A stretch of 64,000 nucleotides of DNA. Origin: Deltaproteobacteria bacterium. GTDB lineage: Bacteria > JAGRBM01 > JAHCIT01. The first letter of the stretch is position 1. Every line of letters begins with the position of its first letter. The notes under the pieces are model-generated. The model did not search any database. It saw only the letters and a list, made by a program, of their open reading frames with translations, and was not told the origin of the DNA. The stretch lies in assembly GCA_026129095.1 (NCBI GenBank), contig JAHCIT010000002.1, positions 62,001 to 126,000 of the forward strand, read 5' to 3'. The translations under genes were made by a program, and so were the position numbers. Below are positions 1 to 64,000 of the stretch, in pieces.

Positions 1-3000
1 GGTCAGCTGGTCCATGGACTGCAGCGGCGTCGACGTGCGCGGCACCTGGTTGTTCACGATGAAGGCGTAGTCTTCACGTGCAATCAGGTCGGCAAGGCCG
101 TCGAACAGCGCCGCGTTGACGCCGTTCAGGTTGCCCAGCGTCACCACACCGTCAGCGGCGGTGAAGCCGATGCGGAAGCGGCGGTCGGTGTAGCCGGCGG
201 GCGTGCCAGCCACTTCGGGATCACCACTGGCGCCATCGGTGCAGGCCTCCAGCAGCGATCCGGCGGGGAACCCGGCAGGCGGCGAGCAGTCGAAGACGAT
301 GTTGTCGACTTCAGTGCTCGGGCAGTTGGTCACACAGGCTGCCACAGCGGGATCGTCAAATACCGACATCCACGGCGCGCCGCCGCCGAATGTCGTGTCG
401 AACACACCCGCCAGGGCCGCATCGCCAATGGTGCCGTTGCGGTTCAGGTCGTCAGTGATGAGCGGATCGTACCGGTTCTCGTCATCCTCACGCACAATCC
501 GCGGATTGACCGAGGCCGAACCCGGAATCAGCGCCTGGATGTCGGCGAACAGGGCGTCGGCGATGGTCACGCCGGTCGTGTATTCCTGTCCGCAGAACTC
601 GCGGTCGATGGCACCCGAGCCGCAGCCGGGGGCGTTGCCGAGATCTGTCGGATCGATCGGGCCCGTTCCCGACACCGGATCGTTGTCCAGTGCGTAGAGC
701 TGGGAGCCGATGATGCCGGAGATGAACGGCAGCGCGCCGATAACCTTCGACTCCGCATCGCCAGCGAGCAGGACCGACAGGCTGCTGAACAGATCCTCGC
801 GGAGGATCGGCTGCAGCGGCCGCTCGACCAGCACGCCACGGTCGCGGAAGACCGCCTGCGGGTTGAAGTCGACGCAGGCGTCGTAAGTCACTGCCGCATT
901 GACGCCACGGTCAAAGTCAGCCGTCGCCGTATTACAGTCGGTCGGGTCTTCGATCAGGGTATTGATGAAGTTGCCCACCACGTCGAGGCCGGACCGGTAG
1001 AAGTCACCGGCGCCAGTCGGCGTGTCGATGATGTCGCGCTGGGCGAGACCCACCTGGACCGAGAGGATGTTGTCGATCGTGCGGTCGTGACCGGACGGCG
1101 TTACCACCGTGTCGGTATCGGTCGCAATGTCACGGACGAGCCGAAGCGCCTGGCCCAGGTAGTTCTGGGTGTTGAAGGGGTGTTCAATCCCGTCACGCAC
1201 CGAACCCATCAGGTTCGCCAGCAGATCCTGCATGGCAACCAGCTTGTTGCGGTAGCGTTTGTTGTTCAGCGACTCGGCATTGTCGAACGTCGGCTGCGTG
1301 CTGCTGCCGTCCGTGTAGTCGATCGCCTGCTCGAAGTCGTCCAGAACACCCAGGATCGTGCGGACGAGCGCCTGAGTCGGACCCTCGTAGATGCCGTCGA
1401 CTGCCGTGGCGCCAGCGAGGATCACCCGCTGCTGGCCAGCAGCGTACGTGCCGGGCACGTACGGACGGCTGTCGTAGAGGAGACCGCTCTCATCACCGTT
1501 GTTCGAACGTGCCGAACGGGAGATGATGTTCGCCAGCGCGAGACCGTCGATCTCGAGACCGTGGAGCGTGTTGTTGTCGTCCACGACCGTGCTCTTCGTG
1601 TCACGCGCAGCGGGGGGTACCAGATCGGTCTGCTCGGTGAGGATCTGGATGCCCGGAATGAGCTGCCGGATCAGGTCCGTCTGGATGAACTGCGTCAGGA
1701 CGCTGAACAGGAGCCGCGGATCATCCGAGAACCCTTCGCGCGAGTGGCCCGGGAGCACCGCATTGGCGCCCAGCTCGCCGTCACGTCCGTCGCGGTCACC
1801 CAGCGTGCCGAGCAGTCCGGAGAGCGCCAGGAGCTGGTAGTCAACCGCGTCGTTGATGGCGTTGCCGTCGCAACCGGGGATACCGGTGTTCGAGCAGTCG
1901 GCACCAGCCGGGGTCGGCCAGCCGGACGCATCCACGAAGTTCGGGTAACGGTCGTAACGGTCCTCACGGCCCTGGACAATGAAGTCGTCGAGACCGATCG
2001 CCGCCGGAACCCCGGTAACCGTGATGGTATCGGTACCAGGATCATAGGCCGTCACGTAGGTTGTCACGCCGGTGTTCGCGCCGCTCGTGAAGGTGATGGC
2101 ACGGCCAAGGAGGTCGGTGTCTGCCGGATAGGTGCCGTTGATGCCCGTCACCACAAAGGTGTCGAACGGAGCCGCACCGTCACCCGTCGTGACGGTCTCG
2201 GTTACCGAATCCAGCGTTGGCACACCGGTAGCCGCCGTCAGCCGGGCGAACAGGGTCGTCACCGCCGACAGGGCGCTCCGGGTCGGGCCGTCGTTCAGCA
2301 TCCGCTGGACCGGGCCTTCTTCGGTCTCCTCGAAGCCGTTGGCGCCGAAGATCAGGTTCTCGGCCATCGAGCGGTTGTTCTCGTTGTCCGGGTTCGGCTG
2401 CACCACGAAGGTAATGAGGCCCACCGCACGGTCGAAGAAGCTGTAGTCGGCTTCAGCACCACCGCCCGTATCCACGGCGTTCACGCCACGGTGCAGGTGG
2501 TCCAGCGTGCGGAGCAGCAGGTCCATGCGCGAATCGCGGAAGGGGTTCACCGGCAGCGGCGTCGGGCCGCCGAAGCTGGAGAGCGCGAGGCCAAGGCCCT
2601 CGCCGCCGATCACGTCGCCGCCCACGCAGCCGTTGTAGGGCTCGCGCATCTGGCGCACACGGTACGAGCAGCTCTGGTCGCCGAAGAGACGCACCGAGCC
2701 ACCGGTGGGATCATCGGCCACATCCAGTCCGGTCACCGTGAAGGTGATCGGGCCCGGACCGGCTGTGTTGGCCGTAATGGTCGCCACGTCGCCAGCGGAC
2801 ACCGATACGTCGGTGGAATCCGTGACGAAGACAAGCTGCTGGCCGGCAAACGCATCCACGCCGATGCTGGCAAGCGAGCCGTCGCCGGCGCCAACCACGA
2901 TGGTCACATCCGTGCCGCCAGTCACCGCATAGCGCCGCTGGTTGCAGTTGAGCGCCATGTAGCCCTGGATATTGTCGTAGGCCGTCAGGAACGGTGCCGA

Positions 3001-6000
3001 CACGTCGTTCTGGAACGTCACGCAGTTGCGGAGCGTGCCATCAGCCGCGCAGTCGTTCGTCGCCACGAGATCCGGGGCAGTCGTACCCGGCCGGGCGGTC
3101 AGAGGGGCACAGGCCTCGTCATATCCGCCGGGCTGGTCGGCGCCACGGGTCTCGATGCAGAGGAACGCGCCCGGGCCCACGCCGCCAGCATTGAAGTTGG
3201 TCGTGGAGGGCGGAAGCGCCTCGCTGTAGATGGCGCCCCAGTTGCGGGCCTCGGCCTGGCCCACGTCACCGGCGTTGTCGTCCGATCCGGTGAGGGCAAG
3301 GTCATTGCCCGCCATCAGCACGCCCACGTTCACCGACGAGAGCGTGACCGCGTAGCGGTTGCCGGCAACCGGCGCCGCGGACAGCGCGTCAAAGGTGAAC
3401 AGGTATTCGGTACCCGCCGCCAGCGCGTAGTTGGTGATCCGGCGGGTTTCCCCTGCTGCCGGACCATCCAGGAAGGTGATGAGGCCGCCTGTGTAGAAGC
3501 CCGCCGTGGTGGAGAGCGTCGTCAGGGCCGTATCGCCACGGACCGTCGTGGTCGCGTTGTCGGCGCCCAGAGCCTCCGCTTCCTCGCGGGCCGGATTCTG
3601 GTCCAGCGGGCCGCCCGTGAAGCCGCGGCCGATGCCGTTGACGTCCGGAGTGGCCGGGCAGTAGGCGACGCCGCCTGCACCCTCCGGGGTCTCCGTGACC
3701 AGCGTGCGGTTGGTGCCGTCGTTGTTGCCCGACGCACCACGCGCACCCGAGAAGGCATCCAGGAGGATGAGCGTCAGGTCTTCGCTGGACTTGAGCAGCT
3801 CGCCGCCCTTGATGTCGCGGCCGTTGGCGCCGGGCGCGTCATCCACGCCGCAGGCGCGAACCGCACGCAGCAGGTCGAGGATCTGCTGGGCAAGGCCCGA
3901 TGCGCCGAGCGCCTGGACAACCGGGATGATGTCGTCGATCACGCCATCGGGCGCCGGGTTGCCGTCACCATCCGGATCGGCCAGCGCGCGCGCGGCGGCC
4001 GTCGAACGGGTGATGTCCTGCGGGTCCGGCACGGTCAGCGTGCCGTTGATCGGCTGGATGTCCTCGGCGATCTTCAGCGTGAGGAGGAGGATGTAGTTCA
4101 CCGCGTCGGTGGCCGACATGACGGCGATCTGTTCCAGCGCCTCGCGCACGACGGACTGCTCGAACCGGATCAGGCCGCCGCCCGAACCGATGGCGAACGG
4201 GGCGTCGAGGATCATGGCCAGGTCAATACCGAGCCGCGAAACCGACAGGAGCCGCTCGTCGGTGCCGTTCGGGTAGCCGTTGTTCACGTAGCAGCCGCCC
4301 TTGCGGGTCAGCGTGTCGCCCTGGGCGGGATCACATTCGGCGAAGATCGAGTTGATCCGGTCCTGGCTGTCGTAGCCGAAGCGGAGCGCCGTGTTGATCA
4401 CTTCCGGCAGGATGTCGAGGGCCGCCTGGTCCACGGCAATGCCGTCGCCACCGTTCGGGCCGCGGTTGCCGCCGCAGTTGTACGCACCCACCGGGTTGCC
4501 GGGGTAGTCGTCGATGTCGTCGGCGCCGCCGGGGCCGATGTCATTGGCCTCGAAATACTGCGTGTTCGGATCGTCGAACAGGCCGTCGATCAGCACACGG
4601 ACGTACTGCCGGTTGTCGCCGGGGTTGAACGAGCCGCAGGTGTTGTCGCGGAAGTTCTGGTGGCGCGGATCCTTCGGAGCCGTCTCCACGAGCTGCGCGA
4701 CCACGTTGAGGAGCACCTCGATCGGCGTGCGGCCGGCGAAGTAGGCCTCGCTGCAGGCCTTGGTATTGACCGAGGTGCCGTCAGCCGAGACGTTCTCCTG
4801 GACCGGCGAGGACTTGCCCACGCGGGTCAGCAGCACGTTCAGCGCGTCGGTCGTGTAGTCGAGCGACGTGCGGAACTGGGCCGGGTCGTTGTCCAGGTTC
4901 GGGTCGATGGTGGCGCCGCCCAGCTCGGTGATCACGCGCAGGATCGGCGGGTTCACCGTGTAGGGGTTCGGCGGCTGGTCCGCGAAGCCCGTGTTGCGGA
5001 CGTTGTTCACGTAGTCGAACGCGGTCAGGTCGCTCACGTTCGTGCCCGGGTCGAGGATATCCGCCAGGCGGTCGATCACGTCTTCCAGCCGGTTGTCGCG
5101 GAGCACCAGTTCGATCGCCGGGAGGAGCTTCTCCAGGACCGACTGCTGCACGCCGAAGGTGAACGGCGGGAAGGGGATGCCGCGCGGATTGTCATCCGGG
5201 TCGTCCGAGATCGCATGGAGCAGCGGGAAGACCGCCGTCAGCACGCTGTTGACGGTGGTTGTCGCGCCGTTCTTCAGCGTGATCGTCTGGTTCGGCAGCG
5301 ACACGCCGTTCGGCCCCATGATGTAGGTGGACCGCATCAGCAGGTTCATGCGCGAGTTCTGCCGGTCGTCGGGGCTGGTGAGCAGCTCGTAGTCCGGATT
5401 CGGGATGGCGGCCAGGGGCTCTGCCATCAGGCCGGTGCTGCCAATCTCGTCGCTCAGGAGGTCGCGGGTGATGAAGCTGACAGCTTCCAGCACCGTGGCG
5501 CCACGCGGGGCGAGCGGGTTCGTCGCTTCACGCGGATATTCGCTGATCGCGGCGCGCACGAGGTTCAGCAGGCGGCTGATGAACTCGACGCCGTCGGCCG
5601 GGTTGTCGTTGTCCGACAGTTCGTAGATGAGGTCCATCATGCCCTGGAGGCTCGGCGCATCCTGGATGTCGGCCAGCGTGTTCGGGCAGATACCGGTCGC
5701 CGGGCAGACCAGCGAGTAGCGGTCGGCGGCCGTCGGGTAGGAGCCGACATAGGAGGGATCATTGAAGTCTTCCTGCGGGTTCGCCATGGACTCCTCGATG
5801 AGGTGCATCAGCGACGAGATCACTTCCCGCTCGCCGAAGCGGCCATCGTTGTCGAGGTCCATGAACAGCAGGTGGTCGGCCAGATCGAAGATCGGCTCCA
5901 TCGAGGGACCCTGCGGCGGAACCACGCGGAACGCGCAGCCCGCGCCTTCGCAGCCGCCCACGCTTGTGCAGGCGGTGGAGAGGAGCTGGTTTACGGTGTA

Positions 6001-9000
6001 GGCGTCACCCGCACCGGACACCGCACAGGGACCGGGCACGCAGCCGGCTGCAAAGGTAAACTCACCGGTCACATCGTCGAAGGACGTCACGGTAGCGGTC
6101 TGGAGGACGTTCACTCCGCTCAGGATCCGTAGCGTCTGGCCGGTGTAGAGGGCCGGGTCATGGCCAATCGTCGTCGAGTCTTCCAGTGTCGTTGCGGTGA
6201 TGCCGCCGTCTTCCGTTGACGTGTACACGCCGCGGAAGGGCTCGGTCTGGATCTGCGTGTCACTGTTGACAACCGTCACGCGGGCACGGCCGCCGGCGCA
6301 GGCTCCGGTGACGATCTCGATGTAGTCACCCGGCTGTGTATTGATGAAGGAGTCTTCCTCGCCGGGGTTCGACACCGGGAGGAATCCGCCCGTGGCCGAA
6401 TCACACACGCTTTCGCCGGCCACCGGCACCGGGTTGATGATGAGGTCGATGCCCGACACCCGCGCATTGAGCGTGTTCGTGTCGGCAACGGTCACGTCGG
6501 TCGCCCGCATGCGGAGCGACTGCTTGCTGTCGAGGGCGTTCTTCACCATCGGCAGCGTGTTCTTCACGGTGCCCGGATCGTCGTAGCAGTTGTACTGGTT
6601 CACGCCCACGTTGCATGGCGTGGCGGCCTCGGCCGGGTCACGCATGATCTCCTCGAGGAAGATCGAGGAAAGCGTTGCATCGCCCGGATCGGTACGCGGA
6701 CCAGCCGGGAAGTTCTCGCGTGCACGCGGATTGATGATCGCCTGATCGTCCAGCAGCGGCAGGAGGTCGTCCAGCACGCCGTTGTCGAGCAGGATGCGTC
6801 CCACGTTCGCCAGGATCACGACCGTCGAATCGGACGGACCGGTTCCGTCCACATCCTGCAGCAGGGTGCCGAGGACGATGGCGAAGTCGGTGCGGGAATC
6901 CAGGTAGAACGCCTGCCGCGGGTTCGAGGCGACGGTATCATTCGGCGCGCCGAGCAGCAGCGAGGTGTGGAAGTTCAGGTTGTACAGCACGCCTGAGTTG
7001 GAGAGCTGGTCCAGCGTCAGGGTGCGAAGTTCGGTCGGGTCGCTGATGAGGCTCACCACGGCCGGGTTGGACGAGATGATGCCCAGGGCGCCCGAGAGCA
7101 GGCGGTCAACCGCCGACTCGACGATGTTGAACTGGACCGCCGCCACGGAGCTGCGGCCCACGCGGTCGTTGGCGGCCACTTCAACACGGTAGGCCATGTC
7201 CTGGCCGGGACGGCACTGGTCGTCGCCGTCGGCGTGGTTGTCACCGCACGAGAGGTCAACATCCAGCGGCCGGGCCGGGACATCGCCGGTGAGCAGCGCC
7301 GCCTGGGCCTGGCCGAGGCTGGTCTGCGTGGCCAGAAGCGACTGCGCCGCGCCAGCGGTGTTCTCGCTGTTGCCGGTCAGCCGGTCGGCGAAGATCCGGT
7401 AGTCGCCGCGCTGGTGGGCGGTAACGTTGTCCTCGTCTTCGCCGTTGTTGTCCAGGCGGGTCACCGCGATGAACGAGCGGTGCTGCGCCGGCAGCGTGGA
7501 CGAGGAGCCGAGGAACAGGGTCTGGTCGGTCATGAACACGATCGGGTTGGCCGCGACCGAATCCTGGTTGTTCACGACGCCCTGGATCACGATCGCCGGC
7601 GGGAGCGTGTCGCGGATGACGGCGAACGGCACCACGGTCTGGTTGCCCGACAGCGGGTCGTTCGGGTCGCTCAGCACCGAGTCAATGGCGATGAACAGGT
7701 AGCTGTTGATGCCCTCGACCGGCACGGAGAGGCTCGGTGCGCTCCACACATAGGCGGACTGCACGAACATGCCCAGCGCATCGGCCGGGAGCGGCTTGTC
7801 GAGGGTCAGGTCGAACGGGGCAAGACCTTCGCAGAAGGTGCCCGTCACGTCCAGCGCCTCGCAGGCGGTAATGCGGAACAGGCCGACGTTCGGGGACTGG
7901 CTGCCCTGCAGCGACGAGAGCGAGATGAAGTCGCCCGGCCGCAGGTTGTCGGTCACGAACACGTCGTCGGCGATCGAGATCACCGAGCTGCCGTTGCCGC
8001 CGGCGACTGCCAGCGTCAGGAAATCACGCGCCGGGTTGCCCGTACCGTTGCCGTCAGCCGGCATCAGGTCGCCCGAAACCTTCACGATCGTCGGGTCGGC
8101 GCCCAGGTATACGGTCGGGGGCAGCGCATCCAGCGAGAGCGTGCGGCCCTGCAGGAAGATGCGGTCGCTGCGCACCGTGCGGAAGTCGAGCTGCGGCATC
8201 ACGCCGGCGCCCAGCGTGTCGAGCGCGCCCACCGAACGGTAGTTGCGGCCGTCGCCGTGGCGCAGGACGAGCTGCGCGTCGGTATCGAGGTCGCAGGCCG
8301 CGGCTGTCGTCGTCACACTGAACAGGCCGGTAGCGGCAACATAGTCAGTGACCGTGAGCACAAGACCTACCGCGCAGGTGCCCGTCGCGCCGGCGTCTTC
8401 CACCGTCAGCGTTCCGCCCACGTAGGCGTCATCCACCGTGGAGAGCCCGGCGACAGCGCCGGTATCAACGTCAACCGGGTTGGTCGGGACGGTCGAAAGC
8501 GCATCCAGCGTGTCAACCATCGTCGCCGTGCCCGTGGCAGCGTCATAGTGGCCGAAGCTGGCCAGCGTGAAGATGTCACCCGGAGCTGGGGCCGGGCTGA
8601 ATGCCGGAGTCACGGTGAAGGTGGAGGTACCGGCATTGTAGGCCGTTACCGTGCGTGTCTGGCCGACGGCAAGGCCGTCGGTGAAGGTGATGAGATCACC
8701 CACATGGAAGAAGTCCGACGCCGTGCTGATGGAAACCGAAGCCGGGCCCTCCACGGCCCCGGCACCTGTGCCCGCTCCGGACACGAGGCCGGTCGTCACG
8801 GTCGGTCCCTGCTCACCCACGAAGTCGCCGAAGCGGCCGCCGGGGTTGGCGCTGTTGTTCATGTCGAGCGAGCGCACGACGATCGGGGTGTTCGGGTTCG
8901 ACGAGTTGGCGTCGTTCTCGCACATGATCGCACGCGGCGGTGTGTTGCCGTCAGCCGTGGCGCTCGTGACGAGAGCGGGGGTGTCTTCCACCACGCAGTC

Positions 9001-12000
9001 AATGGCGAAGTGCGGGGGCGTATTGATATTGCCCTCGAACTGCCGGACCGAGAAGCTGAAGGAGGTCGTGTTGCCCGCCTGGTCCCAGGCCGTCACGGTG
9101 AAGTTCGTGAGCGCGCCTGTGCGGAGCGAGATGTTCCCATAGCGGAAGAAGCCGTTGTCCACGCCGGCATCGCCGTCGGTATAGGGGACGGGGTTTCCGT
9201 GCTCATCGAGGCTTCCCGCACCCGGGCTGGCGAACGAGTCGTAGTTGTTGTCCGACTGGACGCGGACCAGCGTGCGGCCGGCCGCTTCCGTGTCGAACGC
9301 GGTGGTGGTCGAGGTGTAGTCGATCACATGGCCGCCCACCGACACTGTCGGGCTGAAGCTCGTGAAGCTTCCGCCGCCGGCAGGGGCGTCGGCCGGGAGC
9401 ACGAACACGGGCCGGCTGCAGAAGTTGCCCGGCGGCGGAGCCGTGCAGTCAATGCTGGCGGCCGCCTCGTAGCGGGTGGTGTCATAGGCCGGATCCTGCG
9501 AATCGGCGATCAGGATCGGCGGCGTCACGTCGCGCACCACTTGCAAATTGGCCGTGGCGGCGCCGTCAACAATTTCGCAGCGGTCGGGCGTCGTGTCGCC
9601 CGGCACGATGGCCGAGCAGGCCAGCGGATTTCCGAGGAGGGCCGTCTGGGCGATGTCGCTGGTCAGGTTGCCCGAGCCATCGGTCGCCTGGATGTCGAAT
9701 ACCGTGCCGCCCTCGGCGATCGGTATGGTCGCCGTAAAGCAGAGCGAGGAGTGGCCGCTCATCACGAGGTCCGTGAAGGAGGGATTGCACTCGCCGCCGC
9801 TGTACTGGCCGACAACGATGTTGGCGTTGCTGGACTTGATGCGTCCCACGAAACCCAGCAGCGCGCTCGGATCCGAGCCGCCGAAGGTAAAGACCGGGCC
9901 CAGGGCCCCGGCCGTGAGATCATAGGCGCCCGTGCCGGTGGAGCCGGCGTCGTGCATCGCCTTGAAGAAGGCCGAGCGGCCCGACTGGCCGGCCATCGCC
10001 ACCGGAACACCGTCGTTCGCGGGCTCGAAGAGCCGCTGGCCGTCGTTGGTGTTGACCAGGGTGAACTGGTCGGCCACCGAGATGTCGTTCGTGAAACCGG
10101 GCGACACCACGATCGTCCGGGTGGCCGCCGTGTAGCTGATGATCTGGCGGGTCTCGCCGGCGTTCGCGCCGGTCGTGAAGGTGACCGTGCCGGCGGTGTA
10201 GAACTGGTTCAGCGTGTTGTTCAGCGTCGTGGCATCGAACGTCGTCCGGGGGTTGGCGCCGACGGCGGCAACCGGTTCGACCAGAGTCGTTGGGCCCGCG
10301 GCGAGCGAGGCGCGCACGAAGAGCTGCGCGACCGGGTGGGTGTTGACGAGGCTCACCACCTCGGCGGCGCGGAGCGTGGTTCCACCGGTGCCACGGTTGA
10401 TAATGACCGTGACATTCACCGGGTTGACGCCAACCTGGGTCACCGTGACGCCCGGAGTGGCGCCATCAAGAATCTGGGTCGAAACCGCGTAGCCGGTGGC
10501 CGCGTCGCTGCCGCTCAGCACGTTTTCGAACAGGATGTCGTTGCGTCCGCCAGCGCCGTCGGCCGAATTGACCTGCCGGCTTCCGCGGGAGCCCTCGTTC
10601 ACGAACTCGACGATCTCGTCCGCCGTCGTTCCGGCGGGGGCCTCGATCGTGAGGTTCACGCCGTCATCGGCGGTCACATCAAGCGCAACGCCGTCCTGGA
10701 TGTCAATTTCAACGCCGTTGGCCGCGGCACCGGCGGTGCGGGCGTAGAACCGGATCGCCGTATTGGCTACCGGAACACCCGTGCCGTCAATGTCTTCATA
10801 GACGGCCGTCGCCAGGGTCGGGTCTATCGCCGACTGGCTGCGGGTGATGACCGCCGAACGGGTCTGGATGGCGCCGGTCACCTGGTTCACGCCGCGGACG
10901 GTGATCTGGGCAATGTCGCTGCCGATACCCGGAATGAGCGCGCCCTCGGTAGCCGGATTCAGGGGGAGCGAGCCGGGAGGCGGAGGATTGATCAGGCCGT
11001 CAACGGCCGCCGTCACAGCGGCGAGCCCACCGAACGGGATCGCCTGCACGAACCGGCGGGCCACCGGGTGGCTCGCCACGGCCGCCGCCACAGCAAGCTG
11101 CGTGGTGGTGCCGGCATCGTAGTTGATGTTGATAATCAGGTCGTTGTCGTCACCAGCTGCCGGGGCATCCGGGCCGCCGATGTAGTTGGCCGGCCACTCG
11201 GCAATCGTCACGCCGAGGGTGCCGGTGTCGGTAAACTGGATGCGGATCCGGTTGGAGGCCGCACCCGACTGGGCGGTCACGAACGCCAGATCGTCGTTCA
11301 GGTTGAACGGAATGCTGTCAGCGCCGGTGAAGATGATCACCGCCGGACGGCCTTCTTCGATCGTGCCGGTGACGACGGCCGAGTTGGCCGAGGCGAACCG
11401 GACATCCTCGATCACCACGTTGCCGCCGGTCTCGCGCGGGCGAAGCGCCTGCACGTCGGCGTGGGCAATCAGGTACTGGGCGGCCGACGAATCGGCCGGA
11501 ACGGACGCGGTGAGACCCAGAAGACTCGGCGAGACCGCCGCGCCACCCTGCCGGATCAGCAGCGTGTCGCCAGCGGCAACAGCGGCCGGGAACGCCGGGG
11601 AAACGGTCAGGGTTCCCAGTGTCGTGTCCGAGGCGACGATCGTGCGCGTGACGCCAACGTTGGCAGCCGTGCCGGTCTGCCCCGTCACCGTGCCGCCGAC
11701 GAGGATGCCGTCGGAAGGCATGCTGGAGAGCAGTGTATCGGCATCCACGATCACCGTGGCGCTGGAACCCACATCGGCCTCAACGGACTTCTCGACAGAC
11801 ACGCCCGCGATCACGCGCGTGCGGCCGTTGTTGCCATCCGACAGGAACGTGATGAGGTCATTGCCCTGCACGTTGCGGGAGACGAAGTTCTGGCTGCCGG
11901 CCGTCACCACCGGGAGACCGGAGGTGGTGCTCAGGTCGTCGAAGTTCTGAAGGTAGCCGATCGGGCCGTAGGGGAGCTGCCGCGGAATGCCGCCCGTGAC

Positions 12001-13443
12001 GAGCGGACCCACCGTGGCAGGACCGTCAGTGCCGCCTTCGAGGTTCGTTCCGCCGCCGCCGATGACATACGTCACTTCGTTCGCGTCGGCAGTCGCAAGA
12101 TTGACCGCGTTACCAGCCGTGCCGCGCTCCGTCGCGGTAACCGTGATCACGCCGCCGACCTGGTGGGCGATCACGCCGCCCAGCACCGGGTGGCGGTTGA
12201 TGAGGTCCACGAATCCCTGGGCGTTGACGTCGGTATCGTTCACTGCCGTGTCGCCGTCAGCATCAATGTATTCGAAATCGGTCAGCGGGTCGGCGATCAC
12301 GCCACCCACTTCGACCACGTTGAAGGTCGTTCCGTTGATGGTGATCGAGGAGGCGACATCGGCGCCCACGGTCACGTCGCCGCCGCCACCGGTCGCCAGC
12401 GTGATCGTGTTGCTGGCGCGGGTGTAGGAGCTGGCGTTGATGTGCGGCGGGAGGGCGTCAAAGGTGAACGGGAAGTCGTTCACGCCGGTGACGTTGGCCT
12501 GCAGCGTGAGGCTGGGATCGAAGCAGCCGCCCACGCAGGCCGGGGCCGGCAGCGTCGTGGCCAGGAGCGGCGCCGTGGCGTTGGAGTTGCCGCCAAAGAA
12601 CTCGAACCGGAAGGTCACCCAGAAGTCCGAACCGTTCAGGAGAACCGGGTAGTTGGTGAGCGTGCTCCAGCCGCGGTCGCTGCCGGAGGCGGTGATGCGG
12701 ACCGGAACGACCGCTTCACAGATACCGGTAGTGGCAGCCGTATCGGCATTGGAGTTCGCGGGGATCACGCCGTTGGTGGGCTGCGCGTTCCCGCGCACGC
12801 CGCTGGCGGCATGGTTGATGAAACCGGTCACGCCGTCATAGGTGGGAGTCAGTGCACCGCCCACCGTGACGCCCAGGTTGAGGCAGTTGGCGCTGGCCGT
12901 TTCGCCGCAGACCGAAACGCCGTCCTCAAAACGGCCAAGGCCCGCGATATCCGGGTCCACAGCGTTATCGGTGGTAAAGCCGGTGTCGATCACCAGCGTG
13001 TCCGCGAAGGCGCAGGTGACCGTGTTGTCGGTGCCGTTGCTGTCCAGCGTGGTTCCCCACGGAACCCGGTCGGCGAACACCAGCATGCGGTTGACGCGGT
13101 TCGGAACCGGAGTGGCACTGGTCCCGAGCGGCTGGGGCGAACTGGTGGCTGCAAGATTGAACTTGCCCTGCATGGCAACCGACAGGGAGGTCTGCCGGTT
13201 GGGCACCACGGTGCCGTTCAGCACCTGATATTGCGGATTGCTGATCTGCGCGATCTCGGTGCTGGTGGCACCGAGCTTGATCGACACCGCAGAACCGCCC
13301 GCATCGGGGTCCGGGCTTCCCGGATTCCGTACAAACTGGTCCAGCGGAACCGCCGCCGTTTCAGACTGCCGGCTGCATCCGCCAAGCGTAAGGCCCGCGG
13401 CCGCCACGATCATCACCATCCAACGCATCATTCCGTACTTCAT
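1..13443 (-). CDS. Giant tandem lipoprotein 1 (C-terminus cut by window edge)
   Basis: An open frame of 4,481 codons runs off the left edge. By alignment with its two paralogues only about 30 residues are missing. The ATG follows a strong Shine-Dalgarno (GGAGGAG, about 8 nt upstream). The N-terminus is a lipoprotein signal peptide: basic start, hydrophobic core, then LTLGGC with the lipid-accepting Cys at residue 23, so the product should be exported and lipid-anchored. Residues up to about 1,970 are beta-rich, Ser/Thr/Gly/Asn-rich and carry several copies of a ~50-residue module (G-x-x-T-F-T-x-G-x-N-x-G-x-T-R ... GD-x-F-x-L) and Ig-like stretches. The remainder is the region shared with both paralogues: LDQLSNSGVLYNLN, RQNSRMNLLMRS, VRQMREPYNGCVGG, GFTAADGVVTLGN, and Asp-rich loops near residues 2,528, 3,163 and 4,332 that resemble EF-hand/dockerin calcium loops. 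Function is unknown; I do not recognise a named family. Surface or envelope location is inferred. Confidence 0.93.
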   Translation of the reverse strand, partial: MKYGMMRWMVMIVAAAGLTLGGCSRQSETAAVPLDQFVRNPGSPDPDAGGSAVSIKLGATSTEIAQISNPQYQVLNGTVVPNRQTSLSVAMQGKFNLAATSSPQPLGTSATPVPNRVNRMLVFADRVPWGTTLDSNGTDNTVTCAFADTLVIDTGFTTDNAVDPDIAGLGRFEDGVSVCGETASANCLNLGVTVGGALTPTYDGVTGFINHAASGVRGNAQPTNGVIPANSNADTAATTGICEAVVPVRITASGSDRGWSTLTNYPVLLNGSDFWVTFRFEFFGGNSNATAPLLATTLPAPACVGGCFDPSLTLQANVTGVNDFPFTFDALPPHINASSYTRASNTITLATGGGGDVTVGADVASSITINGTTFNVVEVGGVIADPLTDFEYIDADGDTAVNDTDVNAQGFVDLINRHPVLGGVIAHQVGGVITVTATERGTAGNAVNLATADANEVTYVIGGGGTNLEGGTDGPATVGPLVTGGIPRQLPYGPIGYLQNFDDLSTTSGLPVVTAGSQNFVSRNVQGNDLITFLSDGNNGRTRVIAGVSVEKSVEADVGSSATVIVDADTLLSSMPSDGILVGGTVTGQTGTAANVGVTRTIVASDTTLGTLTVSPAFPAAVAAGDTLLIRQGGAAVSPSLLGLTASVPADSSAAQYLIAHADVQALRPRETGGNVVIEDVRFASANSAVVTGTIEEGRPAVIIFTGADSIPFNLNDDLAFVTAQSGAASNRIRIQFTDTGTLGVTIAEWPANYIGGPDAPAAGDDNDLIININYDAGTTTQLAVAAAVASHPVARRFVQAIPFGGLAAVTAAVDGLINPPPPGSLPLNPATEGALIPGIGSDIAQITVRGVNQVTGAIQTRSAVITRSQSAIDPTLATAVYEDIDGTGVPVANTAIRFYARTAGAAANGVEIDIQDGVALDVTADDGVNLTIEAPAGTTADEIVEFVNEGSRGSRQVNSADGAGGRNDILFENVLSGSDAATGYAVSTQILDGATPGVTVTQVGVNPVNVTVIINRGTGGTTLRAAEVVSLVNTHPVAQLFVRASLAAGPTTLVEPVAAVGANPRTTFDATTLNNTLNQFYTAGTVTFTTGANAGETRQIISYTAATRTIVVSPGFTNDISVADQFTLVNTNDGQRLFEPANDGVPVAMAGQSGRSAFFKAMHDAGSTGTGAYDLTAGALGPVFTFGGSDPSALLGFVGRIKSSNANIVVGQYSGGECNPSFTDLVMSGHSSLCFTATIPIAEGGTVFDIQATDGSGNLTSDIAQTALLGNPLACSAIVPGDTTPDRCEIVDGAATANLQVVRDVTPPILIADSQDPAYDTTRYEAAASIDCTAPPPGNFCSRPVFVLPADAPAGGGSFTSFSPTVSVGGHVIDYTSTTTAFDTEAAGRTLVRVQSDNNYDSFASPGAGSLDEHGNPVPYTDGDAGVDNGFFRYGNISLRTGALTNFTVTAWDQAGNTTSFSFSVRQFEGNINTPPHFAIDCVVEDTPALVTSATADGNTPPRAIMCENDANSSNPNTPIVVRSLDMNNSANPGGRFGDFVGEQGPTVTTGLVSGAGTGAGAVEGPASVSISTASDFFHVGDLITFTDGLAVGQTRTVTAYNAGTSTFTVTPAFSPAPAPGDIFTLASFGHYDAATGTATMVDTLDALSTVPTNPVDVDTGAVAGLSTVDDAYVGGTLTVEDAGATGTCAVGLVLTVTDYVAATGLFSVTTTAAACDLDTDAQLVLRHGDGRNYRSVGALDTLGAGVMPQLDFRTVRSDRIFLQGRTLSLDALPPTVYLGADPTIVKVSGDLMPADGNGTGNPARDFLTLAVAGGNGSSVISIADDVFVTDNLRPGDFISLSSLQGSQSPNVGLFRITACEALDVTGTFCEGLAPFDLTLDKPLPADALGMFVQSAYVWSAPSLSVPVEGINSYLFIAIDSVLSDPNDPLSGNQTVVPFAVIRDTLPPAIVIQGVVNNQDSVAANPIVFMTDQTLFLGSSSTLPAQHRSFIAVTRLDNNGEDEDNVTAHQRGDYRIFADRLTGNSENTAGAAQSLLATQTSLGQAQAALLTGDVPARPLDVDLSCGDNHADGDDQCRPGQDMAYRVEVAANDRVGRSSVAAVQFNIVESAVDRLLSGALGIISSNPAVVSLISDPTELRTLTLDQLSNSGVLYNLNFHTSLLLGAPNDTVASNPRQAFYLDSRTDFAIVLGTLLQDVDGTGPSDSTVVILANVGRILLDNGVLDDLLPLLDDQAIINPRARENFPAGPRTDPGDATLSSIFLEEIMRDPAEAATPCNVGVNQYNCYDDPGTVKNTLPMVKNALDSKQSLRMRATDVTVADTNTLNARVSGIDLIINPVPVAGESVCDSATGGFLPVSNPGEEDSFINTQPGDYIEIVTGACAGGRARVTVVNSDTQIQTEPFRGVYTSTEDGGITATTLEDSTTIGHDPALYTGQTLRILSGVNVLQTATVTSFDDVTGEFTFAAGCVPGPCAVSGAGDAYTVNQLLSTACTSVGGCEGAGCAFRVVPPQGPSMEPIFDLADHLLFMDLDNDGRFGEREVISSLMHLIEESMANPQEDFNDPSYVGSYPTAADRYSLVCPATGICPNTLADIQDAPSLQGMMDLIYELSDNDNPADGVEFISRLLNLVRAAISEYPREATNPLAPRGATVLEAVSFITRDLLSDEIGSTGLMAEPLAAIPNPDYELLTSPDDRQNSRMNLLMRSTYIMGPNGVSLPNQTITLKNGATTTVNSVLTAVFPLLHAISDDPDDNPRGIPFPPFTFGVQQSVLEKLLPAIELVLRDNRLEDVIDRLADILDPGTNVSDLTAFDYVNNVRNTGFADQPPNPYTVNPPILRVITELGGATIDPNLDNDPAQFRTSLDYTTDALNVLLTRVGKSSPVQENVSADGTSVNTKACSEAYFAGRTPIEVLLNVVAQLVETAPKDPRHQNFRDNTCGSFNPGDNRQYVRVLIDGLFDDPNTQYFEANDIGPGGADDIDDYPGNPVGAYNCGGNRGPNGGDGIAVDQAALDILPEVINTALRFGYDSQDRINSIFAECDPAQGDTLTRKGGCYVNNGYPNGTDERLLSVSRLGIDLAMILDAPFAIGSGGGLIRFEQSVVREALEQIAVMSATDAVNYILLLTLKIAEDIQPINGTLTVPDPQDITRSTAAARALADPDGDGNPAPDGVIDDIIPVVQALGASGLAQQILDLLRAVRACGVDDAPGANGRDIKGGELLKSSEDLTLILLDAFSGARGASGNNDGTNRTLVTETPEGAGGVAYCPATPDVNGIGRGFTGGPLDQNPAREEAEALGADNATTTVRGDTALTTLSTTAGFYTGGLITFLDGPAAGETRRITNYALAAGTEYLFTFDALSAAPVAGNRYAVTLSSVNVGVLMAGNDLALTGSDDNAGDVGQAEARNWGAIYSEALPPSTTNFNAGGVGPGAFLCIETRGADQPGGYDEACAPLTARPGTTAPDLVATNDCAADGTLRNCVTFQNDVSAPFLTAYDNIQGYMALNCNQRRYAVTGGTDVTIVVGAGDGSLASIGVDAFAGQQLVFVTDSTDVSVSAGDVATITANTAGPGPITFTVTGLDVADDPTGGSVRLFGDQSCSYRVRQMREPYNGCVGGDVIGGEGLGLALSSFGGPTPLPVNPFRDSRMDLLLRTLDHLHRGVNAVDTGGGAEADYSFFDRAVGLITFVVQPNPDNENNRSMAENLIFGANGFEETEEGPVQRMLNDGPTRSALSAVTTLFARLTAATGVPTLDSVTETVTTGDGAAPFDTFVVTGINGTYPADTDLLGRAITFTSGANTGVTTYVTAYDPGTDTITVTGVPAAIGLDDFIVQGREDRYDRYPNFVDASGWPTPAGADCSNTGIPGCDGNAINDAVDYQLLALSGLLGTLGDRDGRDGELGANAVLPGHSREGFSDDPRLLFSVLTQFIQTDLIRQLIPGIQILTEQTDLVPPAARDTKSTVVDDNNTLHGLEIDGLALANIISRSARSNNGDESGLLYDSRPYVPGTYAAGQQRVILAGATAVDGIYEGPTQALVRTILGVLDDFEQAIDYTDGSSTQPTFDNAESLNNKRYRNKLVAMQDLLANLMGSVRDGIEHPFNTQNYLGQALRLVRDIATDTDTVVTPSGHDRTIDNILSVQVGLAQRDIIDTPTGAGDFYRSGLDVVGNFINTLIEDPTDCNTATADFDRGVNAAVTYDACVDFNPQAVFRDRGVLVERPLQPILREDLFSSLSVLLAGDAESKVIGALPFISGIIGSQLYALDNDPVSGTGPIDPTDLGNAPGCGSGAIDREFCGQEYTTGVTIADALFADIQALIPGSASVNPRIVREDDENRYDPLITDDLNRNGTIGDAALAGVFDTTFGGGAPWMSVFDDPAVAACVTNCPSTEVDNIVFDCSPPAGFPAGSLLEACTDGASGDPEVAGTPAGYTDRRFRIGFTAADGVVTLGNLNGVNAALFDGLADLIAREDYAFIVNNQVPRTSTPLQSMDQLT

Positions 13444-13460
13444 TGTCGCCACTCCTCCAG

Positions 13461-13501
13461 TTCCGCTTCCGGTCTCCGGCTGCATTCCGCTTCCGGCTGC
13501 C
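13461..13501. repeat. Imperfect 24-base tandem repeat in leader of giant gene 1
   Basis: The 12-mer TTCCGCTTCCGG occurs at 13461-13472 and again at 13485-13496. Each copy is followed by a CTGC-containing tail, giving a 24-base period with a small deletion in the second copy. The repeat lies 20-60 bases upstream of the start codon, inside the probable 5' untranslated leader. Any function is unknown. Confidence 0.5.
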
Positions 13502-13592
13502 TTCGCGGCAATTGGTATCTTTTGTCTTTCCCGCCGTCCCGGCTTCTCCCGCCGGGCGGCGCTCTTCAACGCTATTGACGGATATGGCATCC

Positions 13593-13612
13593 CTCTCCCC
13601 TGATTGGGAGAG
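13593..13612. promoter_or_regulatory. Inverted repeat upstream of giant gene 1
   Basis: CTCTCCC and GGGAGAG form perfect 7-bp arms around a 6-base centre, about 150 bases upstream of the ATG of giant gene 1. It could be an operator or an RNA hairpin in the leader. No T-tract follows on either strand, so a terminator is less likely. Confidence 0.4.
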
Positions 13613-13849
13613 ATCCGCCTGATCCGCATCACATCGGCTTTCGTTCCGGAGACGAGAGGCTTTACGCCCGCGTCCCCGCGGTGTGCCGACAGTCACCTTT
13701 CTATTGGTGGTCCTAAAATGGCAGGTCACCATTCATTCCGGCAAGTTAACGGTTGTAAATCCCTTGTTCATATTCCTCTACATCTTCACCTTGGGTGCTC
13801 GCGTCAAAATTCGGTATCACAAAAACTGCTGCGTCCATCATGCACTGCG

Positions 13850-16800
13850 TTAAAAATTGGTATTCAGCAACAGTTCGCCAAGGCCCTCCAGCAGGAGCAG
13901 CAGATCGCCCGATACCGGCCCCCCTGCCGACAGCACCCGCTGGGTGTACTGGTCGATTTCCCTGTTTTCCGCCGAAAAACGGCGCACCGAATAGGTCCGC
14001 GGGAGCTGGTTGTTTACTGACCGTCCAAGGTGCCCGGAGGCGATCAGGTCCGCGAAACCATCCAGCGTGGCGGCATTCAGCCCCTGGATATTGCCCATCG
14101 TGACCACGCCATCGGCCGCCGTAAACCCGATCCGGAACCGGCGGTCCGGATAGCCGCCGCCAGCCGCCAGCGGAGCGCCGGTGACATTCGTGCAATGCAC
14201 GAGCGGGTCCGATCCGGCCGCACCCGGCGGCGGCGAGCAGTCGTAAACAATGTTGTCATTCAGGTTGACGAGCTTCCCGGCAACAATGGCGTAGTTCTGC
14301 TCGGACTCCTGGAGGTTCCCCACCAGGCCGAAATCATCGAAAACCGAGTAGCGGGCGGGCGTGAGGGCGCTGCGCCCGGTGCCCTGCAGCCCCGTATCGG
14401 AAACCTGTCCGTTCCGGTTGATGTCGTCGCTCAGGATGGGATCGAGCCGGTCCTCGGCGGCGTCCGGGATCAGGTATTTGATGTCGGAGAACAGGGCATC
14501 AATGATCGCGACCCCCTTCGTGTATTCGATGAACTCGAAACCGTCGCGGTCCACGATTGGCCGGGACGAATCAGCGACCACCCGAGCCAGGAACGGCAGC
14601 CCCAGTTCCAGGTTGGTATCGGCAGGACCGGCGATGAGGGGCCGGAGCCGCTCGAACAGCTGCTGATGCAGCGCATAGTCGAGCATCCGCTCGCTCTGGC
14701 TGGTCACAGTGGGCTGGTCGTCGTCGTCGAAGATGGCGTCGTAGCTGCCCGCCACGCAGCCCACCCGGCCCGCCTGGAACACCCCGCGCTGGGTGCCGAG
14801 CGACGCGCCGGCCGGATCGGCCTGGTCCGCACGGTCACAATCGGTGGGGTCTTCGAGCCACAGGGCCACAAGATCGGCGCCGGTGTCATTCGGCGAGCGG
14901 TTGTTGCCCGGCTGGTAGGCTTCGCGATTCACGGCGAGCACCGGGGCGATGATATCCAGATTGCGGTCATGCCCGGCCGTGGCGATGTCGTGATCCTCGG
15001 TAATGTACCGGACCAGCGTGAGCGCCCTTGCCAGCGTGTTGTCCCGGGGAGTCGGCCCCACACCGAGCAGATGCGCGGCAATCCGCTCGGTCGAGACCAC
15101 GCGGCTCCGCCGCTTGCCGACCCCGGCGTGCCATTCATCCAGCGCGAGCTTGGCCGTCCTCGCCAGCACCTGGACAGCCCCTTCGCTCACGTCCGGTGCA
15201 TCAGTGGCCCCGTAGGTGACGGCGCTCTGGCCGGTGGGAACCGTGGCGGTGGTCTCGGTGCCGTCCGGATACGAAGCGGGCGGCCAGATGGAACCGGTTT
15301 CGTCGCCATTGACGGAGGCCGACACCCGGCGGCTCACGGCAGCGAGCACATCCGAATTGAATCGCGGGTTGTTGTTGTCCACCACGAGCGATTCCAGGTC
15401 GCGCACCCGGTTCACCAGGGTGCTGTCGAACTGCGGCACCGAGTCAAAGGTTTCAGCGGCAATCTGGATACCGGGCAGCAGCCGCTGCGGGAACCCGCCA
15501 TCAATGAGCAGCGCCGTCAGCTCGAAAAGCACGGCCGGATCGTCGGTAAACCTGAACAGTGACGAGGCGGGGTTATTGTTCGCCCGCGGGATACCATCCT
15601 GTCCATTGCGGGTTCCAAGCACCCGGAGCAGGCCTTCAGCCGCCAGCAGGGCGAAATCGGTGCCGTCGTTGACGGCGTTGCCCTCGAACGGCCGCGTCCA
15701 GTCGGTCTGCGAGAAGTCGCAATCCGGCCCCTGGTTGCAGGGATAGGAGTCCCGTCCGTCCTGGACGAGGCCCGGTACCGGATCGTTGGCCGAAAGCGTC
15801 GACAGGCCCTGGATCTGAAGCAGGTTGCCGATGGCCTGACGGGCATTTTCATCATTGAGCAGCGCCTGAACGGGCGTCTCCCCCACGAAATCGAACGCCT
15901 CGCCGCCCAGCAGGAGCTTGGTGGCAAAGGCCGGCTGGCCGCTTTCGTCCTGCGTGATGGAAAGGTAGAGAAGCTGCTCGATCCGGTCCATGGCGGAGTA
16001 GCAGTTCTGCTCGTCGGCCACGGTAAAGCCCGGCGTATTCAGGCCGGCACAGGCCCCGGCGGCGAGATCGACCTGGTTCAAACCTGCACCCAGATCGGCC
16101 ATCGACCGGAGCATCAGGTCCAGAAGGCCGTCGCGCCAGGTGTTCGGGAACAGTACCGGCCGGTTGACGACAACCGTGTCGCCCGCCCCCGGCGGCACGG
16201 CAAACGGCGCCGTCGTGAACGTCCGTGTCGCCGCGGCATAGCCGGTAATTGGCTGCACCTCGTTGCCGAACCGCATCGTGCCGCCGGTATAGGCGCCATC
16301 GTTCAGGGCCGAGAAGTTCCGGTCGCCGGCAAACGAGCCCGGGCCGCCTGACGATTCCACCGTTCCCCGGACCTCGAGCGCGATGGGTGAGAATGCCCCG
16401 AGCGTCATCCCCAGTCCCGCGCCGAACCCGAGCGCCGGTGACGGCCCCACCCGGTCACCGGCGAGACAGCCATTGAACGGCTCCCTGAGCTGGCGGATCC
16501 GGAAGGAACATTCGTCCGTGGGCAGGTTCGTCTGGTCGCACCGGGCAGCCATGAAAGCGGTCAGGCCCACAAGGTCATTGAACTCGACTTCGCCCGACCG
16601 TGGCAGCGGACGCCCCACAATGCCGGCGCAGGATTCAAGGTATCCGCCCGGTTCGTCGGCATGACGTATCACCACGCAAAGGGAAGCGCCCGGCCCCACG
16701 CCGAGATCACGCAGGTCGGCGTTGGGGCCCGTGATCAGGAACCCGTCACCCGGAGCCGGAGCTGCTCCAAACACCGGGCTCACATTGATCGTGGGAGCGC

Positions 16801-19800
16801 TGAAACCCGAGATCACGCTCGTCTGGCCGGCAAGAACGCCCGTCGTAAATGTGACCAGCGACCCTGTCAGGTCGCCCGACAGGCCGGTTCCGTCGAACTG
16901 CCCGGCCAGCGGCGCTCCCGCAACGGTCGAGGCAAACGTGGACGCCCAGTTACCGGCGAACGCCCGGCCAGTACCGGTCAGCCGGAGCCGGTCGCCAGCA
17001 GCCGCCACACCCGCATTCACCGGCGAGCGCGGCTGGATACCCGGTGCACTCTCGTCGGAATCTTCCAGAACGAGAGGGTTGGAATCGAGCGCGCCGCCCC
17101 GGTTTCCGCGTCCATCCAGACCGGCGGCCTCGGCCGGGCAGAGACCGCTTTCCGCGCCGCTCTGCGGATCCAGCAATGAAAGGATCAGGTCTTCCTGCGC
17201 GTACAGCAGCTCGCCGCCGCGGATGTCCTTCAACTGGTGCAGGATGCTCTCTTCCGGCTCGACGATGCCGCACCCGCGGACCGCCCTGAGAATATCGACC
17301 AGCTGGTCCGTTGCGCCGGTGGCCGACAACGCCTGGGCGAGCGGGATCAGGTCGCCCAGCAGTCCATCTGGCAGCGGGTCGCCGTCGTTATCCGGATCGG
17401 CAAACACCCGTGCGGCGGCGGCTCCCTTGGCGATATCCTCAGGCGTCAGCGCAGTAGTCGAACCATTGATCGGTTCGATATCGTCGCTGATCCGGGAGAC
17501 AAGCAGCACGATGTAATCGATCGCCTCGCGCTTCGACATCCGGGCAATTGTCTTGAGGGCCTCGCGGAGCAGCGACTGCTCGAACCGCAGGATGCCGGTA
17601 ACGCCGGAACCTACCTGGAACGGCCCGTCGAACTGGAACGCGATGTCGTTCAGGCGCCGGAGATTCGAGAGCAGGCGTTCCTGGGCAAACGGGAACGGAT
17701 AGCCCTTGTTCTTCGGGCATCCCGCATCCACATCCGTGCAGTAGGCGAAAATGCTCATCAGACGGTCGTTCTCGTCGAAGCCGAACCGGGCCATCACGTT
17801 GAGGGCTTCCGGCAACTGGTCGAGGGTCCGGCGGCTCACGGCGAGGCCATCGCCACCGTTCGCGCCACGGTTGCCTTCCACCGGATCCGGGAACGGATCG
17901 GCCGGGTAAGAGAGCAGCTGGAGCGGATTCGCGGGATAGTCGTCGATATCGTCCGGAAGGGAGGGCTCATCCACATCCGGATCGTCAAAAAGGGCATCCA
18001 GAATGATGCGGACCTGCGACCGGTTGATGTTCCCCGGTACCGGATCCGATGTCGTGACGTGATCGTGAATCGATTTTTCGCGGGGATCGATGGTGACCGG
18101 TCCAAGCATCGGCGCAAGACGGGTCAGGATCAGTTCTATCGGCGCATCCCCGTTGAAGTAGCTTTCATTGCAGGCATTGGTGTGCACGACTCCATGAACA
18201 GGATCCAGATTGTTGTCCAGCAGCGGATCGTTCAGTTCCAGCCGCACGCCAATATGGCGGAACAGCGCATTCAGGGCCCCGGCGGCGGCGTCCATCGCGG
18301 TCTGGTCACCGGCATCGATTCTTTCGTTGCGGTTGGCATCCAGCCGCATGGCTGAAACCTGCGTCAGGACCCGGATAAGGGGAGGCGTGCTGACATATGG
18401 ATTGGCCTGTTCGGGCACCGTAAAGGGATACGTGTATACGCAGTCGTTACCCGCACAAGCCGCCGCCCGGCCGAGATCCCGGCCGCCATTGTCGGCGAAT
18501 GCGGTCAGGTCGCTCACTCCGGTTCCGGGATCAAGCAGGTCCGCCAGCGCCAGCAGCAGATCTTCCAGGCGGTCATCGCGGAGAATAAGGGAGAGCGGCC
18601 CCATCAGCTTCTCGCCGGGGCTGCGTTCGGGAAATGTGCCCGGAGCGAAGCCGATGCCGCGGGCATTGTCATCCGGATCGTCGGCGATCTGCCAGAGGAC
18701 CGGTATCAGCGCCGGCACTGCGCTGAACAACACGGCCTCCGGCGTTCCGTCGCGGGGCGTGTAATCGTATGTCGCGGCGAAATTCATCGGCTGGGAGAGG
18801 AACCATCCACTGCGAAGCAGCAGGTTCAGCCGGGTGTTCTGCCGGCGGGAGCCGGATACCAGCGGCCCGTCCCCCGCAGCCCAGGGATTCGGCGAACGGG
18901 TCAGCACCGGTTCGGCGAGCATTCCCCCCGTTGACGGCGCATTATCCAGGAGATCCCGGGCGAGGAACAGCAGGGCCTGGGCACGGGTCGTCCCTTCGGG
19001 GACCATCGGGTTAATGGCCTCGCGGTCATAATCCCCAAGCATGAACCGGGCGAGTTCCAGCGCCTGCGGGACGAACTCCACGCCGTTGTCCTGGTTCTCG
19101 TCGTCAGACAGCTGATACAAGAGGTCATTCAGCGCCTGGAACGAGGCACTGTCGGCGAATGCCTCCCGGTGAGCCGGATTTTCCGGATCGTTCGGACAGG
19201 TAATACCCTCGTCGCAGATAACCGACAGGTCGCCAGCGGCAACGAGGAACTGCTCCTCAGCCAGATGCAGAACTGCCTGGAGAAGATCGTTTTCGCCGCC
19301 TGTCAGCACACCATCCGAGATTGACGACGCACCGAGCGCATCGCGTCCATCCTTGTTGGCGTAGGAAAGCAGATCAGCCAGTTCCAGTACCGGGACAAAC
19401 GCCCGCGCAGGAGGCGGTGTAATGGCAAACGCACAACCCGCACCGCCACAGGCCGAAGCCGCCGCGCAGTCCACGTTGAAGGGTGCATTTCCATCCGGCC
19501 AGATGAACGTGTCGGGATCGATAATTCCCGGCGGGACCGGAGGGTATGGCGCGCAGGAGGTTTCGAGGGTCTGACTGTCAATGACCTCCAGAACCGCCCG
19601 CGAGGTGCCTGTGCAGGCGCCTGAAAGTACCGTCACCCGGTCACCCGGCTGGACATTGGATTCCGAACCCACAATGGGCGACGGCTGGAATCCGTCCGGA
19701 ACCGATGTCGTGAGGGTGCAGTGGTCGGCAGCACTGATCACCAGATCGGTTCCTGAAATCCGGTTGTCTGTCCGCCGGGGATCCAGCGGGTTCACCGTAT

Positions 19801-22800
19801 CCATCCGGATGCGGAACGAATCCTGAAAGTCGAGCAGTTCGCCGAGCAGCGGGAAGACGCGGGATATCTCGCCGGGGGTAATACGGTAGCCGCCGGTAAC
19901 TTCCCTGGTTGCCAGCAGTTCGGACAGGAACCGGGACACCCGGGAGGGATCGCCCTCGACCACCGGGCCGCCAGCACCGAAGTTGGCGCGGCTGTATGTC
20001 TGCTGAAGATCAGGGGTGTTCAGCGTCGTCAGCAGGTCATCGCCTGCCCCGTAATCCAGAAGAATCCGGACAACATCCAGTATCCCGGCAACAATCGATT
20101 CAGACGGCCGGTTCGGGTCCGGTCCCCGCAAAAGGTCCGAGACAAAGAGCGCGAATTTCGTCCGGGCGGGATTGAGTGCGAAGACGAGCGGATTGGATTG
20201 CGGCGTATCGTTGGGCCGTCCGAGCAGTTCCGCCAGATGCAGGTTCTGGTTGTACAGGACTCCGGAAACCGCGAGCTGATCCAGAAGCATTGTGTTCAGT
20301 TCAGTCGGATCGGACAAAAGCAGGGATAGCACCGGATTCTGGTTGATCAGGCCCAGCGCGCCCTGGGTTATCCGGCCTTCTGGCGTCTGGACAATGGTGA
20401 AATCCACTGCAAGCTGCGAATGGAGCCCCACCCGGTCATGGGCCGAGGCTGACAGGCGGTATGTGACCGGCTCGCCGGCATCGCACTGTCCGGAACCGTC
20501 GCCGGCGTTATCGTTGCAGGCGAAATCGCATCGGACCGGGATTGCCGGCTGGATGGCACCACTGCCGTCGAGGTATGCCGCCTGGATCAGGCCGATGTTG
20601 GTCGTGGAGCGGACACGGAACTGATCCAGCCCCGGCAACGACGCATTGCAGAGATAGGCCGCACCCGGAGCGTCGTCTGCGTCGTCCAGATTGGCCGATC
20701 GGTCGGCCCCAGCCACAACCGTATCGAAGGGGGCGGTGTCGTTACCGTAATAAACGACAAACTGCTCTCGTGCGGGCTCGTCCGGCGGAACCGGCCCACC
20801 CTCTCCGCTTTCATCAAGCCGCTGGAATGCAACGGTCGTCGCGGGAACCGTCGGCAGGCCGCCCACCAGTCCGCCAAAGAACATGGACTGGTCGGTAAAC
20901 AGGACTGCTGGTGAGGCATGGAAGGTTTCGAATCCGGAAAGCACCCCATTCACCACGATTGCCGGCGGGCGGGTATCGCGGAGAACGGAGTAGGCCCGCT
21001 GGGTGTTGACACCATCATCGTCAACAACGGTGAAATGGTATGTATTGAGCCCTTCCTGGGGTACCGGCAGCGGCTCCGACTGCCAGCGATATCCGAGAAT
21101 CGCCGTCATCCCCGCCGCGTCAGCCGGAAGCACCCTGTCGAGCGCGACGTTCGTGCCGGTACAGATGGCTGGATCGGCAAGATCCGGCGGCACAGGCGGC
21201 GGGACCGGGAAGGTGTCGCAGGATACCACCCGGAACAGCCCGACGTTGGCCGCCTGGCTGGGACTCAGGCTGGATAGCGTAACAGCATCGCCCACCCGGA
21301 GATCCGTTTCGGGAACAGGCAGCGGATCAAGATGAATGATATTGCTGCCATTTCCGCCGGAGGGGCTCACCAGGAACGCATCTCCACTGCCCACCTGCAC
21401 ACCCAGGATACGCACCTGCGAGATATCACCGTTGATGGAGATCGCCGGCGGCAGCGCCTTGCGGGTGATCGCCCTGCCCTCGAAGGTCACGGTCGCCGCC
21501 CCCACCAGCCGCCGCTCAAGGGCCAGGTCCGCCGCAGTGATCACGGCGCCGGAAGGAATCGCGCCGAAGTTACTGGTCTGGCCTGCGTTATTGTATTCGC
21601 CCGCATCACCGAAACGGGGGCCGCGGGCTCCGGCCGCCGCATATGCGTTGCCGCGCAGGTTCACCGGCGAGTTCGGATTGTTCGAGAACTCATCGTCCCC
21701 GCACCGGATATCACGCGGGCCGTACGGCACCACGGCCGGTACCGGAGCGCCGCTGGCGTCCAGCGGACGGTTGTCCACGAAGCAGTCAATGGTGAAATAG
21801 GGCGGAAGCGGCTGCGGCGTCTGCACGAACAGGGTCACCTGCGCGGGATTTCCCGCCAGGTCAACAGCCCGGATGACGAGCCGGCTCTCGCCCGGCGGCA
21901 GGTTGAAACTCATGGAGAAAGCGCCTGTGCCCGGCAGTCCCAGCCCGGTGGGGCCCATGAAAATATCCACCGGAACCCCGTCAATGGTGACATCCATATC
22001 GCGGATGCCGACGCCCAGGGGACCATCATCGGCAAAGCCCCGCAACTCGAATCCCTGCTGGTTCAGCGACAGGTGGCCGATGCCATTCACGTCCAGCGCC
22101 ACCGGAATTCCGCCTCCCGGCAGGTTGCAGGGGTTCTGCGAGTTGAGAGGTGCGCCGCTCGTCGGCACGCACAGTCCGTATATCGCCGGCGGCCTGGGGT
22201 CATAGTGAATCAGGGATCGCTGGTTTTCAGGCAGGTTCTGGAGATGAAGCCGTGATTCGGCCCGGACATACAGGGTATTCAGGCCTTCGGTCAGTTCGAT
22301 CGCATTCAGAACGAACGATCCGTCGGGGAACTGGAACGCCTGCTTGCCGCCTACCGTGATACCGGTGGTGTTCACATCGCCGGAAAACACGTCGGCAACC
22401 ACGAAGGCGGCCGGGTCCGAAACAAAGCCGGACATTGACGTTGAGGGATAGGTGGTGACCAGCTTGCGCGCTGGTCCGGGAAACGAATTGGCCAGCACCG
22501 CAAACGAGACATTACTCTGCGGCTGGATGGCGCTTCCGTCGGAGGTTCGTATCTGAAGCACTCCCGGCGAACCGATGGACGCCTCGGCAGTCACCACGAA
22601 CATCTTGCCGTCGTTGGCGCCGGGCGCGCCCTGGTACTCGCCGGTCACGATCAGGTCGTTGGCACTGACGCGAACATCCTCGAAACCGCCGAACCCGGCC
22701 GGCTCCACGTCCACGGCGAAACGCAGGGACGCTGAAGCGAGCGTGCCGGTCGAGGCCCCTGCCCAGTTCGGAACGATGATACCGTCGCTCCCGTCGAACC

Positions 22801-25800
22801 AGACCGGATTGCGGAGACGGACAAACGGCCTCGTGGTCACCAGCGGAATACCAACACCATCCACATCGAATGCGCCGGCCAGGTTGTTCCGGAATGCAAG
22901 ATACGAGATATCGATGATTTTCAGCGGGTCGACGGCACCCAGGAAATGGTAGACACTGAACTGGTTCCAGTTCCGGTCGAGCAGCGCCGGAACCGTTCCG
23001 TGAACAACGTAACTGTTGTCGCCCGGCGTAGGGAGCAGAAGATTGCGTTCGACGAGGGCGACCCGCGCTCCCGGCGGCGGTACCGATGCGACCGTGATGG
23101 TGCTGGCTCCGTTGAAACCTGTCAGCACAACCGCCGTCCCGGCCCCGATGCCGTCGAAAACATACAGGAACGAGGGATTGGCCGGCCTCGTTGCTGTCGT
23201 ATGAACGAGTGAAGCGTAAGTCGGCTCCAGGAACGTGACATCCATAGTTCCGGGGACAATACCGGGACGGAAATTTCCGGCCGCACCGACCGTGCCGATC
23301 GCAATGATCCGGCCTGCATGATCCACATCGTCGCCAATGGTGCCGGAGACAAACAGCCCGGTCCCGAGCACTCCATCACGAATCACACCATCGTCGAGAT
23401 CAATATCCACGAGCGACTGGGTGGATGGCAGGCGGGTCACGGTGACGTTGGCCAGTACGGCCCGCCCGTTCTGGTCAAGGGCGACGGCCTGGATGACATT
23501 TTCGCCGATATCGACCGGCAGCTCACGCAGAACGAACCGGCCCGTCTTGTCGACCTGGACGGCCCGGCCATTCACCACGACTTTCAGGGTTTCCGTATTG
23601 CGGAGCAAACGCCCCGTGACATCCACCACTGCTCCGGCAGTCACGTAGCCATCTGGCGGCGAGACGATTTCGATTCCTGTCCGGCTGGGGGAGAGCACCC
23701 GGAAGTTCCGGCGCAGCCCCGATTCGGTACGGCGTGGGTCCAGGAACAGCGGCACCGGCTGGGCGGTCGGGACCATCACGCCGCTACCCGCGGAACCGGC
23801 AGGAAGGGCGGACCGGAACAGCCGCGAAGCCTGAGTATGCGCCCGCACAGCCGCGACGAGCTCCGCCGCGGTCGTCACCACTTCCCCTGTCGCATCGGTT
23901 GCCAGGCTCACGGTAAGCTGGTTCACCAGCTGATTGACACCGAGCGGCGATGACGGCACGGCAGGAGCCATCAGGAACACAGACAGCGGCAGGCCCGACA
24001 CGCCTTCAGCGACGGACGAGAAGTCCACCGCGGCATTGGCAGACCGAAGCACCAGCGTATCGCCATTGGCAGGGGCGGCCGGAAGCGGAGGATGAACCGT
24101 GAGAATCTGGGCCGCGCCGTCATAGTCCACCACGACGCGTGTCTGCCCGCTATTCGCTCCCGTACTGAATGTGACCCGTGCATCCACGTAGAAGTCATCA
24201 ATCGCCGAAACCGGTCCCGTCACCGAGAACGCCGCCGCGGTTGGCGCGACTGTGCTGTTCACCGACAGTCCACCAATTTCGATCACATCACCAACCCGTG
24301 CCGAGGCGAACCGTTCCGTGCCGGTGCCTGAACTGCCGTGACCGCCGGTGACATTCACGTTGACCGGCTCAGCGCCCGGCTGGGACAGGCGGGCAACGGC
24401 GAGAGCGCCCTGGGTTGCACGCGAATGGCATCCCGCCGACCCGGGACAAATGAATGCATTGGCTCCGTCCACGAGCGGCTGCGGCCCAATGGCCAGCACC
24501 GCGCCAAGGCCGCTGTTCGACGAGCCCACGCCGGCATGGGTATCCGGAGCCGTGAGCGTTGCCACAACCAGCGCGGATGCCGCAGCCGACCTGTTCACTG
24601 CCCGTACGATATCGCGGGCCGTCGAGGTAATGACGCTGGCACCGTTGGTTACCGGTGCCACCGAGATATCCGAGCCCGTGACCGTGACCTGAATGGACGG
24701 ATTCGACGGGCCAGGGTTTGTGATCGCAAAGGTGATGGGCGACGCGGGTAATCCCGGCTGGCGGGCGACAAGCGTCAGCTTGTTCCCTGCACCAGGGCCA
24801 CCACCCGGATCCACATCCAGCCGGACCGGAAGCGCTGGAGCAAGCTGGCTGATCTCGCCCGCTGCATTGGTCACCAGATCGCTGACGACGAAACCCAGGT
24901 TCCGGTCGATCCGGAGCTCAAAGGCCGGAAAGTCGATCACTGCCGTTCCCTTCGGCGGCCGGACGCCATCCATCAGGAACGAATTGGAGACGTAGTCGAT
25001 ATCCCGTATCTGGCCCGTGACCGGAGCATCGAACAGGAACGAGGCGACCGTTACCTGATCCCCCCGGCGGACCGGATATCCGTCACGGGGGTTTGACAGG
25101 TCCACTCCATACACCGTGATACGGCCGGATGTGTCGATGACCAGCCTCGAAGCGGCGTCGGTCACGGAAAGCGGACATCTTCCGGCCGCCGCAGCAGCGC
25201 AGATGACACCTTCGGTTATGAATCCGAGCGGTGCGGCCAGCCGCACAGCAGTCTGGCCGGCCGAGCAGATCGTCGAGGGACTTGCTTCCACGGCCATCAC
25301 GCGGCGGCGCTCGGCCAGAACATCATCACCCACGCAGTAAGGATCGGCCGGGGCGGGATGGACCGGAAGCAGCGAGGCTCGAACCAGCACCGAAGCCTGT
25401 GCATGGAAGCTGATCGCCTGAACCACGTCCCGGACCGTGGACACGATACTCCCCGCCGCGTTCGAGCCGAGCGTCACCGAAACGAGCGTTCCGAACACGG
25501 AAACCGTCAGCGGGATATTCGCGCCCGGGGGGTCCAGGATTTCCAGCGACAGTGTGTTTCCGACTGCGCCCGGCTGCATGGCGGTCACGAGAAGTCCGTT
25601 ATCGGGACCGGGAAGATCCACCTCCAGCCGGGCGGACCGGCCCGGTGCTCCGCCGCTGAGGCTGGCCGCCGTGAGAGCAGCAGCCAGCCCGTCGCCGGTG
25701 TTCCGGCCGGTGTTGCAGGACGGATCGCCAAGGATGGTGATCAGGTTCTCGCGGAGCGTCTCCGTGGCGCGGAGTTCAGGGTACACTCCTTCCCGGGTAC

Positions 25801-27373
25801 CGGGGAGGCAAATCGTGTCGGCAAATTCGGGATACGGCGCCAGAAACCGGGATGCGCCCGCCGGAGCTGATACGGGCCGGCCATCCGGAGACACTTCATA
25901 AAGGCGGGCTTCAAAACCCGGGAGCGGCGGCGCCGGAAGATTCAGGTTTCGCGGCACGTTGACCGGCGTAAACGGCTGGCTCTCCCCGCTGATGAGCCGC
26001 ACCGGCACCGGCGGAGACAGTCGCCCCAGGCTCAGTTCCGGGAGCACGAATTCGGACACCTTGAACGTGTGACCTTCCCCCGGCGTCAGGACGGCCAGAG
26101 AAACATCCGCGTGGAATGAATCGGGGAGTTTCAGCCGGACCATCGGCTGCGTCACATTGCCCGCCGGATCCTGGATTCGGATCGAAACCGAGTTGGTGCC
26201 GGAGCTATACGGGACAGGCCGGCCAAATCTGTCGTTGAACGGCGGGATGGAGAAGCTGCCGTCAGTGTCGACGAAGAAGCTCTGATCCGGAAGCCCCGTA
26301 TCCACGTAGGTAGCCCGCACCACCGAGCCGGGCGTGGTAAAGCCCTTGATCTCTTCCAGGGGATTACCGACCGGAGCGTCGAAAGCCCCATCGAAAAAGT
26401 TCCGTGTGGCTGCCGGCGAAACCAGCCCGAATACCGGCTTCTTCGTGAGCACCTCGAAGTTCAGGATCGAGCGCGTCACGTTGCCGGCCCGGTCGGTGAA
26501 CAGGATATCCAGCGAATGCACACCCTCGGTAAAGGAAAAGTTGGGCATGCTGAACAGCTGGCCGCGGTTCAGGAACCGGACGTTGGCTCCGGTTTCCGGA
26601 TCGATGTAGGCGATCGTGTTGAACGGCTCGTCCGACGTTCCGAACACGTTCACGATCGGAGTGTTCAGGATCTTGTCATGAACCGTGCTGAAGTAGGTGA
26701 TGACCGGAGACCGGGTGTCGAAGACAAACTCCACCTCGGCGGCAGTCGTAAATCCCTCGCTGTTTGAGGCCTCCAGCGTGACCGTGTTCGTCCCCTCGTT
26801 GAACGGGACATCGGGGAAACTGAACCGGCCGATCTCGTCAGCCACAGCCGTCCGGATCACCGAACTGTTGCTCACGCGCAACGTCACCTCCAGGCCTGGC
26901 TCCGTGAAACCCTCGACCGGAAGCTTCCCGTCGTCCGGAGCCGAACCGGACCGGTCGTTGACGCGGTTGCTGGTTTCCAGGGAGAACGCGACGCCCTGAC
27001 GATCAACCGGTATTCCGGTCAGGCGGTAGAAGCCGCTGTCCTCGCGGGAACGCACGCTCCGCTCCCCTCCGGCGAAAGCGATCCGGACGTCCACATCCCC
27101 CAGTGTGTTGCCGCTCATGTTGACGAGTGTCGAAGCGCGGACCTGCACCGCGCGGTCTTCGGGAAAATCAAACCGGAACGGGCTGGTGAGCGTGAGGGGC
27201 ACAACGGTCGTCGGAGCCAGAGAGGCGGACCCGATCTCGGTCGCCGTGCAGGAGAGCATGGCCGTCGCGAGGCACAACACCGCCGTCCGCAGGAAAATGC
27301 GGAAGCCACCGGTTCCGCCTGTGCGGACCGGACAGACGCGCCCCCGGCGAGCGTGTGTCTTAATGCGAATCAC
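13850..27373 (-). CDS. Giant tandem lipoprotein 2
   Basis: The frame encodes about 4,507 residues from the GTG at 27373; another in-frame GTG at 27421 would add 16 residues, and neither has a good Shine-Dalgarno, so the start is uncertain. A basic N-region leads into a hydrophobic segment ending AMLSC, a plausible lipobox (Cys about residue 42). The first ~2,160 residues differ strongly from the paralogues: Ig-like/carboxypeptidase-regulatory-like beta domains near the N-terminus, then repeated modules of the type GN-x-L/I followed by V-R-x-x-V-x-A-I/V. The last ~2,350 residues align with giant proteins 1 and 3: LDQLAVSGVLYNQN, RQNTRLNLLLRS, IRQLREPFNGCLAG, GFTAADGVVTMGN, plus Asp-rich loops near residues 3,015, 3,330 and 4,320. 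Many Cys residues suit an exported, disulfide-containing protein. It is the most divergent of the three. No enzymatic motif was recognised; a structural or adhesive surface role is inference. Confidence 0.92.
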   Translation of the reverse strand: MIRIKTHARRGRVCPVRTGGTGGFRIFLRTAVLCLATAMLSCTATEIGSASLAPTTVVPLTLTSPFRFDFPEDRAVQVRASTLVNMSGNTLGDVDVRIAFAGGERSVRSREDSGFYRLTGIPVDRQGVAFSLETSNRVNDRSGSAPDDGKLPVEGFTEPGLEVTLRVSNSSVIRTAVADEIGRFSFPDVPFNEGTNTVTLEASNSEGFTTAAEVEFVFDTRSPVITYFSTVHDKILNTPIVNVFGTSDEPFNTIAYIDPETGANVRFLNRGQLFSMPNFSFTEGVHSLDILFTDRAGNVTRSILNFEVLTKKPVFGLVSPAATRNFFDGAFDAPVGNPLEEIKGFTTPGSVVRATYVDTGLPDQSFFVDTDGSFSIPPFNDRFGRPVPYSSGTNSVSIRIQDPAGNVTQPMVRLKLPDSFHADVSLAVLTPGEGHTFKVSEFVLPELSLGRLSPPVPVRLISGESQPFTPVNVPRNLNLPAPPLPGFEARLYEVSPDGRPVSAPAGASRFLAPYPEFADTICLPGTREGVYPELRATETLRENLITILGDPSCNTGRNTGDGLAAALTAASLSGGAPGRSARLEVDLPGPDNGLLVTAMQPGAVGNTLSLEILDPPGANIPLTVSVFGTLVSVTLGSNAAGSIVSTVRDVVQAISFHAQASVLVRASLLPVHPAPADPYCVGDDVLAERRRVMAVEASPSTICSAGQTAVRLAAPLGFITEGVICAAAAAGRCPLSVTDAASRLVIDTSGRITVYGVDLSNPRDGYPVRRGDQVTVASFLFDAPVTGQIRDIDYVSNSFLMDGVRPPKGTAVIDFPAFELRIDRNLGFVVSDLVTNAAGEISQLAPALPVRLDVDPGGGPGAGNKLTLVARQPGLPASPITFAITNPGPSNPSIQVTVTGSDISVAPVTNGASVITSTARDIVRAVNRSAAASALVVATLTAPDTHAGVGSSNSGLGAVLAIGPQPLVDGANAFICPGSAGCHSRATQGALAVARLSQPGAEPVNVNVTGGHGSSGTGTERFASARVGDVIEIGGLSVNSTVAPTAAAFSVTGPVSAIDDFYVDARVTFSTGANSGQTRVVVDYDGAAQILTVHPPLPAAPANGDTLVLRSANAAVDFSSVAEGVSGLPLSVFLMAPAVPSSPLGVNQLVNQLTVSLATDATGEVVTTAAELVAAVRAHTQASRLFRSALPAGSAGSGVMVPTAQPVPLFLDPRRTESGLRRNFRVLSPSRTGIEIVSPPDGYVTAGAVVDVTGRLLRNTETLKVVVNGRAVQVDKTGRFVLRELPVDIGENVIQAVALDQNGRAVLANVTVTRLPSTQSLVDIDLDDGVIRDGVLGTGLFVSGTIGDDVDHAGRIIAIGTVGAAGNFRPGIVPGTMDVTFLEPTYASLVHTTATRPANPSFLYVFDGIGAGTAVVLTGFNGASTITVASVPPPGARVALVERNLLLPTPGDNSYVVHGTVPALLDRNWNQFSVYHFLGAVDPLKIIDISYLAFRNNLAGAFDVDGVGIPLVTTRPFVRLRNPVWFDGSDGIIVPNWAGASTGTLASASLRFAVDVEPAGFGGFEDVRVSANDLIVTGEYQGAPGANDGKMFVVTAEASIGSPGVLQIRTSDGSAIQPQSNVSFAVLANSFPGPARKLVTTYPSTSMSGFVSDPAAFVVADVFSGDVNTTGITVGGKQAFQFPDGSFVLNAIELTEGLNTLYVRAESRLHLQNLPENQRSLIHYDPRPPAIYGLCVPTSGAPLNSQNPCNLPGGGIPVALDVNGIGHLSLNQQGFELRGFADDGPLGVGIRDMDVTIDGVPVDIFMGPTGLGLPGTGAFSMSFNLPPGESRLVIRAVDLAGNPAQVTLFVQTPQPLPPYFTIDCFVDNRPLDASGAPVPAVVPYGPRDIRCGDDEFSNNPNSPVNLRGNAYAAAGARGPRFGDAGEYNNAGQTSNFGAIPSGAVITAADLALERRLVGAATVTFEGRAITRKALPPAISINGDISQVRILGVQVGSGDAFLVSPSGGNGSNIIHLDPLPVPETDLRVGDAVTLSSLSPSQAANVGLFRVVSCDTFPVPPPVPPDLADPAICTGTNVALDRVLPADAAGMTAILGYRWQSEPLPVPQEGLNTYHFTVVDDDGVNTQRAYSVLRDTRPPAIVVNGVLSGFETFHASPAVLFTDQSMFFGGLVGGLPTVPATTVAFQRLDESGEGGPVPPDEPAREQFVVYYGNDTAPFDTVVAGADRSANLDDADDAPGAAYLCNASLPGLDQFRVRSTTNIGLIQAAYLDGSGAIQPAIPVRCDFACNDNAGDGSGQCDAGEPVTYRLSASAHDRVGLHSQLAVDFTIVQTPEGRITQGALGLINQNPVLSLLLSDPTELNTMLLDQLAVSGVLYNQNLHLAELLGRPNDTPQSNPLVFALNPARTKFALFVSDLLRGPDPNRPSESIVAGILDVVRILLDYGAGDDLLTTLNTPDLQQTYSRANFGAGGPVVEGDPSRVSRFLSELLATREVTGGYRITPGEISRVFPLLGELLDFQDSFRIRMDTVNPLDPRRTDNRISGTDLVISAADHCTLTTSVPDGFQPSPIVGSESNVQPGDRVTVLSGACTGTSRAVLEVIDSQTLETSCAPYPPVPPGIIDPDTFIWPDGNAPFNVDCAAASACGGAGCAFAITPPPARAFVPVLELADLLSYANKDGRDALGASSISDGVLTGGENDLLQAVLHLAEEQFLVAAGDLSVICDEGITCPNDPENPAHREAFADSASFQALNDLLYQLSDDENQDNGVEFVPQALELARFMLGDYDREAINPMVPEGTTRAQALLFLARDLLDNAPSTGGMLAEPVLTRSPNPWAAGDGPLVSGSRRQNTRLNLLLRSGWFLSQPMNFAATYDYTPRDGTPEAVLFSAVPALIPVLWQIADDPDDNARGIGFAPGTFPERSPGEKLMGPLSLILRDDRLEDLLLALADLLDPGTGVSDLTAFADNGGRDLGRAAACAGNDCVYTYPFTVPEQANPYVSTPPLIRVLTQVSAMRLDANRNERIDAGDQTAMDAAAGALNALFRHIGVRLELNDPLLDNNLDPVHGVVHTNACNESYFNGDAPIELILTRLAPMLGPVTIDPREKSIHDHVTTSDPVPGNINRSQVRIILDALFDDPDVDEPSLPDDIDDYPANPLQLLSYPADPFPDPVEGNRGANGGDGLAVSRRTLDQLPEALNVMARFGFDENDRLMSIFAYCTDVDAGCPKNKGYPFPFAQERLLSNLRRLNDIAFQFDGPFQVGSGVTGILRFEQSLLREALKTIARMSKREAIDYIVLLVSRISDDIEPINGSTTALTPEDIAKGAAAARVFADPDNDGDPLPDGLLGDLIPLAQALSATGATDQLVDILRAVRGCGIVEPEESILHQLKDIRGGELLYAQEDLILSLLDPQSGAESGLCPAEAAGLDGRGNRGGALDSNPLVLEDSDESAPGIQPRSPVNAGVAAAGDRLRLTGTGRAFAGNWASTFASTVAGAPLAGQFDGTGLSGDLTGSLVTFTTGVLAGQTSVISGFSAPTINVSPVFGAAPAPGDGFLITGPNADLRDLGVGPGASLCVVIRHADEPGGYLESCAGIVGRPLPRSGEVEFNDLVGLTAFMAARCDQTNLPTDECSFRIRQLREPFNGCLAGDRVGPSPALGFGAGLGMTLGAFSPIALEVRGTVESSGGPGSFAGDRNFSALNDGAYTGGTMRFGNEVQPITGYAAATRTFTTAPFAVPPGAGDTVVVNRPVLFPNTWRDGLLDLMLRSMADLGAGLNQVDLAAGACAGLNTPGFTVADEQNCYSAMDRIEQLLYLSITQDESGQPAFATKLLLGGEAFDFVGETPVQALLNDENARQAIGNLLQIQGLSTLSANDPVPGLVQDGRDSYPCNQGPDCDFSQTDWTRPFEGNAVNDGTDFALLAAEGLLRVLGTRNGQDGIPRANNNPASSLFRFTDDPAVLFELTALLIDGGFPQRLLPGIQIAAETFDSVPQFDSTLVNRVRDLESLVVDNNNPRFNSDVLAAVSRRVSASVNGDETGSIWPPASYPDGTETTATVPTGQSAVTYGATDAPDVSEGAVQVLARTAKLALDEWHAGVGKRRSRVVSTERIAAHLLGVGPTPRDNTLARALTLVRYITEDHDIATAGHDRNLDIIAPVLAVNREAYQPGNNRSPNDTGADLVALWLEDPTDCDRADQADPAGASLGTQRGVFQAGRVGCVAGSYDAIFDDDDQPTVTSQSERMLDYALHQQLFERLRPLIAGPADTNLELGLPFLARVVADSSRPIVDRDGFEFIEYTKGVAIIDALFSDIKYLIPDAAEDRLDPILSDDINRNGQVSDTGLQGTGRSALTPARYSVFDDFGLVGNLQESEQNYAIVAGKLVNLNDNIVYDCSPPPGAAGSDPLVHCTNVTGAPLAAGGGYPDRRFRIGFTAADGVVTMGNIQGLNAATLDGFADLIASGHLGRSVNNQLPRTYSVRRFSAENREIDQYTQRVLSAGGPVSGDLLLLLEGLGELLLNTNF

Positions 27374-27585
27374 GTCGCTGTTTCGTTCGTTCCAGGCCCG
27401 CACGGCCGTCCGGAAAACCACTTCAGCCCGGCAAACAGGGCGGGAAACGGACCGTTGAATCCGTCACCACGCCACACGCTCGCCCGGCTACAAGCAGCCG
27501 CACGGTCTTGCGGGTCTTGCAGGCTAGAATACCCTGAAACTCCGGGGGTTTGGGCAACCGGAAGGACACACTTAACCAAGTTTTA

Positions 27586-27618
27586 CGGGCCGCCAGCCGC
27601 TATCCGGCTGACGGCCCG
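27586..27618 (-). terminator. GC-rich hairpin downstream of giant gene 3
   Basis: A 14-bp stem with one mismatch (arms 27586-27599 and 27605-27618, a 5-base loop) lies about 30 bases beyond the stop of giant gene 3. The position and strength suit a transcription terminator separating giant genes 3 and 2. No U-tract follows on the minus strand (it continues TAAAACTT), so termination may be Rho-dependent or the hairpin may protect the mRNA 3' end. Confidence 0.5.
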
Positions 27619-27649
27619 CAAATGGCCATTACAGTGATGACGCGATGCG

Positions 27650-30600
27650 CTACTGGTTGCTTTGCAGCAGTAGGTCGCCCAGCGCCGTGATCATGTCGTT
27701 AAACGCCGGATCCACCGACTTCACACCCAAAGCCCGGGCCGTATAGTGGTCCATAGTCTGGCCGGTGTTGGTCCGGGGGAGCTGGTTGTTGACGATCCGC
27801 GTGTAGTCCTCAAGCGCGATCAGGTCGGCCAGGACGTCAAAGAAGGCCGCATTGATGCCGTTCACGTTTCCGATCGTCACCCCTCCGTCGGCAGCCGTAA
27901 AGCCGATCTGGAGACGGCGGTCGGCAAAGTTGGCATTCGGTACTCCGTTGGCCAGCGGAGTTCCGTTGGCGGCCGTGCAGTTCTGCAACACCGTTCCGTT
28001 CGGAGTGCCCTGCCGGGGCGAGCAGTCGAAGGCGATGTTATCAACCTCGATGTGCGGACAAACGCCCGGACTCGCAATGATACAGGCCGCCACCGCTGCC
28101 TGATCGAAAATCGACATCCAGGGGCCTGCCGCCGATGAGCCAAAGCCGGCCAGCGTCACGCTGGCTCCATCGAGCCGGCCGTTCCGGTTCATGTCATCGG
28201 TGAGCAGCGGGTCGTACCGGTTCTCGTCCTCATCCGGGATCAGATCCTGGATGTCGGCGAACAGGGCGTCAGCCATCAGCACGCCGGCCGAGTATTCGAT
28301 ACCCCGGTAAACCACCGTTGCCGTTCCGGTGGGCGGCTTGTTCTGGATCTCCTTGGTGTACGAATCGCGCACCAGGGCAGCCAGGAACGGCAGCGCACCG
28401 GTGATCTTCGAGTTGTCGCCACCGGCAAACAGTTGCGACAGGCTGGTAAAGGCCGTTGGATCCAGGATCGGCTGGATGGGCCGCTCAACGAGCGGTCCCA
28501 CGTCGCGGAACACCGCGTTCGGGTTGGCCACGTGGTTGGCGCTTCCGATATCGCACTGGGGCAGGGTGCTGGTCCCGCTTCCGCGCTGGAACCCGTTGGT
28601 GACAGCATCGCAATCGGTCGGGTCTTCCACCAGCGTGTTGATGAAGTCGGCCACCACGTCGAGCGCCGACTTGTTGGTATTCAGGGGATCAACCACCCCG
28701 CGCTGTGCGAGGCCTACCTGAACCGACAGGATCTTGTTGATGCTGCGGTCGACAGTGGGGCCAGCGGATGTATCCAGCACGATGTCATAGAGGATGGAGA
28801 GCGCCTTGTTCAGGTGCTTCGGACCTCCTGTGGCGCCGGTCAGCGTGCCAACGAGATCCTCGATCGCCACGAAGCGGCTCCGCTCCATGCGGTTATTGAG
28901 ACTCGAACTGGCCGTCGCACCGAACGGCGGCTGAACACCGGCTGTCGAATCGTAATCGCGGTTCGACTCCCACTGGTCCAGAATGCCGAAAACCGTCTTC
29001 ACGAGGCCCTGTATGGGGCCTTCATAGACGCCGTTGGGCGCCGCACCGAGGTTGGCCAATATGCCGCCCTGTGCGGCAGGGAACGAAGCAGCCGGCCAGT
29101 TACACTCGCCGCACACGCCCTCCTCGCCGCCGTTGACCGACTTGGCGGTCCGGCGGGTAATGCGCGACAGCGCCTTCGCCTCGATCTTGTTGCTGATCAG
29201 CGGGGCGTTGGCGGCTTCCGGATTGGCCCGGACGTCCATGGCGCTCATCGGCACCGCGGTCGTCGCCTCGGAAATGATCTGAAGCCCCGGCACCAGATTG
29301 CTGATGTATTTCTCCTGCAACATCTGCGAAACGCCGCGGAAGAGCACCCCCGGGTCATCGGACCATCCTTGCCTCGCCGCGCTGGCGGTGCCGTTGATGC
29401 CGGAAATGTTGTCCGCGCCGTCCTGGTCGCCCAGTATGGCCAGCAGCCCCTGAACCGCGAGCAACTGGTAGTCCACCGCGTCGTGGATGCCGTTGCCATC
29501 GCAGGTGGTGGCGCTGTTGATACAGTTCGCCCCGGCCGGCTCGGCCCAGCCTGATGCCGCAATGAAGTTCGGGAAGCGGTCCAGCGGATCCTCGCCGCTC
29601 ACGCCCGGAACGGCCACGGCAGCCGCTGTCTGCGAGAACAGGTTCAGCGTCCCGGCGAGCGCGCTACGCGCCGCCGAATCGTTCAGGAGCGCCTGCAGGG
29701 GGCCGGTCTCGCCGGAGGACGGACCCGCCACGCCGAACATGAACGTGGACAGAATCGACGGCTTGGCCAGCAGGGTATCGGGCGTCCCGATCGTATTGAT
29801 CAGGTTGCTCAGACGGCGGCTGAAGGATGACGTGGTCAGGTTCACTTCGTTGCCACCGTCGGCAAGGAAGTTGAGCTGCCGGAGCATCAGGTCCAGCCGC
29901 GAATCCCGGAAGCTGTTGGTCTGGATCGGATCCAGGCCGCCAGAGGACGACAGCCGTACGCCGAAACCGGTACCGCCGAAGGCGACACCTCCGACGCAGC
30001 CGTTGTAGGGCTCGCGCATCTGGCGGATGCGGTAGGAACATTTGCCGCCGCTGGTAAAGCCTGCCGGGTTGCGCTGGTCGCAACCGCCCATGGCAAGCGC
30101 GACCACGTTGCCCAGGTTTCCGGATGTCGTGTTGTTGAACCGTAGATATCCGCCGGTCGTGCTGGGAGTGCCATTGTGATAGGGCGCTGTCCCGGCTGTG
30201 TCACTCGACAGAATCACACCGCACGCTTCGTCATAAGGCGTGAAGGTCTGCACCACGCAGACAAAGCCGTTGACACCGACACCCAGCTGACCGAACCGGC
30301 GGCTCGGCGCGACAATGGTAAAGGTCACGCCAGCGGCTGGAACTGCCGAGAACGGAGGCGTTACCGTCAGCGTCGTCCCGTTATAGGCCGTAACGACCCG
30401 GGAACGGTTGATGAGAGCTCCGGAGGTGATTGTCAGCAGGGAGCCAACGTAGTCGCCCGCGACTCCGCTTAGCCCGCTGCCAGCGAACACGCTTGCCGTT
30501 GGCGCAGGTGCGGCTCCGACAGTACTGTTCACCGCGCTGGCCCAGTTGCCCGCGAATACGCGGAAGTTGTTGGCAACACCGCCGATGCCACCTTCGTTAT

Positions 30601-33600
30601 CTTCGACGAACACACGCAGGTCGTCACCAGCAGTAATGACACCGCGATTCACCGGATAGCTCGCGCTGGTGGCGCCGTTCGGATTGCTGTCCAGAATGCC
30701 GCCAGCGAGACCCGGGCCGCCTGGGGCAGGCCCTTCCTGCGGGCAGAGGCCGGCACCATCGGTACTGGGTGCCGTGCCACCGGCAAGCGTGGGATCGGAA
30801 GGCGTATAGCCGCCAAGGGCCGTGTCCTTGAGGGCGCCCGAGAACGCGTCCAGCATCGTCAGGGTGACGTCCTCGGCCTGGAGCAGCAGCTCGCCGCCAC
30901 GGACATCCTTTTCGCCGGAGGGGATATCCACACCGCAGGCCCGCACCGCACGGAGCAGATCCAGCACCTGCTGGGTCATGCCGGCCGCCGAAATCGCCTG
31001 GATGAGCGGAACGAGGTCGTCCACGATGCCGTCAGGCAGCGGGTCCCCGTCCCCGTCCGGATCGGCCAGCGCCCGGATCAGCGAGGTTGACCGGGTGACA
31101 TCCTCGGGATTCGGGATCTTCAGGGTGCCGGTCACCGGAGCGATACTCTCGGTCATCCGGTCGAACAGCAGCACCACCTGGTTCACAGCCTGGGTCGAAG
31201 TCAGGTTGGCGATGGCCTCGATGAATTCGCGGGTGAGCGACTGCTCGAAGCTCACGATACCGGTCGTGCCGCCACCGATCTGGATCGGCTGGTCCATGAT
31301 GAGCCCAAGGTCGATCATCATCCGCTGGCCGGAGAGCCAGCGCTGGGTGCCCGTCGGGTAGCCGTTGTTCTTCTCGCAGGCCGCGCCAACGCAGTTGGCG
31401 AAGATCGAGGTGAGCTGGTCGCTGTTGTTGAACCCGTAGCGGGTCAGCGTGTTGAGAATCTCCGGCAAAATGTCCAGCGTGCGCTGCGGCACGGCAAGGC
31501 CGTCACCCGCGTTCGCCTTCCGGGTTCCGGACGGGGCAGCGCCCGAGCAGGAACCGGTCGTGATATTGTTGTGGAACGCCCGGTTTCCGGCACGGTAACC
31601 GGCTGTAACGCCGGGAGTCACGTCGTCCCAGCCATTCACGTTGCTGGCGTCACCGCCTGCAATCGAGAACGCATTGGGCGCAACGACGCTGTTCGTTGCC
31701 GCTGTGGAGTTGTCATCGTCGGTATCCGGATCATCCGTAAGCGCGTCCAGGATGATGCGGATATAGGTCCGGTTGTCGGACTTGGGATCGCCTTCAGCCA
31801 CGGTCGCATGGCAATCCGGCAGCGTCCGGTTCCGGTAGTCGTAATCCTTGGGATCCTTGGTCGCCGGCTGCGCGAGCTGCGCGACGATATCCAGCAGGAG
31901 TTCCATGGGCGTGCGGCCCTGGAACCACGCCTCGCGGCAGACGTCGGTATTCACCGACAGGAGCACCGGATCGAAATCCTCGCCGCCAGTGTCCGTGCCG
32001 ATCGGCGTCAGGAGGACGTTCAGCGCGTCCACGGTCACGTCTACCGGCGTCTTTTCGCCGGTATCGAAGGTGCCGTTCAGGTTGCCGTCGATCCGCGACT
32101 TGCTGAACTCCATCAGCACGCGCAGGAGCGGCGGGTTCACCGTGTACGGATTCGGGCTGAGCGTGGTCGTGAAGGGCTGCTCGGAGATGTTCCCGGTGTA
32201 CTGGAAGGCCGTGAAGTCCGAGATGCCGGACCCGGGATCCAGAACCGAGCTGAGGTTCAGCAGCAGGGTCGGGAACCGGGAATCCTGCAGGAGCGTGTCC
32301 AGCGGGGTTTCCAGCTTGTCGATGATCGACTTCTGCTCGTTGGATCCGGGAGGGACAAGCACACCACAGGCCGGGTTTCCGCAGCCGCGCGGATTGTCGT
32401 CCGGGTCGTTCGCAAGCGTATGAATCAGCGACAGCGTCGCCTCGATCGCGTTGTCGGCGGTCGGGTTCGACGGGCTGCCGAAATTGATCGTCACCGGCGT
32501 CCGGTCGTAGGACAGCGCCGCGATGGAGCGGAGCAGAAGGTTCAGCCGCGTGTTCTGGCGGGTGGTCGGCGAGGTCATGCTCACCAGGTTCGGGTTGGTG
32601 AAGCTCGGCTCCTGGAGCAGGTTCTGGAACATGTCCTTGGCGATGAAGCTCTTGGCCTCGATGTTCGTGGCGCCCTTGGGAGGACCGCCCGGATCGCCCG
32701 CATCGTTGTGTTCCTGCAGGAGGAAGTTGACGAGGTTCAGCACCTGCGAGACGAACTCGGTACCGTCATTGGCATCGTTGTTGTCGGCCAGCTCGGCAAA
32801 CAGGTCCAGCGAGCCCTGGATGTTCCGGCCCCGCGTGAAGTTCAGCATCTGGGCGGCCGTCGTGGCGGTTGCGGCGCACGGATCAGCTACGCCGTCGTTG
32901 GCCGGACAGAGCAGCGAAATACGGTCGTAGGTCGTTTCCGCGCCGTTGGAAATGTTCCGCATACCCTCTTCAATAAGGTGCAGGATCCCCTGGATCGCCT
33001 CGCGCTCGCCGCCGCGGCCGTCGGCGTCAAGGTCGGCGAACAGCATGATGTCGGCCAGCTCGATCACGGCGTTGAGCGCCGGACCTGCCGGAGGAGTGAT
33101 CCTGAACTCGCAACCGCCGCCACAGTCGGTCACGCAGTTGGCTGACCAGTTCGTCGTCACCAGCACCGTGTTGCTGGTGATCGACACCACTTCAGCCGTC
33201 GATGTGTTGCAGGAACTTCCCGTCTGCGTGATCGTCACGATGTCGCCGGGCTGCACGTTCACGACCGACGTCGGAACCGCACCGACCGGCTGGAAGCTGC
33301 CGGTCGCGGAGGTCACCGTCGTCGCTGTCAGCACGGCATTGGTGCCGGAAACGCGCGGCCGGGTGGAGGCGTTCTTCATCCGCAGCGAATCGCCGTAGTC
33401 CAGTGTCGCCTTGATGGCGTCAAAGGTTTCCTTGACCGGGCCCGCGTTGGCGAAGCAGGTGTATGCTTCCTGGGCATGGGGACCCACATTGCAGGCGGCA
33501 CCTGTTTCGTTGGGATCCCGGAGCAGTTTCTCCATGAAGTCCGACATCTTGCTGGCATCACCCTGATCCGGTCCGCTCGGGAAGTTGGTCCGGGCCTTGG

Positions 33601-36600
33601 GGTCCAGAATCCGCGTGTCGTCCAGAATCGGGAGGACATCGTCAAATACGCCGTTATCCAGAAGGATGCGGACTACGTTGGCCAGCGTGACGGCCGTGGA
33701 CTGGGCCGAGCCGGAACCGTCCGGATCGGTCAGCACCGTGCCGAGCAGGCTGCCGAACTTGTCGCGGGAATCCAGATAGAAATTCGCGCGCGTGTTCACC
33801 GTCGCACTGATCGGCTGGTTCGGATCACCCAGCAGCGTCGCCATCCGGTAGTTCAGGTTGTAGAGCACACCGGACGTCGAAACCTGGTCCAGCGCCAGGG
33901 TACGCAGGCCGGTTGAGTCACTGAGCGCGCTCACCAGCGCCGGGTTGGTCGACAGCACTCCAAGCGCGCCGCCAAGAAGGGCGCCGGCCGTGGATTCAAC
34001 CAGCGAGAACGAGGCCTGCGCCGTGCTGCTCCGGTTGCCGCGGTCCACGGCGAAGGAGACAATTTCGTAGGTCAGCGGGCTGCCAGGAGTGCACTGGTTG
34101 TTGGGATTCCCGTCCTTGTTGGTGCAGGAGAAGTCGCAGGTCAGCGGCTGGACGCCCAAGGGTGCCGCCCGCGTCGCCGCGGTCGCCTGCCCGAGCGCGT
34201 TGACGCCGCTCAGGGCCGATCCGGCCGTGCAGCTATAGCCCACACCGGCGGTGTTGTCGGCGTTGTCCAGGCTGGAGGCCCGGTTGGCGCCCTCGGCCAC
34301 GCCGCTGCCCGTGTATGCAAAGTGTTCGGTCGCCGGGACGATCACGAACGTATCGCCGACGAGAACGTTCTGCGGATAGGCGGGGTTGACGGTAATCTGG
34401 CCGCCGACGGTCGAGGCCGTGATAGAGCGGGTCACACCCAGGTTCTGGGCGGAACCGCCGCCGGTCGTGAGGAACCGGACTTCACGCCCGACACACTCGT
34501 TGACCGCCCTGCGGCAGGCGTTGGTCGCCGTCGTGCTGGTGAATACCGTCGGACTTGCGCCAGTGGTGACCGAGTAGACAAGACCTTCACCGTTGGAATC
34601 GCTCCGCTTGACACTGATGTAGGACCGCGGGTTCGACACCGACGTACCGAAGAACATGGACGAGTCGGTGATGAAGACGATCGGATTGACCGACTGCATT
34701 TCCACCGGGTCGAGCGACGACGGATCCACGAAGATGCCCTGGATCACGATCGCGGGCGGCTGCGTGTCGCGCAGCACCGGAATGGAGTAGTTCCGCTCAT
34801 TGCCGAGCGCATCGGTGGCCTTGAACGAGAAGGTGTTGACGCCTTCGGCAGGCACAACGAGGTTGTTCGCCATCCAGATCCAGGCGGCCTGATAGAACAT
34901 GCCCGTCGCGCTCTGCGACAGCACCCGGTTCAGTGTCAGGCCGGTGCCCGTGCAGGCTCCGGCGGCATTGGTCGTGCAGCCCTCGATCTGGTACAGGCCC
35001 ACGTTGGAGCTCTGGTTCGGATCGAGGGAGGAAAGCGAGAGGGCATCGCCCGGCCGCAGGTTCAGGTTCGTGACCGCCGTGCCGGTGACGATCTGGTTCG
35101 TGCCGCCGCCGCCCGAAGCCACCGTGCCCAGCACGTCGCTGGAACCGGCCGAATCGCGCGGCATGATGTCGAAGTTCGTGAACACGCCGCCGCTGCCGTT
35201 GACCAGCACCGTGGGCGGCAGGCCCTCCAGCGTCAGGTAACGGCCCGAGAAGGATACCCGGTCGGCCGAGACGATCGTCTGGCTGAGCGGCGGAATGGTC
35301 CCCGTGGGCAGGCCGGAGAAGGTCAGCGCGGAGGTCTGCTCGCTCGGAGCACCGCAGTCGCCGAAGCGTCCGTTGGCGCTCGGATCGTTTTCACACGGAT
35401 CACCCGTGGCACCGCCAATTTCAGGAGCCTGCGTGCGGATCACGATGGGCGAGTTCGTGTTCGGCGTGAAGTCGTCCATTTCGCAGGCGAGGATCTGGGT
35501 GCCTCCAGCGTTGCGCGGGACGTTATCCACGATGCAGTCCAGCGCGAACGCCGGGGGCGTCGTCGTGGCCGCCTCGAAGTGCTGGACCGTGAAGCTGTGG
35601 GTGGCCGAATTGCCCGCCTGGTCCCATCCGGTGACCGTGAAGCTGGTAATACCGCCCGGCCGGAGCGGCACATTGTCGTAGTGATAGTAACCGCGGTCGG
35701 CGGTAGAGGGCGCCGTCACATCCGCGTCGGTCGCCGGGATCGGGCTGCCACGGGCATCGGTACCGCCCGAAATGGCGAAGGAGTCGTAACCCAGGTAGTC
35801 GGACTGCACACGCACGTAGGTGCGCCCCGAATCCCGCGAGGTCGTATCGTCCACGGTGATGGTGCCGGGGACAAAATCCTTCACAAGGCCGCGGATCGCC
35901 ACCGTTGAGGCGAATGTCTGGTAGGCACCCGCACCGGGATTTGTGGCGCCCTGGGCCCATACCTTCTGGCTCTCGAAACCGGTGGCCGCCAGCGTGCCGT
36001 TTCCGTACTGCGACAGAAGCTGCGGCGGAGTACGGTCCACGATGAGGTTGGTCGTCGCCGGGTAGTGGCAAAGATCGGTGGCGCCCGCCGAGGTGCAGGA
36101 GCTTCCGTCGCGGGTGGCGTTGCCAGTAGCGTCGTTCGCCCGGACCTCGAAGACGGTGTTGCCTTCGGTGAGATCCAGCACGGCCGTGTAGCAGATGGCG
36201 GCAAAGGAAGTGCCAATGCTTTCGTGGTTCAGCGTCACGTTGCTCGGGTTACAGTTGCCGCCCCAGTAGGGCGCCACGATGATCTTGGGGTTGCTGGAAA
36301 CGAGCGCGCCGGTCGCCGCCGCGCCGCGCATGACCGCCGCGGCGGGCGTCGCCGCCACGGTGGGGATACCCGCGCCGGTATCGCCACGGGCAGTCATCGC
36401 CTTCAGCCAGCCATTCCAGGCAGTGCCGCCAGCCAGATTGGTCGCCGCAAACGCCGAGACGTTGGAGGCGCCCGTCGTGCCACGGGCAACGCTGGCATAG
36501 ACCCACTGGGAGGCATCGGTGCTGGTATTGATCATGTTCGCCACAGCAGTGGCCGTGGTGCCCGGAATGGGCGTATTCACCGTCACCACGATATTCGGCG

Positions 36601-39091
36601 CGGTTCCCGACACGACGACGCTGGGGGTGGCATTGTTGACGTACGCAACCTGGATGCTGTTTCCGTCGGTCCCGGCCGCCCTCGCCCGGACCCGGACCCG
36701 GCCGTTGGCATCAGCACCGGCCGTGAACAGGGTCGCGTAGTTTCCGTTGTTGACCGCATCGATAATTTCCTCGGCGGTCGAACGGGCCGTGGCACCCGAC
36801 GTGCGCTCCAGGTTCACCGTGACCGTTCCGGGCGTTCCCGCCACAGTAATGCTCTGGCGCGTAAAATCTGCTCCGGGAAGCACGTACGAAACCGTCGCAC
36901 CATTGCGTGTCGTGTCGCCCGCCGGACCATGGAACCGGATCGCATCGTCCGTGACGCCGGAATCGTCCACGACGATCTGCGTGGGAGTACCCACCGTGCC
37001 GCTCCGCGAGATCATGGTCGTGGTCTCGCTCGTGACCGATGTCTGCGTGTTGGTGGACTTGACTGTCACGCTGGTGACGTTCGATCCCCTGCCGCCGGTA
37101 AAGCTGGCCAGGGCGACGCCGCCGCTGACGGCGTTGCCCGCGCAAGGCTGGATCGAGCACTGGGCGGTCACCAGGTTGCGGGCGCCCGGATGGTTGTTGA
37201 TGAGGTTCACCACTGTCTGGGCAGGTGTGGCATCGGGGAAGGTCACCGTGATGTCGAGATTGTTTGCGCCCCCGATCGTGACGGCGGCCGCGCCGACGGT
37301 CTTGGTCACGGTAAGCTGGTTGCCCCATGCCCCCGGTGCATTGGCCCGGAGCAGCACGTCATCTGCACCACCAGCCGCGCCATTCGTGATTTCGCGTGTC
37401 GCCGCGCCCTGCGGCGGTGCGACAGACGTGCCATCCCAGATCACGCCGGAAACGGTCGCCTGATTCACGAAGCCATGATTGCGCTCCGCGAAGCTCTGGC
37501 CCTTGGTGGTGGTTCCGGACGTCTGGAACCGGAGTTGCTGGACGTCGGCGTGATAAATACCGTACGACACCCCCGTTCCCGCAGCGGTCAGGGGGTGGGA
37601 GAGGTTCATCGTGCTCAAGGGAGCGCCGGCCCTCGGCAGCGCCGGCACGATACGGCGGACATCGCCGCCGTTCACTCCGCTCTGGATCACGAGCAGGTCG
37701 TTCTGGGCCACGTTGAGGGCGGCGAAGTTCTTCTTGGTCGAGGAGGCCGTCGTGCCGCCCGCGCTCACGTCCAGATCGGCAAAATGCTGGATGTAGCCCA
37801 CCGGTCCGAACGGAAGCTGCGTCGGGAAATCGCCCACCATCAGCGGCGAAGCGATGGATGTGCCGTCCGCTCCGCCGGTAAGATTGCGCACATCGCCCGA
37901 CGGGTTAGTGAATCCGCAGCCCGTCAGGTTGTTGGTCACGCCGCTGCTTTCATCCTGCACTGTAATGGCATTGCCGGCCGCGCCACGCACGAGCGACCAG
38001 ACACGGAAAACCGTGCTGCCTCCGGTAAAACTGGTGACGGCGCTGCCGTTATTGGCGAACTGGTCGGCATTGACCGCCGCCACGATCCGCTGCGCCACCA
38101 GTTCCTGGTTCGCCGCGTTGTTGGGCGATGCATCCTGGAAGTGGGTGCCGACAGTGTAGGTGCGGCCTGCGATGACGAAACTCTCGCCTGCATTGAAGAC
38201 GGAGTTCGCCACGGTGATGTCGCAGAAGGCGCGCGTGAAGGCGGTGTTCAGGACATGCGGCGGGATCGAATCGCGCGTTACCAGCAGGTCGCCCACATCA
38301 GGACTTGCCGGCGCGGCGAACGGAAGGTCGCAGTTGCCCGCGCAGTAGTTCAGTGTCGTGCCAATCCGGACTTCCGAACCCAGCGTACACGCCGAGTTTG
38401 CACAACGGAAAAACTCCACGCGGATCACGTGAAGCGTATCCCCGGACACCGCCGGATCAACTGTCAGGTCGACGGCTGGAGAGGCGTTCCACTGGCGCTG
38501 TCCGGAAGCGGCGAGAATCCGTGAGCCTCGGCAGTTGGCGAGAGCAGCATTCAGGTCGGCGGGATCACCGCCGACACCCAGCGCGCCAGCCGATGAAGCC
38601 GGAACCGTCGCCAACGCCGGACACGCCAGGACGCCGGTATAAACGCCGTCAGTAGTATCATTCTGATAGGTATTGCCTGTATCGAAGATGCGGCGGTCCT
38701 CGGTGCCGAATGATCCGCCCGTGGTGTTGTTGTACGGCGGACGGTCCAGCCAGGCGATCACACGGATGGCATTCGCGAGATGCGGATTGCCCGCCGACTG
38801 AACGGCAGCGCCCGTCATGGCACCACCCACTGTCAGCGTGTCGAACACGGTATTCAGCGGAATGACATTGCCGCTGGATACGTTGTACTGGGGTTCGCTG
38901 ATCGTGCCGATGGTGTCGCTGCCGTTCTTGATGTCGATCGCGCTTCCCGCCGTCTCCGGTGCCCGGGTAACGAGCTGCGCCTCGTCCTGCGCGTCATGCT
39001 CACCCTGCTGCCCCATGCCGCAGGCGGCGGCTCCCAATGCCAGCACCATCGCCAGCGCGCTGTTTCTGATTGCCCCGATGATCGTCCGCAT
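27650..39091 (-). CDS. Giant tandem lipoprotein 3
   Basis: This frame encodes 3,813 residues from the ATG at 39091, which has AGGAG five bases upstream. A second in-frame ATG at 39190 also has a good ribosome site (AAGGAG) and would give a 33-residue N-terminal extension. The signal peptide ends LGAAAC (Cys about residue 24), a predicted lipobox. Residues to about 1,475 are beta-rich with GN-x-I/L-x-V modules resembling repeats of large bacterial surface and phage tail-type proteins. The rest (about 2,340 residues) is the conserved family region: ITDSSMFFG near 1,475, LDQVSTSGVLYNLN, RQNTRLNLLLRS, IRQMREPYNGCVGG, GFTAADGGVTIGN near 3,730, and calcium-loop-like motifs near 2,020, 2,335, 2,683 and 3,635. 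It is closer in sequence to giant protein 1 than to 2. It is probably transcribed from the promoter around 39350-39379. Function unknown. Confidence 0.93.
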   Translation of the reverse strand: MRTIIGAIRNSALAMVLALGAAACGMGQQGEHDAQDEAQLVTRAPETAGSAIDIKNGSDTIGTISEPQYNVSSGNVIPLNTVFDTLTVGGAMTGAAVQSAGNPHLANAIRVIAWLDRPPYNNTTGGSFGTEDRRIFDTGNTYQNDTTDGVYTGVLACPALATVPASSAGALGVGGDPADLNAALANCRGSRILAASGQRQWNASPAVDLTVDPAVSGDTLHVIRVEFFRCANSACTLGSEVRIGTTLNYCAGNCDLPFAAPASPDVGDLLVTRDSIPPHVLNTAFTRAFCDITVANSVFNAGESFVIAGRTYTVGTHFQDASPNNAANQELVAQRIVAAVNADQFANNGSAVTSFTGGSTVFRVWSLVRGAAGNAITVQDESSGVTNNLTGCGFTNPSGDVRNLTGGADGTSIASPLMVGDFPTQLPFGPVGYIQHFADLDVSAGGTTASSTKKNFAALNVAQNDLLVIQSGVNGGDVRRIVPALPRAGAPLSTMNLSHPLTAAGTGVSYGIYHADVQQLRFQTSGTTTKGQSFAERNHGFVNQATVSGVIWDGTSVAPPQGAATREITNGAAGGADDVLLRANAPGAWGNQLTVTKTVGAAAVTIGGANNLDITVTFPDATPAQTVVNLINNHPGARNLVTAQCSIQPCAGNAVSGGVALASFTGGRGSNVTSVTVKSTNTQTSVTSETTTMISRSGTVGTPTQIVVDDSGVTDDAIRFHGPAGDTTRNGATVSYVLPGADFTRQSITVAGTPGTVTVNLERTSGATARSTAEEIIDAVNNGNYATLFTAGADANGRVRVRARAAGTDGNSIQVAYVNNATPSVVVSGTAPNIVVTVNTPIPGTTATAVANMINTSTDASQWVYASVARGTTGASNVSAFAATNLAGGTAWNGWLKAMTARGDTGAGIPTVAATPAAAVMRGAAATGALVSSNPKIIVAPYWGGNCNPSNVTLNHESIGTSFAAICYTAVLDLTEGNTVFEVRANDATGNATRDGSSCTSAGATDLCHYPATTNLIVDRTPPQLLSQYGNGTLAATGFESQKVWAQGATNPGAGAYQTFASTVAIRGLVKDFVPGTITVDDTTSRDSGRTYVRVQSDYLGYDSFAISGGTDARGSPIPATDADVTAPSTADRGYYHYDNVPLRPGGITSFTVTGWDQAGNSATHSFTVQHFEAATTTPPAFALDCIVDNVPRNAGGTQILACEMDDFTPNTNSPIVIRTQAPEIGGATGDPCENDPSANGRFGDCGAPSEQTSALTFSGLPTGTIPPLSQTIVSADRVSFSGRYLTLEGLPPTVLVNGSGGVFTNFDIMPRDSAGSSDVLGTVASGGGGTNQIVTGTAVTNLNLRPGDALSLSSLDPNQSSNVGLYQIEGCTTNAAGACTGTGLTLNRVLSQSATGMFYQAAWIWMANNLVVPAEGVNTFSFKATDALGNERNYSIPVLRDTQPPAIVIQGIFVDPSSLDPVEMQSVNPIVFITDSSMFFGTSVSNPRSYISVKRSDSNGEGLVYSVTTGASPTVFTSTTATNACRRAVNECVGREVRFLTTGGGSAQNLGVTRSITASTVGGQITVNPAYPQNVLVGDTFVIVPATEHFAYTGSGVAEGANRASSLDNADNTAGVGYSCTAGSALSGVNALGQATAATRAAPLGVQPLTCDFSCTNKDGNPNNQCTPGSPLTYEIVSFAVDRGNRSSTAQASFSLVESTAGALLGGALGVLSTNPALVSALSDSTGLRTLALDQVSTSGVLYNLNYRMATLLGDPNQPISATVNTRANFYLDSRDKFGSLLGTVLTDPDGSGSAQSTAVTLANVVRILLDNGVFDDVLPILDDTRILDPKARTNFPSGPDQGDASKMSDFMEKLLRDPNETGAACNVGPHAQEAYTCFANAGPVKETFDAIKATLDYGDSLRMKNASTRPRVSGTNAVLTATTVTSATGSFQPVGAVPTSVVNVQPGDIVTITQTGSSCNTSTAEVVSITSNTVLVTTNWSANCVTDCGGGCEFRITPPAGPALNAVIELADIMLFADLDADGRGGEREAIQGILHLIEEGMRNISNGAETTYDRISLLCPANDGVADPCAATATTAAQMLNFTRGRNIQGSLDLFAELADNNDANDGTEFVSQVLNLVNFLLQEHNDAGDPGGPPKGATNIEAKSFIAKDMFQNLLQEPSFTNPNLVSMTSPTTRQNTRLNLLLRSIAALSYDRTPVTINFGSPSNPTADNAIEATLSLIHTLANDPDDNPRGCGNPACGVLVPPGSNEQKSIIDKLETPLDTLLQDSRFPTLLLNLSSVLDPGSGISDFTAFQYTGNISEQPFTTTLSPNPYTVNPPLLRVLMEFSKSRIDGNLNGTFDTGEKTPVDVTVDALNVLLTPIGTDTGGEDFDPVLLSVNTDVCREAWFQGRTPMELLLDIVAQLAQPATKDPKDYDYRNRTLPDCHATVAEGDPKSDNRTYIRIILDALTDDPDTDDDNSTAATNSVVAPNAFSIAGGDASNVNGWDDVTPGVTAGYRAGNRAFHNNITTGSCSGAAPSGTRKANAGDGLAVPQRTLDILPEILNTLTRYGFNNSDQLTSIFANCVGAACEKNNGYPTGTQRWLSGQRMMIDLGLIMDQPIQIGGGTTGIVSFEQSLTREFIEAIANLTSTQAVNQVVLLFDRMTESIAPVTGTLKIPNPEDVTRSTSLIRALADPDGDGDPLPDGIVDDLVPLIQAISAAGMTQQVLDLLRAVRACGVDIPSGEKDVRGGELLLQAEDVTLTMLDAFSGALKDTALGGYTPSDPTLAGGTAPSTDGAGLCPQEGPAPGGPGLAGGILDSNPNGATSASYPVNRGVITAGDDLRVFVEDNEGGIGGVANNFRVFAGNWASAVNSTVGAAPAPTASVFAGSGLSGVAGDYVGSLLTITSGALINRSRVVTAYNGTTLTVTPPFSAVPAAGVTFTIVAPSRRFGQLGVGVNGFVCVVQTFTPYDEACGVILSSDTAGTAPYHNGTPSTTGGYLRFNNTTSGNLGNVVALAMGGCDQRNPAGFTSGGKCSYRIRQMREPYNGCVGGVAFGGTGFGVRLSSSGGLDPIQTNSFRDSRLDLMLRQLNFLADGGNEVNLTTSSFSRRLSNLINTIGTPDTLLAKPSILSTFMFGVAGPSSGETGPLQALLNDSAARSALAGTLNLFSQTAAAVAVPGVSGEDPLDRFPNFIAASGWAEPAGANCINSATTCDGNGIHDAVDYQLLAVQGLLAILGDQDGADNISGINGTASAARQGWSDDPGVLFRGVSQMLQEKYISNLVPGLQIISEATTAVPMSAMDVRANPEAANAPLISNKIEAKALSRITRRTAKSVNGGEEGVCGECNWPAASFPAAQGGILANLGAAPNGVYEGPIQGLVKTVFGILDQWESNRDYDSTAGVQPPFGATASSSLNNRMERSRFVAIEDLVGTLTGATGGPKHLNKALSILYDIVLDTSAGPTVDRSINKILSVQVGLAQRGVVDPLNTNKSALDVVADFINTLVEDPTDCDAVTNGFQRGSGTSTLPQCDIGSANHVANPNAVFRDVGPLVERPIQPILDPTAFTSLSQLFAGGDNSKITGALPFLAALVRDSYTKEIQNKPPTGTATVVYRGIEYSAGVLMADALFADIQDLIPDEDENRYDPLLTDDMNRNGRLDGASVTLAGFGSSAAGPWMSIFDQAAVAACIIASPGVCPHIEVDNIAFDCSPRQGTPNGTVLQNCTAANGTPLANGVPNANFADRRLQIGFTAADGGVTIGNVNGINAAFFDVLADLIALEDYTRIVNNQLPRTNTGQTMDHYTARALGVKSVDPAFNDMITALGDLLLQSNQ

Positions 39092-39349
39092 AGTCGCTCC
39101 TGATTTCACCCGCACGAAGCAGGTCCGCGCTCCATCTGCGCCGGTTCCGCATCCACTGTGCTGTCCGGCTGTTCTGTTCTTCGCGTCCATGTTCGTGCTC
39201 CTTAAAACGGCTTCCGTATTCGCACACATGCCGGCACGGTTACCATTTAAGGCACCATCGCCGGGGAAGTCCCGCCTCGGTCCAGTCGCAAACAGGGCTG
39301 TGCTTGTTGCAGAACAAAACACAGACCTTCGGCTGACTTATTAAAAGGA

Positions 39350-39379
39350 ATTATAAGGAGGGAACATCAACGATGCAAA
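39350..39379 (-). promoter_or_regulatory. Predicted sigma-70-type promoter for giant gene 3
   Basis: On the minus strand a -35-like TTTGCA (39379-39374) and a perfect -10 TATAAT (39355-39350) are separated by 18 bases. They lie about 260 bases upstream of the ATG at 39091. The TATAAT stands out in otherwise GC-rich DNA. The transcript would start near 39343 and carry a long leader. Confidence 0.5.
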
Positions 39380-39426
39380 GGATTTAACCGTCCGTAACTG
39401 CCCGGCTTTACGATTGTTTTCAACGT

Positions 39427-39484
39427 GATGCGCCTCATTCGGGTGAGGCGTGTCCGGGCGGGCGGACACGCCAGACAGCGCATC
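39427..39484. other. Tandem hairpins closed by an outer stem
   Basis: Two perfect 7-bp stem-loops sit side by side (39431-39450, CGCCTCA/TGAGGCG; and 39450-39470, CGTGTCC/GGACACG). GATGCGC (39427-39433) is complementary to GCGCATC (39478-39484), so the whole block could fold as a three-way junction, though the outer stem shares bases with the first hairpin. It lies about 180 bases beyond the protease stop and upstream of the giant gene 3 promoter. It could terminate protease transcription or be a structured RNA. No U-tract is present. Confidence 0.45.
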
Positions 39485-39656
39485 GCGTTATAGCCGCGCA
39501 ATACCTCGACCAACTACCCGGAACTCCAGCGGACTTCCAGGCTCACTGTTGATGCAAAACGTGACAAGGCACTTATTATCCAAAATCCGTGATTCGGCAT
39601 CGAGTAGCCAATAAAGTTATCCACATTCATCTGACGCATTCCGTCAGATGCCCGTT

Positions 39657-40796
39657 TCAGTCCCAAACGGCGGCCACCGGCGTGAAAAGCGAGAGCGATT
39701 TCCCCAAATGTGTGGCCGAGACGAGCCCCACGAGCGATCCGTCAAGCGAGATGACCGGGCCTCCCGAATCCCCCGGACGCACACGCTGGTTGAGCACAAA
39801 AAAGGGAATTGCGTCCTGGGCACCGGACCGTCCGATCACTGTTCCTACCACCGGAACGTATACCCAGGCGTCGGTGGCGCTCATGCACTCACCCTGGGCC
39901 TGCGGCGGGCGGCGGCACATGTGAACGGCAAAATGAACCTGATCGAACTCAGCAGGTGACCGGACAGCGCCGGGACGGGCATCTTCAAGAAGCCGGTGGG
40001 CCGCAGCTTCCGGAGAAATCCGCGGAGCGCCGGTCCCCGACTCCCGGGTGGCCGAGATTTCCAGGCACCGCGAGGGAAGCCCGCCCCGCACCAGTTCATA
40101 GCCGGCCAGATCCAGAACCCCTTCCCTGCCACCCAGACGTCCTGCCGGATTCTCCAGCCCGTCTCTCCGGCAAACCGTATGTTCGAACACGACCAGCGCC
40201 GGCGCCTGCTCCGGCACCAGCAGGGCGTTCAGGGGATCGTACCGGTAGCGAACCAGATGAACCCATCCCTCACCTTTCAGTTCGGCCACGCAGTGTCCGG
40301 CCGTATAGAGGCGAACGTCGTCACCGCGGCGGACAAGATAGCCCGTGCAGCGGCTGACACGTTCATTCCGGCCGTGAACGATGATGAGCGACACCAGCCC
40401 ACGTGCCAGGTTGTCCAGTGGCGCAGCCGCACCGGCACCAGCTGTCTCCAGGAAACCCTCGAAAATGGACTGGGCCAGGGCGAGCTGCCTGCGCAGCTTC
40501 TGCTCGGTCGCCTGCCCGTCGTCGATGCAGCCCGAAACGCCCTGCACGAGCGTCTCCCGGTCGCGGTAGCACCGTTCCAGCGCCGCCTCCACCTCGCCCA
40601 GCCGCGATTCCGCCGGCTGTGAAGCGGCCTGAACGGGCATTTCGGGCGTCAGGCGGCGCGGCGAACCACTGCTCCGTCCCCAAATTGCGAACAGGCTCAA
40701 ACCCGCAACCAGTCCAACAGCAAACGCCATCCACGTGCGAAACCCCGCCTTTCCGTCCGGCCTCCCTGTGTCTCCGTTTGCCTTGGCTCGCTCCAT
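39657..40796 (-). CDS. Membrane-anchored trypsin-like serine protease
   Basis: The product is 379 residues from the ATG at 40796 (AAGGGA ribosome site); a second in-frame ATG at 40817 has GGAGAGG close upstream. A transmembrane segment at about 22-39 is followed by a Cys-containing linker that may be coiled coil (about 60-115) and an S1-like peptidase fold. The catalytic His is in YTAGHC (His168), the Ser in RPGDSGGP (Ser344), and Asp229 in LDLAGYEL is the likely third triad member. Cys150 and Cys169 are placed for the conserved disulfide next to the catalytic His. It should act in the periplasm or outside the inner membrane. It lies directly upstream of giant gene 3 on the same strand, so processing of exported proteins is possible but unproven. 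Its start region overlaps the divergent HEAT-repeat gene. Confidence 0.85.
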   Translation of the reverse strand: MERAKANGDTGRPDGKAGFRTWMAFAVGLVAGLSLFAIWGRSSGSPRRLTPEMPVQAASQPAESRLGEVEAALERCYRDRETLVQGVSGCIDDGQATEQKLRRQLALAQSIFEGFLETAGAGAAAPLDNLARGLVSLIIVHGRNERVSRCTGYLVRRGDDVRLYTAGHCVAELKGEGWVHLVRYRYDPLNALLVPEQAPALVVFEHTVCRRDGLENPAGRLGGREGVLDLAGYELVRGGLPSRCLEISATRESGTGAPRISPEAAAHRLLEDARPGAVRSPAEFDQVHFAVHMCRRPPQAQGECMSATDAWVYVPVVGTVIGRSGAQDAIPFFVLNQRVRPGDSGGPVISLDGSLVGLVSATHLGKSLSLFTPVAAVWD

Positions 40797-40815
40797 CGGG
40801 TTCCCTTGCGCAAGC

Positions 40816-42126
40816 ATGACCTCTCCGGCCACAACTTCCCACCCGTCCGATTCGCCTCCCCCCTCCCGGCTTGCCTGGCGGGTCACGCCGGCAGGCCTCG
40901 CCCTGATCACTACGCTGGTCTACTTCGGAGTGCTGTCGGGCCTGTGGACCCTGTTCCGGCGGGATACTTTCCAGAACTACTTTGACGGATACGTGCGGGC
41001 CTCAAGCGAAACCGTCCGCCGCCGTTACCGCGCCAAGTTCCAGCAGTCTGCGCCACACGACTCGGACGGCCGCCTGCTGGCGATCCTTGAGGCGCCGGAC
41101 TCGACGCAGGCGGAACGCCTCGCCGCCACCGAGCTTCTGGGCCGAAGCGGGGCCACTGATATCCTGCCGGTGCTCATCCGGCTGGAGCAGCAGTCGCAGG
41201 AGCCCCAGATCCGGCTTGCCTCCATCATGGCAATGGGCTCGGTGCCGTCGCATGAAGCCCGTGCGGAACTGGCCCGTTTGCTCGCCTCGGAAGACAGGGA
41301 AAGCCGGATTGCCGCCCTGAAAGCAATCCGCATGCACCGGCGTCAGGATCTGGGCGATTCCCTGCGCGAACGACTGACTGCCCCAACCGCTGACGAGCGC
41401 CTGGCGGCGGTGGCTGCGGCATCAGTTACCGGCGGCCTTGAATCCAGGCTTCTCGGTGTTTTCCGGTACGATCCGGACCCGGCAGTCCGGCTGGCCGCCG
41501 CCGGCAGCCTGCGGGAACTGCCCCGGCACGGGGTTATCCAGACACTGGCCGCCGCCGGTGACGGCTGGGTCCCAGTCCAGCCGGATCTGCCCCGGCGGCG
41601 GGTGAACCACATCCAGCGGATGCTGGAGGGTTCGTTCCTGTTCAGCATCGAGGACGCACTGTCGCAGCTCCAGGAAGGCGATCCTGATCTCGATTGCGAG
41701 GCGGAAGCCTGCCGGGCCGAGCGGGATTTCTACCGCGATCTGCTCCGGCGGCGGTCATCAGCCCGGATGGATATCATCGGCTTCCAGAAGGGGCGCCAGT
41801 CTCTCTACTTTGTGACCGGAACCTGGCTTACGGGGAACGTGAACCGGTACGCGGTGCTCGCGATGGTGCATGGCGCAGGCGAGCGGGACGCGGCATTCAC
41901 GATCCGGGAAACACCGATTGGCATGCTTGGCCGCGGCGGACCGGCACCGGGAAACAGGCCAGCGCTGGGACAGGTGCTTTCGGTAACCGGCACCCTGCGC
42001 GACGACAGCATCCGCGTGGAGATACTTGAACCGGACGGACGGCTGGCAACCTATTCGTTCCGTAACGGCGTATTTCACAACGTGGCCGCCGATCCCCCGG
42101 CCAATGGCGGAACGACTGTCCCCTGA
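40816..42126 (+). CDS. HEAT-repeat membrane-anchored protein
   Basis: The product is 436 residues from the ATG at 40816. A Pro/Ser-rich N-terminus precedes one transmembrane helix (about 26-46). Residues roughly 80-235 form HEAT-like helical repeats (for example LAATELLGRSGATDILPVL, and AVRLAAAGSLRELPRH), a scaffold type used for protein-protein contacts. The C-terminal ~170 residues look beta-rich, ending with LEPDGRLATYSFRNG. No enzymatic motif is visible. It is divergent from the serine protease, with start codons that practically overlap, suggesting a shared control region. A role as an envelope scaffold is inference. Confidence 0.75.
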   Translation: MTSPATTSHPSDSPPPSRLAWRVTPAGLALITTLVYFGVLSGLWTLFRRDTFQNYFDGYVRASSETVRRRYRAKFQQSAPHDSDGRLLAILEAPDSTQAERLAATELLGRSGATDILPVLIRLEQQSQEPQIRLASIMAMGSVPSHEARAELARLLASEDRESRIAALKAIRMHRRQDLGDSLRERLTAPTADERLAAVAAASVTGGLESRLLGVFRYDPDPAVRLAAAGSLRELPRHGVIQTLAAAGDGWVPVQPDLPRRRVNHIQRMLEGSFLFSIEDALSQLQEGDPDLDCEAEACRAERDFYRDLLRRRSSARMDIIGFQKGRQSLYFVTGTWLTGNVNRYAVLAMVHGAGERDAAFTIRETPIGMLGRGGPAPGNRPALGQVLSVTGTLRDDSIRVEILEPDGRLATYSFRNGVFHNVAADPPANGGTTVP

Positions 42127-42135
42127 AGCAAAAGC

Positions 42136-42498
42136 CTACGCGTAGCAGAGCGTTGAGTTACCGAAGAACGCCTCAAGGCCCTGCCGGTCAACCAGGGGAC
42201 TGTCGCTTTCGGTCAGGTCAACGCCGATTCGCTCATGGCCGGTAATGATCACACCCCGCCGCTGCATGTGCTGGAGAATGCTGACTGCACCGGCGTCCAC
42301 GAAGCTGGCAAGGGTGAGGTCTATCTCCAGACCTTCGGCGTCGTCGACAATCTCGTCGGCAAGAAACTTGAGGGCGGCGGCGGACTCCTGGACCAGTGAG
42401 CCCTCAACTTTCCAGACGCGGATATCACGCCGGTCACGGCGGGGCACCTGGCGCACGGCAACTTCCGCTGGACAGGACAAATAAAGGATCGAATGCAT
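42136..42498 (-). CDS. Small STAS-like (anti-sigma factor antagonist-like) protein
   Basis: The product is 120 residues from the ATG at 42498, preceded by GGAGGGG at good spacing. The central stretch (RVWKVEGSLVQES ... LEIDLTLASFVDAGAVSILQHM) follows the STAS pattern, in which a beta strand rich in Asp/Leu is followed by the D-(S/A)-G loop and a helix. In SpoIIAA proteins the loop Ser is phosphorylated; here the loop reads VDAGAV, with Ala in place of Ser, so phospho-switching at that position seems absent. No partner kinase or anti-sigma factor gene is adjacent. Assignment rests on pattern only. Confidence 0.55.
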   Translation of the reverse strand: MHSILYLSCPAEVAVRQVPRRDRRDIRVWKVEGSLVQESAAALKFLADEIVDDAEGLEIDLTLASFVDAGAVSILQHMQRRGVIITGHERIGVDLTESDSPLVDRQGLEAFFGNSTLCYA

Positions 42499-42840
42499 GC
42501 TGGTCCCCTCCAAATTCGTGCAGGGCTGGCCGGCCTCTGGGGCTCACCTCTGCACTTGGGGACTAACAAGAACCGTGCCGTCTGACGGGAGATGCTGCGG
42601 GTATGCAGAAATGCGGACTGACGAGCATTTTCAGAACCTAAACGGCCCCAAACCGCCCGTCTGCAGTGAACCCTCACCGCAATAGTCAGGTTCAGTGACG
42701 CCTTTTGCGAACAGTCCAGTACAAGTCACGCATCCCTTGCGTGATATTTGTCGCATCCGGCGGGGAAATATTCATCATGGCGAAGAGATATCTGCGCCAG
42801 ACTGTTTAATTGTGGAATGGTCCCGAAGAGAGCCGCGTCA
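42499..42840. other. Intergenic region upstream of STAS-like gene
   Basis: This gap of about 340 bases holds the ribosome site of the STAS-like gene and a perfect 7-bp inverted repeat, TCACGCA/TGCGTGA, at 42726-42744. No T-tract follows the repeat, so it may be an operator or a weak terminator for the upstream 530-residue gene. No convincing open frame or promoter pair was found. Confidence 0.5.
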
Positions 42841-44433
42841 CTATTTTCTGGCTGCGTAAAAATCGGTCCACAGCGATTCCGACTTGCGGATCCACTGGGG
42901 CGGCGGCTTGTTGCGGTCAAAAATGAGCTTCTGGTCGGGCTCCTTGGAGGCGATGATATGGTAGCTGTAGTGACCGCCCGGCTTCAGTCCTTCAGCAGGG
43001 TGGTTGAGCTGGGCCTGCATTTCGGGGGGCAGATTGATCCGTTCGATCGTGTAACTCGTCTGGTTGGTCACGGCGATCAGCACGGTCGAGCGCTGCTGAT
43101 GCTCATCGATATAATGCAGCGTCAGCTGGTATCTGTTGGCGTCCTCGAACTTGTCCCACTCGATCGTGGGCCGGAGATCCACGTTTCTCTGGCCGTTAAC
43201 CGGGTACTTCGGCTTGACCGAGGAAACGATCTGGATGTCGGGCAGTACCGCCTTCTGGCCCGCAATCACCTCGTAAATGGCGGAAGGCGCACCGGGGATC
43301 AGGATCGCTCCGCCCTGCATGACGTCGAGGATCGTGTCCCCCGGCTGGGGCTGCATCTCGATGACCGAATAGACCCCTTCCTCCAGCGGTATCTCGAAGT
43401 TGCCATCTTCGTCGGTCTTCGATTCGAGATAGGGGAACGTCTTGCGCTGCCCGGACTGCCGCTCCACCCTGTCGATGGTGATCCTGAAGGTCACGCTCTT
43501 CACCGGAAGTCCGCTCTTGGTGATACGTCCCGCCAACACCCCCATTTTCCGGTTCAGCTCCATCATGGTCGCGGCTTCCCGGGCCTTCACAGCCAGAATC
43601 GCCTGTTCGGTATTGGAAACACTGAAGCTGACCGGCTTTGACGTGGTCTTCAGCGAGCCGTCCTCGTTGAATACCATCAGCGTCCAGCGGTACACGCCGC
43701 CCGGATTGAGGGAGCGTGTCGGATGCTGCGGATTCAGGGCGCGGAACGCCTCCGTGCCGAGGGGGCGGCCATACGCATCTGCGAAAGCAAATTCCCACTC
43801 GCTCGCTTCGGCCTCCAGATACAAGGTGGCCGTCGCCGCCCTTGAGCCGGTCTCGAAATAGGCCAGATCGATCACGTACCGGCTGGCGTTGGGATATGGC
43901 ACCCACTGGAACTTTTCGTCCGGCATGATGATGGAGCCTTCCAGCGGACCCAGTATGCGGCCCGCCCGGCCCACCCGCACAGCCTTCATGTCAAGCAGGC
44001 TGTCGGCCACCACCAGGTCACGCCCCACAGGCGAGTCCTTGCGGATGATTTCCAGGCTGTCGTTTCCTACCTTGAGAAACTGGGGGTCTTCTGCCGCGTT
44101 GACCAGACGATAGGTACCCGGCCGGAGCATGATCTTGTAGTACCCCTGGGCATCGGTTTCGAGCAGATCCCGGACGACCCGGCCGTCCTTGTCCTGCACC
44201 TGAAGGTGCACTTTTGTCCGCCGGACCACCTCATTGTTGATCATCACCTGGCCATACAAACCGCCTTTAGGCCGCGTCAGTGTCCAGACCGACACAGCCA
44301 CAGCCACCAGGGCAGTGAGCGCCAGCAGGATGGCAAGCGGACGGCGGTTTCCACCAGGAGCACTGACCTGCCGGGAGAGCTCGGGGGCATCGGGAGGTAT
44401 TTCACCGGGTTGTTTCTGGTCTTTATCTGTCAC
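42841..44433 (-). CDS. Membrane-anchored protein with carboxypeptidase-regulatory-like and FN3-like domains
   Basis: The product is 530 residues. A charged cytoplasmic N-terminus (about 30 residues) leads to one transmembrane helix (about 32-53). Residues 57-115 resemble a carboxypeptidase-regulatory/transthyretin-like beta domain (GQVMINNEVV ... DAQGYYKIMLRPGTYRLV). A second copy of that fold appears near 297-355 (GVLAGRITKSGLPV ... DEDGNFEIPLEEGVYSV). Two FN3-like strands with the W-x-x-x-x-x-A-x-R-Y pattern occur near 175 (FQWVPYPNASRYVIDL) and 430 (IEWDKFEDANRYQLTL). The protein therefore alternates the two fold types and should extend into the periplasm. Function is unknown. Convergence with other genes is absent; it sits downstream of dnaX on the same strand with a 163-base gap. 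Confidence 0.8.
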   Translation of the reverse strand: MTDKDQKQPGEIPPDAPELSRQVSAPGGNRRPLAILLALTALVAVAVSVWTLTRPKGGLYGQVMINNEVVRRTKVHLQVQDKDGRVVRDLLETDAQGYYKIMLRPGTYRLVNAAEDPQFLKVGNDSLEIIRKDSPVGRDLVVADSLLDMKAVRVGRAGRILGPLEGSIIMPDEKFQWVPYPNASRYVIDLAYFETGSRAATATLYLEAEASEWEFAFADAYGRPLGTEAFRALNPQHPTRSLNPGGVYRWTLMVFNEDGSLKTTSKPVSFSVSNTEQAILAVKAREAATMMELNRKMGVLAGRITKSGLPVKSVTFRITIDRVERQSGQRKTFPYLESKTDEDGNFEIPLEEGVYSVIEMQPQPGDTILDVMQGGAILIPGAPSAIYEVIAGQKAVLPDIQIVSSVKPKYPVNGQRNVDLRPTIEWDKFEDANRYQLTLHYIDEHQQRSTVLIAVTNQTSYTIERINLPPEMQAQLNHPAEGLKPGGHYSYHIIASKEPDQKLIFDRNKPPPQWIRKSESLWTDFYAARK

Positions 44434-44491
44434 GAAAATGATTTTCCTTCACGGCCGGACGGGAAGCCGGCGTCCATTGAGCAGACACCTT

Positions 44492-44515
44492 GCGGCGGCA
44501 GACACGAGCCGCCGC
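44492..44515 (-). terminator. Possible terminator after dnaX
   Basis: Perfect 8-bp arms GCGGCGGC and GCCGCCGC enclose an 8-base loop, about 80 bases past the dnaX stop. No U-tract follows, so the assignment is tentative. Confidence 0.3.
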
Positions 44516-44596
44516 CTCTCACAGCCACTGGCCAACTCTCTAACCGGGCGATTATGGGGAGCACTGTCGAAACCGGTCAAGACACCCATCAATGAA

Positions 44597-46123
44597 TCAA
44601 TCTTCATTCTGGTTCCGTATGCGGATATCCACCGGCTCGGCCACCTCAATAAGTTCCCGCACCGCCGGTTCAGTCCGGGCAAGATCATTGACCGCCGGTG
44701 TCCGGGCGGCTGGCTTCGCGGCAGCAGTCGCTGGTGCCTGACGTCTGTCACCTCCATCGCGAACCGTACTGTTTGCCTGACGCTCTGGCGGAGATGCACG
44801 GACCGGTGCAGGAGCAGGCACAGCAGGACGCCGGGAGGCATTCCCGTTTGACCAGCGGTTAAGGATCTCCGCGCCGGGGATGTTCGCAGATGCCGTCGCC
44901 GGGGGGCGGCCGCCTGCCTCACGCGCCGGTGACGGTGTGCTGTTGTGTGACTGCTGGCCTGGAACTCCGGCAGCAGGCGGCCCGCCAGAAACCAGTCCCG
45001 CCAGTTCAGAGGAAGCAAGAGCTTCCGGCAGCTCGGCCATCCGCACCAGAGTGACCTCCAGAACGGCCCGGGGATGGCTGGTCCGGGCGAGGGTGTCTTC
45101 CGCCCGCTGGCAGATCTGGAACAGGTGATCGAGATGCTGGAGCGAGTGGTTCTCTGTCAGTTCCCGCAGGCGTTCGATCTCATCGGTCGTCAGGTCCAGC
45201 ACATCGCCGGGCATTTTCACCGACTTTACGACGATGGCGTTGCGGAGCATCCACAGAAGGCGTGAGTGAAAATCCTTCACGTCGAGCCCATAGGAGTAGA
45301 CCGTTTCGACAACCTCCAGGATCTGCGCCGAACTGCGTGTCAGCACCCCGTTGACTGTTCGCCAGAGCAGATCCCGGTCGGCAAGCCCCAGAAGTGCCGT
45401 TACCTCATCTGCTGTTACCGCCCCTGCGGAATCCTTCCGGGATGAGGCAATGAGATCCACCAGAGCGAGCGAGTCCCGCATGCCGCCCTGCGATTCGCGG
45501 GCGATCACCTTGAGCGCTTCGGCGTCGAACCTGAGGCCTTCCGCCCCTGTTACCCTGGCAAGCTGATCTACCTGGACCTGCACCGGAAGACGCCGGAACT
45601 GGAACCGCTGGCAGCGGGACCGGATGGTTTCGAGCATCTTGTGGGGCTCGGTCGTTGCGAACATGAAAATGACATGGGGCGGCGGTTCCTCAAGCACCTT
45701 GAGCAGCGCATTCGACGCCTCGTTAGTCAGCATGTGCGCCTCGTCGATCACGAAAATCTTGTATTTTCCCCGGGCCGGGGCGAAACGGGCGGCTTCACGA
45801 AGCTGCTCAGCGTCTTCCTTGCCGCGATTGGAGGCGGCATCCAGCTCGATCACATCAACCCCGGTGGAGCGGGTGATCTCGACACAGGACTCGCAGCGAT
45901 TGCAGGGAATACCGTTGCTGTTTTCGAGGCAGTTGAGCGCTTTCGCGAAGATGCGGGCGATGGATGTTTTCCCGGTGCCGCGCGATCCCGAGAACATGTA
46001 GGCATGGGCTACGCGCCCGAGCTGGATGGCGCTTTGAAGCGTATTCGTAATGTGTTCCTGCCCGACGATCTCCTCGAACGTCTGGGGCCGGTATTTCCGT
46101 GCCAGTACCAGATAGGATGACAT
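44597..46123 (-). CDS. dnaX: DNA polymerase III subunit gamma/tau (clamp loader)
   Basis: The product is 508 residues from the ATG at 46123 with GGAGAGA upstream. It is the ATPase of the clamp loader that places the sliding clamp on DNA. The start MSSYLVLARKYRPQTF is typical. Walker A is GSRGTGKT (46-53), the zinc module is C65-x8-C74-x2-C77-x2-C80, Walker B DEAH is at 127-130, and the arginine-finger SRC motif is at 169-171. After about residue 370 the sequence becomes a Pro/Ala/Arg-rich linker, ending with a short conserved-looking tail (EPAVRELIEVAEPVDIRI). The folded tau-specific middle region found in many full-length proteins is not evident. The SRP RNA lies just upstream, a widespread arrangement; the ybaB and recR genes that often follow dnaX are absent here. 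Confidence 0.95.
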   Translation of the reverse strand: MSSYLVLARKYRPQTFEEIVGQEHITNTLQSAIQLGRVAHAYMFSGSRGTGKTSIARIFAKALNCLENSNGIPCNRCESCVEITRSTGVDVIELDAASNRGKEDAEQLREAARFAPARGKYKIFVIDEAHMLTNEASNALLKVLEEPPPHVIFMFATTEPHKMLETIRSRCQRFQFRRLPVQVQVDQLARVTGAEGLRFDAEALKVIARESQGGMRDSLALVDLIASSRKDSAGAVTADEVTALLGLADRDLLWRTVNGVLTRSSAQILEVVETVYSYGLDVKDFHSRLLWMLRNAIVVKSVKMPGDVLDLTTDEIERLRELTENHSLQHLDHLFQICQRAEDTLARTSHPRAVLEVTLVRMAELPEALASSELAGLVSGGPPAAGVPGQQSHNSTPSPAREAGGRPPATASANIPGAEILNRWSNGNASRRPAVPAPAPVRASPPERQANSTVRDGGDRRQAPATAAAKPAARTPAVNDLARTEPAVRELIEVAEPVDIRIRNQNED

Positions 46124-46182
46124 CGGGTCAGTTCTCTCCGTTGCTATGCGGGCAGGAATGCCGCCGCCAGACCACCCCCGAA

Positions 46183-46278
46183 GGCCGGGCCACTGCAACA
46201 CACAGGAGGCTCGAGTGCCGTTGCTTCCTTCCGGACCTGGCGGGGTTCGTCGGCTCGCTGTTGTGCAGGGTCCGGCCA
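46183..46278 (-). ncRNA. ffs: Signal recognition particle RNA, small bacterial (4.5S) type
   Basis: The minus strand contains the universally conserved domain IV core AGGTCCGGAAGGAAGCA, with the GGAA tetraloop and the asymmetric internal-loop bases. The flanks pair: GGCCGG with CCGGCC at the ends, and CUGCA with UGCAG further in, with further pairing in between, giving one long hairpin of roughly 95 bases. No Alu domain is seen, as in most Gram-negative bacteria. The RNA binds Ffh and targets ribosomes making membrane proteins. It lies about 60 bases upstream of dnaX on the same strand, which is the classical location. Exact ends are estimated from the pairing. Confidence 0.93.
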
Positions 46279-46367
46279 TCGCGGGAGGCCGGGCGGCAGG
46301 GGTTCCATAGCATCCGGAACCACCGGGGGCGAGAGTGATTTTTCCCCGCGGATTAACCGTCAGCGAA

Positions 46368-46919
46368 TCAGCTTTCCGCCATCTTGCGGAAAACCTGTGT
46401 CTGGGCCCAGTCCCCGTTCATGGTCAGCTCAAGCGTGTCCTCGCCAGCCAGATTGCACACCACATCATTTTTATCAGTCAGGAGCCGGAGAAACCGGTCA
46501 CAAAAACCGTCTTCAAACCAGACGAACCCGACCCTGCTGCTCCGTTCCACATGCCGGCGCACCTGCTCCCGGACGCTCTGGATGGCGCGTTCGCTCTGGT
46601 GCAGGACATACACCCGCGCCGTTGAATACCTCCGCGTCACCTTGTCCAGCTTGCGGGCACTGGTATTGCCCACCTCTATCCAGGCGTGGACCGTTCCATC
46701 CAGCCGCTGCACCACGAGATCCGGGCGGTAGTCGGGATCGACGTCCTGCTTCTCAACCGACAGGTTTTCATGGTGGAAAAGACACCAGGCCAAAAACTTG
46801 AGCAGTATGTGGAGGTCGCTCTCCTCGGGCGCGCTCCGCCCCAGCACCACCTTGCCCCGGAAAACCACCTGGTAATCATGAGTCAGTTCGAGCTGGAAAT
46901 TGAACGTGGAAATGGCCAT
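46368..46919 (-). CDS. YaeQ family protein
   Basis: The product is 183 residues, the usual family length. The segment LHILLKFLAWCLFHHENLSV near the N-terminus and the following D-x-x-x-x-PDLVV ... HAWIEVGNTSARKLDKVTR follow the YaeQ pattern, a fold related to PD-(D/E)xK nucleases whose Asp, Glu and Lys-bearing core is visible here. The biochemical role of YaeQ proteins is not established. The start at 46919 has only a weak ribosome site. It lies upstream of the SRP RNA and dnaX on the same strand. Confidence 0.8.
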   Translation of the reverse strand: MAISTFNFQLELTHDYQVVFRGKVVLGRSAPEESDLHILLKFLAWCLFHHENLSVEKQDVDPDYRPDLVVQRLDGTVHAWIEVGNTSARKLDKVTRRYSTARVYVLHQSERAIQSVREQVRRHVERSSRVGFVWFEDGFCDRFLRLLTDKNDVVCNLAGEDTLELTMNGDWAQTQVFRKMAES

Positions 46920-47058
46920 TTAAAAGACACCCGGGACAGTAAAAGCGGCCTTACCCTGCCCGCTTGTGGCGAATCAATTCCTTATGAGATACATCATTCC
47001 GGTCCGCGACGGATTCCGGATATGTAATTCGCCGGACGCGCAAGGAGCATAAACCGTC

Positions 47059-47553
47059 ATGAGCACTTTCACGCCGAAGCAGGTTCTGGTTCCGGTCGAT
47101 TTTTCCGACTTTTCCGCCTACCTCCGGGATGTCGCCATGGATTTCGCCGAAGAATGGGGATCCGACCTCACCTTCCTCCACATCGTTGAACCCGTCTCTG
47201 GCTACACGCTGGCAATGGCCGGGCTGTCGGCCGGGGATGATATTCTGGAGCGGGTCGAAGAGGGCTCCCGGACCGAGATGGAGAAATTTCTCAAACCGGT
47301 TGCCGCCCGGGCCAAGAAGTCGGGGATCAAGGTCCAGGGCCGGGTCGTGCCGGGATTGCCCGTCCAGGAGATCCGGCGAATAGCCGAGAAGATCAAGGCG
47401 GACCTGATCGTCACCACCACCCACGGACGCACGGGACTTGCCCATGCGCTGATCGGTTCGGTAGCCGAACGGCTCGTGCGCGAGTCGCCCATCCATGTGC
47501 TCGTGCTCCGGGCACCGCTGCTATTGTCCAAGCAGCCAAAGAAGAGAAAGTAG
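47059..47553 (+). CDS. Universal stress protein, UspA family
   Basis: The product is 164 residues, a single Usp domain, with AAGGAG about ten bases upstream of the ATG. It begins QVLVPVDFSDFS, the typical first strand and Asp of the nucleotide-binding site, and ends with THGRTGLAHALIGSVAERLV, the G-x-x-G ... G-S ATP-binding loop, followed by PIHVLVLR. Usp proteins of this type bind ATP and accumulate under stress or growth arrest. It is divergent from the YaeQ gene and convergent with the RNase E/G gene. No linked regulator is visible. Confidence 0.92.
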   Translation: MSTFTPKQVLVPVDFSDFSAYLRDVAMDFAEEWGSDLTFLHIVEPVSGYTLAMAGLSAGDDILERVEEGSRTEMEKFLKPVAARAKKSGIKVQGRVVPGLPVQEIRRIAEKIKADLIVTTTHGRTGLAHALIGSVAERLVRESPIHVLVLRAPLLLSKQPKKRK

Positions 47554-47568
47554 CCGGCGAATCCGGGG

Positions 47569-49854
47569 TTATACCGCCGCGCCGCCAGGCCGGGCGCCTC
47601 CGCGCCCGCGTCCTCCGCGGCGGCCACCGCGCCGCCGGGGCCGGCCGCCAGCAGCCTGCTTTACGGCCGAATCCAGCGCCCGGTTGACGGCATCCTCATC
47701 TTCCTCGTCGTCGGCGAGATCCCCGTCATCGCCCGCTTCGGCTTCTCCTGTAACGGAACCGCTCCCGCCTTCGCTGTCCGGCGAGCCGGCTGATCCCCCG
47801 TCTGAACCGTTGCCCCCGGCTGCCGCAGCGTCTTCGGGATAACTTTCATCACCAATCGGGACCGCTTCCTCGTCATCGGTGGCAAAACGGTCATCATCAA
47901 ATGCCGGACGGACGGCCTCCACGATCTCGCGGGGCGTCACGCTTTCCCGCGCTGGCTCCCGCGGCGGTTCGCCGTGGCGGCGGACCGGCTCCGAAGGAAA
48001 CGGATCGTATATCGAATCGCTGGCTTCCCCGGCTGCATAGGATGAGATCATGCGGCTCTCCCGCTCGCGCCGTTCGCGGCGCCGTTTCTCGCGGGCGGTT
48101 TCCGTGCGCCCGCGGCCCGGCTCCCGATGCTGCCTTGCACCCCTTGGCTCCCGTTGATCACGGGGGCCAAGGTCATCCGTTCCACCCTGCCGTCCGGATC
48201 GGGGCGGGGCCTGCGGCGGTGCCTCGTCCTCTATCGCTTCTTCTTCCTCGTCGCCTTCCTCACTGGCAACCGCAAGGGCATCCTTCAGGGTCACCGCACC
48301 CTCCGCCCCTCCCGGGCGGACCTGCTGGCGGGTGACCACCTCTTCAGGATGATCCTCGAAACGGAATGCCTCCGAAGTACGCTGGACCGAGAGCTCTTTC
48401 ACATGCGCCGGTTCAATGACGATTTTCACCCGGCCTTCAATTTCCAGCTTCCGTATTTCGTAACGCTTCTCGTTCAGAAGATAGATTGCCGCATCGTGCG
48501 GAACCTTCGCATCAATCAGCGTTCCTTCCTTCGATGACGCCACTTCCAGTGCCAGCGCCCGCAGCACAGCCATCGCCTCGCGGACCGGATTGCGGACCCG
48601 GCCCACGCCGCCGCAGGCGGCACAGGGTGTCCAGCCGGCGGTGCCGCCAGCCGTGCGCATGCGCTGGCGAAGCAGCTCGATCGTGCCGAACTGTCCGATC
48701 CGGCCGAGCGTAATCTGCGCCTTGTCCGTTGAGAGCGCCTTCGACAGTGCGCCCTGCACTTTCATGCGATTCTTGCGGTCCCGCATGTCTATAAAGTCGC
48801 AGACAATGATGCCGCCCATGTTTCTCAGGCGAAGCTGGCGGGCGATCTCGCCGGCGGCCTCCAGATTGGTCTTGAGCGCCGTGTCCTCAATGGTCCGCTC
48901 CTGGCGGGTCCGGCCGGAGTTTACGTCGATGGCCACCAGCGCTTCCGTCTGGTCGATCACGATTGATCCGCCCGAAACCAGCGGCACCTGCCGTGTCATC
49001 GTGTTCTCGATCTGTTCCTCGACATGGTACCGGGTGAAAAGCGGAACCCGCCCATCGTAGAACTTCACGCGGTCAACGAACTTCGGCAGGGTCAGCTCGA
49101 AGAATGCCTGAACCGCCGTATAGGTCTCCTGCTCATCGACCCACACTTCCTCAATGTCGTCGTGGAAGTAGTCGCGGACCATCCGGAGCGCCACACCTTC
49201 CTCACGGTACAGGAGCCCCGGACCCTTCTTGCCGGCATAGGCCTTCTGGATGGCCTTGAACAGCCGCTCCAGATTCTTGAACTCTCGCTTGAGCTCTGCC
49301 GTGGTCCGCTCCAGCCCCGCTGTGCGTACGATCACCGAGGTGTCGGGTGGAAGGTTTAAACCGGCTATCTTCTCCTTCATCCGGTTACGCTCGCCTGAAT
49401 CCTCGATCCGGCGCGAAATGCCTCCACTGCCCTCGGTTTGCGGCAGATAAACAAGAAACTGGCCTGGCAGCGCGATGTAAGAAGTCAGTGCGGCACCCTT
49501 CTGTCCGATCGGATCACGGGTCACCTGCACCAGCAGTTCCATCTTGGGCTTGACGCCCTCATCACCGAGCGGCTGAAGCGCGCTCGCCTTCTTGCTCCGG
49601 CCCTGCCTGGGCACCGCGACAAGCGCTCGCGGGTTGACCTCATCAAGCGGGAGGAAGCCATTGCGGTCACCGCCATAGGTGACGAAAGCCGCCTGTATGG
49701 CCGGTTCGATATTCACGACCTGGGCCCGGTATATATTTCCCTTGATCGAGTTCCCTTCGCCGACCTCGATATCCAGGTCTTCCAGACGGTCCTCGTCGAG
49801 AATGGCGACCCGGACTTCTTCGGTCTCGGCCGCGTTAATCAGCATGCGTTTCAT
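47569..49854 (-). CDS. rng: Ribonuclease E/G family endoribonuclease
   Basis: The product is 761 residues from the ATG at 49854 with AAAGGA upstream; longer upstream in-frame starts lack support. An S1 RNA-binding domain covers about 36-130 (KGNIYRAQVVNIEPAIQAAF). The DNase I-like catalytic domain has Asp310 (VAIDVNSGR) and Asp353 (VCDFIDM), matching the two magnesium ligands of E. coli RNase E with a constant seven-residue offset, and the zinc-link Cys pair C411/C414 (CAACGG). The last ~230 residues are predicted disordered: acidic clusters, an Arg/Glu-rich stretch, then an RGG-like tail. Such tails can bind RNA or degradosome partners. The length lies between RNase G and RNase E, so the symbol is tentative. 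Confidence 0.93.
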   Translation of the reverse strand: MKRMLINAAETEEVRVAILDEDRLEDLDIEVGEGNSIKGNIYRAQVVNIEPAIQAAFVTYGGDRNGFLPLDEVNPRALVAVPRQGRSKKASALQPLGDEGVKPKMELLVQVTRDPIGQKGAALTSYIALPGQFLVYLPQTEGSGGISRRIEDSGERNRMKEKIAGLNLPPDTSVIVRTAGLERTTAELKREFKNLERLFKAIQKAYAGKKGPGLLYREEGVALRMVRDYFHDDIEEVWVDEQETYTAVQAFFELTLPKFVDRVKFYDGRVPLFTRYHVEEQIENTMTRQVPLVSGGSIVIDQTEALVAIDVNSGRTRQERTIEDTALKTNLEAAGEIARQLRLRNMGGIIVCDFIDMRDRKNRMKVQGALSKALSTDKAQITLGRIGQFGTIELLRQRMRTAGGTAGWTPCAACGGVGRVRNPVREAMAVLRALALEVASSKEGTLIDAKVPHDAAIYLLNEKRYEIRKLEIEGRVKIVIEPAHVKELSVQRTSEAFRFEDHPEEVVTRQQVRPGGAEGAVTLKDALAVASEEGDEEEEAIEDEAPPQAPPRSGRQGGTDDLGPRDQREPRGARQHREPGRGRTETAREKRRRERRERESRMISSYAAGEASDSIYDPFPSEPVRRHGEPPREPARESVTPREIVEAVRPAFDDDRFATDDEEAVPIGDESYPEDAAAAGGNGSDGGSAGSPDSEGGSGSVTGEAEAGDDGDLADDEEDEDAVNRALDSAVKQAAGGRPRRRGGRRGGRGRGGARPGGAAV

Positions 49855-49897
49855 GATGTTCCTTTCTGTGTGTGCATCCCGCCGGAACCGGACCGTC

Positions 49898-51019
49898 TCA
49901 ATCGTTCGGTTCGCAGTTCCAGCGTGTGCGCTCGAACCGGCAGCGGTCCAATACCGCGCCAGCCGTGTCTTTGGATTCCATGACCGCACCGTTGTCAGAC
50001 AACTGGACGGTCACGAAACCGAGGGTTTCGAATATGGTCCGGCCCACCACGTCGGGAGGCCGTTCCCTTTGGCCCGAATGCCAGTCACTGCCGGCGTGGC
50101 CGGCAGTGACGTAAAGGATTTCGGGTTCAGTCAGCTTGAGATTGCGCTCATAAAGATGGCTATGCCCGGCAAGGACGAGCCTCACCCCTGCCCGCCGGAG
50201 CCGGGGCAGCAGAACCGACGCAGCCGGCTCATGCGGCCCCCACTGCCCGGCCCACGTGACAACCGGACGGTGAAGCATGAGGATCCGGAACTCGCGCAGC
50301 GGCCGCCCAAGCACCTCATCGAGCCAGGTCAGCTGAGGCGAACCGTCGTCCAGCCATTCGTCGGTAGCAACCACGATGATCTCCGCAGGCCCGCGCACCA
50401 TGCGGAACCATCGCTCGTTGCCGGGTAACTCAAAAAAGTCGTGAAACTCCTCGGCAGCGTCTTCGTGATTGCCCATCGCCGGGACAACCTCCGCTTGCAT
50501 CAGCAGCGGGGCCAGGGGACCGAAAAAGGCCGTGGCGAACAGTGAGCGATCACCCGGATAGTTCACCAGGTCGCCGGTATGCAGAATCAGGTCGAAACGC
50601 TCCTGGGACGCCGCCCGGGCCACGCTGCGGGCCCGATCGGCATAACGGCGGCTGTCGCCGAGCACGAGCACCTGGAGAGTCTCGGTCGCTTCGGGAACCG
50701 GACGAACGGTCGCGGTAACCACCGAAGCAGTCGTATCGACTGCCTGGGGCTCGATCCGCACCGTATACCGCTGACCGGGCTCCAGACCGGACAGTTCCAG
50801 ATGCCGCAGACCTGGTGTAGCAGCGAGGTCGCCCGTAACTTCGGCGGCCGGATCGACGGTTATTTTCACCGGGACCGGCTGGCGCGTCTTGAACCGCAGG
50901 ATGGCCTTGTCGCCTTCGACCTGCTGCCAGTAGGGCGGAATCACAAAACCGGGCCAAGGATCGGGCGCGAGCACTGTCCCCAGCGCGACAGCCCCAGATA
51001 GCGCCACCAGTGACACCAC
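49898..51019 (-). CDS. Exported metallophosphatase, purple-acid-phosphatase-like
   Basis: The product is about 373 residues from the GTG at 51019. The hydrophobic signal/anchor continues upstream in frame, so a CTG start at 51055 (upstream AAAGAGA) is possible and would give LLVLVVSLVALSGAVAL as the membrane segment. An FN3-like domain (about 35-108) precedes the calcineurin-like phosphoesterase domain with motifs GDSRRY (Asp122), HTGDLV (Asp150), GNHED (184-187), LHRPVV and AGHSHLYERN. These supply the two-metal centre. The FN3-plus-phosphatase layout matches purple acid phosphatase-like enzymes; the substrate is unknown. The gene is transcribed divergently from the Fe-S oxidoreductase. Confidence 0.87.
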   Translation of the reverse strand: MVSLVALSGAVALGTVLAPDPWPGFVIPPYWQQVEGDKAILRFKTRQPVPVKITVDPAAEVTGDLAATPGLRHLELSGLEPGQRYTVRIEPQAVDTTASVVTATVRPVPEATETLQVLVLGDSRRYADRARSVARAASQERFDLILHTGDLVNYPGDRSLFATAFFGPLAPLLMQAEVVPAMGNHEDAAEEFHDFFELPGNERWFRMVRGPAEIIVVATDEWLDDGSPQLTWLDEVLGRPLREFRILMLHRPVVTWAGQWGPHEPAASVLLPRLRRAGVRLVLAGHSHLYERNLKLTEPEILYVTAGHAGSDWHSGQRERPPDVVGRTIFETLGFVTVQLSDNGAVMESKDTAGAVLDRCRFERTRWNCEPND

Positions 51020-51279
51020 CAGAACCAGAAGCTGGGTAACGCCGTACGATTTCAGAAGCGAATCTCTTTCCGTACGGCTTTCTATTTATACCCGGTGCTT
51101 CAGGAAGGGGGCCGCCGGTCCGGGCTTCACGTCAGCCGGGGCGCGGGAACGCACTTCATGAACGGTATTCGGTACCGGGATATCCGCCGCACGCCTTCGT
51201 CCGGGCATTCCCTCCTGCACCCAAACTGTCGCAGGAGTCCCGGCCGGAGCCATCCAGAACCATCAAACCCGAAACTTCG

Positions 51280-51308
51280 TTGACGGTTCGGGGGGCCTGT
51301 GATAACCA
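51280..51308 (+). promoter_or_regulatory. Possible promoter of the acyl-CoA metabolism cluster
   Basis: TTGACG (five of six consensus bases) is followed after 17 bases by TAACCA, a poor -10 match. It faces the Fe-S oxidoreductase gene, about 120 bases upstream of its start codon. Only the -35 element is convincing. Confidence 0.3.
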
Positions 51309-51351
51309 GCCTTCCCGAGGGTCACATCCGGTTCGGATGCACATAGACCCT

Positions 51352-51371
51352 TGGAAACGCTTGCGTTTTCA
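51352..51371. promoter_or_regulatory. Operator-like palindrome upstream of the Fe-S oxidoreductase
   Basis: TGGAAACGCT followed by TGCGTTTTCA forms a 20-bp inverted repeat with one mismatched pair, 57 bases upstream of the start codon. The GAAAC ... GTTTT arms resemble the general form of operators of TetR-type fatty-acid regulators such as PsrA, but the spacing differs. No specific regulator can be assigned. Confidence 0.4.
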
Positions 51372-51427
51372 CGGCGCCCATCGCCCGAGTGTCTACCACC
51401 CCCAGTCTCCGGAGGCAACTAGGTCCC

Positions 51428-53698
51428 ATGGCGAACACTTATTCCAAGGAAAACTACCAGAATCATCAGAAGAAAACCGAACGCGATGCCGTCAAGCGGA
51501 TTGGCAAGGACAAGGTCCAGGAACTGCCGCCGCATGCACTGATCGGCGAAAAGGCGATTTCCAAACCTGAGTTCTTCAACCTTGCAACGACCGAGAGCGG
51601 GCTTTTGGCCGTCAAGGGCGGGCTCTATCTCGGTTTTGTCATTTCGATGGTGTTTTTCATCAAGGGGTTCTGGGCGATGATTTCCCGGTGGCGGAAAGCC
51701 AGCGGGAAGTTTGACCTGAGTGACATCGGCCAGCGGGTGAAGGACTTCCTGGTATACGGCATGCTCCAGAAGCGCGTATCCGAGCGCCGGCTGGCCGGGA
51801 TCATGCACCAGATGATCTTCTACGGCTTCATCGTGCTGTTCATCGGAACCACGATCGTCGCCATCGAGTACGATATCACCCGCAAGCTGGACGAGCACTT
51901 CGGCACCAGCCTCGCCTTCTGGCATGGTGATTTTTATCTCGGCTACTCGTTTTTCCTCGATGTGATGGGACTAGTATTCATCCTCGGTCTCGGTATCGCC
52001 CTGTACCGCCGGTTCATCAAGAAACCAAAGCATCTGGAAACTTCCGTTGATGACCTACGGATCATCGGCATGTTCGGCGCCATTGCCGTCACCGGCTACC
52101 TGCTCGAAGGTGCCCGCATCGCCCTCGTGGACGAACCGTTCCGGGCCTGGTCGCCCGTTGGAAGCTGGACCGGCTACCTGCTGACCGCCATCTTCGGCGA
52201 ACCCGGCACGCCAACCGGCTTCCGCGCATGGGACCAGGCCCCTTACTGGTTCAACGGACTGGGTTATTTCCACAATTCAATCTGGTGGATCCACATGGTC
52301 CTTGTGTTCGGATTCATCGCCTATATCCCGTACGGAAAACTCGCCCACATCATCACCTCGCCGCTCAACATCTTCCTCCGCACCCACAAGCCGACGGGCA
52401 AGATGGTGACACCGTTCCAACTGTTCAACTGGAAAAAGGACGCCGACGGCAACGAAGAGTTCGAAATGCGCGAGGATATGGAGGAGTCGGAGTTTTTCGC
52501 CGGTTCATTCGGCAAGATCGAGGATCTGTCGTGGAAGCAACTCCTTTCCGTGGACGCCTGCACCAAGTGTGCCCGTTGCACGACCGAGTGCCCGGCCACG
52601 GCCGCCGGGCGGGATCTCTCACCCATGCATTTCGTATGGAACGTGGCGGGTTATTCGGCCAAGTACATGAATACACCCCTCGACCAGCGCCCCTCGCTGG
52701 TTTCCGATGACGCCATTCATCCGGAAACAGTCTGGTCCTGCACGACCTGCAACGCCTGCGTCACCGCCTGCCCGGTCTTCATTGAGCATGTAGACATGTA
52801 CATGGGCATGCGCCGCCACATGGCGAATGAGGGCAACCAGTCGCCCCACATGATCGAGACCATGAAGAAGATGGAGAACAACAAGAACCCCTGGGGCATG
52901 GCCCGCGGCGACCGCATGGCCTGGGTCAGCGACTCGCCGGTGAAGCCCGTTACGGTCGAGCAGCAGCCCGAGTTCGACGTTCTCTACTGGATCGGCTGCG
53001 CCGGAAACTACGACTCCCGCAATACGGAAGTTACCAAGTCGGTCCTGAAGCTCCTCGAAATGGCTGGCGTGAAATACGCTGTGCTGGGCAAGGAAGAGGG
53101 CTGCACCGGCGACACGGCCCGGCGGCTCGGAAACGAGGGGCTGTTCCAGCAGCTCGCCATCGAGAACATCATGATGTTCAAGATGACCGGCGTGAAGAAG
53201 ATCCTCACCCAGTGTCCCCACTGCTTCAACACGTTCAAGAACGAGTATCCCGATCTTGGCCTCGAAAATGTTGAGGTGGTTCACCACTCGGAATTCCTCG
53301 ACGAACTCGTCAAGGGCGGCAAACTCCGGCCCAAGAAGAAGATCGAGGAAAAAATCACCTACCACGACTCCTGCTACCTGGGCCGCCACAACGATAACTA
53401 CGACCACCCCCGTTCGGTGCTGGAGGCTTCCGGTGCGGAGCTGGTGGAGATGAAGCGGTCGGGAGAGCGCGGCTTCTGCTGCGGCGCCGGCGGGGCGAAC
53501 ATGTGGTACGAGGTGAAGGAAGAAGAGAAGATCAACCGCATCCGCGTGAATGAAGCGGCTGAAACCGGCGCCCAAACCGCGGCGACCGCCTGCCCGTTCT
53601 GCATGGTCATGTTCCAGGACGGCATCAAGACCACCGACCGGGAAGAAAACTTCAAGCTGAAGGATATCTCGGAGATCCTGCTCGACGCCTGCAGCTGA
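51428..53698 (+). CDS. Membrane Fe-S oxidoreductase (ETF:quinone-type, NarI/ferredoxin/CCG fusion)
   Basis: The product is 756 residues from the ATG at 51428. The N-terminal ~320 residues form a NarI-like membrane domain with about five to six hydrophobic helices and His residues (for example 127, 166, 282, 289) that could bind haem b. A two-cluster ferredoxin domain follows: C378-x2-C381-x2-C384-x3-C388 and C441-x2-C444-x3-C448 with C438. Two CCG domains complete it (Cys524, 559, 596, 599; Cys649, 684-685, 722, 725), as in heterodisulfide reductase subunit B. This architecture is known for membrane oxidoreductases that pass electrons from ETF or acyl-CoA dehydrogenases to menaquinone in beta-oxidising anaerobes and others. 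The neighbouring biotin carboxylase and enoyl-CoA hydratase support that role, but no etfAB is present in the window. Confidence 0.9.
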   Translation: MANTYSKENYQNHQKKTERDAVKRIGKDKVQELPPHALIGEKAISKPEFFNLATTESGLLAVKGGLYLGFVISMVFFIKGFWAMISRWRKASGKFDLSDIGQRVKDFLVYGMLQKRVSERRLAGIMHQMIFYGFIVLFIGTTIVAIEYDITRKLDEHFGTSLAFWHGDFYLGYSFFLDVMGLVFILGLGIALYRRFIKKPKHLETSVDDLRIIGMFGAIAVTGYLLEGARIALVDEPFRAWSPVGSWTGYLLTAIFGEPGTPTGFRAWDQAPYWFNGLGYFHNSIWWIHMVLVFGFIAYIPYGKLAHIITSPLNIFLRTHKPTGKMVTPFQLFNWKKDADGNEEFEMREDMEESEFFAGSFGKIEDLSWKQLLSVDACTKCARCTTECPATAAGRDLSPMHFVWNVAGYSAKYMNTPLDQRPSLVSDDAIHPETVWSCTTCNACVTACPVFIEHVDMYMGMRRHMANEGNQSPHMIETMKKMENNKNPWGMARGDRMAWVSDSPVKPVTVEQQPEFDVLYWIGCAGNYDSRNTEVTKSVLKLLEMAGVKYAVLGKEEGCTGDTARRLGNEGLFQQLAIENIMMFKMTGVKKILTQCPHCFNTFKNEYPDLGLENVEVVHHSEFLDELVKGGKLRPKKKIEEKITYHDSCYLGRHNDNYDHPRSVLEASGAELVEMKRSGERGFCCGAGGANMWYEVKEEEKINRIRVNEAAETGAQTAATACPFCMVMFQDGIKTTDREENFKLKDISEILLDACS

Positions 53699-53751
53699 GG
53701 GGATAGGCCCGTCTTGCCTTCCATTGGTCCCTGTGACTACACAGGAGGCAT

Positions 53752-53773
53752 ACTGAATGAACAATCATTCAGT
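53752..53773. promoter_or_regulatory. FadR-like operator (TetR-family fatty-acid regulator site)
   Basis: A perfect 22-bp palindrome has 9-bp arms ACTGAATGA and TCATTCAGT around ACAA. The core TGAATGA-N4-TCATTCA matches the published consensus of the Bacillus subtilis FadR (YsiA) operator, in which acyl-CoA binding releases the repressor from beta-oxidation genes. It sits 21 bases before the start codon of the biotin carboxylase gene and just downstream of the Fe-S oxidoreductase, fitting control of the carboxylase/hydratase pair. The regulator gene itself is not in the window. Confidence 0.7.
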
Positions 53774-53793
53774 TTCGGAAGGGGCGACGACCG

Positions 53794-55146
53794 ATGATCC
53801 GCAAGCTGCTGGTGGCCAACCGGGGTGAAATCGCATGCCGCGTGATCCGAACGGCAAAAAAGCTCGGGATCAAGACCGTCGCAGTCCATTCGGAAGCCGA
53901 CGCCAAGGCACCCCATGTGGAGATGGCTGACGAAAGCGTGCTGATCGGACCGCCCCCTCCGCCACAAAGCTACCTGAACACAGCCGCAATCCTGGAGGCC
54001 GCAAGGAGGACCGGTGCCGATGGTGTGCACCCAGGGTATGGTTTCCTCTCGGAAAACGGCGACTTTGTCCACGCCGTTCGTGGCGCCGGTCTTGTCTTCG
54101 TTGGTCCCGAAGCCGATGCCATGCACCAGATGGGAGACAAGGGCGTCGCCCGCCGGATCGTGCAGGCGGCAGGAGTGCCCACCGTGCCGGGTTCGGCCGG
54201 AATCGTCCAGACCGCTGACGATGCAAAGCTGGAAGCCGACCGGATCGGCTATCCCGTCCTGCTCAAGGCAGCGGCAGGGGGCGGCGGCATCGGCATGACG
54301 CTGGTGAAGTCAGGAGATGAAATCGTCAAGGCGTTTGAAAGCTCTTCTTCCCGCGCCCAGAAGGCATTTGGCGATGGCAGCCTCTATATCGAGAAATTCA
54401 TCGAAAATCCCCACCATATCGAGGTGCAGGTTTTCGGCGATACGCATGGCAGCGTGATCCACCTCTTTGAGCGTGAATGCTCGGTCCAGCGCCGTCACCA
54501 GAAGATCATCGAGGAAACACCCGCCCCGCTGCTCATAGGCCGGAACGACGTGCTCGGGAAAATCTTTGACGCGGCGGTACTGGCGGCGAAGGCGGTCAAC
54601 TACACGAATGCCGGAACCATCGAGTTCATCGCTGACGAGAAGGGCAACTTCTACTTCATTGAAATGAATACCCGACTCCAGGTCGAACACCCTGTTACCG
54701 AGGCCGTGACCGGGCTTGATCTCGTGGAGTGGCAGCTCCGCGTGGCTGTCGGAGAAAGACTCCCCCTCGCGCAGAGCGAGGTGAAACGTTCCGGCGCGGC
54801 GGTCGAATGCCGCATCTGTGCCGAAAACCCCGCGAAAAACTTTTTCCCGGCCCCCGGCAAGATCGATGAGCTGGTCTGGGGCGATGGCATGCGCGTGGAT
54901 ACCGGTGTCCGGGCAGGATCGGAGATCACGCCCTTCTACGATCCGATGGTCGCGAAGGTCATTGGCCACGGAGCGACACGGAGCGAGGCGATAGACCGGC
55001 TGTCCGCCGCCCTGGACAAAACGGTGATCAAACCGCTTCAGACGAACCTGAACCTCCACCGGCATGTGCTGAGGGAGGATCGGTTCCGCGCCGGGAAATA
55101 CGACACCAACTATCTCGCCACCCTGGACCTGAAACAGCTCGCCTGA
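53794..55146 (+). CDS. Biotin carboxylase (acyl-CoA carboxylase subunit)
   Basis: The product is 450 residues, a stand-alone biotin carboxylase without a fused biotin carrier domain. It carboxylates biotin using ATP and bicarbonate. The family start RKLLVANRGEIACR is intact. The ATP-grasp glycine loop is KAAAGGGGIGM (158-168), RRHQKIIEE is at about 233-241, and the active-site segment FIEMNTRLQVEHP at 288-300 has the metal-binding Glu290 and Arg294. An unusual run of five prolines occurs at 53-57. Tandem location with an enoyl-CoA hydratase and near meaB favours an acyl-CoA carboxylase (propionyl-, methylcrotonyl- or geranyl-CoA type) over the fatty-acid synthesis AccC, but the substrate cannot be read from this subunit. 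The carboxyltransferase is not in the window. A FadR-like operator lies just upstream. Confidence 0.9.
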   Translation: MIRKLLVANRGEIACRVIRTAKKLGIKTVAVHSEADAKAPHVEMADESVLIGPPPPPQSYLNTAAILEAARRTGADGVHPGYGFLSENGDFVHAVRGAGLVFVGPEADAMHQMGDKGVARRIVQAAGVPTVPGSAGIVQTADDAKLEADRIGYPVLLKAAAGGGGIGMTLVKSGDEIVKAFESSSSRAQKAFGDGSLYIEKFIENPHHIEVQVFGDTHGSVIHLFERECSVQRRHQKIIEETPAPLLIGRNDVLGKIFDAAVLAAKAVNYTNAGTIEFIADEKGNFYFIEMNTRLQVEHPVTEAVTGLDLVEWQLRVAVGERLPLAQSEVKRSGAAVECRICAENPAKNFFPAPGKIDELVWGDGMRVDTGVRAGSEITPFYDPMVAKVIGHGATRSEAIDRLSAALDKTVIKPLQTNLNLHRHVLREDRFRAGKYDTNYLATLDLKQLA

Positions 55147-55158
55147 GAGGGATTTTTC

Positions 55159-55935
55159 ATGCCGAACTTTACGTCGCTCCTGTATGAAGTGGACGGGCAC
55201 ATCTGCACGATCACGCTGAACCGCCCCGAAAAGAAGAACGCCCTGTCCCAAGCCCTTACGAACGAGATCATCTTTGCGCTGGAAACGGCCCGGGACGATT
55301 CCAGTGTCCGGGTGATCGTCCTGACCGGTTCGGGCGGCGTGTTCTGTTCAGGCGCGGATTTGGGAGGCATGGCCGATTCCCAGAAGTCTGACATCCCGCA
55401 TCGCGGGTCGTTTCCCGAACTGCTGATTGCCCAGCGGACCTGCGGAAAGCCGATCATCGCCAAGGTCCGCAAATACGCCCTGGCGGGCGGGCTGGGGCTC
55501 ATGATGGGCTGCCAGTTCGCACTGGCCGAGGACACCGCACAGTTCAGCACCCCGGAAATTGACCGTGGCATCTGGCCCATGATGATCATGGCCAATATCT
55601 TCCGGCATGTGCCGCGCCGCAAGGGACTCGAAATGTGTCTTTTTGGTGAACGGATAGACGCCAAACAGGCCGAGAACTGGGGTGTTATCAACAAGGCCGT
55701 GCCGGCGGACCAGCTTGATGCTGAAGTGGCGTCCTGGGCCCAGAGGCTGGCCGAGAAATCGCCCATCGCCATGAAGTTGGGGCTCAACGCCTTCTACAAG
55801 CAGGAGGCGATGGAGTTTGATGCGGCGGTAAAATATCTCTCAGGTGAACTTGCCAAGGTGATCAACACGGAGGACGCCCGCGAAGGAATCGCCGCGTTCC
55901 TCCAGAAGCGCAAGCCGAACTTCAAGGGGAAATAG
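55159..55935 (+). CDS. Enoyl-CoA hydratase/isomerase (crotonase family)
   Basis: The product is 258 residues with GAGAGGG upstream of the ATG, 12 bases after the carboxylase stop, so the two are probably co-transcribed. Crotonase features are ITLNRPEKKNALS near the N-terminus, the oxyanion-hole segment FCSGADLGGM, a second Gly-rich segment ALAGGLGLMMGCQFALA, and STPEIDRGIWP carrying the usual catalytic Glu. C-terminal FGERIDAKQAENWGVINKAVP is typical. The exact substrate is unclear: it could hydrate enoyl-CoA in beta-oxidation or a branched-chain intermediate such as methylglutaconyl-CoA. Its stop codon abuts that of the convergent meaB gene with no gap. Confidence 0.9.
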   Translation: MPNFTSLLYEVDGHICTITLNRPEKKNALSQALTNEIIFALETARDDSSVRVIVLTGSGGVFCSGADLGGMADSQKSDIPHRGSFPELLIAQRTCGKPIIAKVRKYALAGGLGLMMGCQFALAEDTAQFSTPEIDRGIWPMMIMANIFRHVPRRKGLEMCLFGERIDAKQAENWGVINKAVPADQLDAEVASWAQRLAEKSPIAMKLGLNAFYKQEAMEFDAAVKYLSGELAKVINTEDAREGIAAFLQKRKPNFKGK

Positions 55936-56910
55936 CTACCGGTCCGGAAAAAGTACTTTTGCAAGCGCCGGGGAATCGGCCAGAACCTTCAGGGCCGCCT
56001 CATAGGGATTCAGCGCTCCGGCGCGCACCTCGGACGCAAGCTGGCCGAGTACCCCTCCAGCGCCCGTGGCGGCTTTCAGCCGGTTTTCCATTTCATCCCG
56101 GACAATTTCCACGAACTGGGCGAGCCGCTGCTCGGCACGCTTCTGCTCGCGGGCGGGCGTGTCGCGGGTCTTCTCCAGATGCTGCCCGAATGCACCGGCG
56201 ATCTCATCCACACCCTGGTCGAGCGACGCCGCCGCGAGCAGCACCGGAACCGTCCAGTCGGGATTGTCAGACAGATGGACCATCAGTTCCAGTTCCACCT
56301 TGATCCGCTCGGCCCCGTCGCGGTCGCACTTGTTCACCACGAAGATGTCCGCGATCTCCATCAGCCCGGCCTTCATCGTCTGGATGGTGTCGCCAGCCTC
56401 GGGCACCAGAACCACGACCGTCGTGTCGGCCAGCTCCATGATATCCAGCTCCGTCTGGCCGACGCCGACGGTTTCAATCACTATCAGGCCGTAACCGGCC
56501 GCGTCGAAAACCCGCACAACGTCGCGGGTGGCCCGTGACAGCCCGCCATGCGCGCCACGGGTACCGAAACTCCGGATGAAAACACCTTCGTCCAGCGAAT
56601 GGCTCTGCATCCGCACCCGGTCGCCCAGAATGGCCCCGCCCGTGAACGGGCTTGACGGGTCGATGGCGATAACGGCCACCTTTTCACCGTGGCGGCGAAA
56701 ACGCGCAACCAGCCGGTCGGTAAGCGTGCTTTTGCCAGCACCGGGCGGACCGGTAATACCCAGCACTTTCGCCCCGCGGCTGCGGCGATAGATCTCCGCC
56801 AGCAGCTCGCCGGAACCCTCCGACCGGTTTTCCACCAGCGAGATCAGCCGGGCCAACGCCCGCCGGTCTCCAGCCAGCATGGGATCGAGAAGCGGATGGG
56901 CCACGAGCAC
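55936..56910 (-). CDS. meaB: MeaB/ArgK family GTPase, methylmalonyl-CoA mutase chaperone
   Basis: The product is 324 residues from the GTG at 56910; an ATG at 56880 ten codons in is an alternative. G3E-type P-loop GTPase motifs are GITGPPGAGKSTL (P-loop at about 54-61), DPSSPFTGGAILGDRVRM (switch region typical of MeaB), a D-x-x-G-like VGVGQTELDI, and NKCD for guanine recognition. MeaB proteins protect and reload adenosylcobalamin in methylmalonyl-CoA mutase, so the cell probably has a propionyl-/methylmalonyl-CoA pathway. The mutase genes are not in the window. The gene converges on the carboxylase/hydratase pair, which fits a shared metabolic theme. Confidence 0.93.
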   Translation of the reverse strand: MLVAHPLLDPMLAGDRRALARLISLVENRSEGSGELLAEIYRRSRGAKVLGITGPPGAGKSTLTDRLVARFRRHGEKVAVIAIDPSSPFTGGAILGDRVRMQSHSLDEGVFIRSFGTRGAHGGLSRATRDVVRVFDAAGYGLIVIETVGVGQTELDIMELADTTVVVLVPEAGDTIQTMKAGLMEIADIFVVNKCDRDGAERIKVELELMVHLSDNPDWTVPVLLAAASLDQGVDEIAGAFGQHLEKTRDTPAREQKRAEQRLAQFVEIVRDEMENRLKAATGAGGVLGQLASEVRAGALNPYEAALKVLADSPALAKVLFPDR

Positions 56911-56942
56911 TCTTTCAGCCCCGGCAGCCGTCAGGGTGCCGC

Positions 56943-59552
56943 ATGGCGAGCCTGAACCCTAGCATACGCCACGTCCGGTCAACCTTGCCGGACCCGTTTC
57001 TCCGTGCATACTCGCCCGTAGTGTCCCCAGTTCCCGATCCACCCTGGACTCCTTCCGCACAAAAGTCGCTCCGCGCCGAGATCGCGGCCAGCGGCGGCAA
57101 TGAAGTCTATTTTCTTGCCCGCATGGATGAAGCCGGCCGTATTTTCTGGGCAGAGCCGATGGCCAGAGGCGGCCCCGATTCAGTGCCGGCGCCCCAGCTC
57201 CGTCCGCAATCGGGCGAAGCCGTCGTGCACAATCATCCTGGCGGGAACCTCCAGCCATCGGAACCTGACCTTGAAATTGCATCCCAGCTGGGCGCACGGG
57301 GGGTCGGGTTTTTTATTATCGATAGCGAAGTCACCCGTATCTACCGGGTTGTGGAGCCGTTCCAGGAGGCAGACGCCCCGCCACCTGATATTGAGGCATT
57401 GCGCGGCACTTTTTCCCCGGGTGGCGGACTGGCCAGGGCATTCAGCGGTTTTGAGCCCCGCGAGGAACAGGGACGCATGGCCGAGATGCTGACGAATACC
57501 TTTGAATTGAAAGGTATCGCCGTCGTTGAGGCCGGAACCGGTGTCGGCAAGTCACTCGCCTATCTGGTCCCGGCCCTCGACTGGGCGCGCCGCCATGGGA
57601 AGCGTGTCGCCATCTCCACAGCCACGCATACGCTTCAGCAGCAGCTCGTGGAGAACGACATCCCCCTGCTGGAAAAGGCGACCGGAGCACCCGTGCGGGC
57701 GGCGACGCTGATGGGGCGGTCAAACTACGTCTGCAAGCGCAAGGCTGCAGAACTGTCCCGGCAGGAAACGCTGGAACTGGATGATGAGGCGTCCGATGCC
57801 GTCCGGGAACTGGCGCGATGGGCGTCGGCAACTCCTACCGGCGAACGGCGGGACTTCGGCTCCAGCGTCAGCGAAACGGTCTGGGAAAAAGTCGCCTCCA
57901 TGACGGACCAGACGCTGCGGACGAAATGCCCTTTCTACAACGAATGCTTTTACTATCAGGCCCGGCGGAAGGCCGCTTCATCCGAGCTCCTCATTGTCAA
58001 CCATCATCTCCTGCTTTCAGACCTGGCGCTCAAGACCGAGCTGGACCAGTTTTCTGATGCGGCCGTCCTCCCGCCGTTTGAGGCCGTCGTGATCGACGAG
58101 GCCCATCACCTGCCTGATACCGGAACGACGGCGGCCTCAACGACGCTTTCCGCCACGCGGATGGCCAAGGTCTGCCAGAGACTCGTCTCCTCGAAAGACC
58201 CGTTGAAAGGGCTGCTCGCGCAGTTTGAAACCCGGATAAACCGGTCCAGTGAACCCGGCGAACCGAGGGTGGCCTTGCTCAAGGCGGCCGGCGAAGTCCG
58301 CGGCCAAGTCATCCGCGTCCGCGATACCGGGCGCAAGGTGTTCGACCAGTGGTTCGACACATTCGACGGCATGCTTCCCTCCGGAGAACGCGGCGGACGG
58401 TACCGCAAGCTCCGGATCACCCGGCGTGAGCGCAGCCTCCCCAGCTACGGGGAATCGGTCGAAACCCCCGCACGGGAGCTGATGACCGAGCTGGTGCGGC
58501 TTGCCGGACTGCTGGAAGCCCTCACCCGGAGCGTGAAAGGCGACAGTCCTCTTGGCAAAGAGACGGAGGCAAATCTTGTCGAAATGCGTTCGCTGCAGGG
58601 AAGGCTGGAACTGGCCGCCGAAGACCTGGCCATACTGCTTACTGACGACGACGAATACTGCACCTGGGTAGATCTCGATGCCGACAACCACCGGGTGACA
58701 CTGCATCGTGCACCAGTCGATCCTGGTCCCTTTCTGGACAAGGCCATATTCAGCCAGCCATCCGTCGAAGCAGTCGCACTGACCAGTGCTACCCTCGCCG
58801 TGGCCGGGAAATTCGCCAATTTTGAACGGCAGTCTGGGCTCATCCGGAGCAGGCAACCTGAACGACGGACCGAACTGCTGCTCACCAGTCCGTTCGATTT
58901 CGCCCGTCAGGCAATGCTGGCGACACCGGGCGACATTCCCGATCCCAAGTCGGACCTGTTCGCACTGAAACTCGCCAACTGGCTGCGGGAGCTTCTTCTC
59001 GCTTCCCGGGGTCATGCCTTTGTGCTGTTCACGTCCTACCAGCTCCTGGAGCGGACATTCCGGGAACTGGAACCGGTGCTTTCGGCGGCAGGCCTGACGG
59101 CCCTCCGGCAGGAAGCCGGCCGCAAGGGCCGGCTGGCCGATCAGTTCCGAAACTCGGCAAAACCGGTCCTTTTTGCGACGGCAAGCTTCTGGGAAGGCGT
59201 GGATATTCCCGGCGACCAGCTCCGGCACGTCATCATCACCCGGCTGCCGTTTACCGTGCCGTCGGAGCCAATTCAGGTCGCCCGCGCCGAACGGATCAGG
59301 AAGGAGGGCCGCTCGGACTTTGACGAAATGTCGGTCCCTCAGGCGGTGATCCGGTTCCGGCAGGGGTTTGGTCGCCTGATCCGCTCAAAAACCGACAGGG
59401 GCGTGGTGACGGTCCTGGACTCACGGATAGTCACCAAGCGTTTCGGAAGGGTTTTTACCGATTCGCTCCCGCCCGTCCGCCGGTCCAGCGGAAAATGGGA
59501 ACAGGTGATTTCCGACGTCAGGGATTTTTTCAGGACGTTCCCGGACGAGTGA
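56943..59552 (+). CDS. DinG-family superfamily 2 helicase with N-terminal JAMM (RadC-like) domain
   Basis: The product is 869 residues. Residues about 40-140 form a JAB/JAMM domain with a complete motif: Glu54, HNHPGG (His96 and His98), Ser106 and Asp109, spaced as in RadC and JAMM peptidases. The helicase follows: Walker A EAGTGVGKS (196-204), DEAHH (385-389) and motif VI QGFGRLIRSKTDRG. The XPD/DinG iron-sulphur region has Cys264, Cys329 and Cys335, but the expected fourth Cys is replaced (DQTLRTKC, Thr324), so a normal [4Fe-4S] cluster may be missing. DinG relatives unwind DNA forks or R-loops and require the cluster. The start at 56943 overlaps no gene and sits 32 bases from the divergent meaB start. 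Confidence 0.9.
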   Translation: MASLNPSIRHVRSTLPDPFLRAYSPVVSPVPDPPWTPSAQKSLRAEIAASGGNEVYFLARMDEAGRIFWAEPMARGGPDSVPAPQLRPQSGEAVVHNHPGGNLQPSEPDLEIASQLGARGVGFFIIDSEVTRIYRVVEPFQEADAPPPDIEALRGTFSPGGGLARAFSGFEPREEQGRMAEMLTNTFELKGIAVVEAGTGVGKSLAYLVPALDWARRHGKRVAISTATHTLQQQLVENDIPLLEKATGAPVRAATLMGRSNYVCKRKAAELSRQETLELDDEASDAVRELARWASATPTGERRDFGSSVSETVWEKVASMTDQTLRTKCPFYNECFYYQARRKAASSELLIVNHHLLLSDLALKTELDQFSDAAVLPPFEAVVIDEAHHLPDTGTTAASTTLSATRMAKVCQRLVSSKDPLKGLLAQFETRINRSSEPGEPRVALLKAAGEVRGQVIRVRDTGRKVFDQWFDTFDGMLPSGERGGRYRKLRITRRERSLPSYGESVETPARELMTELVRLAGLLEALTRSVKGDSPLGKETEANLVEMRSLQGRLELAAEDLAILLTDDDEYCTWVDLDADNHRVTLHRAPVDPGPFLDKAIFSQPSVEAVALTSATLAVAGKFANFERQSGLIRSRQPERRTELLLTSPFDFARQAMLATPGDIPDPKSDLFALKLANWLRELLLASRGHAFVLFTSYQLLERTFRELEPVLSAAGLTALRQEAGRKGRLADQFRNSAKPVLFATASFWEGVDIPGDQLRHVIITRLPFTVPSEPIQVARAERIRKEGRSDFDEMSVPQAVIRFRQGFGRLIRSKTDRGVVTVLDSRIVTKRFGRVFTDSLPPVRRSSGKWEQVISDVRDFFRTFPDE

Positions 59553-59566
59553 CTATACTCTGCCGG

Positions 59567-59878
59567 ATGGCCGTACAGGTTGGCATACTGACCGTCTGGC
59601 TCCGGCTGCACGGCGCCGGTTCACTCAAGGACAAGCGCAAGGTCGTGCGGTCCATCCTTGACCAGACACGGCGGGCGTTCCGCTGTTCGGCGTCAGAAAC
59701 CGATCTCCACGACCATCATACACAGGCGGAGCTGACTTTCGCCGTGGTCGGCGGCGACGCGCTTGCCTTGCGGGCATTGCTCGACCGGATGCTCGAATAT
59801 GTGGAGGCCCGCTGCATCCGGCATGGAGCGGAACTGACCGACCAGGCCTCCGACGTCGACCGGTGGCAGAACGCCTAG
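59567..59878 (+). CDS. DUF503 family small protein
   Basis: The product is 103 residues from the ATG at 59567. The pattern VGILTVWLRLHGAGSLKDKRKVVRSILDQTRRAF is the hallmark of DUF503, followed by the family's E-x-D-H-H-x-x-A-x-L-x-x-A-V-V-x-G-D stretch. DUF503 proteins are widespread, small and of unknown function, often near rbfA or nusA; here the gene instead follows the helicase with a gap of 14 bases and may be co-transcribed with it. Confidence 0.85.
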   Translation: MAVQVGILTVWLRLHGAGSLKDKRKVVRSILDQTRRAFRCSASETDLHDHHTQAELTFAVVGGDALALRALLDRMLEYVEARCIRHGAELTDQASDVDRWQNA

Positions 59879-59880
59879 CG

Positions 59881-60450
59881 TCATTTCACCAGTTTCGAGA
59901 CTGCCCTGAACTCGTCCGTGCCGGCCCTGCCAAGGAGCTGGAACACGGCGCTTTCGGCCGTCGTCACAACGGCTCCAGCCCGGTCGCACTGGCGCAGCCC
60001 CGTCTTCCAGTTGAGCTTGCGCCGGGAGAGACACGCATCGGCAATGACATGGACCAGATAACCCTTTTCCAGCAGTTTCAGGGCGGTCTGATAGACACAA
60101 ATATGGGTCTCCATGCCTGCAAGAAGGACGGTGGGCCTCCTCAATCCTTCCAGCACATGCATGAATTCGGCATTGTCCGGGCAGGCAAACTCGGTCTTTT
60201 CAATTGCCTTGAGTGTAGGGAAGGCCTCTACCACTTCCGGAATGGTGCGGCCGAGCCCCTTGGGATACTGCTCGGTTGCCACCACTGGAATGGAAAGCAC
60301 CCGGGCCGCCTCCAGCAGGATACGCACATTCTGGAGTGCCCGTTCCCGATGGGCGGTATCCATGACAGCAAACAGACGCTCCTGATAGTCAACCACCGAC
60401 AGCACCGTCCGGGAGCGGTCCAGTTGCAGAGACTCAATAACACTGGGCAT
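59881..60450 (-). CDS. Isochorismatase-like cysteine hydrolase
   Basis: The product is 189 residues. The cysteine-hydrolase triad is visible: Asp21 in SVVDYQERLF, Lys85 in AIEKTEFAC, and Cys118 in GMETHICVYQT. The ATEQYPKGLGRT segment is typical of YcaC-like members. These enzymes hydrolyse small amides or vinyl ethers; the substrate cannot be predicted here. It converges with the DUF503 gene with only two bases between the stop codons. Confidence 0.88.
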   Translation of the reverse strand: MPSVIESLQLDRSRTVLSVVDYQERLFAVMDTAHRERALQNVRILLEAARVLSIPVVATEQYPKGLGRTIPEVVEAFPTLKAIEKTEFACPDNAEFMHVLEGLRRPTVLLAGMETHICVYQTALKLLEKGYLVHVIADACLSRRKLNWKTGLRQCDRAGAVVTTAESAVFQLLGRAGTDEFRAVSKLVK

Positions 60451-60479
60451 CGGGAAGCATTACCTCTCTCGACGGGGAA

Positions 60480-60809
60480 TCAGTGATGATGCGGAATGCA
60501 TTCGGCGCACTGGCAGTCCCGGCGGAGCGCATCCATCGTGTAAATGGCGTCGTACCCGTCCGACCAGCTCACCATCATCCGTCCGTCGGCTACCTTCACC
60601 TTGAGTGGCCACGGTTTGGCCTGACCAGCTCCGGCCAGCGGTGACTTCTGGCTCGGACGGTCAAAGGGCGGCGGCTGAAGCACCCGCAGCTGGTCATAGG
60701 TAAAGATCGAATGGTGCCCGTCGTCCCAGTGAACATCGAGCGCGTAGTTGCCAAGCCCCTGACAGGTCCTGATCTTGAACGGGTTTGAAATCTGCACCAG
60801 CTCGGCCAT
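60480..60809 (-). CDS. DUF971-related protein with swapped half-domains
   Basis: The product is 109 residues. DUF971 (the N-terminal domain of gamma-butyrobetaine hydroxylase-like proteins) normally has a W-S-D-G half followed by the LR-x-x-C-x-CA-x-C motif, then a GNYAL ... DDGH half. Here the GNYALDVHWDDGH half comes first (residues 20-42) and the SWSDGYDAIYTMDALRR half with C99-x-C101-x2-C104 comes last (78-104), so the order appears circularly permuted. The linker is rich in Pro and Gln. The Cys trio could bind metal. Function unknown. It lies between dnaB and the hydrolase on the same strand. Confidence 0.7.
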   Translation of the reverse strand: MAELVQISNPFKIRTCQGLGNYALDVHWDDGHHSIFTYDQLRVLQPPPFDRPSQKSPLAGAGQAKPWPLKVKVADGRMMVSWSDGYDAIYTMDALRRDCQCAECIPHHH

Positions 60810-60893
60810 GGGCGCGCTCCAGTTGAGACGGCTTTACCCGCTCTCCGGCGGGGGAGAATACCCGTCGGAACCGGCGGGACAAGTCTGCGACCC

Positions 60894-62372
60894 TTATTCC
60901 TCGGCCGGTACCGAATCATCAGGGAAATCGCCCTTGGCGCGGTTGGTGAACTTCGTGATCTCCTTGAGGTAGGTCAGGTTCACGTCATCCGTGGGGCCGT
61001 GCCGGTTCTTGGCGACGATGATCTTGGCAAGGCCAAGCCACTTCTTCTCCTTGGCAACTTCATACGGCACAAACATTTCGGGGCGATGGATCAGCAGCAC
61101 GACATCCGCATCCTGCTCGATGGCACCTGATTCGCGCAGGTCCGAAAGCTGGGGTTTCTGATCGTTTCGCTCGGTGGATTTCCGGTTCAGCTGCGAGAGC
61201 GCCACCACCGGCCACTGGAGTTCCTTGGCCAGCATCTTCAGGTCGCGGGAAATCTGGCCGACGATGTCATTGCGGCTGGCGTTCCGCGAGGTTCCCGGCG
61301 GACCATCCATGAGCTGCAGGTAATCTATCACCACCATGCCAATCTTGTGGTACCTGCCAGACTTCTCGACCTCGCGCTTGATCCGGCGGGCGCGGGCGCG
61401 GATGTCGAGCGTCGACACCCGGCCGTTGTCGTCCACCCAGACCGGAGACTGGGAAATCACATCGGCGGACGAAACCAGGCGCCGGTATTCGGTTTCATGC
61501 AGCCCTCCCCGGCGCGTCAGGTTCTTGGTTGACATCCCGGTCGAGGACGACAGCATCCGGAGCATCAGTTCGTTGGAACTCATTTCGAGCGAAAAGACGA
61601 CGACAGGATGCGGCTTTATCTGCTGGTAATCCGGCCGTTCGGGGTCCAGCCCCCTGGAGGCCGCATGGGCGACCGCGTTCATCACGAATGACGTCTTGCC
61701 CGATCCGGGCCGTCCGGCAACGACAACAAAGGCTCCGGGCTGTAGGTTCGACAGGATTTCATCCAGATCGCTGAAACCCGTGGCGACTCCGGACTCTTCG
61801 TTCCGGTCCCAGCGGGCCGTGATCTCCTCGAAGAGGCCCTTGAACAGGCCTCCCACGTGCGGGACGTTTTCCTTGGTGCGCTGCTGGCGGATATGGAGGA
61901 TGTTCTCCTCCGCCTCGTCAAGGAGCTGTCCGGCATCCGAGTCGGGCTGATAGGCGCGCTCCCGGATCTCGCCACTCACCTGGGCCACTGTTCGCTTGAT
62001 CGAGTTATCCCGGATCAGGCTGGCGTGATAGCGGATATCGACGATCGTAACGGCCCGCTCGGCCATCGACTGGAGATGCAGCCGCCCGCCCACCTGCTGC
62101 AGGACGCCGAGCGCTTCGAGCCGGGTGGCGAGCGATACAAGGTCGATCGGGGACTTGTCCCTTTCGAGCTGCCGCATCGCCTCGAATATCTGCCGGTTGA
62201 AGGTTGAGTAGAAATCGCCGGGTTCCAGGAAATCGATCTGGTCGAGCGCGGCATTGTCGAGCAGCACCGCACCCAGCACCGCTTCCTCGGCCTCGGGATT
62301 CGCCGGGGCCTGCAACGGAGCACCCGCCTCCCGAGCACCCTGACGATTGGTAACCAGTCTCAGTTCGTCCAT
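60894..62372 (-). CDS. dnaB: Replicative DNA helicase DnaB
   Basis: The product is 492 residues from the ATG at 62372 with CAGGA upstream; an upstream extension in frame lacks homology. The N-terminal helical domain (about 23-125, EAEEAVLGAVLLDN) binds primase. The RecA-like domain carries Walker A GRPGSGKTS (220-228), VVIDYLQLM (motif H3) and the C-terminal LSQLNRKSTERNDQKPQLSDLRESGAIEQDAD signature positions (a stretch near 400). No intein is present. It is the hexameric helicase that opens the replication fork. It follows rplI in the classic rpsF-rpsR-rplI-dnaB order but is separated from it by a terminator, so it probably has its own promoter. Confidence 0.95.
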   Translation of the reverse strand: MDELRLVTNRQGAREAGAPLQAPANPEAEEAVLGAVLLDNAALDQIDFLEPGDFYSTFNRQIFEAMRQLERDKSPIDLVSLATRLEALGVLQQVGGRLHLQSMAERAVTIVDIRYHASLIRDNSIKRTVAQVSGEIRERAYQPDSDAGQLLDEAEENILHIRQQRTKENVPHVGGLFKGLFEEITARWDRNEESGVATGFSDLDEILSNLQPGAFVVVAGRPGSGKTSFVMNAVAHAASRGLDPERPDYQQIKPHPVVVFSLEMSSNELMLRMLSSSTGMSTKNLTRRGGLHETEYRRLVSSADVISQSPVWVDDNGRVSTLDIRARARRIKREVEKSGRYHKIGMVVIDYLQLMDGPPGTSRNASRNDIVGQISRDLKMLAKELQWPVVALSQLNRKSTERNDQKPQLSDLRESGAIEQDADVVLLIHRPEMFVPYEVAKEKKWLGLAKIIVAKNRHGPTDDVNLTYLKEITKFTNRAKGDFPDDSVPAEE

Positions 62373-62555
62373 GACAATTCCTGCTGATCCCTGTTTGAAC
62401 GGGTATCCGTCTGCTGCCCGCTGACGAGAGCCCTGCTTATACTCCAACTGTCCGGATGCGGTTGCAGACAAGGTTGTGGATGGGGTGTGAGCAAGCAGAT
62501 TTTTTCACGGAATAACTCCCGGAAAACCCCACCTGCCATCAGGTTACACCAGGCA

Positions 62556-62574
62556 TATGTCAGGGCGTGACATA
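62556..62574. promoter_or_regulatory. Palindrome between rplI and dnaB
   Basis: TATGTCA and TGACATA form perfect 7-bp arms around GGGCG, upstream of dnaB. The TGTCA-N5-TGACA form recalls sites of Crp/Fnr-family regulators, but no specific factor can be named. Confidence 0.4.
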
Positions 62575-62595
62575 CGTATAACGCACATAAACGCG

Positions 62596-62618
62596 AAAAG
62601 GCGGCCTTATGGCCGCCT
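62596..62618 (-). terminator. Intrinsic terminator after rplI
   Basis: On the minus strand AGGCGGCC pairs with GGCCGCCT around ATAA, followed by a short T run (TTTTCG). It lies 27 bases after the rplI stop and separates it from dnaB. This is the best intrinsic terminator in the window. Confidence 0.8.
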
Positions 62619-62644
62619 CTCCATCCGTAAATCCGGTTTCCGGC

Positions 62645-63106
62645 TCAGGCGTCCGGAGTTTCTTCCGGCGCCACCGTGACGAGAATTTCGACCGAAAGTT
62701 CGTGGTGGACCCTCACTGGCACCCGGAAATCGCCGAGCTGCTTGATCGGCGAGGCGACCTTGATGTCGCGGCGGTCAATGACGGCAAAGCCCTTCTTGTG
62801 AACCGCTTCGGCAATATCGGCAGCGCCGACCGAACCGAACAGCTTGCCGCCCTCGCCGGCCTTGGCGCGGATTTCGACATGCAAATCCTTGAGTTGCTTG
62901 GCGAGCAGTTCCGCCGAGGCCCGGACCTTGCGAGCCTTGTCCTCCGCGACCTTCAGTTCGTGCTTCATCTGGGCGACCTTGCCTTCGTCGGCCACCACGG
63001 CGAGACCCCGCGGTATGAGGAAGTTACGGGCATAACCCGGCCGTACATCCACGACCTTGCCGATCTGGCCCAACGTTTCGATGTTGTCTTTCAGAATCAC
63101 TCGCAT
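62645..63106 (-). CDS. rplI: 50S ribosomal protein L9
   Basis: The product is 153 residues, the usual L9 length. The N-terminal RNA-binding domain MRVILKDNIETLGQIGKVV and VRPGYARNFLIPRGLA is conserved, followed by the long connecting helix (Lys/Glu-rich, about 42-75) and a C-terminal domain with GGKLFGSVGAADIAEAV. L9 binds 23S rRNA near the L1 stalk and affects reading-frame fidelity. A terminator follows directly; the DUF2232-like gene lies upstream on the same strand. Confidence 0.97.
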   Translation of the reverse strand: MRVILKDNIETLGQIGKVVDVRPGYARNFLIPRGLAVVADEGKVAQMKHELKVAEDKARKVRASAELLAKQLKDLHVEIRAKAGEGGKLFGSVGAADIAEAVHKKGFAVIDRRDIKVASPIKQLGDFRVPVRVHHELSVEILVTVAPEETPDA

Positions 63107-63228
63107 GAGTACTGCTCTCCACCCTAAAACCGCCCGGCTCCGCAGACAGCGGCCACCAAACGGAAGGCGGACCTTGTAGCTGCCGCCGGGTCCGGCGTCA
63201 AATCTATTGTAATATCAACTGGTTATTC

Positions 63229-64000
63229 TCACTCTTGGCCGGTCTTGGAACGGCCACCGGACAGCCTTTTCCGGTAGTCGGCCCACAGGTCCGTTACCCC
63301 CACTCCCAGGACCACCGGAAAGAGGGTTACCAGGACCAGCCATGACAGCCAGCCGGGAATTCGGACCGACCGGAAGAAAACGGCCACGACCACCATCCCC
63401 TGCGCGACATATAACACTGCAAATCCATAGAGAAACCCCAGTGCGACGTAATACTCCTGCCAGTAGCCGTCCAGCAGCCCCAGCACGCCGGTAACGGCGG
63501 CCAGCAGCAGTGCCGGAACCATCAGCCAATCCGGCCACCGAAAGGCGCGGAGCGTTTCCTCTGACCAGACGCCGCTGTACCGGGCGAACTGGGCCATGTA
63601 GGTAACCTGCCATGCGGCACATCCGGACATGAACAGTCCCGGCATGAGCAGCGTCCGGACATGAAGCTGGTCCCCCTGCTGAAGGCGGAACTCCCGCGCC
63701 TGGTCTTCGGTGAGAGTTCCCTGGAGCATCTGGAACCGGATTGCTTCCTCGATGGCGGACTCCAGTATCTGCCGGAGTGCCGGGTAGAATTCATCGCCCG
63801 CTTTCAGCGCAAAGGCCGCGACCAGTACACCAGCCGGCAAAATCGTAATGGCGAGTGTCCTGCATGCGAACGGGACGAGAAGCCGGCCTGTCCGGGCCTG
63901 TTCCCCCGCCATGACGCCGAAGAGGAATACGGTTCCGGCGGCCATCATGCCGCCAATTTCTCTCAGATCACCCGGAAACAGAAGGCCACCGGCCAGCCCG
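63229..64000 (-). CDS. DUF2232-like integral membrane protein (N-terminus beyond window)
   Basis: An open frame of 256 codons reaches the right edge with no start inside the family pattern; the ATG at 63948 is internal. Several hydrophobic helices are visible (for example ITILPAGVLVAAFAL, WLMVPALLLAAVTGVLGLL, YGFAVLYVAQGMVVVAVFF and WLSWLVLVTLFPVVLGV), together with a loop rich in Glu/Gln. Position upstream of rplI and dnaB matches the YybS/DUF2232 protein found between rpsR and rplI in many bacteria; sequence similarity alone is weak. Function unknown. Confidence 0.65.
   Translation of the reverse strand, partial: GLAGGLLFPGDLREIGGMMAAGTVFLFGVMAGEQARTGRLLVPFACRTLAITILPAGVLVAAFALKAGDEFYPALRQILESAIEEAIRFQMLQGTLTEDQAREFRLQQGDQLHVRTLLMPGLFMSGCAAWQVTYMAQFARYSGVWSEETLRAFRWPDWLMVPALLLAAVTGVLGLLDGYWQEYYVALGFLYGFAVLYVAQGMVVVAVFFRSVRIPGWLSWLVLVTLFPVVLGVGVTDLWADYRKRLSGGRSKTGQE

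Follow-up and report, generated by a model that had tools for sequence, protein, structure and literature searches.

The window analysed here (the whole stretch of 64,000 nucleotides, G000:C2:62001-126000, in a genome of 3.67 Mb in 23 contigs) contains a perfect palindrome that is in all likelihood the operator of a FadR-like TetR regulator, encoded elsewhere in the same genome on contig C1, which would repress a biotin carboxylase-enoyl-CoA hydratase operon. The site, the regulator gene, the conserved pairing of the two and the identity of the targets are read directly from the nucleotide and protein sequences. The palindrome is a perfect 9-4-9 inverted repeat (ACTGAATGAACAATCATTCAGT) at positions 53752-53773, and its inner 18 bases correspond without a single mismatch to TGAATGA-N4-TCATTCA, which we take to be the operator consensus of Bacillus FadR. 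Both this match and the location of the site directly before an acyl-CoA carboxylase/hydratase gene pair (53794-55146 and 55159-55935), as proposed in a preliminary description of this DNA, were confirmed. The site and its surroundings consist of:

51389..53698, + strand: Fe-S/CCG oxidoreductase of 769 amino acids, FadF/EtfD-like electron outlet, ending 53 bp 5' of the operator
53752..53773, no strand: predicted operator, 9-4-9 palindrome with half-sites and spacer ACTGAATGA-ACAA-TCATTCAGT (motif match, and recurrence before the FadR-like TetR gene and three further acyl-CoA genes)
53794..55146, + strand: biotin carboxylase subunit of an acyl-CoA carboxylase (profile matches, solved relatives)
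55159..55935, + strand: enoyl-CoA hydratase/isomerase, 12 bp 3' of the carboxylase gene
55936..56910, - strand: MeaB (chaperone GTPase of methylmalonyl-CoA mutase), transcribed towards the predicted operon

The 95-bp gap between the oxidoreductase and biotin carboxylase genes holds the palindrome, which lies 20 bp from the latter gene, whose first codon at 53794 agrees with profile matches beginning at residue 1. Methylcrotonyl- and propionyl-CoA carboxylase alpha subunits are the nearest solved relatives of the biotin carboxylase, and its gene probably forms one operon with the hydratase gene. Among solved structures, the product of the upstream gene matches an "iron-sulfur-binding reductase" (9ojn, E 3e-102), and it is built like FadF/EtfD, presumably the electron outlet of beta-oxidation. 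The fadF gene of B. subtilis belongs to the FadR regulon (PMC4525379, accessible part), and the window motif scan found no perfect operator upstream of the 51389-53698 gene.

The promoter and terminator scans around the window site found no sigma-70-like promoter and no terminator, nor a terminator-like T run. Downstream of an AGGAGG at 53743-53748, an ATG within the operator (53757) opens a 23-codon frame (region 53743-53828), which overlaps the beginning of the biotin carboxylase gene in a different frame and may encode a leader peptide or have arisen by chance. This arrangement, together with the position of the palindrome 20 bp before the start codon, would also suit a 9-bp RNA hairpin within the 5' leader that would control the carboxylase gene by attenuation or as a switch of translation. 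Such a role is very unlikely, given the missing T run, the occurrence of the same sequence, at distances that vary, both before unrelated genes and in divergent regions, and the pattern across related TetR loci, in which the half-sites are fixed and the spacer letters free, as in protein operators. A plasmid search with the site region matched 130 records, none over more than 80% of the query, and the matches listed span the carboxylase gene, beginning only at the end of the operator or beyond it.

The perfect TGAATGA-N4-TCATTCA occurs only once in the window, at 53752-53773, and matches with up to three mismatches (3 in the window versus 1.34 in shuffles) are not significantly enriched; weight is therefore placed on the perfect match, the loose ones there being uninformative alone. 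The loose window matches would agree with a chance palindrome without regulatory role, a reading that is scarcely credible at the scale of the genome, where perfect sites exceed expectation about 2000-fold (5 versus ~0.002, calculated from the nucleotide composition, 62% G+C, of 447 kb of retrieved sequence) and precede acyl-CoA genes and the FadR-like gene. When the genome-wide scan proposed in the preliminary description was run, the motif indeed recurred before acyl-CoA genes: with up to two mismatches, it was found in 25 places (5 perfect, 3 with one mismatch and 17 with two), versus 1 for the reversed motif. The sites considered are:

window 53752-53773, perfect: before the biotin carboxylase-hydratase genes
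C1:51571-51588, perfect: upstream of the FadR-like TetR gene
C2:306891, perfect: before an AtuA-family gene, with a gene containing a BamD-like part on the other side
C2:435793, perfect: between a carboxyltransferase gene, which it precedes, and a leucyl aminopeptidase gene
C6:38929, perfect: before an acyl-CoA dehydrogenase gene
C2:401908, one mismatch: before an acyl-CoA dehydrogenase gene
C1:310113, one mismatch: inside a D-Tyr-tRNA deacylase reading frame
C6:222828, one mismatch: no large gene starts within 250 bp on either side
C10:96264, two mismatches: before a second carboxyltransferase gene
C7:53869, two mismatches: before an acyl-CoA dehydrogenase gene

For the TetR, AtuA, carboxyltransferase and acyl-CoA dehydrogenase genes, the perfect site lies a short distance upstream of the likely start codon, and the one-mismatch sites at C1:310113 and C6:222828 are probably due to chance. 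A separate scan covered 44 loci with acyl-CoA dehydrogenase (29) or hydratase (15) matches, which harbor a perfect site in two cases, a one-mismatch site in one and two-mismatch sites in two (one of them TGACTGA-like), while two overlapping loci share one three-mismatch site and the reversed motif gave none. The small number of sites implies that most dehydrogenase and hydratase genes stand outside the regulon.

The search for a FadR/YsiA-like TetR gene, likewise proposed beforehand, led to a single candidate preceded by a perfect site:

C1:50904-51542, - strand: FadR-like TetR, with TetR_N and a YsiA-like C-terminal domain

The deduced protein has 213 amino acid residues as called, the true start probably being a later Met, and its TetR_N (56.1 bits) and YsiA-like TetR_C_4 (73.3 bits) domains both score above the Pfam cut-offs. 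Its best NCBIfam model is the Bacillus FadR equivalog NF053878, with 167.2 bits and thus below the cut-off of 200, for which reason the protein is named FadR-like and not a Bacillus equivalog. The four best solved relatives (5gp9/5gpc, 5gpa, 3whb and 1vi0; E 6e-34 to 5e-30) include the FadR proteins of B. halodurans (E 6e-34) and B. subtilis (E 4e-30), after which the values drop to E 1e-13. The recognition-helix stretch VADGTIYLYFKNK is identical in the C1 protein and B. subtilis FadR, and the ELRQS stretch is kept, its arginine aligning with R109 of the B. subtilis protein, a residue termed key in the accessible part of PMC13176608. A tree of 42 rows placed the C1 protein, ten relatives and two Bacillus FadRs in one clade, whose support of 91/89 falls short of the star mark of 95/80, and among the 30 proteins with TetR_N matches in the genome the C1 protein alone fell inside it. 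Omp85/BamA-type proteins are encoded in the genome, which is consequently considered diderm. The idea of an acyl-CoA-responsive TetR repressor in a diderm lineage thus stands as far as gene, perfect site and Omp85/BamA-type proteins are concerned, its acyl-CoA response being deduced from homology, and the conservation of DNA specificity also put forward is supported by the identical VADGTIYLYFKNK and by the motif before related TetR genes.

The other 29 TetR proteins of this genome lie outside the FadR clade, with that encoded at C4:297719 next to it. TetR_C_4 is matched by only two proteins of the genome, those of C1 and C4. The window site could accordingly belong to a different TetR of the same genome, above all to this C4 protein, the closest paralogue of the C1 regulator, or to both in competition: the C4 protein carries a weak YsiA-like domain (37 bits) and its gene is preceded by TGACTGA-N4-TCAATCA, and two more TetR genes are preceded by AGAATGA/TCATTCT and GGAATGA/TCATTCC palindromes. 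We regard this as unlikely, as inspection of the upstream regions of all 30 TetR_N genes found the perfect motif only before the C1 gene, the recognition stretch of the C4 protein differs (VAYGLVYHYFKSK), and in 51 of 78 related FadR-like loci it is the homologous gene that is preceded by the motif with at most one mismatch. Assignment of the site to another regulator of this genome was rejected, the other TetR genes having related but different palindromes, and the FadR-like C1 protein is retained as the predicted cognate regulator.

These related palindromes merit description in their own right. The TGACTGA-N4-TCAATCA element before the second FadR-like TetR gene lies in region C4:297580-297856 (L057), and TGACTGA/TCAGTCA-like palindromes were found at C1:601203, C2:208044, C2:257402 and C7:4847; sites of this type occur near genes for an acyl-CoA dehydrogenase, a CoA-transferase III, an APH-family protein and an MPAB/Lcp-type oxygenase, and perhaps mark a paralogous regulon that differs in one base. 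Two close variants of the FadR operator, AGAATGAACGTTCATTCT and GGAATGATATGTCATTCC, immediately precede TetR genes at C2:222766 (L055) and C2:310755 (L047), and GGAATGA/TCATTCT palindromes are present in genome G001 too.

The pairing of regulator and operator extends well beyond this genome. In a search of 60 genomes at a threshold of E 1e-30 or better, homologues of the C1 protein were found in 14, the own genome included, and the upstream regions in the 13 others contained a perfect site in nine cases, one with one mismatch and one with two, with no site at up to two mismatches in the remaining two (three of the 13 loci were shorter than requested). A scan of species genomes returned at least 562 relatives; the 80 best of these were retained, most of them from genomes that by name are deltaproteobacterial, Desulfobacterota, myxobacterial or KSB1 metagenome genomes. 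After two loci were dropped, 78 had enough upstream sequence, and within the 300 bp scanned they showed 27 perfect sites, 24 with one mismatch, 4 with two and 23 with more than two; neither control, the reversed motif or a stretch inside the gene, gave any match at up to three mismatches (0/78). Eight loci without the standard motif (L104, L114, L122, L123, L127, L130, L138 and L142, some of them named Desulfobulbaceae) have in common, 35-193 bp before the TetR gene, a AAAATGAAT...ATTCA-like sequence that is perhaps a shifted form of the operator.

In the proposed mechanism, a dimer of the C1 regulator would sit on the palindrome at the promoter of the biotin carboxylase and enoyl-CoA hydratase genes and keep the operon off, and a rise in acyl-CoA would loosen the dimer from the DNA and turn the operon on during the breakdown of fatty or branched-chain acids; binding, repression and ligand are what we infer for it. 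The same protein would also repress its own gene and those for the carboxyltransferase, the AtuA protein and the acyl-CoA dehydrogenase at separate loci and, via weaker sites, probably two more dehydrogenases and the second carboxyltransferase. The C2 carboxyltransferase is of the propionyl-CoA carboxylase type, as judged from its solved relatives, and both subunit types of a propionyl/methylcrotonyl-type carboxylase are therefore present, the biotin carboxylase in the window and the carboxyltransferase elsewhere on C2. Because they share the operator, which links the window gene to one 320 kb away, the carboxyltransferase is a probable partner of the biotin carboxylase in one enzyme. Five Biotin_lipoyl matches, candidates for the biotin carrier, were found in the genome, none adjoining a listed site. 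From these sequence relationships the carboxylase looks to be of the propionyl/methylcrotonyl-CoA type, which implies that the regulon is not simply the long-chain set of Bacillus. The MeaB gene adjoining the operon fits a propionyl-CoA route and, taken together with the propionyl-type carboxyltransferase, suggests the use of propionyl-CoA derived from odd-chain or branched acids.

Among known regulators, B. subtilis FadR (YsiA) shares with the C1 protein the presumed operator consensus, the TetR_N and TetR_C_4 domains, the recognition-helix stretch and ELRQS. The B. subtilis operon has the order lcfA-fadR-fadB-etfB-etfA, and FadR, which C14-C20 acyl-CoA inhibits, acts as repressor of five fad operons (PMC4525379, accessible part). 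The fadR-etfBA neighborhood of that operon recurs among the best 80 related TetR loci, 36 of which contain etfB. Unlike the Bacillus protein, the C1 regulator falls below the equivalog cut-off and its gene stands apart from etfBA: no etfB-etfA pair adjoins it, its neighbors including glycosyltransferase and chorismate synthase genes, and the etfBA genes of this genome are located at C1:345804, with no listed site nearby. The split carboxylase subunits and AtuA found here are, moreover, absent from the five Bacillus operons given in the accessible part of PMC4525379. A diderm example is FadR2 of Desulfococcus multivorans, a TetR-type FadR encoded near etfA5B5 and fadF (ETF and Fe-S oxidoreductase) and proposed as mediator of a myristate-specific response, for which the accessible part of the source gives no operator (PMC5109826). 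A survey of proteobacterial regulons names FadR (GntR), PsrA, FadP, LiuR and LiuQ, which control the same pathways and of which FadP, PsrA and LiuQ also belong to the TetR family, and in its accessible part it lists no Bacillus-type FadR for Proteobacteria (PMC5343134). The FadR of Thermus thermophilus is likewise a TetR-family regulator of fatty acid metabolism (PMC5597230, in part), but of a different TetR subfamily and not an orthologue of Bacillus FadR (PMC13176608, in part), and that of Sulfolobus acidocaldarius, another TetR-family fatty acid regulator, resembles Bacillus FadR in structure but not by BLAST (PMC6449355, in part). A FadR-3 motif derived from the ligand-binding domain was reported in Bacillales in the accessible part of a 2026 motif survey (PMC13176608).

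No description of a TGAATGA operator in diderms was found in the literature searched, which included few subscription papers, so an earlier description is possible. Relative to that literature, the new elements are a regulator-operator pair spread over many diderm lineages and, in this genome, a regulon tilted towards a split acyl-CoA carboxylase and AtuA. A single palindrome thereby yields a regulon open to testing for an uncharacterised lineage of diderms, and the motif has enough specificity for the annotation of FadR regulons in further diderms, among them Desulfobacterota, Myxococcota and KSB1 metagenome genomes, groups in which a TetR-type FadR was annotated in one paper found (PMC5109826, accessible part).

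Pattern searches in 8 of the 13 genomes with a homologue detected 17 perfect sites, distributed over seven genomes, and none for the reversed motif. Six of these sites precede the TetR gene itself; seven precede genes for acyl-CoA dehydrogenase (4), thiolase (2) and 3-hydroxyacyl-CoA dehydrogenase (1); and four stand before other genes (acetyl-CoA synthetase or a TPR protein; a NuoF-like subunit or formate transporter; an MFS protein; a molybdopterin oxidoreductase). This distribution indicates that the regulon elsewhere serves mainly classical beta-oxidation; carboxylase and AtuA targets were found only in G000 when it was compared with the eight relatives. Of the 60 genomes, only G001 is a relative from the same order, and its single perfect site lies at its own TetR gene. 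The hydratase of G001, 67% identical to that of the window, is also encoded beside a biotin carboxylase, the two genes facing each other, and the 6.2-kb contig carrying them contains no site at up to four mismatches. The window site is thus not conserved in G001, which counts against conservation of this target. It may be, although we advance this wider view only tentatively, that the pair of FadR and operator is ancient and has been preserved almost without a letter changed from Bacillus to many diderm lineages, the targets being rewired by lineage, and that in this sparsely sampled lineage the regulator coordinates a split acyl-CoA carboxylase, AtuA and dehydrogenases for the use of propionyl- or branched-chain acyl-CoA, probably with a shifted acyl-CoA ligand. 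In one relative, G036, perfect sites at C95:55371 (L202) and C64:10880 (L201) lie before or between genes for a formate/nitrite transporter, a NuoF-like subunit and a pyruvate-formate-lyase-like protein, as if electron disposal were tied there to fatty acid oxidation.
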